Below the pieces are notes generated by a model. That model saw nothing but the letters and a program-made list of their open reading frames with translations, did no database searches and had not been told where the DNA came from. The translations under genes were made by a program, and so were the position numbers. This document shows positions 1-64,000 of a DNA stretch of 64,000 nucleotides, one piece after another. Source of the stretch: Algimonas porphyrae (lineage in GTDB: Bacteria > Pseudomonadota > Alphaproteobacteria > Caulobacterales > Maricaulaceae); contig NZ_CP163424.1 of assembly GCF_041429795.1 (NCBI RefSeq), positions 2,110,001 to 2,174,000 of the forward strand, given 5' to 3'. The first letter of the stretch is position 1. Every line of letters starts with the position of its first letter.

Positions 1-210
1 GCGCATCAATGTGATAACGGTGTCCGGCGCATCGCCGAAAGCGATCGCGAAAAAGGCGACCCATGACAGGATCGCCGACAGGAACAATAGTCCCGTCGTG
101 ACAGCCATGCTAAGCGTCTCAGACAGCCAACCCCGCCCGAAACGGGTTCCGGCCATGCCAGCGATGATGAAGCCGATCAGCGGCCCAAAGACTATGGTCT
201 GATAAAGCAA
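1..210 (-). CDS. nuoL: NADH-quinone oxidoreductase subunit L, N-terminal part (runs off the window)
   Basis: Membrane antiporter-like subunit of complex I. Only the first 70 codons are present. The reading frame begins MLYQTIVFGPLIGF, a normal NuoL beginning, followed by two hydrophobic segments. No ATG exists near the 5' end. An in-frame stop lies at 223-225, so the start must be downstream of it; the TTG at 208-210 fits the family N-terminus and has an AAGGGC ribosome-binding site about 8 nt upstream. It follows nuoK by 4 nt and is the last nuo gene visible. The identity rests on the short N-terminus plus operon position. Confidence 0.85.
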   Translation of the reverse strand, partial: MLYQTIVFGPLIGFIIAGMAGTRFGRGWLSETLSMAVTTGLLFLSAILSWVAFFAIAFGDAPDTVITLMR

Positions 211-214
211 GAGA

Positions 215-541
215 TCAGCCCTTCATCAGGTCGATATCTTCGACCTCGATACTGCCGCGGTTACGGAAGTAGACAACAAGAATGGCAAGGCCGACAGCGG
301 CCTCGGCGGCGGCGACTGTAAGGATGAACAGCGCAAATATCTGTCCGTCAATAGGGTTCACACCGGGCATGTCTGGCATATGTGCTGAAAACGCCACGAA
401 GTTGATATTCACGGCCAGCAGGATCAATTCCACGCACATCAGGATGACGATGACGTTCTTACGGTTCACGAAGATGCCGAACACACCGATCATGAACAGG
501 ATCGCCGCGACGATCAGATAATGAGACAGTCCGATTACCAT
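215..541 (-). CDS. nuoK: NADH-quinone oxidoreductase subunit K
   Basis: Small three-helix membrane subunit of the proton-pumping arm of complex I. The 108 residues hold three hydrophobic segments and the family's buried glutamates, seen in [13 protein letters not shown] (about residue 38) and [11 protein letters not shown] (about residue 80), which in the family belong to the central proton path. The length is slightly above the usual 100-102 because of an acidic C-terminal tail. A strong GGGAGGGG ribosome-binding site precedes the ATG. It lies between nuoJ and nuoL. Confidence 0.97.
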
Positions 542-565
542 CTTTTCCCCTCCCAGCCGCGCGGG

Positions 566-1165
566 CTAGCCCAGCCCTTGTCCGGGCTCGATATCGACAA
601 GCTCGACGCCCTCTTCACGTGTGCGCGCCATTTGCGCATTCGCGTCTTGACGGCGCACGCCTTCACGGCTGCGAAGCGTCAGGACGATGGCCCCGATCAT
701 CGCAACGAGAAGAATAAATCCGGCGGCTTCGAAAGCGCCGGCATATTGTGTATAAAGAACCGCGCCAAAGGCTTCGAGATTGGTCATCTCCGCATCGGCT
801 TTCACGATCGGACGTCCACCGTCCGTGAAGTAGGCGGCCCCGATGAAGATCATCTCAATGAAAACGATCCCGGCCACGATCCCGCCGATCGGCGCATAGC
901 GCAGAAAACCGCTCTTCAGTTCGACGAAATCAACATCCAGCATCATCACGACAAACAGGAAAAGGACGGCGACAGCCCCGACATAGACCATCACAAGAAG
1001 CAAGGCTAGAAACTCCGCCCCCAGCAGAATGAAGAGGCCCGCCGCACTGAAAAACGTCAGAATGAGATACATGACCGAGTGCACGGGATTTTTCGACGCC
1101 ACAACCATGGCGGCGGCTGCAATAGCGATCGTTGCAAGGATGTAAAATGCGATGGCCGCGATCAC
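566..1165 (-). CDS. nuoJ: NADH-quinone oxidoreductase subunit J
   Basis: Membrane subunit J (ND6-type) of complex I, 199 residues with about five hydrophobic segments. The conserved stretch NPVHSVMYLILTFFSAAG near residue 27 and the following glycine- and aromatic-rich helices match the family; this region carries the pi-bulge helix known to couple quinone chemistry to proton pumping. The C-terminal 40 residues are charged and cytosolic. It ends with TAG, which here is a genuine stop because nuoK begins 24 nt later with its own ribosome-binding site. Confidence 0.96.
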   Translation of the reverse strand: MIAAIAFYILATIAIAAAAMVVASKNPVHSVMYLILTFFSAAGLFILLGAEFLALLLVMVYVGAVAVLFLFVVMMLDVDFVELKSGFLRYAPIGGIVAGIVFIEMIFIGAAYFTDGGRPIVKADAEMTNLEAFGAVLYTQYAGAFEAAGFILLVAMIGAIVLTLRSREGVRRQDANAQMARTREEGVELVDIEPGQGLG

Positions 1166-1221
1166 GACTGGCTCTCTTTTTTATCTATCTGCCGACGGGG
1201 TCGGCAGTGAATCGCGCCCCC

Positions 1222-1710
1222 TTAACGGTAGGGCGCATCCATGGCTAGGTTCTTGGCGATTTCGGTTTCCCATCTGTCCCCATTTGCGAGCAGCTTATCC
1301 TTGTCATAATAAAGCTCCTCCCGGGTTTCAGTGGCAAATTCATAGTTAGGCCCTTCGACAATGGCGTCGACCGGACAGGCTTCCTGACACAGACCGCAAT
1401 AGATGCATTTGACCATGTCGATGTCGTAGCGGGTTGTCCGGCGCGATCCGTCGGGGCGGGGTTCGGCCTCGATGATGATCGCCTGAGCCGGGCAGATCGC
1501 TTCGCAGAGCTTGCAGGCGATGCAGCGCTCTTCGCCTGATGCGTAACGGCGCAGGGCATGTTCGCCCCGGAAACGCGGGCTTAGCGGCCCCTTCTCGAAC
1601 GGATAGTTCACCGTGACTTTGGGCCGGAAGAAGTAGCGCATGGCCAGATTGAAGGCGCTGACAAACTCCAGCAGCAGCGCACCGCGAATGAATTGTTTGA
1701 CGCGAGACAT
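1222..1710 (-). CDS. nuoI: NADH-quinone oxidoreductase subunit I (two [4Fe-4S] clusters)
   Basis: Peripheral-arm ferredoxin-like subunit (TYKY homologue) that passes electrons toward the quinone site. Two classical binding motifs are visible, [12 protein letters not shown] near residue 63 and [12 protein letters not shown] near residue 102, enough for clusters N6a and N6b. An N-terminal amphipathic helix leads into them. At 162 residues it is the normal alphaproteobacterial/mitochondrial length. The ATG overlaps the nuoH stop by one base (TAATG), so translation is probably coupled. Confidence 0.98.
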
Positions 1711-2810
1711 TATGAGGCCCCCGTAAGGACGACGACACCGGAAACGATCAGGACGGCGACAAGCGAGGTCGGCAGGAACACTTTCCAGCCGAGGCGCATG
1801 AGCTGGTCATAGCGGTAACGCGGGACGATCGCCTTCACCATAGCAAACAGGAAGAAGATGAAGGCCGTCTTGAGAACAAACCAGAAGACGGGCGGCAGGA
1901 ACTGCACACCAATATCGATAGGCGCATGCCATCCGCCGAGGAATAAAATGACCATCATCGCCGAGAGCAGCATGATGTTTACATACTCGGCGAAGAAAAA
2001 CATCAGAAACGGGGTCGAGGAATATTCAACCTGATAGCCAGCCACCAATTCGGATTCGGCTTCAGGAAGATCGAATGGAGGGCGGTTTGTTTCGGCCAGC
2101 GCGCTGATGAAGAAGAGCACACCCATATAAAACAGCACTGGCGTGAGAATGTAGTTGGCAAAGCCGAATTCGGTCGACGGGTTGAGGCGGAACATGTTCC
2201 AGTTCCAGATCCCGCCGGCTTGAGTATCGACGATCACACTCAGATTCATGGATCCGCTGATGAAAATGACCGTCAGGATGATGAATCCGATCGAGACTTC
2301 GTAGGACACCATCTGTGCGGCTGAGCGCAACGCGCCCATGAAGGGATATTTCGAGTTCGACGCCCAACCGCCAATCATGATGCCGTAAACACCGAGCGAG
2401 CTGATCGCGAGAACGTACAGCACGCCAATATTGATATCCGAAATCACCCAGCCTGGGGCAACGGGTATCACCGCCCAGGCCAGAAACGCCATTACCAGAG
2501 CGATCAGCGGCGCTAGAATGAATAGAAACTTGTCAGACCCCGCCGGAATCACGATTTCCTTGAAGAAGAATTTCAACGCATCCGCAAATGTCTGCAAAAG
2601 ACCGAAGGCCCCGACGACGTTCGGCCCGCGTCGCATCTGCACAGCCGCCCAGATCTTGCGGTCGGCCAGAACCAGCGCCGCGACGAGCAGCGCCAGAACG
2701 ATTACGAAACCCAGAACCTGCAGAAGCTTGAGTAACAGCCACAGCCCCCACTCCGGATCATCGCCAGCGACGCCGACGACCGTCTGCATGATCATCATCA
2801 CGTCGGTCAT
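1710..2810 (-). CDS. nuoH: NADH-quinone oxidoreductase subunit H
   Basis: ND1-type membrane subunit that forms the quinone-binding chamber with NuoB and NuoD. The 366 residues contain eight or more membrane segments. Diagnostic motifs are [19 protein letters not shown] near residue 49 and [20 protein letters not shown] near residue 239, an acidic loop that the family uses to link the quinone pocket to the proton channel. The gene overlaps the stop of nuoG by 4 nt (ATGA) and the start of nuoI by one base. Confidence 0.98.
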
Positions 2811-4921
2811 TCCGCCGCCTCCGGATAGCGCGCATCGCCAGTGTCAGCCACCGCAGAGCATTCCGCCATGACGTTCGAAGCGCGGGCGATCGGGTTGGTC
2901 AGGTAAAAGTCGATAATCGGGCTCTTCAACGTGTCGGAAGACAGCTCGCCTGGTACGCCGAGGCCCGATGGGTCGAACCCTTCGCTTGCCACGGCACCGG
3001 GCGCATATCCCAACGACCCAAAGGTCGGATAGGCCGCGATCAGCATATCGCGCAGGGCGGAGAGGCTGTCGAAAGGAAGAACACGCTCGACGACACCGGA
3101 CAGGGCGCGGATAATGGCCCAATCTTCCTTGGCAACCCCCTTGGGCGGCACGGCCCGCATGCCCATCTGCACGCGGCCTTCCATATTGACGTAAAGCCCA
3201 TCTTTTTCCGTATAGGCACAGCCCGGCAGAATAATATCGGCCACATGTGCGCCCGCATCGCCGTGATGGCCCTGGTAGATAACAAATGTGTCTTCGAGGC
3301 CGGACATATCAATTTCGTCTGCACCCAGAAGATAGACTGTATCGAACTCACCCGCCCTCGCTACACTCAGCATCGCATCAGTCGAAAGACCGCCCTCGCC
3401 CGGCAGAAAACCCAGATCGAGCCCGCCAACGCGCGCAGCCGCCGAATGGAGTATGTTAAAACCATTCCAGTCATCGCGAACGACTTTGGAGCCCGTCATA
3501 TAGTTGGCGATAGCGGACATCAAAGCCAGACCTGAATCGCCCACAAGTGCCCCAGCCCCGATGACGATCATCGGATTTTCTGCATTCTTGAAGATCTTCG
3601 CAAAGCCCGTCCGGGCGCGGCTGAACTTCGCCAAGTCTGCGGCACTGCTACCAACAGTTTCGTACTCATAGGTCAGATCGACAGTTTCGCCGATCATGCC
3701 GATTTCGAGCTCACCGGTCAGCCAGCGCTTGCGGATGCGCGCATTGATGATGGGCGCTTCCATGCGCGGGTTGGTTCCGATCAGCAGGATCGCATCTGCC
3801 TTCTCAATCCCAGCAATTGTCGTGTTGAACAGATAGCTTTCGCGGCCATCCGTCCCGATCAGACTGCCATCCTGACGGCAATCGAGATTCTGCACGCCCA
3901 GCGATCCCATCAGTTCCTTTAATGCGAACATGGATTCCGCATCGCACAGGTCGCCCGCAATCGCGCCGATCCGCGACGGATCGCCTTTGAGGCGTTCTGC
4001 CGCCAAGGCTAGCGCTTCATCCCAGTCCGCAGGCCGCAATTTGCCGTTCTCACGAATGAAAGGTCGGTCAAGACGCTGACGGGCCAGTCCGTCCCAGACA
4101 AAGCGGGTTTTGTCGGAAATCCACTCTTCATTCACATCGTCATTGACGACCGGCAGGATGCGCAGAACCGCATCACGGCGGCTATCGACGCGGATGTTTG
4201 ATCCGACCGCATCCATGACATCGACGCTCTCGACTTTATCCAACTCCCAGGGCCGCGCATTGAACGCATAGGGCTTGGAGGTCAGCGCGCCGACGGGACA
4301 GAGATCGATCACATTGCCCGACAGTTCCGATGTCAGAGACTGTTCAAGATAGGTCGTAATTTCAGCGTCTTCACCACGATTGGCGAGACCGATTTCCTGC
4401 ACGCCTGCGACTTCGGTCACGAACCGGACACAGCGCGTGCACTGGATGCAGCGGGTCATGATCGTATTGACCAATGGCCCCATATGCTTGTCATCGACAG
4501 CGCGCTTATTCTCCTCGAAGCGGGAGAAATCGCGGCCATAGGCCATGGCCTGATCTTGCAGATCGCACTCGCCGCCCTGGTCGCAGATCGGGCAATCAAG
4601 CGGGTGGTTGATCAGCAGAAATTCCATGACGCCTTCACGCGCCTTTTTCACCAGCGGGGAGTTCGTCTTGATGTGCGCGGGCGAGCCATCCCGGTTCGGA
4701 CGCAAATCCTTGACCTGAAGCGCGCAGGAGGCTTGCGGCTTGGGCGCACCTTCCCATTCGACCAGACACATGCGGCAATTCCCGGCCACGGACAGGCGCT
4801 CATGATAGCAGAAGCGCGGAATCTCAGCCCCGCCATACTCCTCGCACGCCTGCATCAGCGTGTATTCGGCGGGCACCTCATGCTCGACACCGTCGATCTT
4901 TATTTTTCTAAGATCAGTCAT
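2807..4921 (-). CDS. nuoG: NADH-quinone oxidoreductase subunit G
   Basis: Large iron-sulfur subunit of the peripheral arm (75-kDa homologue). Starting at [17 protein letters not shown] gives 704 residues and the normal N-terminus; the open frame extends 27 codons upstream, but those would lie inside the preceding gene. Cluster motifs in order: [15 protein letters not shown] for [2Fe-2S], [25 protein letters not shown] with a later [11 protein letters not shown] for [4Fe-4S], then the molybdopterin-oxidoreductase-like domain. The ATG overlaps the end of the small coiled-coil gene upstream by 8 nt. Confidence 0.97.
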
Positions 4922-5174
4922 GTTTAAATTCGCTTGCCGCTTCGCGGAAGCCCCCATCGACCAGACCCATTTGCGTTTTAATGCGACCGAGTCGGTCTTC
5001 ATGTCTGTCCAGCCGCCGGTTCAGGCCCGCAACGGCACTATGCAGATAGCCAATCTGCTCTTCGATATTCGTGACGCGGACCTTAATGTCGCGCACGTCG
5101 GCTCTGACCTCGGAAAGGTCGGACCGGATCGCCCGAGGGTGTTCGAGCATCAAATTGTCCATCTCGGACGCCAT
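4914..5174 (-). CDS. Small coiled-coil protein inserted between nuoF and nuoG
   Basis: An 86-residue protein that is not a subunit of complex I. It begins MASEMDNLMLEHPRAI and continues as charged heptads (SDLSEVRADVRDIKVRV, LNRRLDRHEDRLGRI), so a coiled coil or long helix is likely. No membrane segment or cysteine is seen. It starts 2 nt after the nuoF stop and overlaps nuoG by 8 nt, so it is co-translated with the operon. Short proteins of this type (a LEHLRAIR-like head plus coiled coil) are, from memory, widespread and uncharacterised in alphaproteobacteria. A role in complex I assembly is only a guess from position. Confidence 0.75.
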   Translation of the reverse strand: MASEMDNLMLEHPRAIRSDLSEVRADVRDIKVRVTNIEEQIGYLHSAVAGLNRRLDRHEDRLGRIKTQMGLVDGGFREAASEFKHD

Positions 5175-5176
5175 CT

Positions 5177-6484
5177 CTACTCCGCAGCCTGAACAAAGAC
5201 GGGTCGGTTCGCCCGGTATTGATCGATGCGGTCTTCGATTTCGTGGCGGAAATGGCGGATTAGACCCTGGATCGGCCAGGCCGCCGCATCACCCAGAGCG
5301 CAGATTGTGTGACCTTCGACCTGCTTGGTCACATCGAGCAGCATATCGATTTCGGCGGTTTCCGCCTCACCGCGAACCATCCGCTCCATGACACGCCACA
5401 TCCAGCCTGTACCTTCACGGCACGGCGTACACTGACCGCAGCTCTCATGCTTGTAGAAATATGACAGACGGGCGATCGCTTTGATGACGTCCGTACTCTG
5501 ATCCATCACAATGACGGCGGCTGTGCCTAGACCCGACTGATGCTCACGCAACGCGTCGAAATCCATCAGAACAGTATCGCAAATCTCTTTCGGCAAGAGC
5601 GGTACTGACGATCCGCCCGGGATGATCGCTTTCAGATTGTCCCAGCCGCCCCTCACGCCACCTGCATGGGTTTCAATCAGCGTTTTCAAAGGGATAGAAA
5701 GCGCTTCTTCAACATTACACGGCGTATTCACATGGCCGGATATGGAAAAGACCTTGGTCCCCTTATTGTTCTCGCGGCCAAAGCCGGCGAACCAGTCCGC
5801 GCCTTTGCGCAGAATAGTCGGCACGACGGCAATGGATTCCACATTGTTCACAGTCGTCGGGCAACCATAAAGACCTGAGTTGGCGGGGAATGGCGGCTTG
5901 AGGCGTGGCTGGCCTTTCTTGCCCTCCAGACTTTCAAGCAAAGCGGTTTCCTCACCGCAAATATAGGCTCCAGCGCCGTGATGGACATAGACATCGAAGT
6001 CCCAGCCGGAACCGCAAGCATTCTTTCCGATCAGACCCGCTTCATAGGCTTGGTCGACCGCGGCCTGCAGACGCATCCGTTCGAACGTATATTCGCCCCG
6101 CAGATAGATGTAGGCGGCGTGCGCCTGCATCGCGAAACTGGCAATCAGACAACCTTCGATCAGCAGATGCGGATCATGGCGCATCATCTCGCGGTCCTTG
6201 CAGGTTCCAGGCTCGGACTCGTCGGCGTTGACAACGAGATAATGCGGGCGTTCACCCACTTCCTTCGGCATGAAGGACCACTTCAGTCCCGTCGGAAAAC
6301 CTGCCCCGCCCCGGCCGCGCAAGCCGGAGGCTTTGACCTGATCGATGATCCAGTCTTTACCCTGCGCCAGCATCGCCGCCGTCCCGAGCCAGGCACCGCG
6401 ATGACGGGCGCCATTCAGCCCCCAGTCCTGCGTACCATACAAATTCTTGAAGATGCGATCTTCGTCTTTAAGAAGCTGGGTCAT
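5177..6484 (-). CDS. nuoF: NADH-quinone oxidoreductase subunit F (NADH/FMN-binding)
   Basis: Catalytic subunit that oxidises NADH through FMN. The glycine-rich flavin/nucleotide segment [16 protein letters not shown] lies near residue 54. A second conserved region, [20 protein letters not shown], lies near residue 172. The [4Fe-4S] cluster N3 ligands are in [15 protein letters not shown] plus the later cysteine of [13 protein letters not shown]. At 435 residues the length is standard. The ATG overlaps the nuoE stop (ATGA), and a TAG ends it 2 nt before the next gene. Confidence 0.98.
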
Positions 6485-7575
6485 TTGGCAGCCTCCTTCG
6501 CCAGTCGCTTGGCCTGTTTGACCCAGTCGTCACGCTTGATGCGACCCGGGAACCGCGTCAGCACATCGGCTTCCAGCATCTTTATGTCCGCTACTTTCCA
6601 CGCGCCAATCTGGCGGTAATAATAGATGCCCTTCTCATTGAGCTCACGTTCAAAAACCGGGCCGATCCCTTTGATTTTCTTCAGATCGTCCGGCGCACCG
6701 TCCGTCGCGCCTTCTGTATAGAGCACTTGCGGATCAGATCGTTCCGGGCGGCCCTTATAGGGATCTTCTTCGACAAGCCCCTTGGTCAGGTCGCGCCCGA
6801 GATTGCCGGACCGTTTCTTCGGATCCGGGCTCGCCTTGCGTTTGGGATCGACCCAGCCACCGCGTGTCGCACGTCGCTCTTTGGGGTCCCATTCGTAATG
6901 ATTGACCTTCGCCTTCTTGTCGGCCTTGGGAAGCGTTTTTAGCGTCTGTGTCGCGCTGTACAGATCTTTCGAATTCAGCGTTTTCGGCCCGCCTTCCGGA
7001 GCCGAATTGATGCGGTCATTCTGCGGCCCGCGTGCCGGATCACGACCATCCGCAAAGGCGTCGAGGATCGCTTCCAGCGCTTCTGGCGTCAAATCCTCAT
7101 AATAGGGGTCATCATCGACATCGGTCGAAACCTGCATCATCGGTGCATTGGCGCAGGCGCCCAGACATTCGACCTCGAGCCAGCTGAACTTGCCGTCCGC
7201 GCTCACCGTATTCTGTGGCCCGACACGCCGTTCCAACACCTCTTTCAGCGCTTCCGAGCCACGCAGCCAGCACGGCGTCGTTCCGCAGAGCTGGATGTGA
7301 TAGTCTCCGACCGGCGAGAGATTGAACATGGTGTAGAAAGTCGCGACCTCATAGACGCGGATATAGGCCATGCCGAGCATGTCCCCGACGGCGCGCAGGA
7401 TCATTTCCGGCAGCCAGCCACCGGCATCCTTCTGCGCGATCCAGAGCGCCGGGATCAGCGCAGATCGCTGCCGACCTTCGGGATACTTTTTTGTCCAAGT
7501 CAGAATACCCGCCTGTGCTTCGGGCGACAGGCTGACATCATCCGGCTGGCGAATGGCAAGACGACGCGCACTCAT
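6481..7575 (-). CDS. nuoE: NADH-quinone oxidoreductase subunit E with C-terminal helix-hairpin-helix extension
   Basis: Thioredoxin-fold [2Fe-2S] subunit (24-kDa homologue) that works with NuoF. Residues 1-165 are the standard domain: [12 protein letters not shown], then cluster ligands in CGTTPC and CLGACANAP. About 200 further residues follow: a charged linker rich in K, D and P, then [20 protein letters not shown] near residue 300, a helix-hairpin-helix-like segment, and a basic tail. Total length is 364 against roughly 166 in E. coli. Related extensions occur in other alphaproteobacterial NuoE proteins; their role is not known to me. ATGA overlaps on both sides. Confidence 0.95.
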
Positions 7576-8771
7576 CGATCCACCTCCCCGAAGACGATGT
7601 CGAGCGAGCCAAGAATGGCGGAAACGTCAGCGAGCATGTGACCCTTGTTGAGATAGTCCATCGCCGCCAGATGGGCGAAACCCGGTGCGCGTATCTTGCA
7701 GCGATAGGGCTGATTGGTGCCATCCGAGACGAGATAGACGCCAAACTCGCCCTTTGGCGCCTCAACGGCAGCGTAAACTTCGCCTTCCGGCACCTTGAAG
7801 CCTTCCGTGTAGAGCTTGAAGTGATGGATCAACGCTTCCATCGATTGCTTCATCTCGGCACGGCGCGGCGGTACGAATTTGTTGTCCTGAGTCATGACAG
7901 GGCCTTCCGGCATCATGTCCAGAGCCTGCTGCATGATCTTCACCGACTCATACATCTCATCGACTCGGCAGAGATAGCGGTCATAACAATCCCCGTTCTT
8001 GCCGAGCGGGATTTTGAAATCGAGTTCGCTATAGACTTCGTAGGGCTGGTTCCGACGCAGATCCCACGGAATACCGGAGCCGCGCACCATTACACCTGTA
8101 AAGCCGTGATCGTAACAATCCTGCTTGGACACCACACCGATATCGACGTTGCGCTGTTTGAAGATACGGTTCTCCGTCAGCAGCGTTTCGATTTCCTGCA
8201 GCCTCTCCGGAAACTGTTCGCACCAGACCAGAAGGTCGTTGATCAGCGCAGGCGGCAGGTCCTGATGCACGCCGCCCGGACGGAAATAGTTGGAGTGCAT
8301 GCGCGCGCCGCAGGCTCTTTCATAGAACACCATCAGCTTTTCGCGCTCTTCAAAGCCCCAGAGAGGCGGCGTCAGCGCGCCGACATCCATCGCCTGGGTC
8401 GTAATGTTGAGCAGATGCGACAGGATGCGACCGATTTCGGAATAGATGACGCGGATGAAGGACGCCCGACGCGGCACTTCGATCCCGGCAAGCCGCTCGA
8501 TCGCCATGCAGAAGGCATGTTCCTGGTTCATCGGCGCGACGTAATCGAGCCGGTCGAAATAGGGTATGGCCTGCAAATAGGTCTTGTGCTCGATCAGCTT
8601 TTCCGTGCCGCGGTGCAGCAAGCCGATATGCGGATCGACCCGTTCGACGATCTCGCCTTCCAGCTCCAACACAAGGCGCAAAACGCCATGCGCAGCTGGA
8701 TGCTGCGGACCGAAGTTGATCGTAAAACGACGATCCTGCTCGTCAGTGATGAGGGCTTCAGTCGTGGCCAT
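7572..8771 (-). CDS. nuoD: NADH-quinone oxidoreductase subunit D
   Basis: The 49-kDa-type subunit lining the quinone site, descended from the large subunit of NiFe hydrogenases. The N-terminal hallmark [20 protein letters not shown] is visible near residue 21, followed by [18 protein letters not shown] and [18 protein letters not shown]. The C-terminus [26 protein letters not shown] is complete. At 399 residues it is a separate NuoD and not a NuoCD fusion. It overlaps nuoE by 4 nt and nuoC by 1 nt. Confidence 0.98.
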
Positions 8772-9391
8772 TATTTCGCCGCCTCACTTTTCTCATCGCC
8801 GGGCAGGATATATTTCGCGCCTTCCCATGGGCTGAGGAAATCGAAGGAGCGGAATTCCTGTTGCAGGACGACGGGTTCGTAGACGACTTCCTTACGCTCT
8901 TCATCGTAGCGGACCTCGACAAAGCCTGTCAGCGGGAAGTCCTTGCGCAGCGGATAGCCCTCAAACCCGTAATCCGTCAGGATACGGCGCAGATCGGGAT
9001 GCTGATCGAAAACGATACCGTACATGTCGAACGTCTCACGCTCATACCAGTCGGCATTGGGAAAGAGCGAAACGATGGACATCACCGGCGTATCTTCATC
9101 CGTCGTGCACTTCACCCGGATGCGCTTGTTATGCGCCATGCTGAGGAAGTGATAGACAATGTCGAACCGACGCGCGCGCGCTGGATAGTCGACACCGCAA
9201 AGGTCGATCAGCTGGTTGAACTTGCAGATCGGGTCATCGCGCAGAAAGCCGATAATTTTCAGAATGGCCGCCCGGCGCACCGTCAGAGTCAGTTCTCCGA
9301 AACCTTCGCTGACATCGCGCACATCATCGCCGTGGTGGGCTTGAATATGGTCGCGAATATCGGCCCAGGCCTCTGTCATGGCCGCACTCAT
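8771..9391 (-). CDS. nuoC: NADH-quinone oxidoreductase subunit C
   Basis: The 30-kDa-type structural subunit of the peripheral arm. The family signature is clear: [20 protein letters not shown] (about residues 118-137), followed by [18 protein letters not shown]. The 206 residues match stand-alone NuoC proteins. Its ATG overlaps the nuoB stop (ATGA) and its TAA abuts the nuoD ATG. Confidence 0.97.
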
Positions 9392-9954
9392 CGGACGATA
9401 CTCCCCTCACGCCGTATCTTCTTCTGTAGTTGCAAAATGCCGTAGATCAGACCTTCCGCGGTGGGCGGACAGCCCGGCACGTAAACGTCCACAGGAACGA
9501 TCCTGTCGCAACCCCGCACGACGCTGTAGCTATAGTGATAATAGCCGCCGCCATTCGCGCAGGACCCCATGGAAATGACGTAGCGCGGGTTCGGCATCTG
9601 GTCGTAAACCTTGCGCAGCGCCGGAGCCATCTTGTTCGTCAGCGTGCCTGCGACGATCATGACGTCGCTTTGACGCGGGGACGCACGCGGCGCAAAGCCG
9701 AACCGTTCCAAATCGTAGCGTGGCATTGACGCCTGCATCATTTCGACGGCACAACAGGCCAGTCCGAACGTCATCCACATCAGCGAGCCCGTGCGCGCCC
9801 ACGTGATCAGATCATCCGACGCAGCAGTAATGAATCCCTTATCCGCCAGCTGATCGGACAGACCGTCAAAGCCTTGATCGTGAAGGCGCGGGTCATAGGC
9901 GCTCGACCCCATGTCACGGGCAGCCATGCCATTCGGCGCGAGAATATCGGTCAT
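9388..9954 (-). CDS. nuoB: NADH-quinone oxidoreductase subunit B (cluster N2)
   Basis: PSST-type subunit holding cluster N2, the direct electron donor to quinone. Ligands are visible as the adjacent cysteines of [12 protein letters not shown], then [20 protein letters not shown] and [13 protein letters not shown]. The 188 residues include an N-terminal extension of about 35 residues before [19 protein letters not shown], as in many alphaproteobacteria. It begins 4 nt after the nuoA stop. Confidence 0.98.
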
Positions 9955-9958
9955 GCCC

Positions 9959-10324
9959 CTACTCCCAGTCCAGCGCGCCGATCTTCAGCGCGTAGACATA
10001 GCCTGCAATCAGTTCGAGAACGAAGATCACCATCACGATCCAACCGTATAGACCGACCACGTCGAGACTGACAGCAATCGGAAACAAAAATGCGACTTCG
10101 ATGTCGAAAATGATGAAGAGGATCGCCACCAGATAGAAGCGCACGTCGAACTTCATCCGTGAATCATCGAACGCCTCGAACCCGCATTCATATGTCGAGA
10201 CTTTCTCCGCATCGGGGTCTGCGGGCGCGATCACGGTCGGGACCAGGAGAAACAATAGAGACAGGACCAGCGCGATGGCGAACATCATCACGACTGGCAT
10301 ATATTCGATCAACAGATCGGGCAT
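9959..10324 (-). CDS. nuoA: NADH-quinone oxidoreductase subunit A (first gene of the operon)
   Basis: ND3-type membrane subunit with three hydrophobic segments. The loop with the conserved cysteine, [20 protein letters not shown] near residue 43, contacts the quinone site in known structures; [19 protein letters not shown] follows. It has 121 residues and ends KIGALDWE with a TAG stop, the expected family end. It is the promoter-proximal gene; about 220 nt of upstream DNA separate it from the next gene, which is on the same strand. Confidence 0.97.
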
Positions 10325-10548
10325 GCAAACCTCGAGGCATGGGCAACCGCCAGAACGAGTCCTCGAAGAGACTCACAGGCAGCCTGAAATCGAGGGCGAA
10401 CCTAGTTGGGGGCTTTGTCCATTGCAACGGCGTAATCAGTGGAAACCGATCCAATTGCTGCGACGAAACATCCTCTAGCCGTCTGGAATGACAGCCTTAA
10501 TGAGAATGACCCGCAACTGCGGAATAGAAGAGCTTCTATCGGTCGATC

Positions 10549-11025
10549 TTATCCGTCCTCCCAACTGGGCTCCCCCGGCCAGACCGTGATCCGACCGAGC
10601 AATTCATCGTCGCTCAGCCCCACTTCGCTGATGGTGCCGTCTTGCACGCTCATCCCGCGATCATGGATGGTGTCCCGGTCGCCGGTCAGAAGATGGTGCC
10701 AGTCCGGCAAGGGCCGACCTTCTGACAGCAGACGGTAGGCACAGCTTCTGGGCATCCACTTTAATGCCGAGACGGTCGAGGGCTTCAGAATGACACAGTC
10801 CGGTACCTTCTCCTTGCGCCTAGGATAATCGCTGCACAGGCACGTCTTATTGTCGAATAGCTTGCAATGTACATCGGTCGTATGAACCTGTCCGGTCTCG
10901 TCATCTTCCAGTCGGATCAGACAGCATTTGCCGCACCCATCGCACAGGCTCTCCCACTCCGCAGCCGACATGTCGGTCAAGGTTTTGGCTTCCCAAAAGG
11001 GGCGGGAGTCTGGAAAATCCGTCAT
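10549..11025 (-). CDS. YcgN-family cysteine-cluster protein (UPF0260)
   Basis: A 158-residue cytosolic protein with the cysteine pattern of the YcgN/UPF0260 family: CDGCGKCC near residue 29, then HCKLFDNKTCLCSDYPRR and VPDCVILKP. These cysteines probably bind a metal or Fe-S cluster; the biochemical function is unknown. PLPDWHHLLTGDRDTIHD is typical of the family C-terminus. It sits upstream of nuoA on the same strand with a 224-nt gap, so it is unlikely to be part of the same transcript without an internal promoter. Confidence 0.88.
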   Translation of the reverse strand: MTDFPDSRPFWEAKTLTDMSAAEWESLCDGCGKCCLIRLEDDETGQVHTTDVHCKLFDNKTCLCSDYPRRKEKVPDCVILKPSTVSALKWMPRSCAYRLLSEGRPLPDWHHLLTGDRDTIHDRGMSVQDGTISEVGLSDDELLGRITVWPGEPSWEDG

Positions 11026-11061
11026 GCGAAAGGATAGTTATCAATTAACGTAAAGCGAGGT

Positions 11062-13062
11062 ATGATAACCTCTATGGCGACCTATCGGGCCGATATCAAT
11101 GTGGCAGAACGCCGGGGGCACAGCCGCCGCAGCGCTTTTGCCATGGCCATGGTCGGGCTCGTCGTCGCCATGGCGGCTCTCGTCTTCGGGGTCGGACGCG
11201 CCTATCTTCTCAGCGGTATGCCGACGCTGCCGGACAAGGCGACGATGTGGCAGATGAATCTGGCACCGACCATAACGCTAGTCGACCGGAATGGCGTCGT
11301 AATCGGTCATCGCGGCCCCTGGATCGGGGAGCCGCTAAAACTCAACGACATGCCGGCCTATCTGCCCAATGCCTTTCTGGCGATCGAGGATGAACGCTTC
11401 TTCGAACATGAAGGCGTCGACAATAAAGCTATCCTGCGCGCGATGATCAGCAATGCCCGGTCCGGTCAGCGCAGTCAGGGCGGCTCGACCCTGACGCAGC
11501 AGCTCGTCAAGATCATGATACTGACGCCAGAGAAGACCTATCGCCGCAAGTTTCAGGAAGCCCTTCTGGCCCGCGATCTTGAAGCGATCCTCTCGAAACC
11601 CGAAATACTCGAACTTTACATCAACAGGATCAGTCTGGGACCGCAGATATTCGGAGCCGAGGCTGCCAGTCAGCGCTATTTTGGCAAGAGCGCCCGCGAT
11701 CTGACCTTGGCCGAAGCGGCCTTGCTGGCGGGTCTGGCACAGGCCCCGAGCCGCTATAATCCGGTTCGCAATTTGGACCGAGCACTCGCACGCTCGCGAG
11801 TCGTGCTTGAACGCATGCGGGTCAACATGCTGATTTCAGAACTGGAATATGAAGCCGCCTTGGCCAATCCACCGCGGATCCTCGAGGAATCACGCTCGCC
11901 TATCGATGAGCGCATTCTCGGCTATGCGTTCGATTATCTGTCCGAAGACGCCCGGCGGCGCGCCGGCCCTCGCTATCCCGATCTGGTTGTCACATCGACG
12001 CTGGACGCCAAGCTGATGAAGAGCGCGCATGAAACGCTTAATGAGGTTCTGGACAAGAGCGGCGAGACCCGCAACGTCAGTCAGGGTGCCGTCCTGACGC
12101 TCGACAATCAGACAGGCGGTATTCTCGCCATGATCGGTGGCCGCAATTATCTCGACAGTATGTTCAACCGTACGACTCAGGCGCAACGACAGCCGGGGTC
12201 GAGCTTCAAGACATTCGTGTATGCCGCAGCTTTCGAAGACGGATTTACACCCGCAACGGTCCGGATCGATCAGAAGCGCTCGATCGGCGGATGGGAACCT
12301 GAGAATTATACGCTTCGCTACAGAGGGCCGATCACCATACGTGAAGCCTTAAAGCTCTCAATCAACACAGTCGCGGCGCAAGTCGGTGCTGAAATCGGGC
12401 CCAGCCGCATCGTGGCGACGGCGAAACGGTTCGGCATCACCTCTCCTCTGAAAGCGCATCTGTCGCTCTCGCTCGGCAGTAGCGAAGTTAATCTCATGGA
12501 GCTGACGGCCGCCTACTCCGTTTTCATCAATGAGGGGCTGCTGCGTCAGCCCTATATGATTGAGCGGATCGAGACGACCAGCGGTGAGGAACTTTACAAT
12601 CGCACAGACCGGGCGGGCGACCGCGTCTACCCCCTGCCCTATGCCGAGCAGATCACGTCGATCTTGCAGGAAACGCTGGAGTCGGGCACCGCCCACGGCG
12701 CGCGTCTTCCGGGTCGCCCTGCAGGGGGCAAGACAGGAACGTCACAGGATTACCGCGATGCTTGGTTCATCGGATTTACGGGTCAGATGACGACCGGCAT
12801 CTGGATGGGCAATGACAATAACAGCACGATGAACGAAGTGACGGGCGGCTTGCTGCCCGCTGATGTGTTCAAGGCCTATATGACCGAAATTCACGAGGGC
12901 GAACCGATCGTCGCGCTGACGGACCTTGAGGTCACGCCTGCGGATGCACGCGCGTCCGAGATGATGGCTTTCTATCTGGGCTTAGCCGCAGCCCTACGCA
13001 ACGAACGCGACCTCGCGGCGGGCGTTCGGCCTCCTCCTGCCCCTGCGCCAGCCGGACAGTAA
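11062..13062 (+). CDS. Class A penicillin-binding protein (transglycosylase/transpeptidase)
   Basis: Bifunctional peptidoglycan synthase of the inner membrane. A membrane anchor lies at about residues 26-50. The GT51 domain follows, with catalytic glutamate in AFLAIEDERFFEHEGVD and GGSTLTQQLVK. The transpeptidase domain has SxxK in QPGSSFKTF (about 377-385), SxN in LKLSINTVAAQ, and KTGT in GGKTGTSQDYRDAWF. At 666 residues it is shorter than E. coli PBP1a. The start could be residue 1 or the ATG four codons later. It diverges from the YcgN-like gene. Which PBP1 paralogue it replaces cannot be told here. Confidence 0.93.
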   Translation: MITSMATYRADINVAERRGHSRRSAFAMAMVGLVVAMAALVFGVGRAYLLSGMPTLPDKATMWQMNLAPTITLVDRNGVVIGHRGPWIGEPLKLNDMPAYLPNAFLAIEDERFFEHEGVDNKAILRAMISNARSGQRSQGGSTLTQQLVKIMILTPEKTYRRKFQEALLARDLEAILSKPEILELYINRISLGPQIFGAEAASQRYFGKSARDLTLAEAALLAGLAQAPSRYNPVRNLDRALARSRVVLERMRVNMLISELEYEAALANPPRILEESRSPIDERILGYAFDYLSEDARRRAGPRYPDLVVTSTLDAKLMKSAHETLNEVLDKSGETRNVSQGAVLTLDNQTGGILAMIGGRNYLDSMFNRTTQAQRQPGSSFKTFVYAAAFEDGFTPATVRIDQKRSIGGWEPENYTLRYRGPITIREALKLSINTVAAQVGAEIGPSRIVATAKRFGITSPLKAHLSLSLGSSEVNLMELTAAYSVFINEGLLRQPYMIERIETTSGEELYNRTDRAGDRVYPLPYAEQITSILQETLESGTAHGARLPGRPAGGKTGTSQDYRDAWFIGFTGQMTTGIWMGNDNNSTMNEVTGGLLPADVFKAYMTEIHEGEPIVALTDLEVTPADARASEMMAFYLGLAAALRNERDLAAGVRPPPAPAPAGQ

Positions 13063-13117
13063 CGCTATCTCCTTCTATCAGAGCCCGAAGTCGGCTGAGC
13101 TAAATTCCCCGAGTTTC

Positions 13118-13165
13118 AAATGGTTGGTATGTTTTTTGCAGTAAATGCAGTCTCTTCAACCATTT
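13118..13165. promoter_or_regulatory. 9-bp inverted repeat in the leader of the PAN-CAP gene
   Basis: AAATGGTTG at 13118-13126 and its exact complement CAACCATTT at 13157-13165 flank a 30-nt T-rich spacer, 50 nt upstream of the next ATG. It could be an operator, a leader hairpin, or part of the terminator of the upstream penicillin-binding protein gene. No T-run follows it, which argues against a plain terminator. Confidence 0.4.
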
Positions 13166-13214
13166 CCTAGCTTTTTGGCTGTGAAATGCGCTTTCGATCT
13201 ACAGGAGGCTCTTT

Positions 13215-13937
13215 ATGTTCGGGCGTATGAGGTTGGGGATTTTTGCGGCAATGGCCTTGCCGATCATCGCTTTGACGACGTTACCGGCATCCGCCACGAC
13301 CGGCGCCTTCAAGGGTGCGTTCAAGCCTGACGACGGAACATACCGGATTGTCCCTGTCAGCTCCGCCGAACAATGCTCGGCTCTATGCAAAGGCGACTCC
13401 GTTTGCCGCGGCGCTGTGACATATCAACCCGACGTGACGAAACCCGACGCGTTCTGCCGTCTCAATAACGGTTTCGGCGCCAACCCCGTCTTTCCACAGC
13501 AACCGCCGGAGCCACTCGACCTGCGCGAGGCTCTGTCCGATCTGAATGCCTATCGTGCGCGACATGGCCTGGGACCTGTGACACTGGAAACGCGACTGAT
13601 CGAAGCTTCGCGCATGCATGCGGATGATCTCGCCAAAGCGGGCATCATCTCCCACAATGGTACAGATGGGTCGACCCATGGCGACCGCGCCCGTCGCGTC
13701 GGCTATAACTTCCTGATTGCAGGCGAGAATGTCGCCACGGGTCAGAAGAGCTGGGACGATGTCTTCAAGGCCTGGCAGGAAAGCCCGGGTCATAATCAGA
13801 ATCTCTTGCGGCCTGATGTATCCGAATTCGGGATCGCGCTCGTTTACGAACCGCGCACGACCTACTCGACCTATTGGGCGATGCTTGTTGCTGAGCCAAT
13901 GGATATGAGCTTTCTAAACTCCAAGAATATTCACTGA
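13215..13937 (+). CDS. Secreted PAN/apple-like plus CAP (SCP/PR-1) domain protein
   Basis: A 240-residue exported protein. A signal peptide ends near TLPASATT (about residue 28). Residues 40-90 carry four cysteines (EQCSALC, VCRG, AFCRLNN) in a PAN/apple-like arrangement. A CAP domain follows: LNAYRARHGLGPVTLE, ASRMHADDLAKAGIISHNG, AGENVATGQKSWDDVF, WQESPGHNQNLL. The CAP domain lacks the usual second histidine spacing of some members but the overall pattern is clear. A strong AGGAGG site precedes the ATG. Function unknown; bacterial CAP proteins are often envelope or secreted proteins. It converges with the next gene, overlapping by 7 nt. Confidence 0.85.
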   Translation: MFGRMRLGIFAAMALPIIALTTLPASATTGAFKGAFKPDDGTYRIVPVSSAEQCSALCKGDSVCRGAVTYQPDVTKPDAFCRLNNGFGANPVFPQQPPEPLDLREALSDLNAYRARHGLGPVTLETRLIEASRMHADDLAKAGIISHNGTDGSTHGDRARRVGYNFLIAGENVATGQKSWDDVFKAWQESPGHNQNLLRPDVSEFGIALVYEPRTTYSTYWAMLVAEPMDMSFLNSKNIH

Positions 13938-15595
13938 GCCGTTACGTCAGGCCCTGCCATCAGGCCCAGTCGCGACCAGCCCTCGATAATCATGGCTTCG
14001 ATCACCCGGTCGACTTGCCAGAATTGCAGCATTCGCATCGCCTCCTGCGCATAGGTAGAGGCCCCATCCGAGACGCGTTGGAATGTCTTTATGCCGCTCT
14101 CGATTTCGTCCGTCAGGCCCAAGCAGGCGATTTTAAGCATGATCAGATGAACCGGACTGCTGGGTTTGATCTCGCCAATCCGCGCAATGACCCCCTCATA
14201 ATCTTTGCCGACAAAGTCGATTAGCAGACTGGCCGCGTCGAACCAGGCGGGTGGCGACGTCACGAGACGTCTGGCGGACGCGTCATAGGCCGCCGCCGTT
14301 TCGACATCGCCCATGGCAGCACGCGTGAGTGCAAAATAGGCCAGCATCGCATAATCATTCGGATTGAGCGTCATGGCTTTCTGCGCCATCTGCTCGCCCG
14401 CGCGCACATCTCCGGAATGATGTAGTGCCTGAAATGCCGCAAAATAAGCCATCGAATTCATCGGGTCGATGGACATGGCTTTCTGCGCAAGACCCCGCGC
14501 ATTCACGAGGAAATGGTCAGGACTGCCAGGTGGAATGCACTGTGTACACATATAGCTATTGAGCATGGAGCGAATGGCAAAGCCCGTCGAAAAATTCGGG
14601 CTGGCATCCGTGATGACTTCAATATCATGCAACAGGCTCGCGGCGTCCTCCCGGCTGGGTCCCAGCCCCATTTCATAGAAACGCAAGACAGCCTCATAGG
14701 CCGATATGGACTGACGCCGACCGGAATTAAGGCGACGATTGTGACGATTAATCTGTCCGAACGGGGCAGCCACAGCAGCAGCCACGTTGGAAGCGATGGA
14801 TTCCTGCAATTCGAATACGGTATCGGGCGCATAGACCCGGTCGAACGTCTCTCGGTACAGGACCTGGCCGGTGTCGGCTGCGCTCAACGTGGCCACCACG
14901 CGGAACACATCAGCTGAGCGGCGCACATTTCCGGACAGGACGAACTGGACATCACGGGTCATGTCGATCGTCGACAGGGACGCTGCTACCACTTCCCCTG
15001 GAACATCGGGATGCTGCGCGATGACGCGGATATGCCTGAACTGAACCAGCGCTGAAATGATCTCGGCTGTCAGCCCCTTTGCAAAGAAAGCAGAATCAGA
15101 CGGCCCAGTATCATCGACGAAGGTAACAACGGCAAGGCCTGGCCGGGACAAGCCGCGTTCTTCGCCCGACGCTTCCGCATCGTCGTCCACGCTTGAGTCC
15201 CCCTGTTGAGTCCGTGGCGACCGGACTTCGAACCGCGGGGCATAACGTCCTTTTGGAATGGTCAGCCGAATGGGGTCACTCTCTCCGGCATCTGCGTAAT
15301 ACAGATCCAACCGGCGTCGTAACTGGCTTGCCTGCACACGCACGATCGTGTCGGTCTGCGAGTTGAAGTCACTGGGCTTGTCAAAAACTTCCAGTCCGAT
15401 TGTGTAGCCCTTCAGACGCGCACCACGCCCGGCGATCGCCTCCTCGACCACATAGGTCAGAAACCGCTTCATGCGTGTCGTGTCGGAAAACAGCGCGTGA
15501 TCAAGAATGCGGGCCAGTTGTGCGCGAACGGCTTCGGCCTGCATATCGGACAGGCCGCAAGCAGTATCGTCAATCGCCCGTGCTGGCTTTGACAT
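13931..15595 (-). CDS. TPR protein with N-terminal regulator-like domain and TolB/FlgO-like middle domain
   Basis: A 554-residue protein from the ATG at 15595, chosen because CGGAGG lies 5 nt upstream; the open frame extends further without a better start. Residues 20-125 (FSDTTRMKRFLTYVVEEAI, VRVQASQLRRRLDLYYA, LTIPKGRYAPRFE) match a domain common at the head of alphaproteobacterial adenylate-cyclase-like and CadC-like TPR proteins. The middle (FFAKGLTAEIISALVQF, VLSGNVRRSADVFRV) resembles the TolB-N/FlgO type. The C-terminal half has TPR-like helices. No cyclase catalytic domain or membrane helix is seen. Probably a signalling scaffold; exact role unknown. Confidence 0.75.
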   Translation of the reverse strand: MSKPARAIDDTACGLSDMQAEAVRAQLARILDHALFSDTTRMKRFLTYVVEEAIAGRGARLKGYTIGLEVFDKPSDFNSQTDTIVRVQASQLRRRLDLYYADAGESDPIRLTIPKGRYAPRFEVRSPRTQQGDSSVDDDAEASGEERGLSRPGLAVVTFVDDTGPSDSAFFAKGLTAEIISALVQFRHIRVIAQHPDVPGEVVAASLSTIDMTRDVQFVLSGNVRRSADVFRVVATLSAADTGQVLYRETFDRVYAPDTVFELQESIASNVAAAVAAPFGQINRHNRRLNSGRRQSISAYEAVLRFYEMGLGPSREDAASLLHDIEVITDASPNFSTGFAIRSMLNSYMCTQCIPPGSPDHFLVNARGLAQKAMSIDPMNSMAYFAAFQALHHSGDVRAGEQMAQKAMTLNPNDYAMLAYFALTRAAMGDVETAAAYDASARRLVTSPPAWFDAASLLIDFVGKDYEGVIARIGEIKPSSPVHLIMLKIACLGLTDEIESGIKTFQRVSDGASTYAQEAMRMLQFWQVDRVIEAMIIEGWSRLGLMAGPDVTAQ

Positions 15596-15708
15596 CGCGC
15601 CTCCGTTCTGACCTATGATACTGCAAATACACTTATCCAGCAATCGTCGCCATTGGATAGGCGTGATAGACGAACGCCTTGTCGTCGATTTTTTTATCCG
15701 GAGATGTC

Positions 15709-16161
15709 GTGAAGACACAATTTTTGGCTTTGCTCTTGCTGCTACCCGCCTGCGCTTCGACCCCTGACCCTGCCGAGATCTGCACTGCGGAATGGATCGA
15801 ACCGCGCAGCGAGCGCGCGCTTGATCGCATCGAGAAACGGGCCGCAAAGTCCATCGAGGCTTTCAAATCGGTCAGTGAGACCTGGCTATCTGGAGAGAGT
15901 CCGGGTCCGCTCCAGATGTATCGTCTGTCGCGCGCGTTCGACGCGCTCGAGACAGAACTGAAATCGGGGCCTGGCTCGCGTGACTTGCGATTACTGGCGG
16001 CGACCTGCAGCGACCCGGACTTTATCAGCGAACAGGTCACGGCATTGTTGGAGCGCGCCGATATTCCGGACAGGATGGTTCTGTTTCTGGACCGCACCGG
16101 CCTGCTGAACCGGGCGGTCGAGATGATTGAACGGGGTGATGCCTCTGACCCAAATGGTTGA
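15709..16161 (+). CDS. Putative lipoprotein of unknown function
   Basis: 150 residues from a GTG start (VKTQFLALLLLLPACAS); the GTG is preferred because a GGAG site lies 7 nt upstream and it begins a lipoprotein signal with lipobox LPAC at about residue 16. An ATG 30 nt further upstream would spoil the signal peptide. The mature part is helical and charged, with cysteines in AEICTAEW and AATCSDPD that might pair. It resembles a family of short lipoproteins without known function. It diverges from the TPR gene with 113 nt between start codons and precedes trhO by 33 nt. Confidence 0.7.
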   Translation: MKTQFLALLLLLPACASTPDPAEICTAEWIEPRSERALDRIEKRAAKSIEAFKSVSETWLSGESPGPLQMYRLSRAFDALETELKSGPGSRDLRLLAATCSDPDFISEQVTALLERADIPDRMVLFLDRTGLLNRAVEMIERGDASDPNG

Positions 16162-16194
16162 CCCTGGAGCCTCGCCTGCCATAGCGCCGTCGCC

Positions 16195-17100
16195 ATGACC
16201 TACACCGTCGCCGCCCTCTACAAATTTGTCAGTCTTCCGGATCACAAGAACCTTCAGCCTTGGTTGAAGGCGATGGGCGATATGCTGAATATCTCCGGCA
16301 CCTTGCTACTGGCCAATGAAGGCATCAATGGTACGATTGCAGGCCGATCTCACGATATCGATGCCATTCTAACCTATATGCGGGCCGACCCCCGACTGTC
16401 TGATCTCGATGTGAAGTTCAGTGACAGTGCGGACCAGCCCTTTCTGCGTTTCAAAGTCCGTCTCAAGCGCGAAATCGTCACGATCGGCCGCTCAGATGTC
16501 GACCCGACCTGCCGGGTCGGCACCTATGTCCAGCCTGAAAACTGGAATGATGTGATTACAGACCCCAATACGGTGCTGATCGATACGCGCAATGATTATG
16601 AGGTCGCCGTCGGCACATTTCGCGGTGCCATCAATCCGAACACAGAATCCTTCCGCGACTTTCCGCAATGGGTCGCTGACAATCGCCCGCAGCTCGAGGG
16701 CAGGCGTATCGCCATGTTCTGCACCGGCGGAATACGGTGCGAAAAAGCCTCATCCTACATGCTCGGTGAAGGCTTTCCGGAGGTCATGCATCTGAAAGGC
16801 GGCATCCTCAAATATCTCGAGACCCAGTCGCCCAAGGACAGTCTCTGGGACGGAGACTGCTTCGTGTTCGATCAGCGCGTTGCCGTTGGGCATGGCCTGT
16901 CGGAAACGGACTGGTCGCAGTGTTTTGCCTGTCGCATGCCGCTCTCACCAGACGACCTGCAGAACCCGAGCTACAGGAAGGGCGTGAGCTGTCCGCATTG
17001 CGCCGACGCTGATACGGACAAGTCGCGTTTTGAAGAGCGCCAGAAACAGATCGATCTCGCGCAGACACGCGACATGGTCCATCTCGGTCGACAGACGTGA
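16195..17100 (+). CDS. trhO: tRNA uridine(34) hydroxylase, rhodanese-family
   Basis: TrhO (formerly YceA) hydroxylates U34 of certain tRNAs on the way to 5-oxyacetic or 5-methoxy derivatives. The N-terminal acylphosphatase-like domain is seen in LLANEGINGTIAGRSHDID. The rhodanese domain has the active-site loop MFCTGGIRCEKASSYM near residue 178. The C-terminal zinc-ribbon-like part has CFACRMPL and VSCPHCADAD. At 301 residues it is slightly short but intact. The next gene overlaps the stop by 4 nt (GTGA). Confidence 0.93.
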   Translation: MTYTVAALYKFVSLPDHKNLQPWLKAMGDMLNISGTLLLANEGINGTIAGRSHDIDAILTYMRADPRLSDLDVKFSDSADQPFLRFKVRLKREIVTIGRSDVDPTCRVGTYVQPENWNDVITDPNTVLIDTRNDYEVAVGTFRGAINPNTESFRDFPQWVADNRPQLEGRRIAMFCTGGIRCEKASSYMLGEGFPEVMHLKGGILKYLETQSPKDSLWDGDCFVFDQRVAVGHGLSETDWSQCFACRMPLSPDDLQNPSYRKGVSCPHCADADTDKSRFEERQKQIDLAQTRDMVHLGRQT

Positions 17101-17732
17101 CACAACCCGTCCTCTATTCCTTTCGGCGCTGTCCCTTTGCCATGCGGGCCAGGATGGCGCTGGACGCGGCGGAGATTGCGGTCGCCCATCGCGAGGTCCT
17201 GCTGCGGGACAAACCCGCCGCCATGCTCGCCGCTTCGCCCAAGGGAACCGTCCCCGTCCTCGTCCTGCCAGACGGCACAGTCATCGATGAAAGCCTGGAC
17301 ATCATGATATGGGCCCTGTCCCGCCATGACCCGGAAGGCTGGACGAGCGAGACCGAAGCGGATCGTCGAGACGTCGAGCAGTTTCTGGAAGCTTTCAAGG
17401 ACCGGCTCGACCGCTACAAATATGCCAGTCGCTACGACGAGAGCATCGCGCGCGAAGCCGTCGATCACAAGCAGCGGGCCGAAGCCCTTGCCGTCCTGCT
17501 CGATTTTGCCTCCAATCTCTCGCACACGACATTTCTACGTGCCGACAGGCCACGGCTGATCGATGTCGCGACATTCCCGTTCGTGCGTCAGTTCGCCGCC
17601 GTTGAACCTGACTGGTGGGCTGCCAGCATTCCGCAAGATTTGCAGGACTGGTTGAAACACTGGTTAGAGTCGGATCGTTTTCAACGCATCATGACGAAAC
17701 ATAGGGTCTGGACACCTGAATCGACGGGCTGA
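17097..17732 (+). CDS. Glutathione S-transferase family protein
   Basis: 211 residues. The thioredoxin-fold N-terminus is plain: LYSFRRCPFAMRARMALDAA (about 6-25) with a potential active-site cysteine in RRCPFAM, then KGTVPVLVLPDGTVIDESLD, the glutathione-binding loop. The C-terminal half is all-helical as in GSTs. The GTG start overlaps the trhO stop (GTGA), so the two are translationally coupled; this pairing has no obvious biochemical reason. The substrate is unknown. Confidence 0.88.
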   Translation: MTQPVLYSFRRCPFAMRARMALDAAEIAVAHREVLLRDKPAAMLAASPKGTVPVLVLPDGTVIDESLDIMIWALSRHDPEGWTSETEADRRDVEQFLEAFKDRLDRYKYASRYDESIAREAVDHKQRAEALAVLLDFASNLSHTTFLRADRPRLIDVATFPFVRQFAAVEPDWWAASIPQDLQDWLKHWLESDRFQRIMTKHRVWTPESTG

Positions 17733-17740
17733 ACGCGTCG

Positions 17741-17761
17741 GCGAACAGGGTTAATGTTCGC
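17741..17761. repeat. GCGAAC-N9-GTTCGC inverted repeat
   Basis: Perfect 6-bp arms GCGAAC (17741-17746) and GTTCGC (17756-17761) around agggttaat, 6 nt after the GST stop region and about 75 nt before the YbjN-family gene. It may be a transcription-factor operator for the YbjN gene or a weak hairpin at the end of the GST transcript. No T-run follows. Confidence 0.35.
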
Positions 17762-17834
17762 ACCTGCCCCGTGGTTATCAACACGCCAGATAGCCGAATA
17801 GCTTGCCAAGTTTCGATTAACCCTTAGCCGTGGG

Positions 17835-18278
17835 GTGAGAAGATTCGTGGACACTGACATGGCATTTGCCGACGACCGTTGTATCAGACCCGTGCCGACC
17901 TTGAAGGCTGCGCCCCGGCTCCGTTCGAATCCGATCGAGACCTTCATCCGCATCGCTGTAGCCGAGAACTACGCCTATGAGCGGATTGGCGATCATGAGG
18001 TTCACATCAGTCTGCATGGTCTGTGGTGCGATCACGATCTCTCGCTGTCCTGGAATTCCAAGGAAGAACAGCTCTCCCTTTTCATTCTATTCGATGGTCG
18101 CGTACCGGGCGGACGGTCCGATGCGATCTGCCGCCTCCTGTCACTACTGAATGAGCGGCTGGCAGCGGGTCATTTCGATTTCTGGCAACGCAACGGCAAT
18201 CTCGTCTTCCGTCACTCCGTCTCATTACGAGGCGGCGCGGCCTTGTCGCTCGATCAGGCGCTCGACGTCATGAGTTAG
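17835..18278 (+). CDS. YbjN-family protein, reading frame closed early by an in-frame TAG
   Basis: Sensory-transduction-type YbjN domain as found in nearly all alphaproteobacteria. Visible family features: ERIGDHEVHISLHGLWCDHD, LSLFILFDGRVPGGRSD, LLSLLNERLAAGHFDFW and NLVFRHSVSLRGGA. The frame stops at TAG 18276-18278 after LDQALDVMS, whereas family members continue with a conserved last helix; that helix is encoded in the same frame immediately downstream (18279-18389). The N-terminal start is uncertain: GTG 17835, GTG 17847 or ATG 17859. Function in alphaproteobacteria is unclear; E. coli YbjN is linked to motility and stress. Confidence 0.75.
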   Translation: MRRFVDTDMAFADDRCIRPVPTLKAAPRLRSNPIETFIRIAVAENYAYERIGDHEVHISLHGLWCDHDLSLSWNSKEEQLSLFILFDGRVPGGRSDAICRLLSLLNERLAAGHFDFWQRNGNLVFRHSVSLRGGAALSLDQALDVMS

Positions 18279-18392
18279 AGTCTGGACGCTGCGGAACGGG
18301 GTTATCCGGCGGCCCAATACGTTATCTGGGCTGGCAAATCTCCTGAAGATGCCTTGGCCGAAGCCCTTGTGGATATCGCTTCCCACGGATAG
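18276..18392 (+). pseudogene. In-frame TAG and continuing C-terminal part of the YbjN-family gene
   Basis: After the TAG the same frame stays open for 37 codons and reads SLDAAERGYPAAQYVIWAGK then a short helix ending DIASHG, closed by TAG at 18390-18392. This is what I expect for the last part of alphaproteobacterial YbjN proteins (a segment like ALEACERYYPAFQFVLWAGK). The second stop lies 9 nt before the proC ATG, a normal intergenic spacing. So the original gene very probably ran to 18392 (185 codons plus stop). Readthrough, recent nonsense mutation or sequence error cannot be told apart here. Confidence 0.7.
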
Positions 18393-18401
18393 GCCCGCCT
18401 T

Positions 18402-19211
18402 ATGGCGCAGACTCACCTCATCGTTGGTGCTGGCAATATGGGCGGGGCTCTCCTGTCCAGCTGGGTGGGGGACTCGCTGGTCAATCCGCGCAACCTTGTC
18501 ATTCTCGACCCCAAGCCGGGCAGTGAGGCGGTCTATCTGATCGAACGCGGCGCACGGCATATCGAGGATGCCGACGATATTCCGAAATCGGTGCGCGTTG
18601 TCTTGCTGGCGATCAAGCCGCAGCTTTTTACTGGCCTCAGCCGTAAATTGGCGGCCGCTCTTCCGGCCGAACCCCTCATCATTTCCATCATGGCCGGCAC
18701 GGCGACCGATACGCTGGCCCGCGCCTTTCCCGACGCGATTATCGTCAGAGCCATGCCGAATACGCCCGCGGCTGTCGGCAGAGGCATCACGGCCTATGCG
18801 GCGGGTGACAGTCTGTCCGAGGAGCAGGCCAAGCTATGCGAGGCCCTGCTCGGTGCGAATGGCGAGGTCATCCGTGTGGCGGACGACCGTGCGATCGATG
18901 CTGTGACTGCCATATCGGGATCCGGTCCGGCCTATATCTTCCACCTCTGCGAAGCTCTCACCGATGCCGCCATGCAGGTCGGATTCGACGCCAAGACAGC
19001 GGCGCAGCTTGCCCGGGCGACACTGACGGGATCCAGCGCATTGCTTGAAGCATCCGAGCGGTCTGCAACGGAACTCCGCGAAGCCGTCACCTCCCCGGGT
19101 GGCACGACACAGGCGGCTCTGGACGTGTTGATGGCGGATGGCGCACTGATCAACCTGATGCGTCAAACCGTGCAGGCGGCGTTCGATCGCGCGCAGGAAC
19201 TGTCGGGCTGA
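18402..19211 (+). CDS. proC: Pyrroline-5-carboxylate reductase
   Basis: Last enzyme of proline synthesis, reducing pyrroline-5-carboxylate with NAD(P)H. The Rossmann signature LIVGAGNMGGALLSSW is at residues 5-20. VLLAIKPQLF, VRAMPNTPAAVGRGITAYA and the substrate-binding region ITAISGSGPAYIFHLCEAL are all present, as is the C-terminal VTSPGGTTQAALDVL. At 269 residues it is full length. It follows the YbjN-family frame directly; the YbjN-proC pair is common in alphaproteobacteria and suggests cotranscription. Confidence 0.97.
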   Translation: MAQTHLIVGAGNMGGALLSSWVGDSLVNPRNLVILDPKPGSEAVYLIERGARHIEDADDIPKSVRVVLLAIKPQLFTGLSRKLAAALPAEPLIISIMAGTATDTLARAFPDAIIVRAMPNTPAAVGRGITAYAAGDSLSEEQAKLCEALLGANGEVIRVADDRAIDAVTAISGSGPAYIFHLCEALTDAAMQVGFDAKTAAQLARATLTGSSALLEASERSATELREAVTSPGGTTQAALDVLMADGALINLMRQTVQAAFDRAQELSG

Positions 19212-19225
19212 GCGGCAGCCGAATG

Positions 19226-20533
19226 CTAGCGCGGCAACTGTATTGTCGCGCGCAATCCCCCTCTTGGACTGTCATCGAGCTTTAGCCGCCCTCCATGAAT
19301 CTGCGCAATGTCGCGCGCCACGGCAAGTCCCAGACCGACACCCTCGACATTCTGCGTGCGGGCATCATCCATGCGCGCAAAGGGCCGCAGCACATCTTCA
19401 CGCTTATCTTCCGGAATGCCCGGACCGGCATCGTCGATCCGGATCAGAAGGTGATCCGGTGTCGTCCAGAGAGCGATCGAGGGGTCGCGCGCATATTTGC
19501 GAGCATTATTGACCAGGTTAAGTACGGCACGGCGAATCTGCTGCGGTCGCGCATCGATGGTCACGGGTTCGGACACGGTAACCGGCACGGACTCCTCCTC
19601 CCCGAGGGTGAGCAGCAGCTCATCCAGTCGGACGGGAATGGCGTCCCCGCGCCCCGCCCCATGCGCAAAATCGAGATAGGCCGACAGCATCGCTTCCATT
19701 TCGTCGACATCATGGCGCGCTTCGGCGATATCCTCCTTGGTTTCGGCCATGGACAGCGCCAGCTTGAGGCGGGTCAGTGGCGTCCGCAGGTCATGGCTCA
19801 CACCGGCCAGCATCAATGTGCGTTGATCCAGATGGCGACGAATACGCTGCCGCATCCGCATGAATGACTGACCGGCCCGACGCACTTCGGCTGCCCCGTG
19901 CGGCTTGTAGTTGGACACATCCTGCCCTTTACCGAAAGCGTCAGCTGCGTCTGCCAGTTCGCGGATCGGAACGCTTTGTCGCCGGATATAGAGAACTGAC
20001 ACCAGCGTCAGCAGGATCGTCGCCGTCACCAGCCAGAAGATGAAGACGAACCCCGTCGGCGCAAAGACACGGTCGCGGGCGGCATAAAATTGCAGCACCC
20101 CTTCATCGACCGCGACGCGGATATCGATATGGTGCGGGTAGCGTGTCGTGTCGAACCAGAAAGGCTCATCAATGGCATTGGCCAGGGCGCGACCGATCGA
20201 CTGATCCAGCACGGAAAAGAAGTTTCGCCGACGCGATTGCGGCAGCGCTTCCCCAGGCTTCAAACGGACCGAGAGCTGCATATCGGGCCGGAGCAGATCA
20301 TCCAGCGCTTTCGCCGTGTCGATGGACGGGTCGCGGCTGTAAAGCTCCGTTGCGACTGCGACATCGGCGGCCACCGACTCGGTCAGATTGGCCGTTACCG
20401 TCGCCCAATGCGCATTGAAGAAAATATAGGCCACGATCATCTGCATCACCACGACGGGCAGGATGATGATCAGAAGGCTGCGCCCGAAGATCGACTTGGG
20501 CACGAATTGCTTCAGGCTAGGGCGTCCCGCCAT
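19226..20533 (-). CDS. EnvZ-type sensor histidine kinase
   Basis: Inner-membrane two-component sensor, 435 residues. Membrane segments lie at about 18-39 and 160-183 with a periplasmic domain between. A HAMP-like region follows (about 184-235). The phosphoacceptor histidine is in LAGVSHDLRTPLTRLKL (about residue 247). The ATP-binding domain shows LNLVNNARKYA (N box), DDAGPGIPEDKRE (G1) and GVGLGLAVARDIAQIHGG (G2). It begins 5 nt after the stop of its response regulator. The architecture is closest to EnvZ; the signal is unknown. Confidence 0.94.
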   Translation of the reverse strand: MAGRPSLKQFVPKSIFGRSLLIIILPVVVMQMIVAYIFFNAHWATVTANLTESVAADVAVATELYSRDPSIDTAKALDDLLRPDMQLSVRLKPGEALPQSRRRNFFSVLDQSIGRALANAIDEPFWFDTTRYPHHIDIRVAVDEGVLQFYAARDRVFAPTGFVFIFWLVTATILLTLVSVLYIRRQSVPIRELADAADAFGKGQDVSNYKPHGAAEVRRAGQSFMRMRQRIRRHLDQRTLMLAGVSHDLRTPLTRLKLALSMAETKEDIAEARHDVDEMEAMLSAYLDFAHGAGRGDAIPVRLDELLLTLGEEESVPVTVSEPVTIDARPQQIRRAVLNLVNNARKYARDPSIALWTTPDHLLIRIDDAGPGIPEDKREDVLRPFARMDDARTQNVEGVGLGLAVARDIAQIHGGRLKLDDSPRGGLRATIQLPR

Positions 20534-20538
20534 GGTTC

Positions 20539-21261
20539 TTACCGCGCCGCCGGGTCCAGCGCAGGTTCAGCCACCAGCCTGTAGCCTTTTCCCCGCACCG
20601 TCAGCAGATATTGCGGCTCCGACGGATTGGGCTCCAGCTTGCGGCGAAGGCGGGTCATCTGCACATCGACGGCGCGTTCGCTATCACCATTGACGTTCTG
20701 CGACAGCATGTAGCGCGACACGGTTCCGCTGCCCTGACGGGCCAGGAGATCAAGCAGCGCCGTTTCACTGGTCGTCAGGCGGACAATCTCCCCCTCTTTC
20801 ATCAGCACGCTGTTTTCCAAGCTATATTCGAACGCACCGAAACGGATGCGGTCACTGACCGTCTTGCGGCCCGTCCGGCGAAAAATCGCGTCCATCCGCA
20901 GCAGAAGCTCTTCGGGTTCGAATGGCTTTGCCAGATAGTCGTCCGCACCCGCTTTGAGGCCCCGGATCCTGTGCGCCGGATCGCCCAGCGCTGTCAGCAG
21001 GATCATCGGAATGTCCAGATGGGTACGCAGATCGGCAATCAGGGCGACACCATCCTCGCCCGGCATCATCACATCGACGATCAGCAGATCATAGGACAGA
21101 CCTTCCATCTTGGCGCGCGCATCCGCCGCGTCCCGGGCCGTCGAGACACGATAACCCGCTCGCCCCAGATAGCGCGCCAGGAGATCACGAATCCGGTCGT
21201 CATCGTCGATCACCAGCACATGCGTGTCGCTGCGTTCGATATAGGTGGCTTGCTTGTCCAA
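20539..21261 (-). CDS. OmpR-family response regulator
   Basis: 240 residues. The receiver domain has the acidic pocket VLVIDDDDR, phosphoacceptor aspartate in LLIVDVMMPGEDG (about residue 61), and conserved lysine in DDYLAKPFEPEELL. The C-terminal winged helix ends with VDVQMTRLRRKLEPNPSEPQ and LLTVRGKGYRLV, the OmpR/PhoB DNA-binding type. The start is TTG at 21261, supported by AAGGAG at a 6-nt spacing; no ATG fits. It pairs with the adjacent kinase. The regulon is unknown; ilvE diverges from it 95 nt away. Confidence 0.94.
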   Translation of the reverse strand: MDKQATYIERSDTHVLVIDDDDRIRDLLARYLGRAGYRVSTARDAADARAKMEGLSYDLLIVDVMMPGEDGVALIADLRTHLDIPMILLTALGDPAHRIRGLKAGADDYLAKPFEPEELLLRMDAIFRRTGRKTVSDRIRFGAFEYSLENSVLMKEGEIVRLTTSETALLDLLARQGSGTVSRYMLSQNVNGDSERAVDVQMTRLRRKLEPNPSEPQYLLTVRGKGYRLVAEPALDPAAR

Positions 21262-21356
21262 ACTTTACTCCTTCAAGGGCCTTATGACGGTTGACTTGCC
21301 CCGCTCCAAGACAAGAAAGACACCAACACTGACTGACGTGCCCGAAGGAACGCCCC

Positions 21357-22151
21357 ATGCTGGAAAAACCCTATCACGACCGTGACGGCCATATCTGGGT
21401 CGATGGGTCGTTCGTGGACTGGCGCGACGCCAATATCCACCTTCTGACACATTCCCTGCACTATGGTTCCGCCGTATTCGAAGGCGACCGCGCCTATGAC
21501 GGCAAGATTTTCCGTCTGACCAATCATTCAGCCCGACTGAAACGCTCTGCCGAGCATCTCGGCTACGAAATCCCCTATTCGGTCGAAGAAATCGATCAGG
21601 CCTGCCTCGACGCGCTCGCCAAGTCCGGACTGGGCGACGCCTATGTGCGGCCCGTCGCCTGGCGTGGCAGCGAAATGATGGGAGTGGCGTCGAAGAACAA
21701 TGTCATCCATCTGGCTGTCGCGACCTGGCACTGGGGCAACTACTTCCCCGACAAGATGAAGGGCATCCGGCTGATGATCTCGGACTGGAAACGCCCGGCA
21801 CCCGATACGATCCCATGCAAATCCAAAGCGGCGGGTCTCTACATGATCTGCACGCTGGCCAAGGACAAGGCGGCGGCAACGGGTTGGGACGACGCGCTGA
21901 TGTATGATTATCGCGGTCGCGTCGCTGAATGTACGGGCGCGCATATCTTCTTTGTCCGTGACGGAGAGCTCCACACACCCACAAACGATATCCTGCTCGA
22001 AGGCATCACTTATGACACGGTGATCAAGCTCGCCGAAAAACGCGGTATCACCGTGCATCGGCGCGACATCTATCCCAGCGAAATTTCGCATTTCGAACAA
22101 TGCTTCGTCGTCGGTACAGCAGCGGAAGTGACCCCTGTGCGCGAGATTTAG
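21357..22151 (+). CDS. ilvE: Branched-chain amino-acid aminotransferase, frame closed early by an in-frame TAG
   Basis: Fold-type IV PLP transaminase for Leu, Ile and Val. Family features: HYGSAVFEGDRAYDGKIF, YVRPVAWRGSEMMGV, the PLP-lysine region IPCKSKAAGLYMICTLAKDKA, MYDYRGRVAECTGAHIFFV and CFVVGTAAEVTPVREI. At that last motif the frame meets TAG (22149-22151) after 264 residues, whereas the family is usually about 290. The same frame continues downstream into the expected C-terminus. A ribosome-binding site AAGGAACG precedes the ATG. If the TAG is real and not read through, the enzyme loses its last helix. Confidence 0.85.
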   Translation: MLEKPYHDRDGHIWVDGSFVDWRDANIHLLTHSLHYGSAVFEGDRAYDGKIFRLTNHSARLKRSAEHLGYEIPYSVEEIDQACLDALAKSGLGDAYVRPVAWRGSEMMGVASKNNVIHLAVATWHWGNYFPDKMKGIRLMISDWKRPAPDTIPCKSKAAGLYMICTLAKDKAAATGWDDALMYDYRGRVAECTGAHIFFVRDGELHTPTNDILLEGITYDTVIKLAEKRGITVHRRDIYPSEISHFEQCFVVGTAAEVTPVREI

Positions 22152-22235
22152 GGTTCTCATTTTACCGTCGGTGACACGGTCAAACAACTCGCCGCCGATT
22201 ATGATGCTCTGGTGCGCGGTCAGATCACACTCTGA
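22149..22235 (+). pseudogene. In-frame TAG and continuing C-terminal part of ilvE
   Basis: Immediately after the TAG the frame reads GSHFTVGDTVKQLAADYDAL then VRGQITL and ends at TGA 22233-22235. IlvE proteins normally end this way: EVTPVREIG.., then F-T-(P/V)-G, then a helix with DYxALVRG. The TAG falls where the family commonly has glycine, with the spacing to the phenylalanine preserved, so no frameshift is needed. With one amino acid inserted at the TAG, the protein would be 292 residues, the normal length. Confidence 0.75.
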
Positions 22236-22924
22236 CACGGTCGTCTGCCCGTTAACCTCTGTCATCACGAGCCGCTCACCTGTCCTCGGCAATGAATGCC
22301 GGGAACGGGGGTCGGTTTGCAGGCAACCGCCACCCTGCGGCTGAGAGCGGGTCATCAGCATCACGCTTGACGTGAACCCTCATCATCAGAAGTGACACGA
22401 GGCGCGGACTCTGCCCCGTGACCGGAGCAAAAGATAAATACCGTTTCGTCGCAAGACGGAGCCCGCGCGCGGCGCTTGGTTCGTTTCGCCTGCCGCGCCT
22501 GCGACCCATCGCCTGCGGATTCCGCGGCCTAACCCCCGATGCCGGATCATGGCAGCGGCGGATGCTTGGCTCACGCGCGGTCCGCGAGGGACCAGCCTCA
22601 GAGGCGGCAGAGACAAGGAAGGGTATCAGCGGCAGCATAAACCGCCGACACATCCGCTATCGGCCCGGTCGCTCCGCCATCACCTGACGGACCTTTCCGG
22701 CTTTCACCGGTCGCGGACATGTCCGTCCGCAACACGGGCCGAAGCCCTCACACCGATCCGCCACACCGAGGGTTATGCCCCACCCCGTGTCCGTGACGGA
22801 CAAGGATAAAAGAGCATGGAAATGAGGGTCCGGGGATTAGGTTTGTGGGATTGGTGGTAGGTGATTGAAGCAACAGTCTTCTTGAAAGCCATAAGCGGGG
22901 ACTGAATACGCCACCTGACCCGCT

Positions 22925-22945
22925 CAGGCCGGCTCGACCGGCCTG
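22925..22945. repeat. Perfect 8-bp stem hairpin
   Basis: CAGGCCGG at 22925-22932 pairs with CCGGCCTG at 22938-22945 around a 5-nt loop (ctcga). No T-run follows on either strand, so it is not an obvious intrinsic terminator. It is one of a pair with the hairpin 67 nt downstream. Confidence 0.5.
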
Positions 22946-23011
22946 CCCATCTCCTGCTGTCGCGTCTGGCGGAGAGGGTTGGGTGACAGGCTCGCCGTCG
23001 GAGCGATTAAG

Positions 23012-23030
23012 ATCAGTCCGGAGGACTGAT
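23012..23030. repeat. Perfect 8-bp stem hairpin
   Basis: ATCAGTCC at 23012-23019 pairs with GGACTGAT at 23023-23030 around a 3-nt loop. It lies in the gene-free stretch downstream of the DUF1428 gene, which is transcribed toward it. Neither side has the T-run of an intrinsic terminator. Confidence 0.5.
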
Positions 23031-23147
23031 CGACGCGGAGGGTCGGTGGGAGCGGATAAAAGGGGAGTCGTCGCGCAAACTCGAAAGGTAGCGACACATG
23101 GCGATCAAACGCTCGTCGCAACGCTGGGCGCGGCTTGAAAGCTTGTC

Positions 23148-23501
23148 CTAATCCCCGACGATCTGGTCGAAGCCGCCATAGATGAGGCGTTTACCGTCAA
23201 ATGGCATGGTGGACCCGAATTCCTTCATGACCGGATCCGTCTCGCAGTCGGTCCAAGCCTTGTCACGCGTGGCTTTGTCGGCCCAGATCGTCCAACCCAC
23301 GACAACGTCTTCATCATCGTTTTTCTGCACGGCCATCGGCATGGAGGTCACCTCGCCGTCCGGCACGTCCTCGGCCCAGGCTTCGCGGTAGTCGAGCGCG
23401 CCGTAACGCTTGAACATTTGTCCGAACTGTTCGGCGTGAGCGATATAGTCCGCTTTGCGCGCCCGCGGCACAGCGGCCATGAAGACATCGATATAGGGCA
23501 T
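23148..23501 (-). CDS. DUF1428 family protein (YbaA-like)
   Basis: 117 residues, dimeric ferredoxin-like (ABM-type) fold expected. Family features: MPYIDVFMAAVPRARKADYI at the start, LDYREAWAEDVPDGEVTSMP in the middle, and the C-terminal MPFDGKRLIYGGFDQIV. The ATG at 23501 is chosen because AGGAGG lies just upstream; the longer open frame runs into ssb. Function unknown. It is downstream of ssb on the same strand but separated from it by a terminator hairpin. Confidence 0.9.
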   Translation of the reverse strand: MPYIDVFMAAVPRARKADYIAHAEQFGQMFKRYGALDYREAWAEDVPDGEVTSMPMAVQKNDDEDVVVGWTIWADKATRDKAWTDCETDPVMKEFGSTMPFDGKRLIYGGFDQIVGD

Positions 23502-23543
23502 GTATAATCCTCCTTGCTGGAAGACTAGCACAAGACGCGCATA

Positions 23544-23574
23544 AGAAAAAAGCGCCCAGCAAGGGGGCGCTTTT
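23544..23574 (-). terminator. Intrinsic terminator of ssb
   Basis: Read on the minus strand: AAAAGCGCCC, a short loop, GGGCGCTTTT and a continuing T-run at 23550-23546. It lies 40 nt after the ssb stop and ahead of the DUF1428 gene, so it should separate the two transcripts. Confidence 0.85.
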
Positions 23575-23613
23575 GCAGTGTCGTAAAGAAGGGTCTGGCC
23601 CAGTAATATGCGC

Positions 23614-24117
23614 CTAGAACGGGATCTCGTCGTCCAGGTCGAAGTCGCCCTTCGGCCCGTCCATATTCGCCGCCGAGCGGGAGCCGCCGCCCTGATTATA
23701 GCCGCGATCCTGATTAAAGTCGCCGCCGCCACCGCTTCGGCCACCGCCACCACCGCCGCCGGAACTGCGGCTGTCCAGCATCGTCAGGTTGCTGTTCGGG
23801 CCCGCGACCTTGACCTTGGTCGTGTAGCGGTCATTGCCGTCCCGGTCCTGCCACTTCTCGGTTGTCAGCTGACCTTCGATATAGAGCTTGGAGCCTTTAT
23901 TGACGTAGCGTTCGATGACGCCGACCAGGCCTTCGCCGAAGACTTCGACCGTATGCCATTCTGTTTTCTCTCGGCGTTCGCCGCTCTGCCGGTCTTTCCA
24001 TGTTTCGGATGTGGCCATGCGCAATTTGGCGACCTTGCCGCCATTGCCGAAGGTGCGAACTTCGGGATCGGCTCCGAGATTGCCGACGAGAATGACCTTA
24101 TTGACTGAACCTGCCAT
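23614..24117 (-). CDS. ssb: Single-stranded DNA-binding protein
   Basis: Homotetrameric ssDNA-binding protein for replication, recombination and repair. The OB-fold starts MAGSVNKVILVGNLGADPEV and continues with WKDRQSGERREKTEWHTVEV and LYIEGQLTTEKWQDRDGNDR. A glycine-rich linker (about residues 118-150) leads to the acidic tip DLDDEIPF that recruits partner proteins. The length of 167 is normal. It diverges from uvrA across 301 nt holding an SOS box, an arrangement found in many proteobacteria. Confidence 0.98.
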   Translation of the reverse strand: MAGSVNKVILVGNLGADPEVRTFGNGGKVAKLRMATSETWKDRQSGERREKTEWHTVEVFGEGLVGVIERYVNKGSKLYIEGQLTTEKWQDRDGNDRYTTKVKVAGPNSNLTMLDSRSSGGGGGGGRSGGGGDFNQDRGYNQGGGSRSAANMDGPKGDFDLDDEIPF

Positions 24118-24418
24118 GATAATCTCCTTGTGAGTGCGCAGGGTCCGTTAAGCGTTGGACTGGCCCTGCGGGCGGTTTATGAACGTCTACTGGCACCAGG
24201 CCGGGGCATCGTCATCACTGTCGGAACCGATAGCTGTGGATCGCATTGCATTTCCACTGCCCTCTCCCATCTGCTAGCACGTAAGAAGAGGTAGCCCGAT
24301 CCAATACAGACATGACCTTGCCGCGACTCGCTGTTTGGAGTAGCGCCAATGTTCCTTATCTGTTCTGGCCGGAAAGTCCAGTCCTGGAGCCCGTTCTTCC
24401 GCTGTGAGTTAAAGCCCT
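24118..24418. promoter_or_regulatory. Divergent ssb/uvrA control region
   Basis: 301 nt between two divergent repair genes. No protein-coding frame is convincing. It contains the SOS box described separately close to uvrA, and a GC-rich partial inverted repeat (GCAGGG at about 24139 and CCCTGC at about 24165) in the ssb leader. Promoter elements for each gene are expected here but I cannot place them reliably. Confidence 0.6.
24351..24365 (+). promoter_or_regulatory. SOS box (LexA site) upstream of uvrA
   Basis: GTTCCTTATCTGTTC is an exact GTTC-N7-GTTC, the LexA recognition sequence established in alphaproteobacteria such as Rhodobacter and Caulobacter. It ends 53 nt before the uvrA ATG, a plausible promoter position. 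It implies that uvrA, and perhaps divergent ssb, is induced by DNA damage. Confidence 0.85.
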
Positions 24419-27283
24419 ATGGCCATGCTGAAAAACATTCAGGTTCGCGGCGCGCGCGAGCATAATCTGAAAGACGTCGATGTCGATCTGCCGCGCGATA
24501 AGCTGGTGGTCATCACCGGCCTGTCGGGATCGGGCAAGTCGTCCCTCGCCTTCGATACGATCTACGCCGAAGGGCAGCGGCGCTATGTCGAGAGCCTGTC
24601 CGCCTATGCGCGTCAGTTCCTGGAATTGCAGGGCAAGCCGGATGTGGATTCCATCGAAGGGCTGTCGCCCGCCATTTCCATCGAACAGAAGACGACGTCC
24701 AAGAACCCGCGCTCCACTGTCGGGACGGTAACGGAAATCTATGATTATATGCGCCTGCTCTGGGCGCGGGTCGGGGTTCCCTATTCGCCTGCGACGGGCC
24801 TGCCGATCGAGAGCCAGACCGTCAGCCAGATGGTCGATCTGATCATGGCGATGCCCGAGGGCACCAAGCTCTATCTGCTCGCGCCGGTCGTGCGCAATCG
24901 CAAGGGTGAGTTCCGTAAGGACATCGCAGAATGGATGAAGGCGGGGTATCAACGGGCCAAGATCAATGGCGAACTGGTCCGGCTGGAAGACGCGCCGGAG
25001 CTCGACAAGAAGTTCAAGCAGGACATTGATGTCGTCGTCGACCGCGTCGTTGTGCGCGAAGGCGTAGAGACGCGTCTTGCGGACTCACTGGAACAGGCGC
25101 TGCGCCTTGCCGACGGTCTGGCCGTTGCCGAACAGGCGGATGATCCGGATCAGCGGCTGCTGTTTTCGGAAAAGTTCGCCTGCCCTGTATCCGGCTTTAC
25201 CCTTGCGGAGATCGAGCCCCGCCTTTTCTCGTTCAACAGTCCGCAAGGCGCCTGCCCGACCTGTGACGGTCTGGGTAAGGAACTAAAGTTCGATCCGGCC
25301 TTGATCATTCCCGATGATAGTCGCTCGCTGGCGGGCGGTGCCATCCTGCCCTGGTCCAAGACCCCGTCGGGCCTCTATGCGCAGACGCTGCAATCACTGG
25401 CCAGACATTATGATTTTTCCGTCAGCACCCCCTTCCGCGACCTGCCGACCAAGGCCCGCAATGTCGTGCTGAACGGAACGGGCGGCACCAAGATCCAGTT
25501 CGAATTCAAGGACGGCAAGCGGAGCTACAAGACACGCAAGCCTTTCGAAGGCGTCGTGCCCAATCTCGCCCGTCTCTACCGCGATACTGAAAGCAGCTGG
25601 CGGCGCGAGGAACTGAGCAAATATATGTCGAATGCGCTCTGCAATAGCTGTGACGGCAAGCGGCTGAAGCCGGAATCGCTCTCGGTCAAGGTTGCCGGGC
25701 TCGACATTGCGGCCCCCGGCGAGATGAGCATTGCGGCCTCGCTGGCCCATTTCGAAACGCTAAAAACCACCCTGTCCGACAAGGATATGGAGATTGCGGA
25801 GCGCATCCTTAAGGAAATTACGGATCGGCTGAAGTTTCTGAATGCGGTCGGACTGGACTACCTCACACTAGGCCGGGGATCGGGGTCACTCTCCGGCGGT
25901 GAAAGCCAGCGTATCCGGCTGGCCAGTCAGATCGGCTCCGGCCTGACGGGCGTGCTCTACGTGCTGGATGAACCCTCCATCGGTCTGCATCAGCGCGACA
26001 ATGCGCGCCTGCTGCAGACGCTGCAGGAGCTGCGCGATCTTGGCAATACGGTGCTGGTCGTCGAACATGACGAAGAGGCGATCCTGACGGCCGATTATGT
26101 CATCGATATGGGACCCAAGGCCGGCATTCACGGCGGCGAAGTCGTCGCCAAGGGCACACCGGGTCAGATCAAGAAGTCCAGCAAGTCCCTGACCGGACAA
26201 TATCTGACAGGGGCGAAAGCGATCGACATTCCCGCCCGTCGCCGCACGATCAACCCGGACAAGGTCATTCGCATCGAAGGCGCCTCAGGCAATAATCTGA
26301 AAAATGTCGACGTCGACATTCCGCTCGGCGTGATGAGTTGCGTTACGGGCGTTTCCGGCGGGGGCAAATCGACCCTTACAGTGGAAACGCTATACAAGGC
26401 GGCTGCGCGCAAGCTCAACAAGGCGACGAAACCGCCCATGCCGCACCGTGCCATTCACGGCCTCGACCAGCTCGACAAGGTGATCGATATCGATCAGTCG
26501 CCGATTGGGCGCACGCCGCGCTCCAACCCGGCGACCTATACGGGGGCGTTCACGCCGATCCGGGACTGGTTTGCGGGGCTGCCCGAAGCCAAGACGCGAG
26601 GCTACAAGCCGGGTCGCTTCTCCTTCAACGTCAAGGGTGGGCGCTGCGAGGCGTGCCAAGGCGGCGGCGTTATCAAGATCGAGATGCACTTTCTGCCGGA
26701 CGTCTATGTCACCTGCGATGTCTGCAACGGCGCGCGCTATAACCGCGAAACGCTGGAGATCAAGTTCAAGGGTCGGTCCATCGCGGACGTGCTCGACATG
26801 AGCATCGAGGAGGCCGCCGACTTCTTCAAGGCGGTACCTTCGATCCGGGACAAGATGGTCACGCTACAGCGCGTCGGCCTCGGTTATATCAAGGTCGGGC
26901 AGCAAGCGACGACGCTCTCGGGCGGCGAGGCGCAGCGCGTCAAGCTGGCCAAGGAGCTCTCAAAACGCGCCACTGGTCGCACGCTCTACATTCTTGATGA
27001 ACCCACGACGGGCCTGCACTTCGAGGACGTCAACAAGCTGCTCTCCGTGCTGCAAGAGCTGGTCGGCACAGGCAACACCATGGTCATCATCGAGCATAAT
27101 CTCGACGTGGTGAAAACCGCAGACTGGGTCATCGATATCGGCCCGGAAGGCGGTGACGGCGGCGGTACGGTCGTCGCAACAGGCACGCCGGAGCAGATCA
27201 GCGCTGTCGAAGCCAGCTGGACCGGGCGCTATCTCAAGCCGATGCTCGACCAGGCCTCCGCCCGCCAGGCCGCGGCGGAGTAG
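24419..27283 (+). CDS. uvrA: Excinuclease ABC subunit A
   Basis: Damage-sensing ATPase of nucleotide excision repair. Two ABC modules are visible: Walker [18 protein letters not shown] (about 32-48) and [16 protein letters not shown] (about 640), with signatures [12 protein letters not shown] and [12 protein letters not shown] and Walker [13 protein letters not shown] and [12 protein letters not shown]. Zinc modules include CPTCDGLG and [14 protein letters not shown]. At 954 residues it is full length. An SOS box lies 53 nt upstream. Confidence 0.99.
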
Positions 27284-27350
27284 TTTCCATTGTAACCTGC
27301 CAATCGACTGCTACGATGCAAAAAAAAGCGTGAGACATAGGCTGATTATC

Positions 27351-27800
27351 ATGAAGAAATTTCAAAAACTGGCTCTTGGACTGACACTGGCTGTCGCGAC
27401 AGCCATGCCCGCCGCCGCCAATGATGCAGCTATGTGCAAAACCTACGGGAAATTCGGTGGTGCCATGGTCGACTTCATGCTGCCGCTGACCATGCAGAAC
27501 TTCGTCGATATGATGACAGGCCAGAAGCCCGAACTTCTGTCGGAGATGACCCAGAGTCTGCTGACCTATCTGGACGGGACGGACCTATACAACATGGCAC
27601 AAATGGACGGTGACGAATCCGATCTTCTCGGGGAAGCAGCAGGCGGAGTTGCAATTGAACTGTTGATGTCGGGCCGCGCAACCAATGACCAGGAAGTCAT
27701 CACCTTGATGGAAGATGCCTGCCTGAAAGTCGGGATCGACGCGATTATCGACAATCAGAGAATTGCCAACAAGGCGGAAGCTCAGAACTTAGGCGAGTAG
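27351..27800 (+). CDS. Small exported protein of unknown function
   Basis: 149 residues from the ATG at 27351; the longer frame overlaps uvrA and is not supported. A clear signal peptide MKKFQKLALGLTLAVATAMP..AAA precedes an acidic, helical mature protein with two cysteines (AMCKTYGK and EDACLKVG), which could form a disulfide in the periplasm. I do not recognise the family. It follows uvrA by 67 nt and converges with the TonB-domain gene. Confidence 0.65.
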   Translation: MKKFQKLALGLTLAVATAMPAAANDAAMCKTYGKFGGAMVDFMLPLTMQNFVDMMTGQKPELLSEMTQSLLTYLDGTDLYNMAQMDGDESDLLGEAAGGVAIELLMSGRATNDQEVITLMEDACLKVGIDAIIDNQRIANKAEAQNLGE

Positions 27801-27852
27801 AACGGGGAAAACACGACCGCCCTGTCAGCGGCCGAAGCTTCTTTCCCTCACC

Positions 27853-28965
27853 CTACCAGATCGTATTGCCGCTACCGTCAGACAGGACAAACCGGATTGT
27901 GGTAACGATATCCGTCCGGTCGGACATATCTTCATCCGCGGTCCTCGGAGAATATTGCCATTTTTCCACGGCTTTGAGAGCGGGTTTTTCGAAATATTCC
28001 GGCCAGGCGGTGACGACACGCTTGTTCGTCGGCTTGCCATCATCCGTCAGATCGAATTCGACGACCACATAGCCTGACTGCTGCGCCCGGCGCGGCATGA
28101 TCGGCGGCACACGGTGGATCGGCTTGACACTTTCATTGCGCGCCTTGTCATAGGGCCAGCATTGGCACAGGCCGTTCTGTTCGGCCTCGTCCAGATCGCC
28201 CTGATCGTACAAGGCGGACCGCATGTATATCCAACGCCCCAAGGCAGCGCCGACGAGCGGGTATTTTTCCGGGTCGAGCCCATCCGTCGCTTCCATCACC
28301 TCCTGATAGCTGAGCGCCGCATCCATATAGTTCTGCTCATATTCGTGGCCATAACCCCGATAGAGTTGCGCCCTGATCTTGTAACCGCTCTCGATCCCGT
28401 CAGTCGCATTTTCGAATACGGTCAGAGCGCGCTCGGCATAATCGACCGCCTTGTCAGCATTGCCCCGCCCGGCATGTGCGCCTGCGACCATAGTCATGAT
28501 TTCAGCCGTGAAGGTGCTGCCGGACAGACCGCTCGCCTCCGCGTATTCGACAAGGTCTTCACCTTCCTTCAGCCTTTTCCAGTTATCATCGAACACACCG
28601 AGCAAAGTCAGTCGGACAATGCCTCGCTCGAGATAGACCAGCGGCGCATCCGCGCCATAATCCGTGACCAGTTCCATGGCCCGCGACGCGGCTTTCAACT
28701 GTTCTTTTTCAACATCGCCCGTCAGAAGCGACGCATAATTATTGGCGAGGTCGCCCGTCGTCTTCGTATCGCCCATTTTCGCTTCCGCCCGTTCCCAGGC
28801 AATCCGGGCTGCCGTTCGGGCAACGTCAATCTTGCCTTCCGTCATTGCCGTTTCATAGGCGCGGTAAGCCTTGACGACATCAGGCGGGATCGCAGCCTGC
28901 GCAGCCGCGACAGGCAGGCCGACAAAAGCCAGAGTCAGACAGAGCGTTATAAGTGCCCGGATCAT
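27853..28965 (-). CDS. Periplasmic TPR protein with C-terminal TonB-like domain
   Basis: 370 residues with signal peptide MIRALITLCLTLAFVGLP..AQA. Residues 25-260 are helical repeats of TPR type (TTGDLANNYASLL, GRGNADKAVDYAERAL, DAALSYQEVMEAT). The C-terminus (about 280-370) matches TonB_C: PPIMPRRAQQSGYVVVEFDL, PEYFEKPALKAVEKWQYSP. There is no TM-anchored proline-rich TonB segment, so it is unlikely to be a classical energy transducer; the domain may serve in envelope interactions. Its ATG overlaps the preceding membrane-protein gene (ATGA). Confidence 0.8.
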   Translation of the reverse strand: MIRALITLCLTLAFVGLPVAAAQAAIPPDVVKAYRAYETAMTEGKIDVARTAARIAWERAEAKMGDTKTTGDLANNYASLLTGDVEKEQLKAASRAMELVTDYGADAPLVYLERGIVRLTLLGVFDDNWKRLKEGEDLVEYAEASGLSGSTFTAEIMTMVAGAHAGRGNADKAVDYAERALTVFENATDGIESGYKIRAQLYRGYGHEYEQNYMDAALSYQEVMEATDGLDPEKYPLVGAALGRWIYMRSALYDQGDLDEAEQNGLCQCWPYDKARNESVKPIHRVPPIMPRRAQQSGYVVVEFDLTDDGKPTNKRVVTAWPEYFEKPALKAVEKWQYSPRTADEDMSDRTDIVTTIRFVLSDGSGNTIW

Positions 28966-29951
28966 AATGCCTCCTGTTCAGGGTTTTGCCCGTAAGGGAC
29001 ATCTTGCGCGGCATCCGCCCACTGTTTCGTAAAATAGGCCTGCGGACCAGCAATGATCATGTAGAAGAAAGCCATACCGGCGGACATGAGGAAAAGCGCG
29101 ACCGCCAGGCCGGCTTTAAATCCCGGCGAGTTGACCGCCTGCTGGACCAGATCAACAACTTCTTGTGAATCCTCGGCCAAGATCGCCGAGAACAATTCCG
29201 CAGACATCAAACCTGACAGGCCTGACAGAAAACCTGCAGTGGAGAGCGCATAATAGGCGATATAACCGATCAGTCCGGCTACAAAGATAGAGCCGAAAAT
29301 CGCACCCCGCCTGCCCTTCGACACATGACGCGCCGCGAGAACGTGCGTGTTACCCCGCAGAGCGGTCAATGCGCCCGCTGGAGAGATCACCACCATGAAC
29401 CAGTAGATCACGACCATCAGCGCGATCATGAAGATAAATCCCAGGAATATTGCAAAACCGAAAGCCGATTCACCCATCATTACCCCGGCAAAACCAAAGA
29501 CGAGGCCTATGATGATACCGCCCGCAATTGCTACGACATAGACCAATGCGTAAAATCCCAGGATCGCCAGAGCCTGTTGGACTTCGTCCCGACCAAACCG
29601 GAAAGGGAAAAGCCCGTCGTCGACACCGAAAAAATAGGCCCTGTAAAAGGCGGCTCTGACAATGGCGTTGGCCGAAAAACTCAATACAATCAGTACAAAG
29701 ACAAACATCATCACTTTGCCCAGTTCCGACATCATCGCGCCCGTCGAGCTATCCATCGACGACAGGATCATGCGGCCATAGGACGCGGCCATAGGCGGCA
29801 AAAGCAATAGGTAGATGATGGTAAGTGCGATCGTCAGATAAGCCGTCAATATCCAGAAAAGCTTCGCTCCCCCCGGTGATCGAAACGCGCCAAACATGGC
29901 GTCCGTAATTTCGTAATCCCTTGTATAGGGTGTCGGTTCGATTGGTTTCAT
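28962..29951 (-). CDS. Integral membrane protein of unknown function
   Basis: 329 residues from the ATG at 29951, chosen for the GGAGGG site just upstream over a start four codons earlier. Six or so hydrophobic segments are visible (for example FWILTAYLTIALTIIYLLLL, MMFVFVLIVLSFSANAIV, GFYALVYVVAIAGGIIIGLV). The pattern, with LFPFRFGRDEVQQALAILGF between helices, resembles alphaproteobacterial proteins annotated only as hypothetical membrane proteins. Overlaps the TonB-domain gene by 4 nt, so the two probably act together. Confidence 0.75.
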   Translation of the reverse strand: MKPIEPTPYTRDYEITDAMFGAFRSPGGAKLFWILTAYLTIALTIIYLLLLPPMAASYGRMILSSMDSSTGAMMSELGKVMMFVFVLIVLSFSANAIVRAAFYRAYFFGVDDGLFPFRFGRDEVQQALAILGFYALVYVVAIAGGIIIGLVFGFAGVMMGESAFGFAIFLGFIFMIALMVVIYWFMVVISPAGALTALRGNTHVLAARHVSKGRRGAIFGSIFVAGLIGYIAYYALSTAGFLSGLSGLMSAELFSAILAEDSQEVVDLVQQAVNSPGFKAGLAVALFLMSAGMAFFYMIIAGPQAYFTKQWADAAQDVPYGQNPEQEAL

Positions 29952-30071
29952 GCTGCCCTCCACGTTTCAACTTACAGGCGACACATTGACTGCGCAACCT
30001 TCAGGCTATGAACGACACACTTGATGCGCGCCCATATTGCCTAAGCGCGATCAAAGCCCTAGGTCGCGCGG

Positions 30072-31451
30072 ATGCCTGCATCTGTCCATATCGTCGGCGC
30101 CGGTCTCGCCGGATCCGAGGCCGCTTGGCAAGCCGCCGAAGCGGGCGTGCCCGTCATCCTGCACGAAATGCGGCCCCAGCGCATGACAGCCGCGCACCAG
30201 ACCGGCGGCTGCGCTGAACTGGTCTGTTCCAATTCCTTTCGTTCGGATGATCATCTCGGCAATGCGGTCGGTTTGCTGCATGAGGAAATGCGCCGCAATG
30301 GCTCGCTGATCATGGGCATGGGCGATCTGTTCCAGCTTCCTGCAGGCGGGGCGCTGGCGGTCGATCGCGATGCGTTCTCCGACGCTGTGACCACCCTGCT
30401 GTCGCAGCATCCGAACATTACGATCGAATATGGCGAAGTGGCTGGCCTGCCGCCGCGCGAATGGGGCAATACGATCATCGCGACGGGACCGCTGACATCG
30501 GACTCGCTGGCCAAATCTATTCTCGCTGAGACGGACGAAGACAGTCTGGCCTTCTTCGATGCCATCGCCCCGATCGTCTATAAGGACAGTATCGACTTCG
30601 ACAAAGCCTGGTTCCAGTCCCGCTATGACAAGAAGGGGCCTGGCGGCGACGGGGCGGACTATATCAACTGCCCGCTCGACAGGGACCAGTATTACGCCTT
30701 CATCGACGCGCTGACATCTGCGGATCAGACGGAATTCAAGGATTTCGAGAAGGATACACCCTATTTCGAATCCTGCCTGCCGATCGAAGTCATGGCGTCA
30801 CGTGGCCCGGAAACGCTGCGCTTCGGACCGATGAAGCCGGTCGGATTGACCAACCCGCATAATCCGACCGTCAAAGCCTATGCGATCGCGCAGCTGCGAC
30901 AGGATAACGGGCTCGGTACGCTCTACAATATGGTCGGATTTCAGACGAAGATGAAATATGGCGCGCAGGCCGACGTCATCCGGATGATCCCAGGACTGGA
31001 AAAGGCTGTTTTTGCCCGGCTGGGCGGTATTCACCGCAATACCTTCATCAACAGCCCGAAACTGCTGGATCGGCAGCTGCGACTAGGCTCGCGACCTGAC
31101 TTGCGCTTTGCTGGTCAGATCATGGGGGTCGAAGGCTATGTGGAAAGTGCTGCACTCGGCCTGATCGCCGGACGAATGGCTGCGGCCCAGGCCAAAGGCG
31201 ATGCGCTCGATCCGCCGCCGCCCACGACGGCGCTGGGCGCATTGGTTGAACATGTTACGGGCGGTTTCATGGACGGGCCGAAAGCCAAGTTCCAGCCGAT
31301 GAACGTCAATTTCGGCCTGATGCCGCCGGTCGACAATCTGGTTATGAAAAACCCGGATGGCAGCCGCGCCAGAGGCAAGCAGAAGACCCGCGTCAAACGC
31401 CGCGCCATGGCGGAACGCGCCCTGGCCGATATCGGCAGCTGGGCGCCCTAG
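30072..31451 (+). CDS. trmFO: Methylenetetrahydrofolate-tRNA-(uracil-5-)-methyltransferase
   Basis: Folate- and FAD-dependent enzyme that makes m5U54 in the T-loop of tRNA. The FAD motif [20 protein letters not shown] is at residues 6-25, followed by [20 protein letters not shown] and [11 protein letters not shown]. Further on are [31 protein letters not shown] and NFGLMPPV. 459 residues, full length. Its TAG stop overlaps the convergent downstream gene by 4 nt. Confidence 0.96.
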
Positions 31452-32191
31452 AGCCGCCCTGTCGCGACCGTTCTGAGCATGCGAAGCTGCTTCGCAAAAG
31501 GCGAGTAGTCAGGCACATTGCCGGCCGGATCATAGCCGGGCTTGGCCATCCGTTTCAGAAACCCCGGCACAAGGGCCCCATAGGCCAAAGCCGGAATGGC
31601 AGGTCCGAGCGGATCTTTCCGGGCCTCTGAGTAGGCGCTCTTCGCTGCATCGGCGATGTCTTCAAAGGCCAGTCCGGACAGTATACCTTGCGTGTAATAG
31701 CGGTAGCTCCGGGCCAGCCCCGTCATCCCCCACGCCCGACCGGCCATCAGACCGCCCTGCCCGCCGCACAGGAACACAGCCGCCCGCGCCAGTGCGCCAG
31801 ACGTGGCATCGGCATAATCGATCCCGTCCTGGATCGTAGCGAAGGGTTGAGGATCGAGATCGCGCTCCCGCCCGTCAATGATGCGGTCGAGCAGAAAGCG
31901 GCTTATTCCTGTCTGCGCGATCATCTCAGCCAGCGGCGTCGTCACTTCATGCGCGCGGACTGTCCGACCGTCGAACATCTCGCCCAGCGCGTCGCGCCAC
32001 CACTGATAGCGGATTGCGCCCATCATCGGCTCGCTAACCAGTTCCGGGACTTTGGCGAGTTCCGCGTGAAACGCATAGAGCGTGAGCAGACGGTCACGAA
32101 TGTCCGGATCGGCCATCCGTGCGGCACGAACCCGGTCCGGGTCGAGCTGTTCCAACCGCGTCAGAACTGAACTGTCGATATGGATTGGCAC
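31448..32191 (-). CDS. Squalene/phytoene synthase-fold protein, NDUFAF6-like
   Basis: 247 residues of the squalene/phytoene synthase superfamily: [20 protein letters not shown] near the N-terminus, [33 protein letters not shown] and a downstream [17 protein letters not shown]. The DxxxD pairs expected of true prenyl synthases are poorly kept, and the sequence looks closer to the NDUFAF6 branch, whose mitochondrial member is a complex I assembly factor. A link to the nuo operon 20 kb away is inference from the family only. No carotenoid or hopanoid genes are adjacent. Confidence 0.75.
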
Positions 32192-32205
32192 GAGAGTCCC
32201 GGGTT

Positions 32206-32257
32206 AATCTTGCGAAGCGCCGACCAAATGCCTATCCCGGGCCTTCGAAGCAAGATT
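32206..32257. repeat. AATCTTGC inverted repeat upstream of sodB
   Basis: AATCTTGC at 32206-32213 and GCAAGATT at 32250-32257 form perfect 8-bp arms 36 nt apart, about 145 nt before the sodB ATG. The inner GAAG/CTTC bases may extend the pairing. Could be part of a control region; nothing identifies the factor. Confidence 0.3.
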
Positions 32258-32400
32258 TCCTGTCGGAAAGTGGGTCGTGATCATCATTGCCCCTCCCTCG
32301 GCTGGAAAATACTTCCGCATCGCTGACGACTTTCCCCGGGAATAGGAACCATCAACCGGTCTGTCCCGTAGAATGAACTGACAACCAAGGAGATTATAGA

Positions 32401-32985
32401 ATGGCTTTTGAACTTCCCGACCTTCCCTATGCACGCGATGCCCTCGCCCCGACCATCAGCGAAGAGACGCTGAACTACCATTACGGCAAACATCATCAGG
32501 CCTATGTCAACAAGCTGAATGACGGCATCAAAGGCACGGAATTCGAAGATATGAGCCTGGAAGAGATCATCCGGAAGTCCGATGGCGGTCTGTTCAACAA
32601 TGCTGCTCAGGTCTGGAACCACACATTCTATTGGCACTCCATGACCCCCAACGGTGGGGGCAAGCCCACTGGCAAGATCGGCGAAATGATCGACCGCGAT
32701 TTCGGCAGCTATGATGACTTCGTCACCGCATTCAAGGATAAGGGCGGCAGCCAGTTCGGATCCGGCTGGGCCTGGCTGGTGCAGAAGGCTGACGGCACGC
32801 TTGACGTGACCAATACGGCCAATGCTCACACCCCTGTCGAAGGCGAAGAGGTGACGCCGCTCCTGACGATGGATGTGTGGGAGCATGCCTATTATCTGGA
32901 TTACCAGAACGCCCGTCCGTCCTATATGAACAGCTTCCTCGACAAGCTGGTCAACTGGGACTTTGCTGAGAGCAATCTGGCATAG
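32401..32985 (+). CDS. sodB: Superoxide dismutase, iron type
   Basis: Converts superoxide to oxygen and hydrogen peroxide in the cytosol. 194 residues. Metal ligands are visible: His in LNYHYGKHHQAYVNKLN (about 28), His in AQVWNHTFYWHSM (about 75), and Asp/His in TMDVWEHAYYLDYQN (about 159/163). FGSGWAWLV and AQVWNHTFYW are typical of the iron enzyme. An AAGGAG site lies 9 nt before the ATG. A strong bidirectional terminator follows. Confidence 0.98.
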   Translation: MAFELPDLPYARDALAPTISEETLNYHYGKHHQAYVNKLNDGIKGTEFEDMSLEEIIRKSDGGLFNNAAQVWNHTFYWHSMTPNGGGKPTGKIGEMIDRDFGSYDDFVTAFKDKGGSQFGSGWAWLVQKADGTLDVTNTANAHTPVEGEEVTPLLTMDVWEHAYYLDYQNARPSYMNSFLDKLVNWDFAESNLA

Positions 32986-33007
32986 GGCGAACACCCCGCC
33001 AGACATG

Positions 33008-33035
33008 AAAAAGCCCGCTCAGGCGGGCTTTTTTT
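33008..33035. terminator. Bidirectional intrinsic terminator between sodB and secF
   Basis: GCCCGC (33013-33018), loop TCAG, GCGGGC (33023-33028), with five A before and seven T after. It sits 23 nt after the sodB stop and 28 nt beyond the secF stop and has the right tract for both directions. Confidence 0.92.
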
Positions 33036-33062
33036 GTAGGTATGGAACGCCCCAGATAACGT

Positions 33063-34082
33063 TCAGACCGTTTTGGCTACGTCGTCTTTCGGGGCGTCGA
33101 TCCGGGACCCACGCTTGAGCTTGAGGACAAGCAGGAGCGGGCTGGCGACGAAGATGGACGAGTAGGTCCCGACGATCACGCCCCAGATCATGGCGAATGA
33201 GAAGCCTTCCAGACCCGGTCCGCCCAGCACATAGAGCGCCGTCAGAGCGAGCAATGTCGTCATCGATGTCAGAATGGTCCGCGACAAGGTGTCATTGATC
33301 GAGATATTGATGACTTCGGCCAGCGGCATCTTCTTATATTTTCGCAAGTTCTCCCGAATGCGGTCATAGACGATCACCGTATCGTTGAGGGAGTAGCCGA
33401 CAATCGTCAGAATGGCCGCGATGATCGCCAGGTTGAATTCGATCTGGAACAGTTCGAATACGCCCAGGGTCAGGATCACATCGTGCAGCAGCGCCGCAAC
33501 CGCTCCCAGACCGAACTGCCATTCGAAGCGGAACCAGATATAGGCCAAGACAAGGCCAAGCGCGAGCACCACGGCAATAAGGCCCTTGCGCCGCAATTCA
33601 CCCGAGACTTTGCCTGATACGGTTTCGGTCGAAATCAGTTTCAAATTGTCATACTGTCCTTCGAGGGCCTCGAAGAGAGCGGCCTGCGCCACCTGTTGCG
33701 CGTCTGTCTGCGCCTGACGTTCCGCTTCGCCATCGGCCGACGCATCGTCGGAGCCGCCTTCTTCGATCTGGAGCGGCAGGCTGATCCGCAAATAGTCATG
33801 GTCGATCAACGATCCAGCCGGCTGCGAAATGTTCTGCACCTGTGAACCTTCGAAGCGTGTCTGAACGAAGTTCTGCACGTCGGCTGGAGGTTCAACACCA
33901 AAATCCACCGTCGTCACGACACCACCGGTGAAATCGAGGCCGTAATTGAGGCCCTTGGTGATGAAGAGCGTCATGGAAATGATTACGGCAATAATCGAAA
34001 TCACCCCGGCGACGAGGCGGGCCGAGATAAACGGAACACGCGGTTCGACCGGCAGAATTCTGACGAGGGAAATGTCACGCAT
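33063..34082 (-). CDS. secF: Protein-export membrane protein SecF
   Basis: Partner of SecD in the Sec translocon accessory complex that uses the proton gradient to pull substrates into the periplasm. 339 residues from the ATG at 34082, which follows the secD stop by 11 nt and has AGGAC ahead; the longer frame overlaps secD. Features: GLNYGLDFTGGVVTTVDFG after the first helix, a periplasmic domain, then TIVGYSLNDTVIVYDRIREN and DTLSRTILTSMTTLLALTAL with the last helices. Confidence 0.97.
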   Translation of the reverse strand: MRDISLVRILPVEPRVPFISARLVAGVISIIAVIISMTLFITKGLNYGLDFTGGVVTTVDFGVEPPADVQNFVQTRFEGSQVQNISQPAGSLIDHDYLRISLPLQIEEGGSDDASADGEAERQAQTDAQQVAQAALFEALEGQYDNLKLISTETVSGKVSGELRRKGLIAVVLALGLVLAYIWFRFEWQFGLGAVAALLHDVILTLGVFELFQIEFNLAIIAAILTIVGYSLNDTVIVYDRIRENLRKYKKMPLAEVINISINDTLSRTILTSMTTLLALTALYVLGGPGLEGFSFAMIWGVIVGTYSSIFVASPLLLVLKLKRGSRIDAPKDDVAKTV

Positions 34083-34093
34083 GGCGATAGGTC

Positions 34094-35737
34094 CTAGATC
34101 GGCAGAGATTTGGGCCGCGTACCGCGCAGCCATGTGGCCGTCAGCAGACGGGCAAAGACGACCGCCGTAAAGACGGAGGTCACGATCCCGATCGCCAGCG
34201 TCACGGCAAAGCCGCGGACCGGACCGGACCCAACGAAGTAGAGTGTGATTGCGGCAATCAGCGTCGTGATGTTCGCGTCCAGAATGGGCGCGAGCGAACG
34301 GCGATAGCCGGTCTCGATCGCACTGACTGGTGGACGGCCATTATGGGTCTCTTCGCGAATGCGTTCGAAGATCAGCACATTGGCATCCACCGCCATACCG
34401 ATCGTCAGGATGATCCCGGCAATGCCCGGCAGGGTTAGCGTCGCACCGAGCACCGTCAGAGCCGCGGCGATCAGGCCGATATTGGTTGCAAGCGCCAGAT
34501 TGGCGATCGTGCCGAATCGCAGACCATAGGAAAGCCACATGAAGGCCGCGACGCCCATCAGACCGATGATCGAAGCGACCTGCCCGGCCCGGATCGACGC
34601 TTCGCCAAGTTCCGCAGAGACGGTTCGTTCTTCGACGATAACCAGCTTGGCAGGCAAGGCACCAGCATTGAGCAGGCGCGAGAGTTCCGAGGCGGAATCA
34701 GGGGTAAAGGATCCTTCGATAAAACCCCGACCGCCCGTAATCGCGCCGCGAATATTCGGCGCTGTGATGATCTCGCCATCCAGGACAACCGCAAAGGGCT
34801 TACCGATATTTTTGGCCGTCATCTCACCGAACAGGCGCGAACACCGGAAGTTGAAGCTGAAATTGACGATGGCCGAACCGTTGTCCGGATGAACGCCAGG
34901 AGAGCTGTTTTCGAGGCATTCACCGGTAATTCGCGTGCTTTCCTCAACGATCAGGCCGCCTGCCGTATCCTGATGCGGGAAGTAGCGCGTCCCGATACTG
35001 GCCAGACGGGCATCGCCCGTTTCAGGATCGAACGTCTGAACGGCCTGCGCCAACGCACGCTCCTGATTACTGTCGGGGTGCACGAGGTGGAAGGACAGGT
35101 TGGCCGTCCGGTTGATGGCCGCCTTGATCTCATCGATATTCTTCGCGCCGGGAACCTGCAGCAGAATGCGATCATCGCCTTCGCGTACCAGCGTCATCTC
35201 TGTCGTACCTGATGGATCGATCCGGTCGCGCAGGACTTCGATCGATTGCTCGATCGTGCGTTTACGAATAGCCTCGATCTGTGCGTCCGTAATGCGCACG
35301 GAGAAACCATCATTGCCGACGGATGTAACTTCGGTCCGGCGCGGCGATCCGATCTGTGTCGGATCGACGGGCGTGCTCATTTCCTGCAGCACGGCCAGCG
35401 CCCGGTCCTGATCGGCGGCATTGCGAAGCCGCCCGACGACAAGCCCGTTCTGAATGCGGATCTGATCGCCCTGAATGCGGGGATTGGCATCGCGGAATTC
35501 GGTCAGAATGCCCGTCCGCTCATTGACCAGCGCCTGTTGCAGAACTGACGATAGATCGACTTCCAGCAGCATATGCGCGCCGCCTTGCAGGTCGAGCCCC
35601 AGATTGATCGTCTTTTGCAGAAATGTCGGAAGCTTGGCGCGCGTGTCCGAATTCATTACATTTGGGGCCGCGAGGATGATCCCCAGAGCAACCAATCCGA
35701 CGATGAAGATCGTCTTCCAGCGGCTGAAAAATAGCAT
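34094..35737 (-). CDS. secD: Protein-export membrane protein SecD
   Basis: Large subunit of the SecDF complex, 547 residues. After the first membrane segment comes INLGLDLQGGAHMLLEVDL, then periplasmic P1 regions including DPSGTTEMTLVREGDDRILL and QVPGAKNIDEIKAAI. The membrane half has LPGIAGIILTIGMAVDANVL (the conserved charged helix), IFERIREE and FAVTLAIGIVTSVFTAV. It ends in TAG, 11 nt before secF, and abuts yajC at its start. Confidence 0.98.
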   Translation of the reverse strand: MLFFSRWKTIFIVGLVALGIILAAPNVMNSDTRAKLPTFLQKTINLGLDLQGGAHMLLEVDLSSVLQQALVNERTGILTEFRDANPRIQGDQIRIQNGLVVGRLRNAADQDRALAVLQEMSTPVDPTQIGSPRRTEVTSVGNDGFSVRITDAQIEAIRKRTIEQSIEVLRDRIDPSGTTEMTLVREGDDRILLQVPGAKNIDEIKAAINRTANLSFHLVHPDSNQERALAQAVQTFDPETGDARLASIGTRYFPHQDTAGGLIVEESTRITGECLENSSPGVHPDNGSAIVNFSFNFRCSRLFGEMTAKNIGKPFAVVLDGEIITAPNIRGAITGGRGFIEGSFTPDSASELSRLLNAGALPAKLVIVEERTVSAELGEASIRAGQVASIIGLMGVAAFMWLSYGLRFGTIANLALATNIGLIAAALTVLGATLTLPGIAGIILTIGMAVDANVLIFERIREETHNGRPPVSAIETGYRRSLAPILDANITTLIAAITLYFVGSGPVRGFAVTLAIGIVTSVFTAVVFARLLTATWLRGTRPKSLPI

Positions 35738-36063
35738 CAGTCGTTCGCCGCTGACTTGCGATTGCGAACATCAGCGATCATGCTCCGGACGACTTTCACA
35801 TCCTGGTTCGCGCCCAAGGTCACGACGACTTCGTCTTCGGTGACTTTCTTGACCTTGCCGATCAGACCGCCATTGGTGACAACTTCGTCGCCTCGCACGA
35901 TCGCCTCGAGCATGGCCCTGTGTTTCTTCATGCGCTGGCTTTGGGGCCGGATCAGCAGAAAGTAGAAGATCAGACCGATAACGGCCAGCATGAGGATCTG
36001 GCCCCCAACCGCAGTCCCCGCGCCGCCCGCTGGTGCGGCTTGCTGAATCAGCGTGATAATCAT
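35737..36063 (-). CDS. yajC: Sec translocase accessory subunit YajC
   Basis: Small single-pass inner-membrane protein bound to SecDF. 108 residues from the ATG at 36063, preceded by GGAG; an upstream extension of 15 codons lacks support. The membrane segment ILMLAVIGLIFYFLLIRPQS is followed by the conserved RMKKHRAMLEAIVRGDEVVT and GLIGKVKKV. Its end overlaps the secD start by one base. Order yajC-secD-secF is the standard one. Confidence 0.96.
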   Translation of the reverse strand: MIITLIQQAAPAGGAGTAVGGQILMLAVIGLIFYFLLIRPQSQRMKKHRAMLEAIVRGDEVVTNGGLIGKVKKVTEDEVVVTLGANQDVKVVRSMIADVRNRKSAAND

Positions 36064-36167
36064 GGTGGCTCCGCCTGCGTCAGGATCGGGGCGTCCGCCC
36101 CCGATCAATTCTTTATCGGGCTATATAGAGGCGGAATGTTCAACCGCAAGCAATCGCGGCAGACTGT

Positions 36168-36764
36168 TTAGTCGATGTCGGTCGATTTCGGTGTGCAAGC
36201 CGCAGCCGGAATCTGCAATGACGATCCGATGCGCAGTCTATTGGCGCTCACACCCCGATTTACTGTCATAAAGTCCGCGGGTTTCAGGCAATATCGCCTG
36301 GCAATCCCGAAAAGCGTGTCGCCGGACTGGATCATGTAAACGGACTCGCCTGGCTTGGCCTGTGAGGACGATACACCGGATTGATATGTAGCCGGGATGG
36401 TCCGGGTCGCTGACTGACTGGGAATCCGCAATGTCTGACCCAGCGCCAGACTGTAGCCTTTCAGCGCATTGACCTGCTGGATGTCGGCAATATTGACGCC
36501 ATAGCGCTTTGACAAACCATAAAGCGTGTCCCCATCCGCCACGGTGTGCTGGCCATCGGAACTCTCCGTTCCCGCATAGAGCGGGATTTCTATCAGGGGC
36601 AGCGCGAATTGATATTGCCCGCCTTTCAGGGCGGCCTGTTGCCGCTCCATGACAGCCGCGTCGATCTTGGCCTGCAACTGATCATCCGACAGCGCGGCAC
36701 TGTCCTGCGAAAGGGCGGCGCTCGAGAGTGAAGTTAAAACCACGGCGGAGAGAAAAATACGCAT
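36168..36764 (-). CDS. Exported protein with two LysM domains
   Basis: 198 residues with signal peptide MRIFLSAVVLTSLSSAALS. Two LysM peptidoglycan-binding modules are clear: HTVADGDTLYGLSKRYGVN (about 73-115) and YMIQSGDTLFGIARRYCLK (about 143-187), the second with two cysteines that may form a disulfide. In related genomes this position next to yajC usually holds an NlpD-like protein with LysM plus an M23 peptidase domain; here no peptidase domain is present. It therefore may be a peptidase-less remnant or an independent adaptor. Confidence 0.85.
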   Translation of the reverse strand: MRIFLSAVVLTSLSSAALSQDSAALSDDQLQAKIDAAVMERQQAALKGGQYQFALPLIEIPLYAGTESSDGQHTVADGDTLYGLSKRYGVNIADIQQVNALKGYSLALGQTLRIPSQSATRTIPATYQSGVSSSQAKPGESVYMIQSGDTLFGIARRYCLKPADFMTVNRGVSANRLRIGSSLQIPAAACTPKSTDID

Positions 36765-36810
36765 GGGACGCTCCGATTAAATCAGGAGCCTTAAAATCGC
36801 CCGATCAGGG

Positions 36811-36825
36811 TTAATATCGGACTAA
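36811..36825 (-). promoter_or_regulatory. Candidate CtrA-binding site upstream of the LysM gene
   Basis: On the minus strand the sequence is TTAG-TCCGATA-TTAAC, one mismatch from the CtrA consensus TTAA-N7-TTAAC known in Caulobacter and relatives. It lies about 47 nt upstream of the LysM gene start. CtrA control of envelope genes would be expected, but a single site by eye is weak evidence. Confidence 0.4.
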
Positions 36826-37646
36826 GATTCCATCCCTTTGGGTTGGTCTTTTCGCTCGACCAGGCGGACGGCCACGATCGACAATTCGTAGAGCAGATAG
36901 ATCGCCCCGCCGAGGATGAACTGCGTGATCGGATCGGGCGGCGTTGCGAAGGCTGCGAAGACAGCGATGCCGAGCACCGCATATTTACGCCAGCGCCGCA
37001 GCTGTTCGGATCGGACGATGCCGGCCCGGCCCAGCAACGACAGAATAACAGGCAGTTGGAAGGACAGGCCAAACGCCAGAAACAAGGTGGTGGAAAGGCT
37101 GAGATAATCCGCGATCCTTGGCAGCAGCTTGATCTCCTGCCCACCGCCGATCGCCTGCTGGCCGAGTGCGAATTCCATCACGAAGGGGAAAACGAAGAAA
37201 AAGACCAAACTCGCCCCGGCGATGAAAAGAACTGGACTGAGGATCAGATAAGGCAGAAATGCCCCCTTTTCGTTCTTGTAGAGGCCGGGCGCGACAAAGC
37301 GATAAAGCTGGTAGGCGAGCACGGGAAAGCCCAACACGACACCACCGAACAGAGCGATTTTCAGCTTCACGAAAAAGGTTTCCAGCGGCTGTGTCGCGAT
37401 GATCTCCATATCGATCATCGGCTTTCCAGCATCGAGCATGCGCGTATTGTAGCGCAGCAGCGCCTGCTCGAACGGCCAGAGCAGCCATTCCACGATCTTT
37501 GCCAGAAATGGGGCGCAGATGACCATGCCGGCAACGACACCGAGCACGCTTTTGATCAGACGTGACCGCAGCTCATTCAGATGGTCGAGCAAAGGGGCGC
37601 GCGAGGCTTCGACATCGTCGCTTTCGAGTTTCGCCTGATCTATCAC
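36822..37646 (-). CDS. tatC: Sec-independent protein translocase subunit TatC
   Basis: Receptor subunit that binds twin-arginine signal peptides. 274 residues, about six membrane segments. Family motifs: PLLDHLNELRSRLIKSVLG at the N-terminus, FFVKLKIALFGGVVLGFPVL, VAPGLYKNEKGAFLPY and FGLSFQLPVILSLLGRAGIV. Its ATG overlaps the tatB stop (4 nt). It is the last gene of tatABC. Confidence 0.98.
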   Translation of the reverse strand: MIDQAKLESDDVEASRAPLLDHLNELRSRLIKSVLGVVAGMVICAPFLAKIVEWLLWPFEQALLRYNTRMLDAGKPMIDMEIIATQPLETFFVKLKIALFGGVVLGFPVLAYQLYRFVAPGLYKNEKGAFLPYLILSPVLFIAGASLVFFFVFPFVMEFALGQQAIGGGQEIKLLPRIADYLSLSTTLFLAFGLSFQLPVILSLLGRAGIVRSEQLRRWRKYAVLGIAVFAAFATPPDPITQFILGGAIYLLYELSIVAVRLVERKDQPKGMES

Positions 37647-37951
37647 TTTTTGCCCGACGACATGTCCGTGGACTCACGGATTTCTGTATTGATGTCGCGA
37701 ATATCGTCTTTTAGCTCGTCATCGAGCAGTCCGAGCGATTTCATCTCCGCAATTTCGGCCCTTAGCGCCTTGATTTCATCGTCCGCATCCATTTCATCGA
37801 ACGCATCGCGGAATTCCTGCCCCATCACACGCAGACGGGCCATGAAGCCACCCAGGGTGCGCATGACTTTGGGAAGGTCTTTCGGTCCGACGACGATCAC
37901 GGCCAGAAGGACGATGATGACCATCTCTCCGAAACCGAAGGAGGGCAGCAT
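37643..37951 (-). CDS. tatB: Sec-independent protein translocase subunit TatB
   Basis: 102-residue single-pass protein that works with TatC in substrate recognition. The N-terminus MLPSFGFGEMVIIVLLAVIV places the conserved acidic residue (Glu9) and is followed by VVGPKDLPKVMRTLGGFMAR, then a charged amphipathic helix (MGQEFRDAFDEMDADDEI). It overlaps tatC by 4 nt and starts 9 nt after tatA. Confidence 0.95.
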   Translation of the reverse strand: MLPSFGFGEMVIIVLLAVIVVGPKDLPKVMRTLGGFMARLRVMGQEFRDAFDEMDADDEIKALRAEIAEMKSLGLLDDELKDDIRDINTEIRESTDMSSGKK

Positions 37952-37960
37952 GGCGGCGGC

Positions 37961-38176
37961 TTAGTCTTTCTTGCGCGGGGTCACATCCAGCGCATCGTCG
38001 GCAGGGTCCGTCGCCGCCTCTTTCGTGTCCGAAGCCTCATCCTTGAGGCCTTTCTTGAACGAGGTGATCCCCTTGCCGAGGTCGCCCATGATCGAACTGA
38101 TCTTGCCGCGCCCACCGAAGACGAGCAGCGCAATGATCAGAATGGCGATGATGCCGATGGGATGAGCTGTAAACAT
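37961..38176 (-). CDS. tatA: Sec-independent protein translocase subunit TatA
   Basis: 71-residue pore-forming subunit of the Tat system. Short N-terminal membrane helix (HPIGIIAILIIALLVFGG), then the conserved FGG-R-G-KISSIMGDLGKGITSF and KKGLKDEASD amphipathic region and an acidic tail. First gene of tatABC; 80 nt upstream is the end of scpB on the same strand. Confidence 0.94.
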   Translation of the reverse strand: MFTAHPIGIIAILIIALLVFGGRGKISSIMGDLGKGITSFKKGLKDEASDTKEAATDPADDALDVTPRKKD

Positions 38177-38256
38177 GAGCCCGATGTAGGGGCGGTAGGC
38201 GGATGGGTCAATCGCGTGAAGCGGCTCTCACGGCGACAATCGCGTGACAAGACAGC

Positions 38257-39009
38257 CTAGTCGTCATCATCGGCCAGAAAATCTTCGAAGAAATCCGTGT
38301 CTTCCGGTTCCACTTCCAGCGGGTCCTCGTCGGTCGCCAGCGCATCCAGCATGGCGGGCTCTGGCATTTCGAAATCCTTGGGCAGGCGCGGATCCAGCAG
38401 ACCGGCAGCTTTCAGATCTTCCCGTCCCGGCAGATCGCTGATCTGCTCGAGGTTGAAATGCGCCAGGAAGCCTTCCGTCGTTCCGTACGTGACGGGGCGG
38501 CCCGGCGTCCGGCGACGACCGCGCACACGCGCCCAGCCGAGCTCCATCAGCACGTCCAGCGTGCCTTTGGACACAGCCACACCGCGCACATCCTCGATCT
38601 CGGCGCGGGTGACGGGCTGGTGGTAGGCGATAATCGCGAGCGTCTCGAGGGCGGCCTTCGAGAGTTTGCGAGGAGCTTCGCGGACATCGACCAGATTGTC
38701 GGCCAGATCCGGCGCCGTCTGAAAGCGCCAACGTCCGGCAACATGGACCAGATTGATCCCGCGTCCGGCATAATCATGCTGCAACCGGGCCAACAAGGCT
38801 CCGACGTCCACGCCCTTTGGCAGGCGTTCGCGCAATGTGGCCGTATCGATGGGCTCGGAGGCCGCGAACAGCAGCGCTTCCAGGTGGCGGAGATCCGCGT
38901 CCGGCGCGGCCTCATCACCCGACTGTTTCAGCCGTTCGGTCAGCTGCACGATATCATCCTCGATACCACGGGACGCCTGATCGAGACGGGAGGAAGTCGG
39001 GCGGGTCAT
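38257..39009 (-). CDS. scpB: Segregation and condensation protein B
   Basis: Kleisin-associated winged-helix subunit of the SMC condensin complex. 250 residues from the ATG at 39009, which overlaps the scpA stop (ATGA); the longer open frame runs into scpA in another frame and is rejected. Features: LRHLEALLFAASEPIDTATL, ETLAIIAYHQPVTRAEIEDV and RGVAVSKGTLDVLMELGWAR. The last 30 residues are strongly acidic (DTDFFEDFLADDDD). Confidence 0.95.
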   Translation of the reverse strand: MTRPTSSRLDQASRGIEDDIVQLTERLKQSGDEAAPDADLRHLEALLFAASEPIDTATLRERLPKGVDVGALLARLQHDYAGRGINLVHVAGRWRFQTAPDLADNLVDVREAPRKLSKAALETLAIIAYHQPVTRAEIEDVRGVAVSKGTLDVLMELGWARVRGRRRTPGRPVTYGTTEGFLAHFNLEQISDLPGREDLKAAGLLDPRLPKDFEMPEPAMLDALATDEDPLEVEPEDTDFFEDFLADDDD

Positions 39010-39848
39010 GATACATCCTTGGCAGTCGATCGCAGATAGATCGGCTGAAAGGCCGATGACTGACGAAGCTCGATATCGCCTTCCTTGGCAAGTTCCAGTC
39101 CGGCCAGCAAAGACGATGCACGAACGGAACTCTGCGGCACATCGGCGGACAGGTCTGTCCGGTCGATCAGACTGTCCAGCGTCGTCCATTCTGTCAGATC
39201 TGATCCTGAGGCCGACATGGCGCGCTTCAATCGCAGCCGCGCATCCTCCATGCTCAGCACTTTCGGGCGCGGCAGAGTGTGATGCTTGAACGCCGAGCGG
39301 GAGCGGGAGGTCCCGTAGGCTTTCAGCAAGTCGAATAGTTCCGCCTCGAACAGGGGCGTCGTGCGGGACCGCAGGCCTTCGGGCGCGCCGCGGACGTGGA
39401 CGCTGTGACCCGTCACAGGCAGTCGCATCAGGCCGTCGACCGCGCGGCGCATCGCATCCAGTCTTTCCAGGCGAAAGGCCAGTATCGCCGCCATTTCCTG
39501 CGCTTCGGGGGTTTCCAGTTCGGTCTTTTCCGTCGGCAGGATGAGCTTGGATTTCAGATAAGCCAGCCAAGCCGCCATCACCAGATAATCGGCCGCCAGT
39601 TCGATCCGCAGGTCCTGAGCGGTCTTGATGAAGTCAATATACTGATCGGCGAGTTCGAGGATCGATACACGCGCCAGATCGACCTTCTGCGTCCGCGCCA
39701 GTTCCAGCAGCAGGTGCAGCGGGCCTTCATAGCCGTCAATATCAAGCAGGAGCGCGGCGTCGCTATCCTCCGCTGCGTCCGAAGCCTCGAAGCGAAGGTC
39801 CTCCTGAAACGCTTCGTGCGTGTCTGTATCGGCCATCGAAGCCATCAT
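39006..39848 (-). CDS. scpA: Segregation and condensation protein A (kleisin)
   Basis: Bridges the SMC heads and binds ScpB for chromosome compaction and segregation. Kleisin signature: LLLDIDGYEGPLHLLLELAR (about 33-52), QKVDLARVSILELADQYI, ELAADYLVMAAWLAYLKSKL and PEAQEMAAILAFRLERL. 280 residues, normal. Two adjacent ATG codons (39848 and 39845) overlap the nagZ stop; a third lies four codons in, and the exact start is undecided. Confidence 0.95.
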   Translation of the reverse strand: MMASMADTDTHEAFQEDLRFEASDAAEDSDAALLLDIDGYEGPLHLLLELARTQKVDLARVSILELADQYIDFIKTAQDLRIELAADYLVMAAWLAYLKSKLILPTEKTELETPEAQEMAAILAFRLERLDAMRRAVDGLMRLPVTGHSVHVRGAPEGLRSRTTPLFEAELFDLLKAYGTSRSRSAFKHHTLPRPKVLSMEDARLRLKRAMSASGSDLTEWTTLDSLIDRTDLSADVPQSSVRASSLLAGLELAKEGDIELRQSSAFQPIYLRSTAKDVS

Positions 39849-40858
39849 GCGACCTGCATCATCAGCTGGTCGAACTTCGCTTCCGCGTCAGTGCGATCGA
39901 AAGTCTGGGGCGAGAGCCGGGAGAGTTCCGCTATCCGGGCACGCTCCAGCGATTTGCCGGACAAACGACGTGCGCCCTCCGCCACCGCCTTCATGTCCGG
40001 CAATTTCCCTGAACATTGCAGGGCCACGTCACAGCCCGCCTCGAGCACGGCTGTTGTCTTGGCGGCCAGATTGTTTCCAGTCAGCGCCTTCATGTCCAGA
40101 TCGTCCGTCATCAACAATCCATCATAGCCGATCCGGTCGCGGATGACAGACTGGATTGCGTGACGCGACAGGGTAACGGGATCGGGGTCGATATCCGATA
40201 AAACCACATGCGCCGTCATGGCCATCGGTGCGGCATTCAGCCGTTTGAACGGCACGAAATCACTCTCCGCCAATGTCTGCGCATCCGCGTCGATCCTGGG
40301 CAGGGACAAATGGCTATCGACCGTTGCGCGTCCGTGCCCGGGCATATGCTTGATGACAGGGGCAACGCCACCACACATCAAACCGGCCATCGCCGCATGT
40401 GCCAGATCGACAATGCGGTCAATGTCGTCGCCGAAGGCCCGGTCGGAGATGATCGGATCGGCACCGGGTTGGGGCAGATCCAGCACCGGGGCGCAGTCCG
40501 CGTCGATTCCGACCGCGCGCAAATCGTCCGCAATCAGACGGTAACCCAGATAGGCCGCACGGCGTCCCGCGTCCGGATCCTTCGCATGGACCGCGCCATA
40601 AGCGGATGCGCGCGGATAGCGTCGCCAGTGCGGATCGCGTAGCCGCTGGACACGACCACCCTCCTGATCGACGAAGATCAATGCATCGCGCCCGACGGCA
40701 TCGCGCAAATCGCCGGTCAGGCGTCGAACCTGCGCCCGCGTGTCGATATTGCGGGCGAACAGGATGAAGGCCCACGGGTCGGCATCCCGGATAAATCGCG
40801 CTTCATCCGCCGTCAGTGCAGGGCCTGACAGGCCCAGAATGGCCGCAAGCTGCGACAC
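39845..40858 (-). CDS. nagZ: Beta-N-acetylhexosaminidase
   Basis: Cytosolic GH3 enzyme that removes N-acetylglucosamine from recycled anhydromuropeptides. Catalytic and binding motifs: VDQEGGRVQRLRDPHWRRYP, CAPVLDLPQPG, PVIKHMPGHGRATVDSHLSL (with the His of the catalytic dyad) and LLMTDDLDMKALTG (nucleophile Asp). 337 residues. The start is GTG right after the TAA of the SPOR gene; no ATG fits the N-terminus. Confidence 0.96.
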   Translation of the reverse strand: MSQLAAILGLSGPALTADEARFIRDADPWAFILFARNIDTRAQVRRLTGDLRDAVGRDALIFVDQEGGRVQRLRDPHWRRYPRASAYGAVHAKDPDAGRRAAYLGYRLIADDLRAVGIDADCAPVLDLPQPGADPIISDRAFGDDIDRIVDLAHAAMAGLMCGGVAPVIKHMPGHGRATVDSHLSLPRIDADAQTLAESDFVPFKRLNAAPMAMTAHVVLSDIDPDPVTLSRHAIQSVIRDRIGYDGLLMTDDLDMKALTGNNLAAKTTAVLEAGCDVALQCSGKLPDMKAVAEGARRLSGKSLERARIAELSRLSPQTFDRTDAEAKFDQLMMQVA

Positions 40859-41614
40859 TTAGCGGCGCGTCACAAAACAGGCCTGCCCTGCCGCTTTCAA
40901 CTGGCGGCAGACATCATCCGCCGCCGACTTGGACGCCAGTCCGGAGACCCGGGCCCGGTAGTAAATCCCCTTCTCCGCCAGATCGACGCGGACGATGTCG
41001 CGCTGATAGCCAGACAAGGCGCTGTGGCGGTTTGCGATCGCGTCATAGGTGCGGTCCGCCTCGGCCTGACTGCGCAGCGAAGCGACCTGGACGACCCAGT
41101 CCGACGGGGTTGCCGGAGGCTGTGTCGCCGGGGCGGGATCTGGTCGCACGACAGGGGTTTCAACGGGTTGGCGCACAGCTGGTGGGCTGGTTTCGGCCGG
41201 CTGCAGCGGTTCGACCGCGACCGGGTCCGTCCCATCATTGGTCGTCTCCGGTGTTATGGTGGTGCGATCGACCGGTGTTTCGGGTTGCGGCAAGGTCACG
41301 ATGTCGCGGCTGGGTTCCGTACCGGCCATCATATCGAAGACTTCCTTATCCTGATCGGGCACTTGCAGACCGCCGGGATCATCCGGCACGATCTTGAACG
41401 GCGTATTATCGGCGGTGATCAGCGGCGGATCGGCCCGGTCGCGAACGCCGGGCTGGTAGATTTTCAGTACGATGAAAGCGACGGCCAGCAGAAGCAGGAC
41501 ACCGATGACCAGCTTGAACAGGCCGGAGCGATCCGATGATCGCGTCACGTCGAAAGGCGTCAGCGGCTCTTCAGCCTGCATGGCCGGATTAAATTCAGGC
41601 CCATTCGTCGTCAT
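40859..41614 (-). CDS. SPOR-domain envelope protein
   Basis: 251 residues. One membrane segment (LFKLVIGVLLLLAVAFIVLK, about 33-52), a long proline/threonine-rich periplasmic linker, and a C-terminal SPOR domain (about 170-250: SDWVVQVASLRSQAEADRTY, VDLAEKGIYYRARVSG, DDVCRQLKAAGQACFV). SPOR domains bind denuded septal peptidoglycan. It directly precedes nagZ (stop and start adjacent), as in other alphaproteobacteria, suggesting a cell-wall remodelling role. Confidence 0.9.
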   Translation of the reverse strand: MTTNGPEFNPAMQAEEPLTPFDVTRSSDRSGLFKLVIGVLLLLAVAFIVLKIYQPGVRDRADPPLITADNTPFKIVPDDPGGLQVPDQDKEVFDMMAGTEPSRDIVTLPQPETPVDRTTITPETTNDGTDPVAVEPLQPAETSPPAVRQPVETPVVRPDPAPATQPPATPSDWVVQVASLRSQAEADRTYDAIANRHSALSGYQRDIVRVDLAEKGIYYRARVSGLASKSAADDVCRQLKAAGQACFVTRR

Positions 41615-41731
41615 CCCGCTCTATCCCCTTGCTGTCTAGACCCGGCCTGTGCCTGCTCTGCCTCATGCCATCCCCGGCGCAGACAACCGATAGGGGAATT
41701 TGAAGCCAGCGTTAATGGCTTTTTGCAGGGT

Positions 41732-42937
41732 CTATCGTGAGAGATAGCCGGAGACTGTGAACAGTTTGCGATGTTCCTCAATGGCAAAATTGTCGGTCAT
41801 GGACGCGATATAGTCCGAGACGACACGAGCGGTCGCAATCTCGTGTGCGCCTCCGGCCTGCGCCTGCTGATCTGTTGGCAGAATGGACGGATCAGCGATG
41901 AACAGCTCGAACAGTTCGCCCACCACGCGCGAAGCCTGCCCCATCATGCGATTGACCAGATAGTGTCGGTACATGCGCGTCATCAGAAATTCGCGTAAGG
42001 GCCGCTCTTTTTCCCGGAAGTCCGCGCTGAAATCACAGATGGCTTCGGGCAGGTTGCGAATATCGTCCGGACTTTTCGGATCATATTTCTCTAGCCGACG
42101 GCGCGTTTCTGCCAGTACATCGGCCACCATGATCCCGATCATGTCCCGCACCGCTTCGTGGATCGTCTTGTCGCGTGAAATATCCGGATAGCGGCGGCGG
42201 ACATCGACGAAGGCATCTCCGACGAATGGCACATTCATGATATCTTCGATCGTGAACAGACCGGCACGCAAACCATCATCAATATCATGATTGATATAGG
42301 CGATATCGTCCGCAATCGCGGCCACCTGCGCTTCCGGACCCGCAAATGTGTGCAGTTCGAGCGCTTCGAAGTCCGGAATGGCGCGCAAGGCCCAAGGCAG
42401 CGTTTTCAGATCGGCCTCCCGTCGCACCAGTGGCCCATTATGCTTGGCGATCCCTTCCAGCGTTTCCCAGGTCAGGTTCAGCCCGTCAAATTCGGCGTAG
42501 CGTCCTTCCAGATGGGTGACGATGCGCAAGGTCTGCGCATTGTGATCGAACCCGCCATAAGGCGCCATGGCCGCGGATAGTGCGTCCTCTCCGGAATGGC
42601 CGAAGGGCGGATGGCCGAGATCATGAGCCAGCGCAAGACACTCGGCGAGATCCTCATCCAAGCCCAGGACGCGTGCAATAGACCGCGCGATCTGACTGAC
42701 TTCGATGGAATGGGTCAACCGGGTGCGGTAATAATCCCCTTCATGCGCGACAAAGACCTGAGTCTTGCCTTTCAGGCGGCGAAAAGCGGACGAATGGATG
42801 ATCCGGTCCTTATCGCGTTGAAACGGGCTGCGTTCCGACCCGGATGGCTGCGCGATCGCACGGCCCCGCGCATTATAGGGATCGGACGCATAAGGGGCGC
42901 GTGACTGGCGGGTGGGTTTGAAGACTGTCACAGTCAA
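41732..42937 (-). CDS. dgt: dGTP triphosphohydrolase-like HD-domain protein
   Basis: Deoxyguanosinetriphosphate triphosphohydrolase-like enzyme, 399-401 residues. The HD metal motif is complete: RLTHSIEVSQIARSIARVLG, LALAHDLGHPPFGHSGEDAL and ADDIAYINHDIDDGLRAGLF. The 5' end gives TTG at 42937 or GTG at 42931; the GTG is better placed behind GAAAGG, so the first two codons are doubtful. It is divergent from erpA. The argS gene that often follows dgt is not here. Confidence 0.94.
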   Translation of the reverse strand: MTVTVFKPTRQSRAPYASDPYNARGRAIAQPSGSERSPFQRDKDRIIHSSAFRRLKGKTQVFVAHEGDYYRTRLTHSIEVSQIARSIARVLGLDEDLAECLALAHDLGHPPFGHSGEDALSAAMAPYGGFDHNAQTLRIVTHLEGRYAEFDGLNLTWETLEGIAKHNGPLVRREADLKTLPWALRAIPDFEALELHTFAGPEAQVAAIADDIAYINHDIDDGLRAGLFTIEDIMNVPFVGDAFVDVRRRYPDISRDKTIHEAVRDMIGIMVADVLAETRRRLEKYDPKSPDDIRNLPEAICDFSADFREKERPLREFLMTRMYRHYLVNRMMGQASRVVGELFELFIADPSILPTDQQAQAGGAHEIATARVVSDYIASMTDNFAIEEHRKLFTVSGYLSR

Positions 42938-42987
42938 CCTTTCGTTAGCGCCTTTTTTAAGAGGGACTCGCGCGCTATATAGACCTT

Positions 42988-43347
42988 ATGACCATGACCG
43001 CCACCGAAACCGCACCAATCACCATGAGCGCTTCTGCCGCCAGGCAGATCAACGCCATTATGGCGAAACAGGGCGCTGACGCGCCAGCGGGCCGCATGTT
43101 GCGCGTGGCTGTGGATGGCGGCGGCTGTTCCGGTTTCTCCTACCGGTTCGAATTTGCCGATACGCGCAATGATGACGACCTGCTGATCGAACGCGACGGG
43201 GCGAAAATCGTTATCGACGAAATGAGCCTGGAATTCCTCGCAGGCTCCGAAATCGACTATTCGCGGGAAATCATCGGCGCGGCTTTCAAGATCAACAATC
43301 CAAATGCGACGGCGAATTGCGGCTGCGGCACGAGTTTTTCGATCTAG
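42988..43347 (+). CDS. erpA: Iron-sulfur cluster insertion protein, A-type carrier
   Basis: Scaffold/carrier that delivers Fe-S clusters to apoproteins. 119 residues (or 117 from the second ATG at 42994). The three cluster-ligating cysteines are visible: VDGGGCSGFSYRFEF (about residue 48) and ATANCGCGTSFSI at the C-terminus. SREIIGAAFKINNPNATANC is diagnostic of the ErpA/IscA family. The ErpA assignment rests partly on its neighbourhood with dgt; IscA is the alternative. Confidence 0.92.
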   Translation: MTMTATETAPITMSASAARQINAIMAKQGADAPAGRMLRVAVDGGGCSGFSYRFEFADTRNDDDLLIERDGAKIVIDEMSLEFLAGSEIDYSREIIGAAFKINNPNATANCGCGTSFSI

Positions 43348-43421
43348 GCGCAATCCGCCGACAGCCTCGAATTTGACGGATCGCCGCCCTCTCGCCTAGC
43401 TTGTACATCAAGGAGCGAGAC

Positions 43422-44474
43422 ATGCGACAGGCGATAGTTACGATGGCGGTGTCCGGCTGTGCCGCGATAGGTGGCTGCGCAACGCAAACTTCCCCGACAT
43501 ACACAGCCAGCGATGTTAAAGTCGCTACGGCGACGGATAAGGCAGCGGGGACAAGTCTTGTGACCAAGACGTCCCGTTTTGAAATCCATGCCGACCCGTG
43601 GCTATCGCTGCACCATCTCGCCTTTCACTATGCGCGCAATGATAGCGGACTGCGGGTGCGAGGCTATACACCGCTGACGCATGACGATCTGGATGCCTTC
43701 ACGCCGGACGTCGTCGCGGCCTTCGAGCCCGTCGCCAAGGCCTATGAACCCTATTACGAGATGTCATTGCTGCGTAGCGCGCCCTTGCGTTATTCTTCCG
43801 TGGCGATCGTCATGGGCGGCGTCGACAGCCTGGAAGACCCTGCGTTGAAACAGGCACTGATTGACGTCATGCCTGTTTACAAAACACATTTCTGGGATCG
43901 TCATGAAGCAGCTGCCCAGCGACTGATCGACAGTTTTTCAGCCGATCTGCACCATCATGGCGACGACATGGCCCGTCGTCTGACGGATTATCTGGAGTCA
44001 GACTGGTCCAGCGAGCCGATGCGGGTCGACATCGTCCCCTATGCGAGCTGGGCCGGTGCCTATACGGGAACGCGGCCCGTCAACCATCTCACCATCGGTG
44101 CGCTCCAGGATATGGCTCTGGACAGCAGTTTCGAAACCCTGTTTCACGAAGCGTCTCACGCATCTCCCATGTCCGACCAGCTCGACGCGGCTGAGAAAGC
44201 CGCATTTGCAGCGTCCGGTCTGGACATGAACCGCTACTGGCATGCCCTGCTCTGGTATGCGTCGGGACGTGCTGCGATGGAAACGCTGGGTGAGCCCTAT
44301 CAGCCGATCTATGTCACATCCGGTCGCCTGACGGATCCCAAATGGGGACCAGTCTATCAGTCACTCGACGCCGTCTGGGATGAGCATGACACATTGCAGG
44401 CACGGGCGATCGCAGCCGCAAAACGCGTCGTCGCCCTGCAAGCTGGGACGCCCGAAGAAAACCGGTCTGACTAG
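43422..44474 (+). CDS. Putative lipoprotein with HExxH metalloprotease-like motif
   Basis: 350 residues from the ATG at 43422, supported by AAGGAG nearby; seven codons upstream are dropped. The signal MRQAIVTMAVSGCAAIGGCA has a lipobox-like IGGC. The mature part contains SSFETLFHEASHAS (about residue 235) with HEASH fitting HExxH, preceded by a region of tryptophans and followed by YWHALLWYASGRAAMETLG. A zinc peptidase is possible, but I cannot name the family. The 3' end converges with the M28 gene, overlapping by 4 nt. Confidence 0.7.
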   Translation: MRQAIVTMAVSGCAAIGGCATQTSPTYTASDVKVATATDKAAGTSLVTKTSRFEIHADPWLSLHHLAFHYARNDSGLRVRGYTPLTHDDLDAFTPDVVAAFEPVAKAYEPYYEMSLLRSAPLRYSSVAIVMGGVDSLEDPALKQALIDVMPVYKTHFWDRHEAAAQRLIDSFSADLHHHGDDMARRLTDYLESDWSSEPMRVDIVPYASWAGAYTGTRPVNHLTIGALQDMALDSSFETLFHEASHASPMSDQLDAAEKAAFAASGLDMNRYWHALLWYASGRAAMETLGEPYQPIYVTSGRLTDPKWGPVYQSLDAVWDEHDTLQARAIAAAKRVVALQAGTPEENRSD

Positions 44475-45835
44475 AAGCGCCCTGCAGGCCCCGGGAAGAC
44501 GACCGGTGTCTCACTGCCGTCCTTGGCGACTGCGCTGACGCCGAAGAAATAGTTGTCGATCACCAGATTATCGAACGTCCACTCATTGACGTTGCCGATA
44601 TAGCGCGAGCGGGTCCATTCAGGGTCCGTCGTCAGCCGCCAGTGGACGCGATAGCCAGCCAGATTGCCTGCATTTTCAGGCGTTTCCCACGTCATTTTGG
44701 CGGATGGCTGCACCGCGCCTTCGATTGCGACATTGGCCGGAAACGGCGGCGCGCCAGCCATTCCCGCGAGCGTGATCATGTTCAGGCCCGTCAGCTTGGC
44801 GGCATAATCCTCGTCAACGCCGTCCATTGTGTCGCCATAGACAACGCCGTCTTCCGTACGCAAATCCTGATGCTGGCGATCATAATGTTCGTGCGTTTCC
44901 ATGATGCGGACGCCCGGGATTCCGACCTGATTGAAGGGCCGATGATGACCGCCGCGCCCGAAGCGATCCAGACGGTAGACCATCATCACGTTCAGATTGG
45001 TCATGTACTGATCGGCCTGCGCCTTGACGTAGCGCGCCAGATTGCGCGACGGGCTGTCGACTTCGCCGCCGGTAAAGCGGCGGCTGCGGGCTTCCTGCTC
45101 GGTTTCGACGAAGCGTGTGCCCTCGGAGAAGACTCGCGCGGTCGTATTGTCGATCACGCCGTCAATTCCGCTAATGTTTGAGATCATATCGTTGTTCAGG
45201 ACGCCTTTGATCTCCCAGCCCTGCGCCAGCGCATGGGCAGCGACGATTTCACCGCCAAACAGGCCCTGCTCTTCCCCCGAAAGGCCCGCATAGATGATGG
45301 ACCCGGCAAACTGATATTTGGACAGGATGCGCGCGGCTTCGATCGCGCCGGCCATGCCCGAGGCATTGTCATTCGCACCGGGTGAGTCGGATGTGCCGTT
45401 AAGCGGGTCTGTCACCCGACTATCAATGTCGCCGCTCATCATGACGAACCGGTTCGGATCCGTCGTGCCACGCTGAATGGCCAAGACCGACACCACATCC
45501 GTTGGATCGGGAATGCGCCGTTCGCCACTGATTGTGTCCGACACGTAGATCACTTCGAGACAGCCACCGCAGTCTGCGCTGATCTGTTCGAACTCGTCGT
45601 AGATCCAGCGCCGTGCAGCGCCGATGCCGCGTGTGTCGCTCTGTGTCTCTGAGAGCGTGTGGCGCGTGCCGAAGTCAACCAGAGTCTGAATGTCGGCGCG
45701 AATACGGTCCGGGCTGGCCGCCGTCGCAATATCATAGAGCGCGGTCACTTCTCCGGGTGGTGCAGGTTGCGCCGATGCAGGCATGGCAATCAGCGCAACC
45801 GCGCTGGCAAGAAGAAGAGAGCGCATAGTTTTCAC
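44471..45835 (-). CDS. Exported M28-family peptidase
   Basis: 454 residues with a signal peptide ending ALIAMPASAQ. Catalytic-domain features: MMSGDIDSRVTDPLN, SPGANDNASGMAGAIEAARI (Asp ligand), YAGLSGEEQGLFGGEIV (general-base Glu) and NNDMISN. The first metal position, usually His in a HxD motif, reads D-I-D here. A later THEHYDRQHQDL supplies histidines. The C-terminal 90 residues look like a fibronectin-III-like domain. Start is GTG 45835 (overlapping the desaturase stop) or ATG 45826; the latter is equally plausible. Confidence 0.88.
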   Translation of the reverse strand: MKTMRSLLLASAVALIAMPASAQPAPPGEVTALYDIATAASPDRIRADIQTLVDFGTRHTLSETQSDTRGIGAARRWIYDEFEQISADCGGCLEVIYVSDTISGERRIPDPTDVVSVLAIQRGTTDPNRFVMMSGDIDSRVTDPLNGTSDSPGANDNASGMAGAIEAARILSKYQFAGSIIYAGLSGEEQGLFGGEIVAAHALAQGWEIKGVLNNDMISNISGIDGVIDNTTARVFSEGTRFVETEQEARSRRFTGGEVDSPSRNLARYVKAQADQYMTNLNVMMVYRLDRFGRGGHHRPFNQVGIPGVRIMETHEHYDRQHQDLRTEDGVVYGDTMDGVDEDYAAKLTGLNMITLAGMAGAPPFPANVAIEGAVQPSAKMTWETPENAGNLAGYRVHWRLTTDPEWTRSRYIGNVNEWTFDNLVIDNYFFGVSAVAKDGSETPVVFPGPAGRF

Positions 45836-46755
45836 CCTGTTGCGGCGAGTTTCAGAACCTGTCGATAGGATGGCTGGATTTCCATCTCACCATGCTGCGC
45901 CGCCATGGCGCTGTGCAAATGCGGCAACTGCCAGCACGGCACATACATATAGGCGTGATGCTCGACATGATAGTTGACCCAGTAGGGCGCGAGAAAAACA
46001 CGCGCCAGCCAACCCGCTTTCGTCGTCCGCGCCTGTGTCAGAACATTGCCGTCCGTCGTGGTCAGCGCATGTTCGGCGATATTGCGGTTACGCAGCACAG
46101 CCATGAACCAGGTCGCCAGCGGTAGCAGCCAGAGAACCGGATAGATCCACCAGTGACCCGTTGCGGCGAGTCCCGCAAACAGGACGGCGTTGGTCACCAG
46201 CGTCGGCACCGGCGAGGTTTTCTGGAAGGCCTCCATCCCCGGCTCCGGTGCCGCTTTCAGTCCCGCCATGCGCAGCCGAAAGAACGTCTGCCCGGTCAGA
46301 TCGCGGATGAACTTCCGGCGCAGGCTCGCCCGCGTCACGGGAAACTTGGCCGAGAGCGGCAAATCCGGATCATCGTCGGACTGAGTGTAGCGATGATGTT
46401 TCAGATGATAATGCCGATAGGCAATCAGATCGCCCCCATAAGGCGCCGCCAGCAGCCACTTGCCGACAAATTCGTTGAGGACGCGGGTCTTGAATAGAAC
46501 CCCGTGCGCGGCATCGTGCATCAGGATCGCCATGCCGTGCTGCCGGGATCCGACCAGCAGGATCGCGAGCAGCAGGGTCAGCGGGTGGGTCCAGACCGCG
46601 GCCATGACCCAGGCCGCGATGATCACACCCCAGACATGCAATGTCAGCCAGAGGCCCCATAGATCGGACCGCCGGGACAGCGCTTGAACGGTCTCGCGAC
46701 GCAGATATGAGGCAGACGCTCCCATGCGGGCAAATTGCGCGTCATGATCAGTCAA
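45832..46755 (-). CDS. Fatty-acid desaturase family protein
   Basis: Integral-membrane di-iron oxygenase-type protein, 307 residues. The three histidine boxes are present: MHDAAHGVLF (about 80), YHLKHHRYTQSDDDPDL (about 115) and VNYHVEHHAYMYVP (about 265). Two to four hydrophobic segments flank them. It could be a fatty-acid desaturase or a carotenoid/sterol hydroxylase; substrate undetermined. Overlaps the start of the M28 peptidase gene by 4 nt, which suggests one transcript. Confidence 0.88.
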   Translation of the reverse strand: MTDHDAQFARMGASASYLRRETVQALSRRSDLWGLWLTLHVWGVIIAAWVMAAVWTHPLTLLLAILLVGSRQHGMAILMHDAAHGVLFKTRVLNEFVGKWLLAAPYGGDLIAYRHYHLKHHRYTQSDDDPDLPLSAKFPVTRASLRRKFIRDLTGQTFFRLRMAGLKAAPEPGMEAFQKTSPVPTLVTNAVLFAGLAATGHWWIYPVLWLLPLATWFMAVLRNRNIAEHALTTTDGNVLTQARTTKAGWLARVFLAPYWVNYHVEHHAYMYVPCWQLPHLHSAMAAQHGEMEIQPSYRQVLKLAATG

Positions 46756-46832
46756 GTCAATGCGGTGCCTTCACCCGGCTTGACCCGCCGACAAGGCGGG
46801 ATAGAACAGCCCAAAACGTAAAGATTGGGACC

Positions 46833-47450
46833 ATGCCGGATAAGTTAATCAAAGGGTATCGCGAGTTTCGCCTCTCCGATTTCGAAGAGCAGAAGAATCT
46901 CTACGAAACGCTCGGCAGGAGCGGACAGTCGCCGCGCGTCATGCTGATCTCATGCTCCGACAGCCGGGTCGATCCGACCGACATCTTTCACGCCTACCCT
47001 GGCGAGATGTTCGTGCTGCGCAATGTCGCGAATATCGTGCCTCGCGGCGATGTCGAAACACCGACCCCGAGTACGGCAGCTGCGCTGGAATATGCGGTCA
47101 ACATTCTCGGGGTGAAGGTCATCCTTGTCATGGGTCATGAGAGCTGCGGCGGGATCGAGGGGTGCCTGAACGGGATCGAAGACGGCTATGTCGGCGCATG
47201 GATCCGGCATTTGTCCCCCGCACGCGACCGGATACTGGCGCGGGGCTTGACGGGCAAGGATGCACAGACCGAACTGGAGCTGGAAGCCGTGCGGATGAGC
47301 CTGCAGAACCTGATGAGTTTCGACTTCATCGCGCAAAAGGTGCGCGACGGAGAACTCGTCCTCCAAGGGGCCTATTTCTCGATCATATCGGCCAAGCTGC
47401 TGATGATGGAACGCACCGGGGCCTTCGCCGAAGTCAGCCCGACCGAATAG
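46833..47450 (+). CDS. Beta-class carbonic anhydrase
   Basis: Hydrates CO2 to bicarbonate with a zinc ion. 205 residues from the ATG at 46833 (MPDKLIKGYREFRLSDFEEQ); the longer frame overlaps the divergent desaturase gene. Zinc ligands are visible in LISCSDSRVDPTDIFHA (Cys and the Asp-Arg dyad) and VMGHESCGGIEGCLNG (His and Cys). MFVLRNVANIVPRGD is also diagnostic. Convergent with ligA, 8 nt apart. Confidence 0.96.
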   Translation: MPDKLIKGYREFRLSDFEEQKNLYETLGRSGQSPRVMLISCSDSRVDPTDIFHAYPGEMFVLRNVANIVPRGDVETPTPSTAAALEYAVNILGVKVILVMGHESCGGIEGCLNGIEDGYVGAWIRHLSPARDRILARGLTGKDAQTELELEAVRMSLQNLMSFDFIAQKVRDGELVLQGAYFSIISAKLLMMERTGAFAEVSPTE

Positions 47451-47458
47451 TCGCCGGC

Positions 47459-51171
<3,713 letters not shown>

Positions 51172-51195
51172 GCAGCAGCTTTCCTTCCACGCACT

Positions 51196-52044
51196 CTAGA
51201 AGAGACGGTCGCGGAGCCTCTCAAAATAACCGCGATCACGGGGTTTGGTGATCTCGTCGTCCAGATCGACACCATATTCCGCCAGCAGCGCGTAGCTGTC
51301 TGCGTACCATTCGCTCTGCGGGTAGTTATAGCCGAGTACGGAGCCCACTTTGCGGGCCTCTTCGATGACGCCCAGCGTCACATAGGCCTCGACCATGCGG
51401 TGCATGGCCTCTTCCACCTGTGACGTCGTATCATAGTCGCGTACGACATTCTTGAACCGTATGATGGCGGCAAGCGGCTGGTTCTGGCGCAGATAGAAGC
51501 GGCCCACGGACATTTCCTTACCGGCCAAGTGGTCCTGCGTCAGTTCCAGTTTCAGACGCGCGTCGCGCGCATAATCGGATTCCGGGTAGCGACGGACAAC
51601 CTGCTGCAAAGCGGAGGCCGCATTCACAGTCGTTTCCTGATCCCGACCGACATCATAGATCTGGTCATAGAAATTGATGGCAATCAGATAGTAGGCGTAA
51701 GGCGCAGAATCGGAGCCGGGATGCAGGCCGATATAGCGCTGCGCCGTCGCAATACTGTCTTCGTAATCAGCAGCCCGATAGGAAGCATAGGAACTCATCA
51801 ACAGCGCCCGACGCGCCCATTCCGAAAATGGGTGCTGACGTTCGACTTCTTCGAAAAAGAGCTTGGCTTCATCCCAGCGCCCCTTTTCGAGTCGTTCCAC
51901 GGCCTCGTTATAGATCAGTTCCGCAGGGCGCTCGATATAAGCCAGCCGCTCACCCCTGTCGCCGCCGATACCAAGGGTCGAGCATGCCGAAAGCACCATG
52001 ACGGCCGATAATGCCAGCAGGCCTTTTATAAGTGTTGAGGTCAT
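51196..52044 (-). CDS. bamD: Outer-membrane assembly lipoprotein BamD
   Basis: Essential lipoprotein of the BAM complex that inserts outer-membrane beta-barrels. 282 residues, signal peptide with lipobox VLSACSTLG (Cys about 21). Five TPR-like repeats follow, beginning RPAELIYNEAVERLEKGRWD and including LLMSSYASYRAADYEDSIAT. Ends FERLRDRLF with TAG. Lies between lpxC and recN, as in Caulobacter. Confidence 0.97.
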   Translation of the reverse strand: MTSTLIKGLLALSAVMVLSACSTLGIGGDRGERLAYIERPAELIYNEAVERLEKGRWDEAKLFFEEVERQHPFSEWARRALLMSSYASYRAADYEDSIATAQRYIGLHPGSDSAPYAYYLIAINFYDQIYDVGRDQETTVNAASALQQVVRRYPESDYARDARLKLELTQDHLAGKEMSVGRFYLRQNQPLAAIIRFKNVVRDYDTTSQVEEAMHRMVEAYVTLGVIEEARKVGSVLGYNYPQSEWYADSYALLAEYGVDLDDEITKPRDRGYFERLRDRLF

Positions 52045-52117
52045 CGGAATCCCGTGCGCACAAAAGTGTGTCGCTGGCTCTTAGCGGGCGCGTTCAATAG
52101 ACGAAAGTGAGAATATC

Positions 52118-53068
52118 TTAAGCCGGAACGGCAATCGCAGAGTTCGGCCCGGTCAAATCGCGCAATCTGGCCTTCATCATGGCAATAATCGCCTTCGTCC
52201 CCGGCAAGGACACATAATCCCAGGCATCACCCGTCGCGAACAATTTGGTCAGCAGATCATGGTTGAGACCGTGACCCGATTTTACAGTCGTGACCCGGCC
52301 CAGAATGGGACCGCCAAGATACATGTCGCCCATCAGGTCCAAAGCCTTGTGGCGAACGAATTCATCATCGAAGCGCAGACCGCCGGGATTGAGAACAGCG
52401 CCATCTTCGACCACGACCGCATTATCCAGCGAGCCGCCCTTGGACAGACCGGCCTCTTGCAGGGCGGCGACCTCATGCATGCGGGCAAAGGTCCGCGCCG
52501 ACGCCAGTCGTTCACGAAAGGCCCGGACGTCTGGTGCGATTTGCAGACGCTGTCGCCCGATGGCCGGATCGTCAAAGTCGATCGTCACATCCAGCTCGAA
52601 CGCATCACAGGGCTCGATCCGAGCCGACCCGTAGCCGTCGGATACTTCGATCGGTTTCAGGATACGGACGTAACGACGAGCCGCCGCCTGACGCTCAAGG
52701 CCGACCTGTTCGATCAGTTTCAAAAAGGGTTCCGCCGAGCCATCGAGCGCCGGCAGTTCAGGCCCATCAAGTTCGATCAGAAGATTATCGACCCCGGCTG
52801 CGCATAGAGCGGCGATAAGGTGTTCGATCGTGGAGACTCCAATTCCGGCTGCATTGGAAATGGTCGTGCAGTTCCGGACGCCCGTAACGGATTCAGGCGT
52901 GACCGGAATCAGATTGTCGCGGTCCGTAATGTCGCTGCGACGGAACATCAGACCCGTATCGGGCGCAGCAGGCGTCATCACCAATCGCGTCTGCTGTCCG
53001 CCATGAAGCGAAATACCGGCGCAGACTGCCGGAGCGCGAAGCGTAGATTGTCGTCTGACATTGGCCAT
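52118..53068 (-). CDS. lpxC: UDP-3-O-acyl-N-acetylglucosamine deacetylase
   Basis: Zinc enzyme committing UDP-sugar to lipid A synthesis. 316 residues from MANVRRQSTLRAPAVCAGIS at 53068; a longer frame adds an unlikely N-terminus. Metal motifs: STIEHLIAALCAAGVDNLLI (His), then FVRHKALDLMGDMYLGG (HKxxD). Substrate-binding glycine segment ELPALDGSAEPFLKLI and NAVVVEDGAVLNPGGLRFDD. It follows ftsZ with 157 nt between and presumably has its own promoter or is read from ftsZ. Confidence 0.97.
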   Translation of the reverse strand: MANVRRQSTLRAPAVCAGISLHGGQQTRLVMTPAAPDTGLMFRRSDITDRDNLIPVTPESVTGVRNCTTISNAAGIGVSTIEHLIAALCAAGVDNLLIELDGPELPALDGSAEPFLKLIEQVGLERQAAARRYVRILKPIEVSDGYGSARIEPCDAFELDVTIDFDDPAIGRQRLQIAPDVRAFRERLASARTFARMHEVAALQEAGLSKGGSLDNAVVVEDGAVLNPGGLRFDDEFVRHKALDLMGDMYLGGPILGRVTTVKSGHGLNHDLLTKLFATGDAWDYVSLPGTKAIIAMMKARLRDLTGPNSAIAVPA

Positions 53069-53225
53069 AGAGGTTCTCGCAAGTTTGCTACGGCGTGTAA
53101 CGCGCGAGAACAAGCAACGCTCCGTGACGCAATGTTACGAAGCAATGTCATTGAAATTGTTGAAAACTTATCCCGAAAGGGGAATCGAAATCAAACCATC
53201 GCCTGTCAGGCGAATATGGGGCGCT

Positions 53226-54701
53226 TTAGCGGTTTTGACGCCTCAGAAAGCTCGGAATTTCAAGCTCGTCATCCATGTCATCGCCGAACAGATCGCCTGA
53301 TCGGCTTTTGGTTTCTGTGGCGCGCGGCTCCGGCGTTGCAACCGGACGGCGCGATTTTCGTCCCCAGAGACCGAAGGGACGCCGTGTTTCTGCAGCTACA
53401 GGGGTTTCCGGCACGGCGGGTGCCGCGATCGGTACGACTGGCTGGATCTGCGGTTGAACCTCGGCGACAGGCGTCACGCCTGCCGATGGAGGCGTCGGAG
53501 CGGGCTGCGCACTGCCGCCCTGAACGCGTGGCGGATAGGCTGTGTCGTTTCGCGACTGGAATGGCGGCGGGCCGTTGACTGCGATCGGTTCCGCGACAGT
53601 TTCGTCCTCGAAACCGTAGTCCTTGTAGGCGGCGCGGGCTTCGGCCTCGGCCTTTTCGTGTGCACCCAGTTCGACGATCGGGGCCGGTTCGGCAACAGGC
53701 GCTTCGGTGAAGCGGCCCGGCGATTCAGCCCGGATCGCAGCATCCACACCCGTCGCGACGACGGACACGCGCACGACACCGTCCAGCGCCGCATCCAGCG
53801 CCGAGCCGACGATGATATTGGCATCTTCGTCGACTTCGTTGCGAATCATCTGCGCAGCTTCGTCCACTTCGTAAAGCGTGAGGTCGTCACCGCCCGTAAT
53901 ATTGATCAGAACACCTTTCGCGCCCTTGAGCGACACGTCATCGAGCAGCGGATTGTTAATGGCCTTCTGTGCGGCTTCGACGGCGCGTGATTCGCCGGTC
54001 GCTTCGCCCGTCCCCATCATGGCCTTGCCCATTTCGTCCATAACCGTGCGGACATCGTTGAAATCGAGATTGATCAGGCCGGGCACGACCATGAGGTCGG
54101 TCACACCGCGAACACCGGAATAAAGCACTTCGTCGGCCAGCTGAAAGGCATCAGCCATTGTGGTGCGCTCTGTCGCAACACGGAACAGGTTCTGGTTCGG
54201 AATGGTGATCATCGTATCGACGGAGGCGTAGAGATTTTCGATCCCCTGATCCGCCAGTTTCATGCGGCGCGAGCCTTCGAACATGAAGGGTTTGGTGACA
54301 ATGCCGACGGTCAGAATGCCGCGATCGCGGGCTGCACGTGCAATGACGGGGGCTGCGCCTGTCCCGGTGCCACCGCCCATACCAGCGGCAACGAAGAGCA
54401 TGTGCGCGCCGTCCAGATGCACCAGAATTTCGTCCAGGCTTTCTTCGGCGGACTGCTCGCCAACCTCAGGCCGCATACCGGCACCCAGACCCTGGGTGAT
54501 CCCGGAACCCATCTGCACCCGACGATCAGCCTTGGAGAGCGCCAGAGCCTGAGCGTCCGTATTGGCGACGACGAATTCGACCCCGTCCAGGCCGGCCTCG
54601 ATCATATTGTTGACGGCGTTCCCTCCGGCCCCGCCAACGCCGATGACGACGATACGCGGCTTGAGTTCAACGGATTGCGGCATTTGGAACGTGATCGGCA
54701 T
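53226..54701 (-). CDS. ftsZ: Cell-division GTPase FtsZ
   Basis: Tubulin homologue that builds the division ring. 491 residues from ATG 54701; a GTG 9 nt upstream is also in frame. GTP-binding features: [20 protein letters not shown], tubulin signature [17 protein letters not shown] (about 107-123) and the T7-loop region [19 protein letters not shown]. An Ala/Pro-rich linker of about 170 residues precedes the C-terminal peptide [12 protein letters not shown], which binds FtsA and others. ftsQ and ftsA, usual upstream neighbours, are absent. Confidence 0.98.
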
Positions 54702-54754
54702 CGACAGCACCCAATATGGTCAACGTATAGTTAAGTGTGTCTCGCCCGAAATGA

Positions 54755-54769
54755 TTAACGGGCCGTTTA
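54755..54769. promoter_or_regulatory. Candidate CtrA-binding site upstream of ftsZ
   Basis: TTAA-CGGGCCG-TTTA, one mismatch from TTAA-N7-TTAA, 54 nt upstream of the ftsZ ATG. Caulobacter ftsZ is known to be repressed by CtrA. A second GTTAA half-site lies near 54730. The match is by eye; the same region is also the divergent promoter for the transporter gene. Confidence 0.45.
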
Positions 54770-54866
54770 GACGTGCCATTCTTTCGCTGTGATGCCCCGC
54801 TTTTATGATGCTCTGACTTGCGATTTTGCAATTGCTAAGCCTCGGCACCGGGCCTAGTCGCCATGA

Positions 54867-56108
54867 ATGAGCGATCCCGCCACACATCCCAAAGCCCCTG
54901 AGAGTACTCTCAATATCGGCATGCGCGAGTTCGTGGCCATGATGGCGGCTATCTTTGGGCTGCAGGCCCTGGGCATCGACATCATGCTGCCCGCGCTGGA
55001 GCAGATCGGGACCTTTTACCAGATCGCCGATCCGAATGATCAACAATGGATCGTCGTCGCATTTGTTCTCGGATTTGGTTTTCCGCAGCTCATCTGGGGA
55101 CCTGTTGCTGATCGGTACGGTCGCAAGATTCTATTGCAATGTTCGCTCGTCGGCTATGCCATTTTCGGCATTGCCTGCATGTTTGCGCCAAGCTTCGAGA
55201 TGCTACTACTCTTCCGTTTGCTGCAGGGCATCAGCTGCTCAGGGACGCGGGTCAGCGCCGGCGCGATCATCCGCGATGTCTCCGCTGGCCGTGCCATGGC
55301 CCGAATCATGAGCTTGGTTTTCACGGTTTTCATGGTCGTTCCGATCCTTGCGCCCGGCATCGGCACGCTGATTATCGCCTTGATGGGCTGGCCGTGGACA
55401 TTCGGGATGCTCGGCGTGTTTGCCTTCCTTGTCTTCTTCTGGACGGCATTCCGATTGCCCGCGACCATGAAAGAACCGCGTCCGATCAATCTGGCCAATG
55501 TGGTAGACGGATTTCGCCGTGTCTTCAGCCACCGGACAAGCTTCGGCTATATGTGCGCCTCGGGCGTGATCTTCGGTTCGCTCTTTGCCTTCATTGCTGC
55601 CAGCGAGCAGGTGTTTGACGAAGTCTTTGACCGCGCCGACCTGTTCTGGGCGTATTTCGCCGGCATTGCGGGCGGCCTCGCCGTCATGAACTATCTGAAC
55701 TCCCGCGTTGTCGAACAGCTCGGCATGCGGCGGATCAGCCATACCATGGTGATCATCTTCATCCTGTCGGCTGGTCTGAACCTCGCCTATATGCAGTTCA
55801 TCGGGCAGAATTTCTGGGTGTTCTACACCTTGTTCATCGTCAGTTTTGCCTGTTTCGGCATGATGGGCGCGAACTTCGCCAGCCTGGCGCTCGAACCGAT
55901 GGGTGATATCGCCGGGACCGCCAATGCGGTTTATGGCTTCTTCACCTCCACCGGGGCGAGCCTGATCGGCCTGTTCATCGCGCAGCAGTTCAACGGCACC
56001 GTTATACCGATCCTGATCGGCTTCGTCGGCCTGGGCCTGACATCGCTCACCATTATTCTGATCACGGAGCGTGGAAAATTGTTCGAAATCGGCGCGGGTA
56101 AGGCATAA
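54867..56108 (+). CDS. Bcr/CflA-type drug-resistance MFS transporter
   Basis: Twelve-segment major facilitator antiporter, 413 residues. FVAMMAAIFGLQALGIDIML starts the first helix; the GxxxDRxGRK loop appears as WGPVADRYGRKILLQ (about 81-95), and the TM5 exporter motif region is FTVFMVVPILAPGIGTLIIA (with the PxxxP..G pattern). Probable polyspecific efflux. Diverges from ftsZ. The 3' end lies over the terminator of the next, convergent gene. Confidence 0.9.
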   Translation: MSDPATHPKAPESTLNIGMREFVAMMAAIFGLQALGIDIMLPALEQIGTFYQIADPNDQQWIVVAFVLGFGFPQLIWGPVADRYGRKILLQCSLVGYAIFGIACMFAPSFEMLLLFRLLQGISCSGTRVSAGAIIRDVSAGRAMARIMSLVFTVFMVVPILAPGIGTLIIALMGWPWTFGMLGVFAFLVFFWTAFRLPATMKEPRPINLANVVDGFRRVFSHRTSFGYMCASGVIFGSLFAFIAASEQVFDEVFDRADLFWAYFAGIAGGLAVMNYLNSRVVEQLGMRRISHTMVIIFILSAGLNLAYMQFIGQNFWVFYTLFIVSFACFGMMGANFASLALEPMGDIAGTANAVYGFFTSTGASLIGLFIAQQFNGTVIPILIGFVGLGLTSLTIILITERGKLFEIGAGKA

Positions 56109-56132
56109 AAAAGCCCTCGCCGAAGCGAGGGC
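56107..56132 (-). terminator. Intrinsic terminator of the acyl-CoA synthetase gene
   Basis: Stem GCCCTCGC (56113-56120), loop CGAA, GCGAGGGC (56125-56132), and on the minus strand a T-run from 56112 to 56107. It lies about 30 nt after the stop of the minus-strand gene and overlaps the last codons of the transporter gene, which may use the same hairpin less efficiently. Confidence 0.85.
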
Positions 56133-56159
56133 TGACACGATCACGTCTCGAACACGGCC

Positions 56160-57788
56160 CTAGTCGGCACCTTCCAGATCGAAGTCCTTATATTGCACCT
56201 TCAACTCGCGCTTCAGGATCTTGCCTGTCGCGCCGAGTGGGAGTTCGTCCTGGAACACGATGGCATCAGGCATCCACCATTTGGCGCATTTATTGGCGAT
56301 ACAGGATTTGATCTCGTCCTTGTTCGGCTCCTTGCCGGGCACGGGCTGAACAATCAACATGGGCCGTTCCTGCCACTTTTCGTGACGCACGCCGATGCAG
56401 GCCGCCATGGCCACATCCGGATGATCACAGGCAGCATTTTCGACTTCGATCGAAGAGACCCACTCGCCACCGGATTTGATCACATCCTTGGACCGGTCCG
56501 TGATCTCCATATAGCCTTCGGGATGCAGCGCGGCGACGTCGCCTGTCGCGAACCAGCCATCATCCGTAAATGCGTCGGAACCGGCACCCTTGAAATAGCC
56601 GGACGCAACCCAAGGGCCGCGCACATGCAGGTGTCCGGAAGCTTCGCCGTCTGCAGGCAACTCATGGCCTTCATCATCGACAATACGCATTTCGACGCCG
56701 TAGATACGGCGGCCAGCCAGCAATTTGTGCCGGACTGTCGCTTCGTAATCATCCATGTCCGTGTCCGGATGCGGCGCATAGGTCGAGCCGAGCGGAGAGG
56801 TTTCCGTCATACCCCAGCCCTGCTGCATCGGAATACCGAGATCGAGCTCATAGGCGCGCAGCAGGCTTTCCGGCAGTGCCGAACCACCGACCAGTGCCTT
56901 CTTGACCTTGGGCAGGTTGATGCCTTCCGCCTTGCAGTGATTGTAAATGCCGAGCCAGACGGTCGGCACGCCCGCCATCAGCGTCACGCCTTCCTGCAGG
57001 ATCACGCGTGTCAGGTTCGGACCATCCAGTGCCGGACCCGGCATGACCAGTTTCGCCCCGACCATGGCCGCCGAATAGACGAGACCCCAGGCGGACACAT
57101 GGAACATCGGGACGACGCCGAGGATTGTGTCTGCGCCGCCGCCGCCGATAACATCCGTCGCACAGCCGGCCATGGCATGCAGGATGGTCGAGCGGTGACT
57201 GTAGAGAACCCCTTTCGGATCGCCGGTCGTACCTGACGTGTAGCAGAGGGTGCAGGCGGTGTTTTCGTCAAACCTTGGCCAGTCGATCGTATCCGCTGCG
57301 CCTGCGATGAAGCCTTCATAGTCGATTGCGAAGGGCACGCTGTCAGGTTTCTGATCCGCATCGGTCAGGCTGACCCAGCGTTCGACTGTCGGGCAGACCT
57401 TGTGAATGCCGGCGGCGATGGGCGCGAAGGTCGTATCGAACATGACATATTTGTCTTCGGCATGATTGACCATCCAGGCGATCTGTTCGGGTTTCAGGCG
57501 CGGATTGATCGTGTGCACGATCGCGCCGATGGAACTGACGGCGTAGTAGATTTCTATGTGACGGTAATTGTTCCACGCGATGGTGGCGACGCGGTCGCCC
57601 ATCTTCACACCGGCGTCGAGCAGCGCATTCGCCAGTTTGCGCACACGGACGGCGCAATCCGCCCATCCGTAGCGGTGCTCGGTCAGGTCGGTGTTCACAG
57701 ACATGATCTCGCGTTTCGAATGCACCGTCGCGGCATGTTCGATCAGATCTGAAATCATGAGCTCGCGGCTCATCATAAGGCCCAGCAT
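56160..57788 (-). CDS. Fatty-acid/long-chain acyl-CoA synthetase
   Basis: ANL-superfamily adenylating enzyme, 542 residues. ATP motif TLCYTSGTTGDPKGVLYSHR (about 186-205), gate/A5 motif GWGMTETSPLGS, A7/A8 motif DDGWFATGDVAALHPEGYME with ITDRSKDVIKSGGEWVSS, and the C-terminal catalytic lysine in LPLGATGKILKRELK (about 523). It fits the medium/long-chain fatty-acyl-CoA ligase group; substrate length unknown. Starts by ATG 57788 behind GGGGAA, with other ATGs nearby. Confidence 0.93.
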   Translation of the reverse strand: MLGLMMSRELMISDLIEHAATVHSKREIMSVNTDLTEHRYGWADCAVRVRKLANALLDAGVKMGDRVATIAWNNYRHIEIYYAVSSIGAIVHTINPRLKPEQIAWMVNHAEDKYVMFDTTFAPIAAGIHKVCPTVERWVSLTDADQKPDSVPFAIDYEGFIAGAADTIDWPRFDENTACTLCYTSGTTGDPKGVLYSHRSTILHAMAGCATDVIGGGGADTILGVVPMFHVSAWGLVYSAAMVGAKLVMPGPALDGPNLTRVILQEGVTLMAGVPTVWLGIYNHCKAEGINLPKVKKALVGGSALPESLLRAYELDLGIPMQQGWGMTETSPLGSTYAPHPDTDMDDYEATVRHKLLAGRRIYGVEMRIVDDEGHELPADGEASGHLHVRGPWVASGYFKGAGSDAFTDDGWFATGDVAALHPEGYMEITDRSKDVIKSGGEWVSSIEVENAACDHPDVAMAACIGVRHEKWQERPMLIVQPVPGKEPNKDEIKSCIANKCAKWWMPDAIVFQDELPLGATGKILKRELKVQYKDFDLEGAD

Positions 57789-57869
57789 TGGCAGGTTCCC
57801 CGGTTATGTTTCTCTTGATTGTGGGCGTCTTTTTCAGACATGGGCGGATGGGTCAACTCGGAGAGCGCG

Positions 57870-58835
57870 ATGAACACCCCATCTTACGAAGATGTGTTGA
57901 AAGCGGCGGAGCGTATCGACGGTCACGCTGTGAAGACACCGTTGTTGCACTCGCCGGATATTGACGCGATCGCAGGCGCGGAAATCCACTTCAAGGCCGA
58001 GTGCCTGCAACATGTCGGGGCCTTCAAATATCGCGGCGCGCGCAACCGCTTGGCGGCCATGTCGGACACTGAACGCGAACGCGGCGTCGTCGCCTTTTCC
58101 TCCGGCAATCACGCGCAAGGTGTGGCCCGCGCTGCAAAAGAACTGGGCATCGATGCCATCATCGTCATGCCGTCGGATGCGCCTGCGGTGAAGGTCGCCG
58201 GTGTCCGCCGCGATGGGGCGACCATTGTCAGCTATGATCGCCTCAACGAAAGCCGCGAAGCGATCGCCGCCCAGATCGCAGAGGAAGACGGGCGCACCAT
58301 CGTCCCATCCTACGATGATCCATACATCATAGCCGGACAGGGGACGGTCGGGCTGGAGATCGCGCGCTCCGATCTGGATTTCGATGCGCTTGTCACGTGT
58401 ATGGGTGGTGGCGGGCTCTGTGCAGGAATCAGCCTCGCCATGGGACAGGAAAGCCCCGAGACCCATATCTTCGGGTCCGAACCGACCCATTACAATGACC
58501 ATCAGATGAGCCTGCGCAGCGGTTCGCGACAGCGGATCCGCGACGACGCACCACCGACCCTGTGTGATGCCATCATGACTCCGACGCCTGGGCAGATGAC
58601 CTGGCCGATCAACGCAGAATTGCTCACGGACGTCTTCGACGTCTCCGACGAGAACTGTCTTTACGCAATGAAACTGGCCAGAACGCATCTGGATGTGACA
58701 CTCGAACCTGGCGGGGCCGCCGCAATGGCAGCGGTCGTGACGGGTCGGTTGCCAGATCACTATCAGCGCGTGGCCGTCATACTATCGGGCGGAAACGTCG
58801 ACCCGGACGTGCTGGAGCGGGCTTTAAGGACATGA
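57870..58835 (+). CDS. PLP-dependent threonine dehydratase/serine racemase-like enzyme
   Basis: Fold-type II PLP enzyme, 321 residues from the ATG at 57870 (MNTPSYEDVLKAAERIDG). PLP lysine in VGAFKYRGARNRLAA (about 53), phosphate-cradle VTCMGGGGLCAGISLA (about 184) and SSGNHAQGVARAAKELGID. There is no C-terminal ACT regulatory domain, so it is of catabolic or serine-racemase type. It may act with tdh 1.1 kb away on threonine, though no direct link is shown. Confidence 0.9.
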   Translation: MNTPSYEDVLKAAERIDGHAVKTPLLHSPDIDAIAGAEIHFKAECLQHVGAFKYRGARNRLAAMSDTERERGVVAFSSGNHAQGVARAAKELGIDAIIVMPSDAPAVKVAGVRRDGATIVSYDRLNESREAIAAQIAEEDGRTIVPSYDDPYIIAGQGTVGLEIARSDLDFDALVTCMGGGGLCAGISLAMGQESPETHIFGSEPTHYNDHQMSLRSGSRQRIRDDAPPTLCDAIMTPTPGQMTWPINAELLTDVFDVSDENCLYAMKLARTHLDVTLEPGGAAAMAAVVTGRLPDHYQRVAVILSGGNVDPDVLERALRT

Positions 58836-58848
58836 GGTGAGATCAACA

Positions 58849-59259
58849 ATGAATGTCCGTAATCTCAACAAACTTGAGATGGAAGGGTTAGATCAGTCTC
58901 GTAAATTGGCTTTGCGATTGATGAACGCGACCACAGATTTTACGACGAATGCCTTTGACCAAGCCTATGCTGATGTCCTTGAAAATACCGCGAGCAACAT
59001 TTTATTCCAGTCTGCATTAGGCATAGCTTTAGGCGATCTTATTCTCTCGAAAAGCGACTACATATGGTTGAGAGTGGAAGACAAATATGGTGAAGAAACA
59101 GCCGTTGGTCTCCCGGATCCTCAAATCGTCTGTTATCCAATTAGCATAATTCAGAAACGACTTGCTTCAAAAGAGAGAATGGACTCTGCACAACTTGTGA
59201 GATCGACAATCAGCGCCATGGAAGAGATGAGAATATCTGGCGAGTATAGATCAAACTAA
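58849..59259 (+). CDS. DUF3806-family protein, low-GC gene
   Basis: 136 residues from the ATG at 58849 (an in-frame GTG lies 12 nt earlier). The centre ALGIALGDLILSKSDYIWLR, VEDKYGEETAVGLPD and CYPISIIQKRL matches DUF3806, a family of small soluble proteins of unknown function. By eye, GC content is clearly lower than in all neighbours, with many A/T third positions, which suggests recent arrival by horizontal transfer. It starts right behind the dehydratase gene; possibly a stand-alone immunity-like or accessory protein, but no toxin partner is seen. Confidence 0.72.
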   Translation: MNVRNLNKLEMEGLDQSRKLALRLMNATTDFTTNAFDQAYADVLENTASNILFQSALGIALGDLILSKSDYIWLRVEDKYGEETAVGLPDPQIVCYPISIIQKRLASKERMDSAQLVRSTISAMEEMRISGEYRSN

Positions 59260-59915
59260 GTTTTGAATGTCGCGATTTCGTCTAGTGACTTCTTTTCCAG
59301 CGCATGGGCCGGGACGGTGCAGCCCTCCGCCGGGTAGCCGACAACCAGAAGCACGAAGGGCTTTTCCGTATCGGGCCGACCGCAAATCTCCCGCAGGAAT
59401 GTCATCGGTGCGGGCGTGTGGGTCAAGGTTCCTAACCCGACCGAATGAAGCGCCGTGATCAACATGCCGGTCGCCAGACCGACCGATTCCGTCACATAGT
59501 AGTTCTTGCCGTGATCGCCGCGTTTCTGCGCGAAGACTGCGATCAGCCAAGGGGCGGTTTCCAGAAACGGCTTGTGATCATCTGTTCCAAGCGGTTCCAG
59601 CGCGTCCAGCCATTCATCGGACGCCCGACCGGCGTAAAAGGCGCGCTCTTCGGCTTCTGCCGCTTCGCGGATCGCCTTTTTCGTCGTCAGGTCGGAAATG
59701 GCGACGAAGTGCCAAGGCTGGAAGTTCGCGCCGCTCGGTGCCGTTCCAGCGACCTGTATAGCCGTTTCGATGAGGTGTTGCGGCACGACCTGATCAGAAA
59801 AGTCACGGATCGTTCGGCGCTTGGCCATGTGTGCGCGGAAGGCCTCAAGCCGCATCGCCATTTCGTCTTCTGAGAGGGCTTCATACCCGGTCAGTGGAAC
59901 GGTCCGGGCACTCAC
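59256..59915 (-). CDS. Nitroreductase-fold flavoprotein, iodotyrosine-deiodinase-like
   Basis: 219 residues. Flavin-binding features: MAKRRTIRDFSDQVVP and IQVAGTAPSGANFQPWHFVA. The later ESVGLATGMLITALHSVGLG, TLTHTPAPMTFLREICGRP and GYPAEGCTVPAHALEKKSLD follow the order seen in iodotyrosine deiodinase (IYD) and its bacterial homologues rather than NfsA/NfsB. The FMN-contacting arginines are conserved. Activity on halotyrosines is possible but unproven. Converges with the DUF3806 gene (4-nt overlap) and overlaps tdh at its start by 4 nt. Confidence 0.85.
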   Translation of the reverse strand: MSARTVPLTGYEALSEDEMAMRLEAFRAHMAKRRTIRDFSDQVVPQHLIETAIQVAGTAPSGANFQPWHFVAISDLTTKKAIREAAEAEERAFYAGRASDEWLDALEPLGTDDHKPFLETAPWLIAVFAQKRGDHGKNYYVTESVGLATGMLITALHSVGLGTLTHTPAPMTFLREICGRPDTEKPFVLLVVGYPAEGCTVPAHALEKKSLDEIATFKT

Positions 59916-60958
59916 AACTGCGTCCAGTCCAAAATGACCTTTCCGGTCTTGCCTGTCTCCATCAGATCGAAGGCCTGCTGGAAATCCCGCGCAGCGAAGC
60001 GGTGCGTAATCATCGGCTTCATATCCATACCGCTATCCAGCATGGCGAGCATCTTGTACCAGGTCTCATACATCTGGCGGCCATAAATGCCTTTCAGGTT
60101 CAGGGCCTTGCCGACGATCTTGGCCAGATCGACCGGATAGGGCTGCGCCGGGATGCCGAGCATGGCAATATTGCCGCCCATCAGCATCGTATCGAGCATC
60201 TGATCGAAGGCGGGCTTTGCGCCGCTCATCTCCAGACCGATATCGAACCCCTCTGTCATTCCGATGTCAGCCATGACCGCTTTCAGATCCTGGTTCATCG
60301 TGTTGACCATCGTCGTTCGCCGCGTCAGCGTTTTCGCAAAGTCCAGCCGCCAGTCATTAATGTCGGTCAGCACGACACGGCGTGCGCCGGCGCGTTCGCA
60401 GACGCGCGCCGCCATGATGCCGATCGGACCTGCACCCGTAATCAGGACATCTTCGCCCACCAGATCATAGGCGAGAGCCGTGTGGACCGCATTGCCCAGC
60501 GGATCGAGAATCGCAGCCACTTCGATATCGAAATCATCGCCCAGCGGGATCACGTTGAATTCCGGTAAAGCCAGATATTCGGCGAAAGCGCCCGGCAGAT
60601 TGACACCGATGCCTTTCGTGTCCGGATCGAGATGAAACTTGCCGGCCCGTGCGTTGCGGGACTTCCGCCCGACGACATGGCCTTCGCCGCTGACACGTTC
60701 GCCGATCTTGACCCGCGTGACGGTGCTCCCGACAGCGGCGACGGTTCCGCCATATTCGTGGCCGACCACCATCGGAACGGGGACGTTGTTCTGTGCCCAG
60801 TCGTCCCACTTGTAGATATGCATGTCCGTGCCGCAGATCGCTGTGCGCTCAATCCGGATCAGGACTTCATTGGGCGCGATCTCCGGCACAGGCACGTCCT
60901 GCATCCAGAGGCCTTTTTCCGCTTTGGCCTTGACGAGGGCTTTCATCGTCTGAGTCAT
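59912..60958 (-). CDS. tdh: L-threonine 3-dehydrogenase lacking structural-zinc cysteines
   Basis: Zn/NAD alcohol-dehydrogenase-type enzyme, 348 residues from ATG 60958. Catalytic-zinc region TAICGTDMHIYKWDDWAQ and VPMVVGHEYGG are intact, as is NAD motif VLITGAGPIGIMAARVCERA. E. coli Tdh carries four structural-zinc cysteines after GEGH; here the same stretch reads VVGRKSRNARAGKFHLDPDT with none. ANNs of this type occur in other alphaproteobacteria (from memory). No kbl (2-amino-3-ketobutyrate ligase) partner is adjacent. Overlaps the deiodinase-like gene by 4 nt. Confidence 0.92.
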   Translation of the reverse strand: MTQTMKALVKAKAEKGLWMQDVPVPEIAPNEVLIRIERTAICGTDMHIYKWDDWAQNNVPVPMVVGHEYGGTVAAVGSTVTRVKIGERVSGEGHVVGRKSRNARAGKFHLDPDTKGIGVNLPGAFAEYLALPEFNVIPLGDDFDIEVAAILDPLGNAVHTALAYDLVGEDVLITGAGPIGIMAARVCERAGARRVVLTDINDWRLDFAKTLTRRTTMVNTMNQDLKAVMADIGMTEGFDIGLEMSGAKPAFDQMLDTMLMGGNIAMLGIPAQPYPVDLAKIVGKALNLKGIYGRQMYETWYKMLAMLDSGMDMKPMITHRFAARDFQQAFDLMETGKTGKVILDWTQL

Positions 60959-61006
60959 GTTGCAGCTCCAATATCGCAGTCTCGACCAAGCGGCCAAGGC
61001 GTGAAC

Positions 61007-61042
61007 CCTGAATATTAAATCCTGAATCGTGAACCCTGAATA
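61007..61042. repeat. Three 14-bp-spaced CCTGAAT repeats upstream of tdh
   Basis: CCTGAAT cores begin at 61008, 61022 and 61036, exactly 14 bp apart; the outer two extend to CGTGAACCCTGAAT (61001-61014 and 61029-61042). The array starts about 50 nt upstream of the tdh ATG in the tdh/UDG divergent region. It may be a set of operator half-sites or a short simple repeat. Confidence 0.5.
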
Positions 61043-61133
61043 AGGCAACAAACCGGGACTTCACCTATTATCTTGTCATCATGGTGGAAAGCTATGCCCC
61101 TTGGGCCATGCCGTCACCCGAAAGGAACCTTCC

Positions 61134-61751
61134 ATGTCGTCACTGCAGTCCCTGGTTCAGACCATTCGCGCCTGCGACGTGTGCGCCCATTCGACACCGC
61201 CCCTGCCAGTGACGCCAAACCCGATCCTGCGCGCCAGCGAACACGCGAAAATACGCATCATCAGCCAGGCTCCGGGAACGCTCGCGCATGCCAGTTCCCT
61301 GCCGTTCAACGATCCGAGCGGGCGGCGCTTGCGGGACTGGCTGGGGGTCAATCCGGCGACTTTCTATGACACTGACAATTTTGCGATCACGCCGATGGGC
61401 TTCTGCTTTCCGGGTCAGGACGCGAAAGGCGGTGACCTTCCGCCGCGCCCTGAATGCGCCCCGCTATGGCAGGCCAGGCTGGATGCAAAGCTCCAGAATG
61501 TGGAGTTGATCCTGCTGGTCGGGCTTTATGCCGTGAAACATTATCTGGGCCCGACCGCCGAGCGAACGCTGACCGAGACCGTCCGAAACTGGCGCCACTA
61601 CGGCCCCCGCATCATGCCCCTGCCCCATCCGTCATGGCGCAATAATGCCTGGATCAAAACGCATGACTGGTTTGCCGATGAATTAGCGGAATTGCGGCGG
61701 CGCGTCGACGATCTGGTCACGCGTCACGACGCGGATATTGGCATTCGCTGA
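61134..61751 (+). CDS. Uracil-DNA glycosylase-fold family protein
   Basis: 205 residues from the ATG at 61134, behind AAGGAACC; an earlier ATG 33 nt upstream has no site. Family features: IIQAPG-like segment RIISQAPGTLAHASSLPFND, then TDNFAITPMGFCFPG and ILLVGLYAVKHYLG, and C-terminal MPLPHPSWRNNAWIKTHDWF. It fits the uracil-DNA glycosylase superfamily branch often annotated only at family level (two N-terminal cysteines, ACDVCAHS, are present without the full Fe-S set). Repair activity is unproven. Its last 69 nt overlap pbpC antisense. Confidence 0.85.
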   Translation: MSSLQSLVQTIRACDVCAHSTPPLPVTPNPILRASEHAKIRIISQAPGTLAHASSLPFNDPSGRRLRDWLGVNPATFYDTDNFAITPMGFCFPGQDAKGGDLPPRPECAPLWQARLDAKLQNVELILLVGLYAVKHYLGPTAERTLTETVRNWRHYGPRIMPLPHPSWRNNAWIKTHDWFADELAELRRRVDDLVTRHDADIGIR

Positions 61752-63674
61752 ACGCCCCAGACGATCAACCGCACTGATTTTATAGAAACCGGCATTGCGG
61801 GGGGTCCAGACCGCCAGTCCCGCCTCTTTGCGCACGGCCTGACCGGAAACGAAGAGTGTCACGGGCTCGTCGCTGTCGACAGCGATCGACAGGCCGCGAT
61901 CGCTAGCCAGAACGTCCGTCCCGTCTGCCGGGAACAGAATGACAGGCCCCCTATCCGTCTCTGACGGCAGAGTAGACAAGGCCTCGGGCGCCTCCGTCAC
62001 GCGCTGTGAACTGTCATCGTCCAGGAACGGCGCTGCAAGATCGAACAGCAAGGGCGCTGCCGACGCGCGCCCTGTCTGTCCCGGACGCGGCGCACCGTCA
62101 GGGCGACCGGTCCAGACGATAATGACGTAATCACCCGCAAGACCTGCTGCCCAGCTATCCCGGAAGCCGTAGGAGGTCCCGGTCTTGTAGGCGACACGTC
62201 CGACACCCTGCATGTTGGCAAAGCCTTTCGGCACGGGCGCGTCCCGCAAGGCGTCGACGATCGCGGCGGCGGTTGCCTCTGAAACCAGTCTATAGCGATC
62301 CCCCTCCGGCGCGTCGGGCGTCCATCGGAGAGGTCCCGCCTCCCCACCATTGGCCAAGGCCGTATAGAGCACGACCAGATCGCGCGCCGACAATCCCGTT
62401 CCACCGAGCGCCAGGGCGAGGCCGTCTCCCTGTGCATCGCCGATCCGTCCTCGCGCCTGCGGCCCCGCAGCCGACATGGCGGCGCGGAACCGATCAGCCC
62501 CGACGGCATGAAGCGCCATCACGGCCGGGACATTCAGCGAATGCTGAAGCGCTTCACGGATCGTAACCTGACCATGATAGCGCCGCGTGAAATTCTCCGG
62601 ACGATAGGAACCGAACCGGGTTGGCGCATCGCGCACATCGCTCTGCAGATCGAGCGTACCGTCATCGCGGGCCATGGCATAGATGAATGGCTTCAGAGTT
62701 GAGCCAGGCGAGCGGACCCGGTCCGTCATGTCGATCCAGCCCCCTGCATGATGCCGCGCGCCCGTCCCGACAAGCGCTCTCACCTCACGACTCGGGGCAT
62801 GAACGATCAGAGCGGCAGCATTGACGGGGACGGCCTGTCTGGTCGTCCAGGCGGCCAGAAGACGCGTTGCGCGCGCCTGCTCATCCGGGTCCAGCGTACT
62901 GATCCCGTCGCCGAAGGTCTGATGGGCGAGAATATCCCGATCCGGCAGGGCCTGTCTGGCCGTGGGAACGGGTTGCAACTTGGCCGCTGTCGCCATGTCA
63001 GGGTCGATCAGATCCGCATCCAGCATTCTGTCGATGATCCGGTCGCGTCCCGCCTTGGCGGCCACGGGATTGCGGTCGGGCCGTCTGGCTTCCGGCGACT
63101 GCGGCAAGGCGAGCAGCAAAGCGATCTCGTCAACCGTCAGATACCGCGCCGACTTGCCCAACCAGATCCGGCTTGCCGCTTCGATCCCTTCAATGTTGGA
63201 TCCGTAGGAAATCCGCGTCAGATAACGCTCCAACTGCTCGCGCTTACCCATGCGCAGATCAAGCCGGACGGCTTCCAGCGCCTCGATCATCTTGGTGGGG
63301 ACGGTTCGCGGTCGCGGCCTGTATTGGCGTCCCAGCTGCTGGGTAATGGTCGATGCGCCTGACACGATCTCCCCGGCGCTCAGATTGCTGCGCAGAGCCC
63401 GCCCGATCGCCAGCACATCCACGCCGACATGCCGATGAAAGCGCCGATCCTCGATCGCGATCAGAGCCGCAATGAATGCGGGATCGACCGCCGCCAGATC
63501 GACCGGCAGTCGAATGCGCCCATCATCGACAGACGCCATGTGCAGCACCGTCCCGTCCCGCGCCTGCAGAACGGACGATACGCTGTCGGCATCCTCGGGC
63601 AGGACCGGGGACGCCAGCCAGCCTAGCGCCAGTACGGCGCAGGCGATCGCGGCTATGGTGCGGCGTCTGATCAC
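61683..63674 (-). CDS. pbpC: Penicillin-binding protein 1C
   Basis: Bifunctional peptidoglycan synthase partnered with an alpha-2-macroglobulin. 663 residues: N-terminal membrane anchor (AAIACAVLALGWLASPVL), GT51 with AALIAIEDRRFHRHVGVDV and SGASTITQQL, transpeptidase SxxK in RSPGSTLKPFIYAMARDD, SxN in LQHSLNVPAVMALHAVG, KTGT in YKTGTSYGFRDSWAAGL, and a C-terminal BiPBP_C-type beta domain (about 570-663). Start overlaps the upstream alpha-2-macroglobulin stop by 4 nt. The 3' end overlaps the UDG-like gene antisense. Confidence 0.95.
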   Translation of the reverse strand: MIRRRTIAAIACAVLALGWLASPVLPEDADSVSSVLQARDGTVLHMASVDDGRIRLPVDLAAVDPAFIAALIAIEDRRFHRHVGVDVLAIGRALRSNLSAGEIVSGASTITQQLGRQYRPRPRTVPTKMIEALEAVRLDLRMGKREQLERYLTRISYGSNIEGIEAASRIWLGKSARYLTVDEIALLLALPQSPEARRPDRNPVAAKAGRDRIIDRMLDADLIDPDMATAAKLQPVPTARQALPDRDILAHQTFGDGISTLDPDEQARATRLLAAWTTRQAVPVNAAALIVHAPSREVRALVGTGARHHAGGWIDMTDRVRSPGSTLKPFIYAMARDDGTLDLQSDVRDAPTRFGSYRPENFTRRYHGQVTIREALQHSLNVPAVMALHAVGADRFRAAMSAAGPQARGRIGDAQGDGLALALGGTGLSARDLVVLYTALANGGEAGPLRWTPDAPEGDRYRLVSEATAAAIVDALRDAPVPKGFANMQGVGRVAYKTGTSYGFRDSWAAGLAGDYVIIVWTGRPDGAPRPGQTGRASAAPLLFDLAAPFLDDDSSQRVTEAPEALSTLPSETDRGPVILFPADGTDVLASDRGLSIAVDSDEPVTLFVSGQAVRKEAGLAVWTPRNAGFYKISAVDRLGRSANANIRVVTRDQIVDAPPQFR

Positions 63675-64000
63675 AGGGTTGGCGGCGGAGTCACGGCTAT
63701 GCGGCCACCCGCCGTCGATGCCATGCGGCTGGGGCGGTACATATCTTCCAGATGCGCGCCCGGAAGGGCGAAATCCCCCTGCGTCGTCGCCCGCAGCACA
63801 TAGGCCAGACGCCGCGCCGGTTCGTCCCAGCGCGTATCCGTGCGCCAGGACGCAACGAACCGGTCATCGCGGGCTTCCGTCATGTCGACCGACGATAGCA
63901 CGCCGAGCCAGCCAAACGGTCCGGTGTCCCCCGCATCGTCTGCATTCAGGACGGTTTCGATTTCAAACCCTGCCGGTAGAAGATCGGCCAGGACCCACAT
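63671..64000 (-). CDS. Bacterial alpha-2-macroglobulin, C-terminal part (runs off the window)
   Basis: Only the last 109 codons are inside. The segment WVLADLLPAGFEIETVLNAD and RRLAYVLRATTQGDFALPGA followed by MYRPSRMASTAGGRIAV matches the receptor-binding-domain end of YfhM-type bacterial alpha-2-macroglobulins, periplasmic protease traps that are encoded beside pbpC in many proteobacteria. The identification is supported by this pairing. The thioester region would lie outside the window and cannot be checked. The first codon shown is not a real start. Confidence 0.85.
   Translation of the reverse strand: MWVLADLLPAGFEIETVLNADDAGDTGPFGWLGVLSSVDMTEARDDRFVASWRTDTRWDEPARRLAYVLRATTQGDFALPGAHLEDMYRPSRMASTAGGRIAVTPPPTL

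Follow-up and report, generated by a model that had tools for sequence, protein, structure and literature searches.

The frame of ilvE, the gene for the branched-chain amino acid aminotransferase of Algimonas porphyrae, carries an in-frame TAG shortly before its expected end, raising the question of whether this stop is a very recent mutation, a site of readthrough or a base error. The original prediction had left these three explanations side by side. We addressed the question within the window, i.e. the whole stretch of 64,000 nucleotides that was analysed, in a larger part of the same genome and in related genomes.

The ilvE frame and its C-terminal continuation

As had been described, ilvE closes at the TAG after 264 residues, and the same frame runs on for 27 codons, GSHFTVGDTVKQLAADYDALVRGQITL, to a TGA at 22233–22235 in window coordinates. 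The features are collected in Table 1. Without the tail, the IlvE family model NF005726 (PRK07544) scores 440 bits, with the profile reaching position 266 of 295; when the tail is included and the TAG is read as X, the score rises by 23.7 bits to 463.7 and the match extends to position 291, both values lying above the curated cut-off of 396. The extended product thus fits the family, and the residues after the TAG are the usual IlvE ending, as predicted. The window gene resembles the family on both sides of the stop and differs from it in that the frame shuts 28 codons early in the present assembly.

Table 1. Features of the ilvE and ybjN regions, in window coordinates
Feature	Position	Strand	Basis
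ilvE (branched-chain amino acid aminotransferase) as assembled, 264 aa	21357..22151	+	NF005726, 440 bits
In-frame TAG of ilvE, codon/residue 265	22149..22151	+	CAG (Gln) / GAC (Asp) in the two closest relatives
GATTT (GANTT), a presumed GANTC (CcrM) site whose C was probably called T	22145..22149	+	excess tested motif-wide; single base judged from it
Normal IlvE C-terminus, 27 codons and TGA, family match kept	22152..22235	+	profile and pN
Gene of the YbjN family (orthologues of 177 codons), broken at codon 140	17859..18392	+	PF10722
Second in-frame TAG, in the YbjN gene; Gln (CAG/CAA) in both close relatives	18276..18278	+	comparison with relatives
GAGTT (GANTT) at the YbjN TAG	18272..18276	+	sequence

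To compare residue 265 between species, we used a set of 94 loci (L001–L094), 92 of which match at ≥55% identity. Leaving out two loci from the analysed genome itself and one that runs off its contig (L024), 89 loci remained, representing 79 distinct IlvE proteins with a total size of 285–306 aa. In all of them residue 265 is encoded by a sense codon (89/89 loci, 79/79 distinct proteins), and they continue through the C-terminus that the encoded frame lacks here, so that no close intact IlvE ending at the position of the TAG, the case that would have spoken for a natural terminus, was seen in this set. The residue itself is variable: glycine, which the original prediction had called common at this position, is found in 35 of the 79 proteins, followed by Asp in 23, Ala in 14, Gln in 3, Lys in 2 and Glu and Ser in one each. 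The suggestion holds for the family overall, but not for the two closest relatives, G006 (corresponding to Algimonas arctica KCTC 32513, locus L034) and G017 (an uncultured Algimonas, locus L035), which have GAC and CAG, respectively. The pN of the tail against these two relatives is 0.142 and 0.157, compared with 0.169 between the relatives themselves. A decayed pseudogene was therefore rejected, as the tail diverges no faster than it does between intact relatives.

A search for a second ilvE in the genome returned no close copy, only two other Aminotran_4 matches, one with 28% identity to the window IlvE and one a partial domain match within a 552-aa frame. There were no Rfam matches at gathering scores across the window. 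Syntenic agreement with the retrieved flanks of both close relatives ends immediately 3' of ilvE, from window position 22236 onward. In another genome of the family (G027:C9:33752-34536), the ilvE match consists of two overlapping pieces, reminiscent of a frameshift, with one internal stop each (TAA and TGA).

Interrupted genes elsewhere in the genome

Our scan for interrupted genes covered 704 kb (22%) of the analysed genome, the window included, together with 1.04 Mb from the two relatives, comprising 503 orthologous matches over 173,366 aa. In-frame stops were retained according to a coding-frame rule, in which the coding scores flanking the stop on either side are compared with those of the other frames. 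Four of the 32 stops flagged in the analysed genome passed the rule; among the 28 dropped were, for example, one in a frame running antisense to a prfC-like gene and others close to N-termini that had been over-extended. Under the same rule none of 69 flagged stops was kept in the relatives (0/8 in G017, 0/18 and 0/43 in two parts of G006).

The four retained stops lie in ilvE (TAG), ybjN (TAG), hflC (TAG) and a hydrolase-like gene (TGA), and their contexts are GATT-TAG, GAGT-TAG, GATT-TAG and GAGT-TGA, that is, GANT-T in four of four cases. Replacing this T by C would give a GANTC site in every case, so the stops look like products of a C-to-T change in GANTC. Intact codons that are one C-to-T or G-to-A step from a stop rarely occur in such sites (60/8663), giving a Fisher p of 2.7e-9 for the comparison with the four mid-gene stops, given the coding-frame rule.

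The ybjN stop, 3.9 kb upstream of that in ilvE, was revealed by syntenic comparison with the two relatives. The gene is located just upstream of a proC-like frame (18402–19211) and matches PF10722 with 62.9 bits without the part past the stop and 70.3 bits with it; the 37 codons past the stop contain a single residue difference from G017. In hflC (TIGR01932), the TAG cuts the gene near its middle (L222:8130-8132, genome position 1698130). The fourth stop is on the minus strand (L203:10740-10742, genome position 1920742), in a gene that we take from its sequence to be hydrolase-like; it is more diverged from the relatives (61% identity), with no conservation at the residue of the stop.

A separate scan of 304 kb based on an intrinsic coding score considered 1474 stop sites, of which 54 passed and 11 remained after an alternative-frame filter, mainly at adjacent gene pairs; ilvE was among the genes picked up, whereas ybjN was not. 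At genome position ~1613983–1613990 (L218), the orthologue of a 379-aa G006 protein is present as two abutting pieces, possibly due to a frameshift.

C-to-T substitutions at GANTC sites

A test independent of stops was carried out on 262 orthologue triplets, each consisting of the analysed genome and the two relatives, with 90,084 codon columns; C-to-T changes were counted on both strands. In the analysed genome, nonsynonymous C-to-T changes were found at 33 of 412 GANTC sites, whereas codon class predicts 7.8 (Z 9.9, odds ratio 6.6). These comprise 31 missense changes and two of the four stops. The relatives were close to expectation, with 8/299 (5.1 expected, Z 1.6) and 18/447 (14.6 expected, Z 1.1), and plain comparison of 33/412 with each of them gave p values of 0.003 and 0.014. 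Among 64 contexts of the form XYNZ, the GANTC-type C-to-T change ranks first, with the runner-up at Z 2.4, and in a codon-stratified scan of 3558 three-base contexts GA.T_ is again first (Z 9.7, second 4.9). Within the motif, the fifth-base C-to-T change shows the largest excess by a wide margin, and nonsynonymous sites with N=G are the most affected (16/73). The nonsynonymous excess amounts to ~6% of the 412 sites, about equal to the nonsense rate of 4/64; this equality implies a process that is blind to coding meaning and unfiltered by selection. Such a concentration of C-to-T and G-to-A substitutions at one methylase motif, irrespective of coding consequence, is what methylation-linked nanopore consensus errors would produce. 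Before the coding-frame rule is applied, raw stop gains by C-to-T in the triplets number 2/23 at GANT_ and 4/3763 elsewhere in the analysed genome, 0/5 and 0/3683 in G017, and 0/21 and 11/3869 in G006; the two at GANT_ in the analysed genome include neither ilvE nor the hydrolase-like gene.

Several observations count against this interpretation. The fourth base of the motif is mildly elevated as well (T-to-G 14 vs 6.7 expected, T-to-C 9 vs 4.5 expected), and T-to-G at this base is also raised in G017 (13 vs 6.4 expected). The synonymous class is less clean: the analysed genome has 35/100 changes against 17.8 expected, and G006 is likewise in excess, with 113/219 against 91.7. In a context scan without codon stratification, other contexts dominated and GANT_ was absent from the top eight. 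The early tests were null or weak: none of 12 GANTC sites common to both relatives in the syntenic blocks of the window was GANTT, and a first, smaller comparison gave 11/561 vs 7/594 and 1/311, so that it was the larger sample that decided. In the window alone, with 20 triplet genes, the nonsynonymous triplet events include only the YbjN stop.

Origin of the TAG

The genome encodes a putative cognate methylase for GANTC, a CcrM-like protein that matches NF050803 over residues 2–349 of 350 with 610.3 bits, below the model cut-off of 830, and contains an MTase domain (PF01555) and a RAMA domain, both above their own cut-offs. On the opposite strand it is adjoined by a frame that, going by its sequence, is MutY-like (the two frames lie at L236:17-1072 and 1156-2340). 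GANTC is the CcrM target according to PMC12392509 and PMC12710330. The analysed genome is a single contig of 3,169,281 bp with 0.16% contamination and a completeness of 99.88. For A. porphyrae LMG 26424, PMC11556061 describes an assembly built solely with Oxford Nanopore R10.4.1 data at 59x (model sup v4.2.0; Trycycler and Medaka), with a completeness of 99.84. Equal length, contig number and contamination, rather than an accession, suggest that the analysed record is this nanopore-only assembly.

Taken together, these data suggest that the TAG in ilvE is very probably a methylation-linked nanopore consensus error, neither readthrough nor a true mutation. CcrM would methylate the adenine of GANTC in the DNA of the strain, the modified signal in native-DNA nanopore reads would lead the basecaller to report T instead of C at some GANTC sites, and the error would persist in a consensus that received no short-read polishing. 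In ilvE, the in-frame CAG following GATT would thereby become TAG, and the last 28 codons would be lost on paper only. The genome-specific C-to-T excess at GANTC and the CcrM-like gene are demonstrated here, the platform and basecalling model of an assembly of this length and the GANTC-linked errors are taken from the literature, and that this single base is wrong is judged from the behaviour of the group as a whole. Base error, one of the three origins initially proposed, is thus strongly supported and its cause specified as C-to-T at GANTC. The same error probably accounts for the YbjN stop in GAGT-TAG, as it probably does for the TAG in hflC and for the TGA in the hydrolase-like gene; the effect is not peculiar to ilvE, and the same mistake appears to break other genes in the assembly.

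Methylation-linked assembly errors of this kind are known. According to PMC12710330, SNP errors in Agrobacterium nanopore assemblies mostly fall close to motifs that are probably methylated, GANTC among them, and methylation-aware models give fewer errors than v4.2.0; PMC11610573, covering 264 isolates of 32 species, describes ambiguities in native-DNA nanopore data that are mainly C/T or A/G, with RA/TY as the minimal motif. RA and TY correspond to the G-A and T-C of GANTC, making the fifth-base C-to-T change seen here a TY case. PMC10687267 appears to concern errors of the same kind. The likeness to the cases in PMC12710330 and PMC11610573 lies in C/T-type substitutions at methylated motifs; the differences are that the present errors are deduced from substitution contexts relative to two relatives, without reads, and that the genes hit and the rate of ~6% at GANTC apply to this assembly. 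Our literature searches returned no earlier account of such errors in it.

The magnitude of the effect argues against the error. With 1144 GANTC sites in 704 kb, the excess extrapolates to ~300 errors genome-wide, which exceeds the means given for Agrobacterium in PMC12710330 (23 SNP errors at ≥50x with v5.0.0, and 43 above 30x). PMC12392509, on Brucella, mentions only two potential GANTC-linked errors and states that for the most part methylated motifs produced no errors, and according to PMC11610573 most ambiguous reads favour C or G. PMC11556061 lists 25 pseudogenes in the LMG 26424 assembly vs 22 in the draft of the same strain (NBRC 108216, GCF_030159935.1), i.e. no large surplus.

If the consensus error is accepted, an apparent instance of readthrough or pseudogenisation in ilvE is eliminated as spurious. 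The deposited complete genome may, by extrapolation, carry ~300 C-to-T errors at GANTC. Motif-linked consensus errors would be detectable from one assembly and two relatives without reads, a useful check ahead of calling pseudogenes, recoding or selection in nanopore-only Alphaproteobacteria.

A true, very recent C-to-T nonsense mutation in the sequenced culture is the foremost alternative, and we regard it as unlikely. The ilvE tail is undecayed, one transition from CAG is enough to create the stop, and the strain was grown in Marine Broth (PMC11556061), a rich medium in which such a mutation would be tolerated; if it were real, one would expect auxotrophy for branched-chain amino acids, or a leaky phenotype. 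Its coincidence with three further GANT-T stops within the 704 kb would have to be assumed, and the GANTC-specific nonsynonymous excess, unfiltered by selection, also stands against it. Alternatively, the C-to-T changes could all be real, owing to a recent mutational process at the cytosine of ~6% of CcrM-type GANTC sites, as yet unfiltered by selection, that inactivated ilvE, hflC, ybjN and others, a scenario to which we assign very little probability. The genome has no match to the cytosine methylase family PF00145 that would suggest 5mC deamination.

Readthrough, or recoding of TAG as Gln to yield full-length IlvE, is the least credible of the proposed origins and would be extremely surprising. 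In three of the four cases the stop is a TAG that aligns with Gln in a close relative, and the tails past the stops are conserved; against this, the fourth interrupted gene has TGA, so that the stops (TAG, TAG, TAG, TGA) do not share one codon, and the stop is conserved in 0/79 distinct fetched IlvE relatives. A CTA anticodon is found in none of 38 tRNAs, with about three more unseen as PMC11556061 lists 41, and the sole tRNA-Gln among the 38 (TTG) does not differ in sequence from its G017 counterpart. At 2026487, a tRNA-like match with a weak score of 26.7 bits was rejected, as ARAGORN detects no tRNA there. The 38 tRNAs read include no Ile tRNA and, for Ala, only Ala(GGC); tRNAs of the rRNA operons may be missing or masked. 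The release factor gene prfA is present with an open frame, and TAG is an ordinary terminator, ending 18 of 68 scored orthologous genes. The tRNAs read, prfA, the ordinary TAG ends and the TGA case are strong arguments against a TAG code and leave no need to invoke suppression; on these grounds global or context-driven TAG recoding was rejected. All four stops, finally, share a DNA motif that also bears the missense excess.
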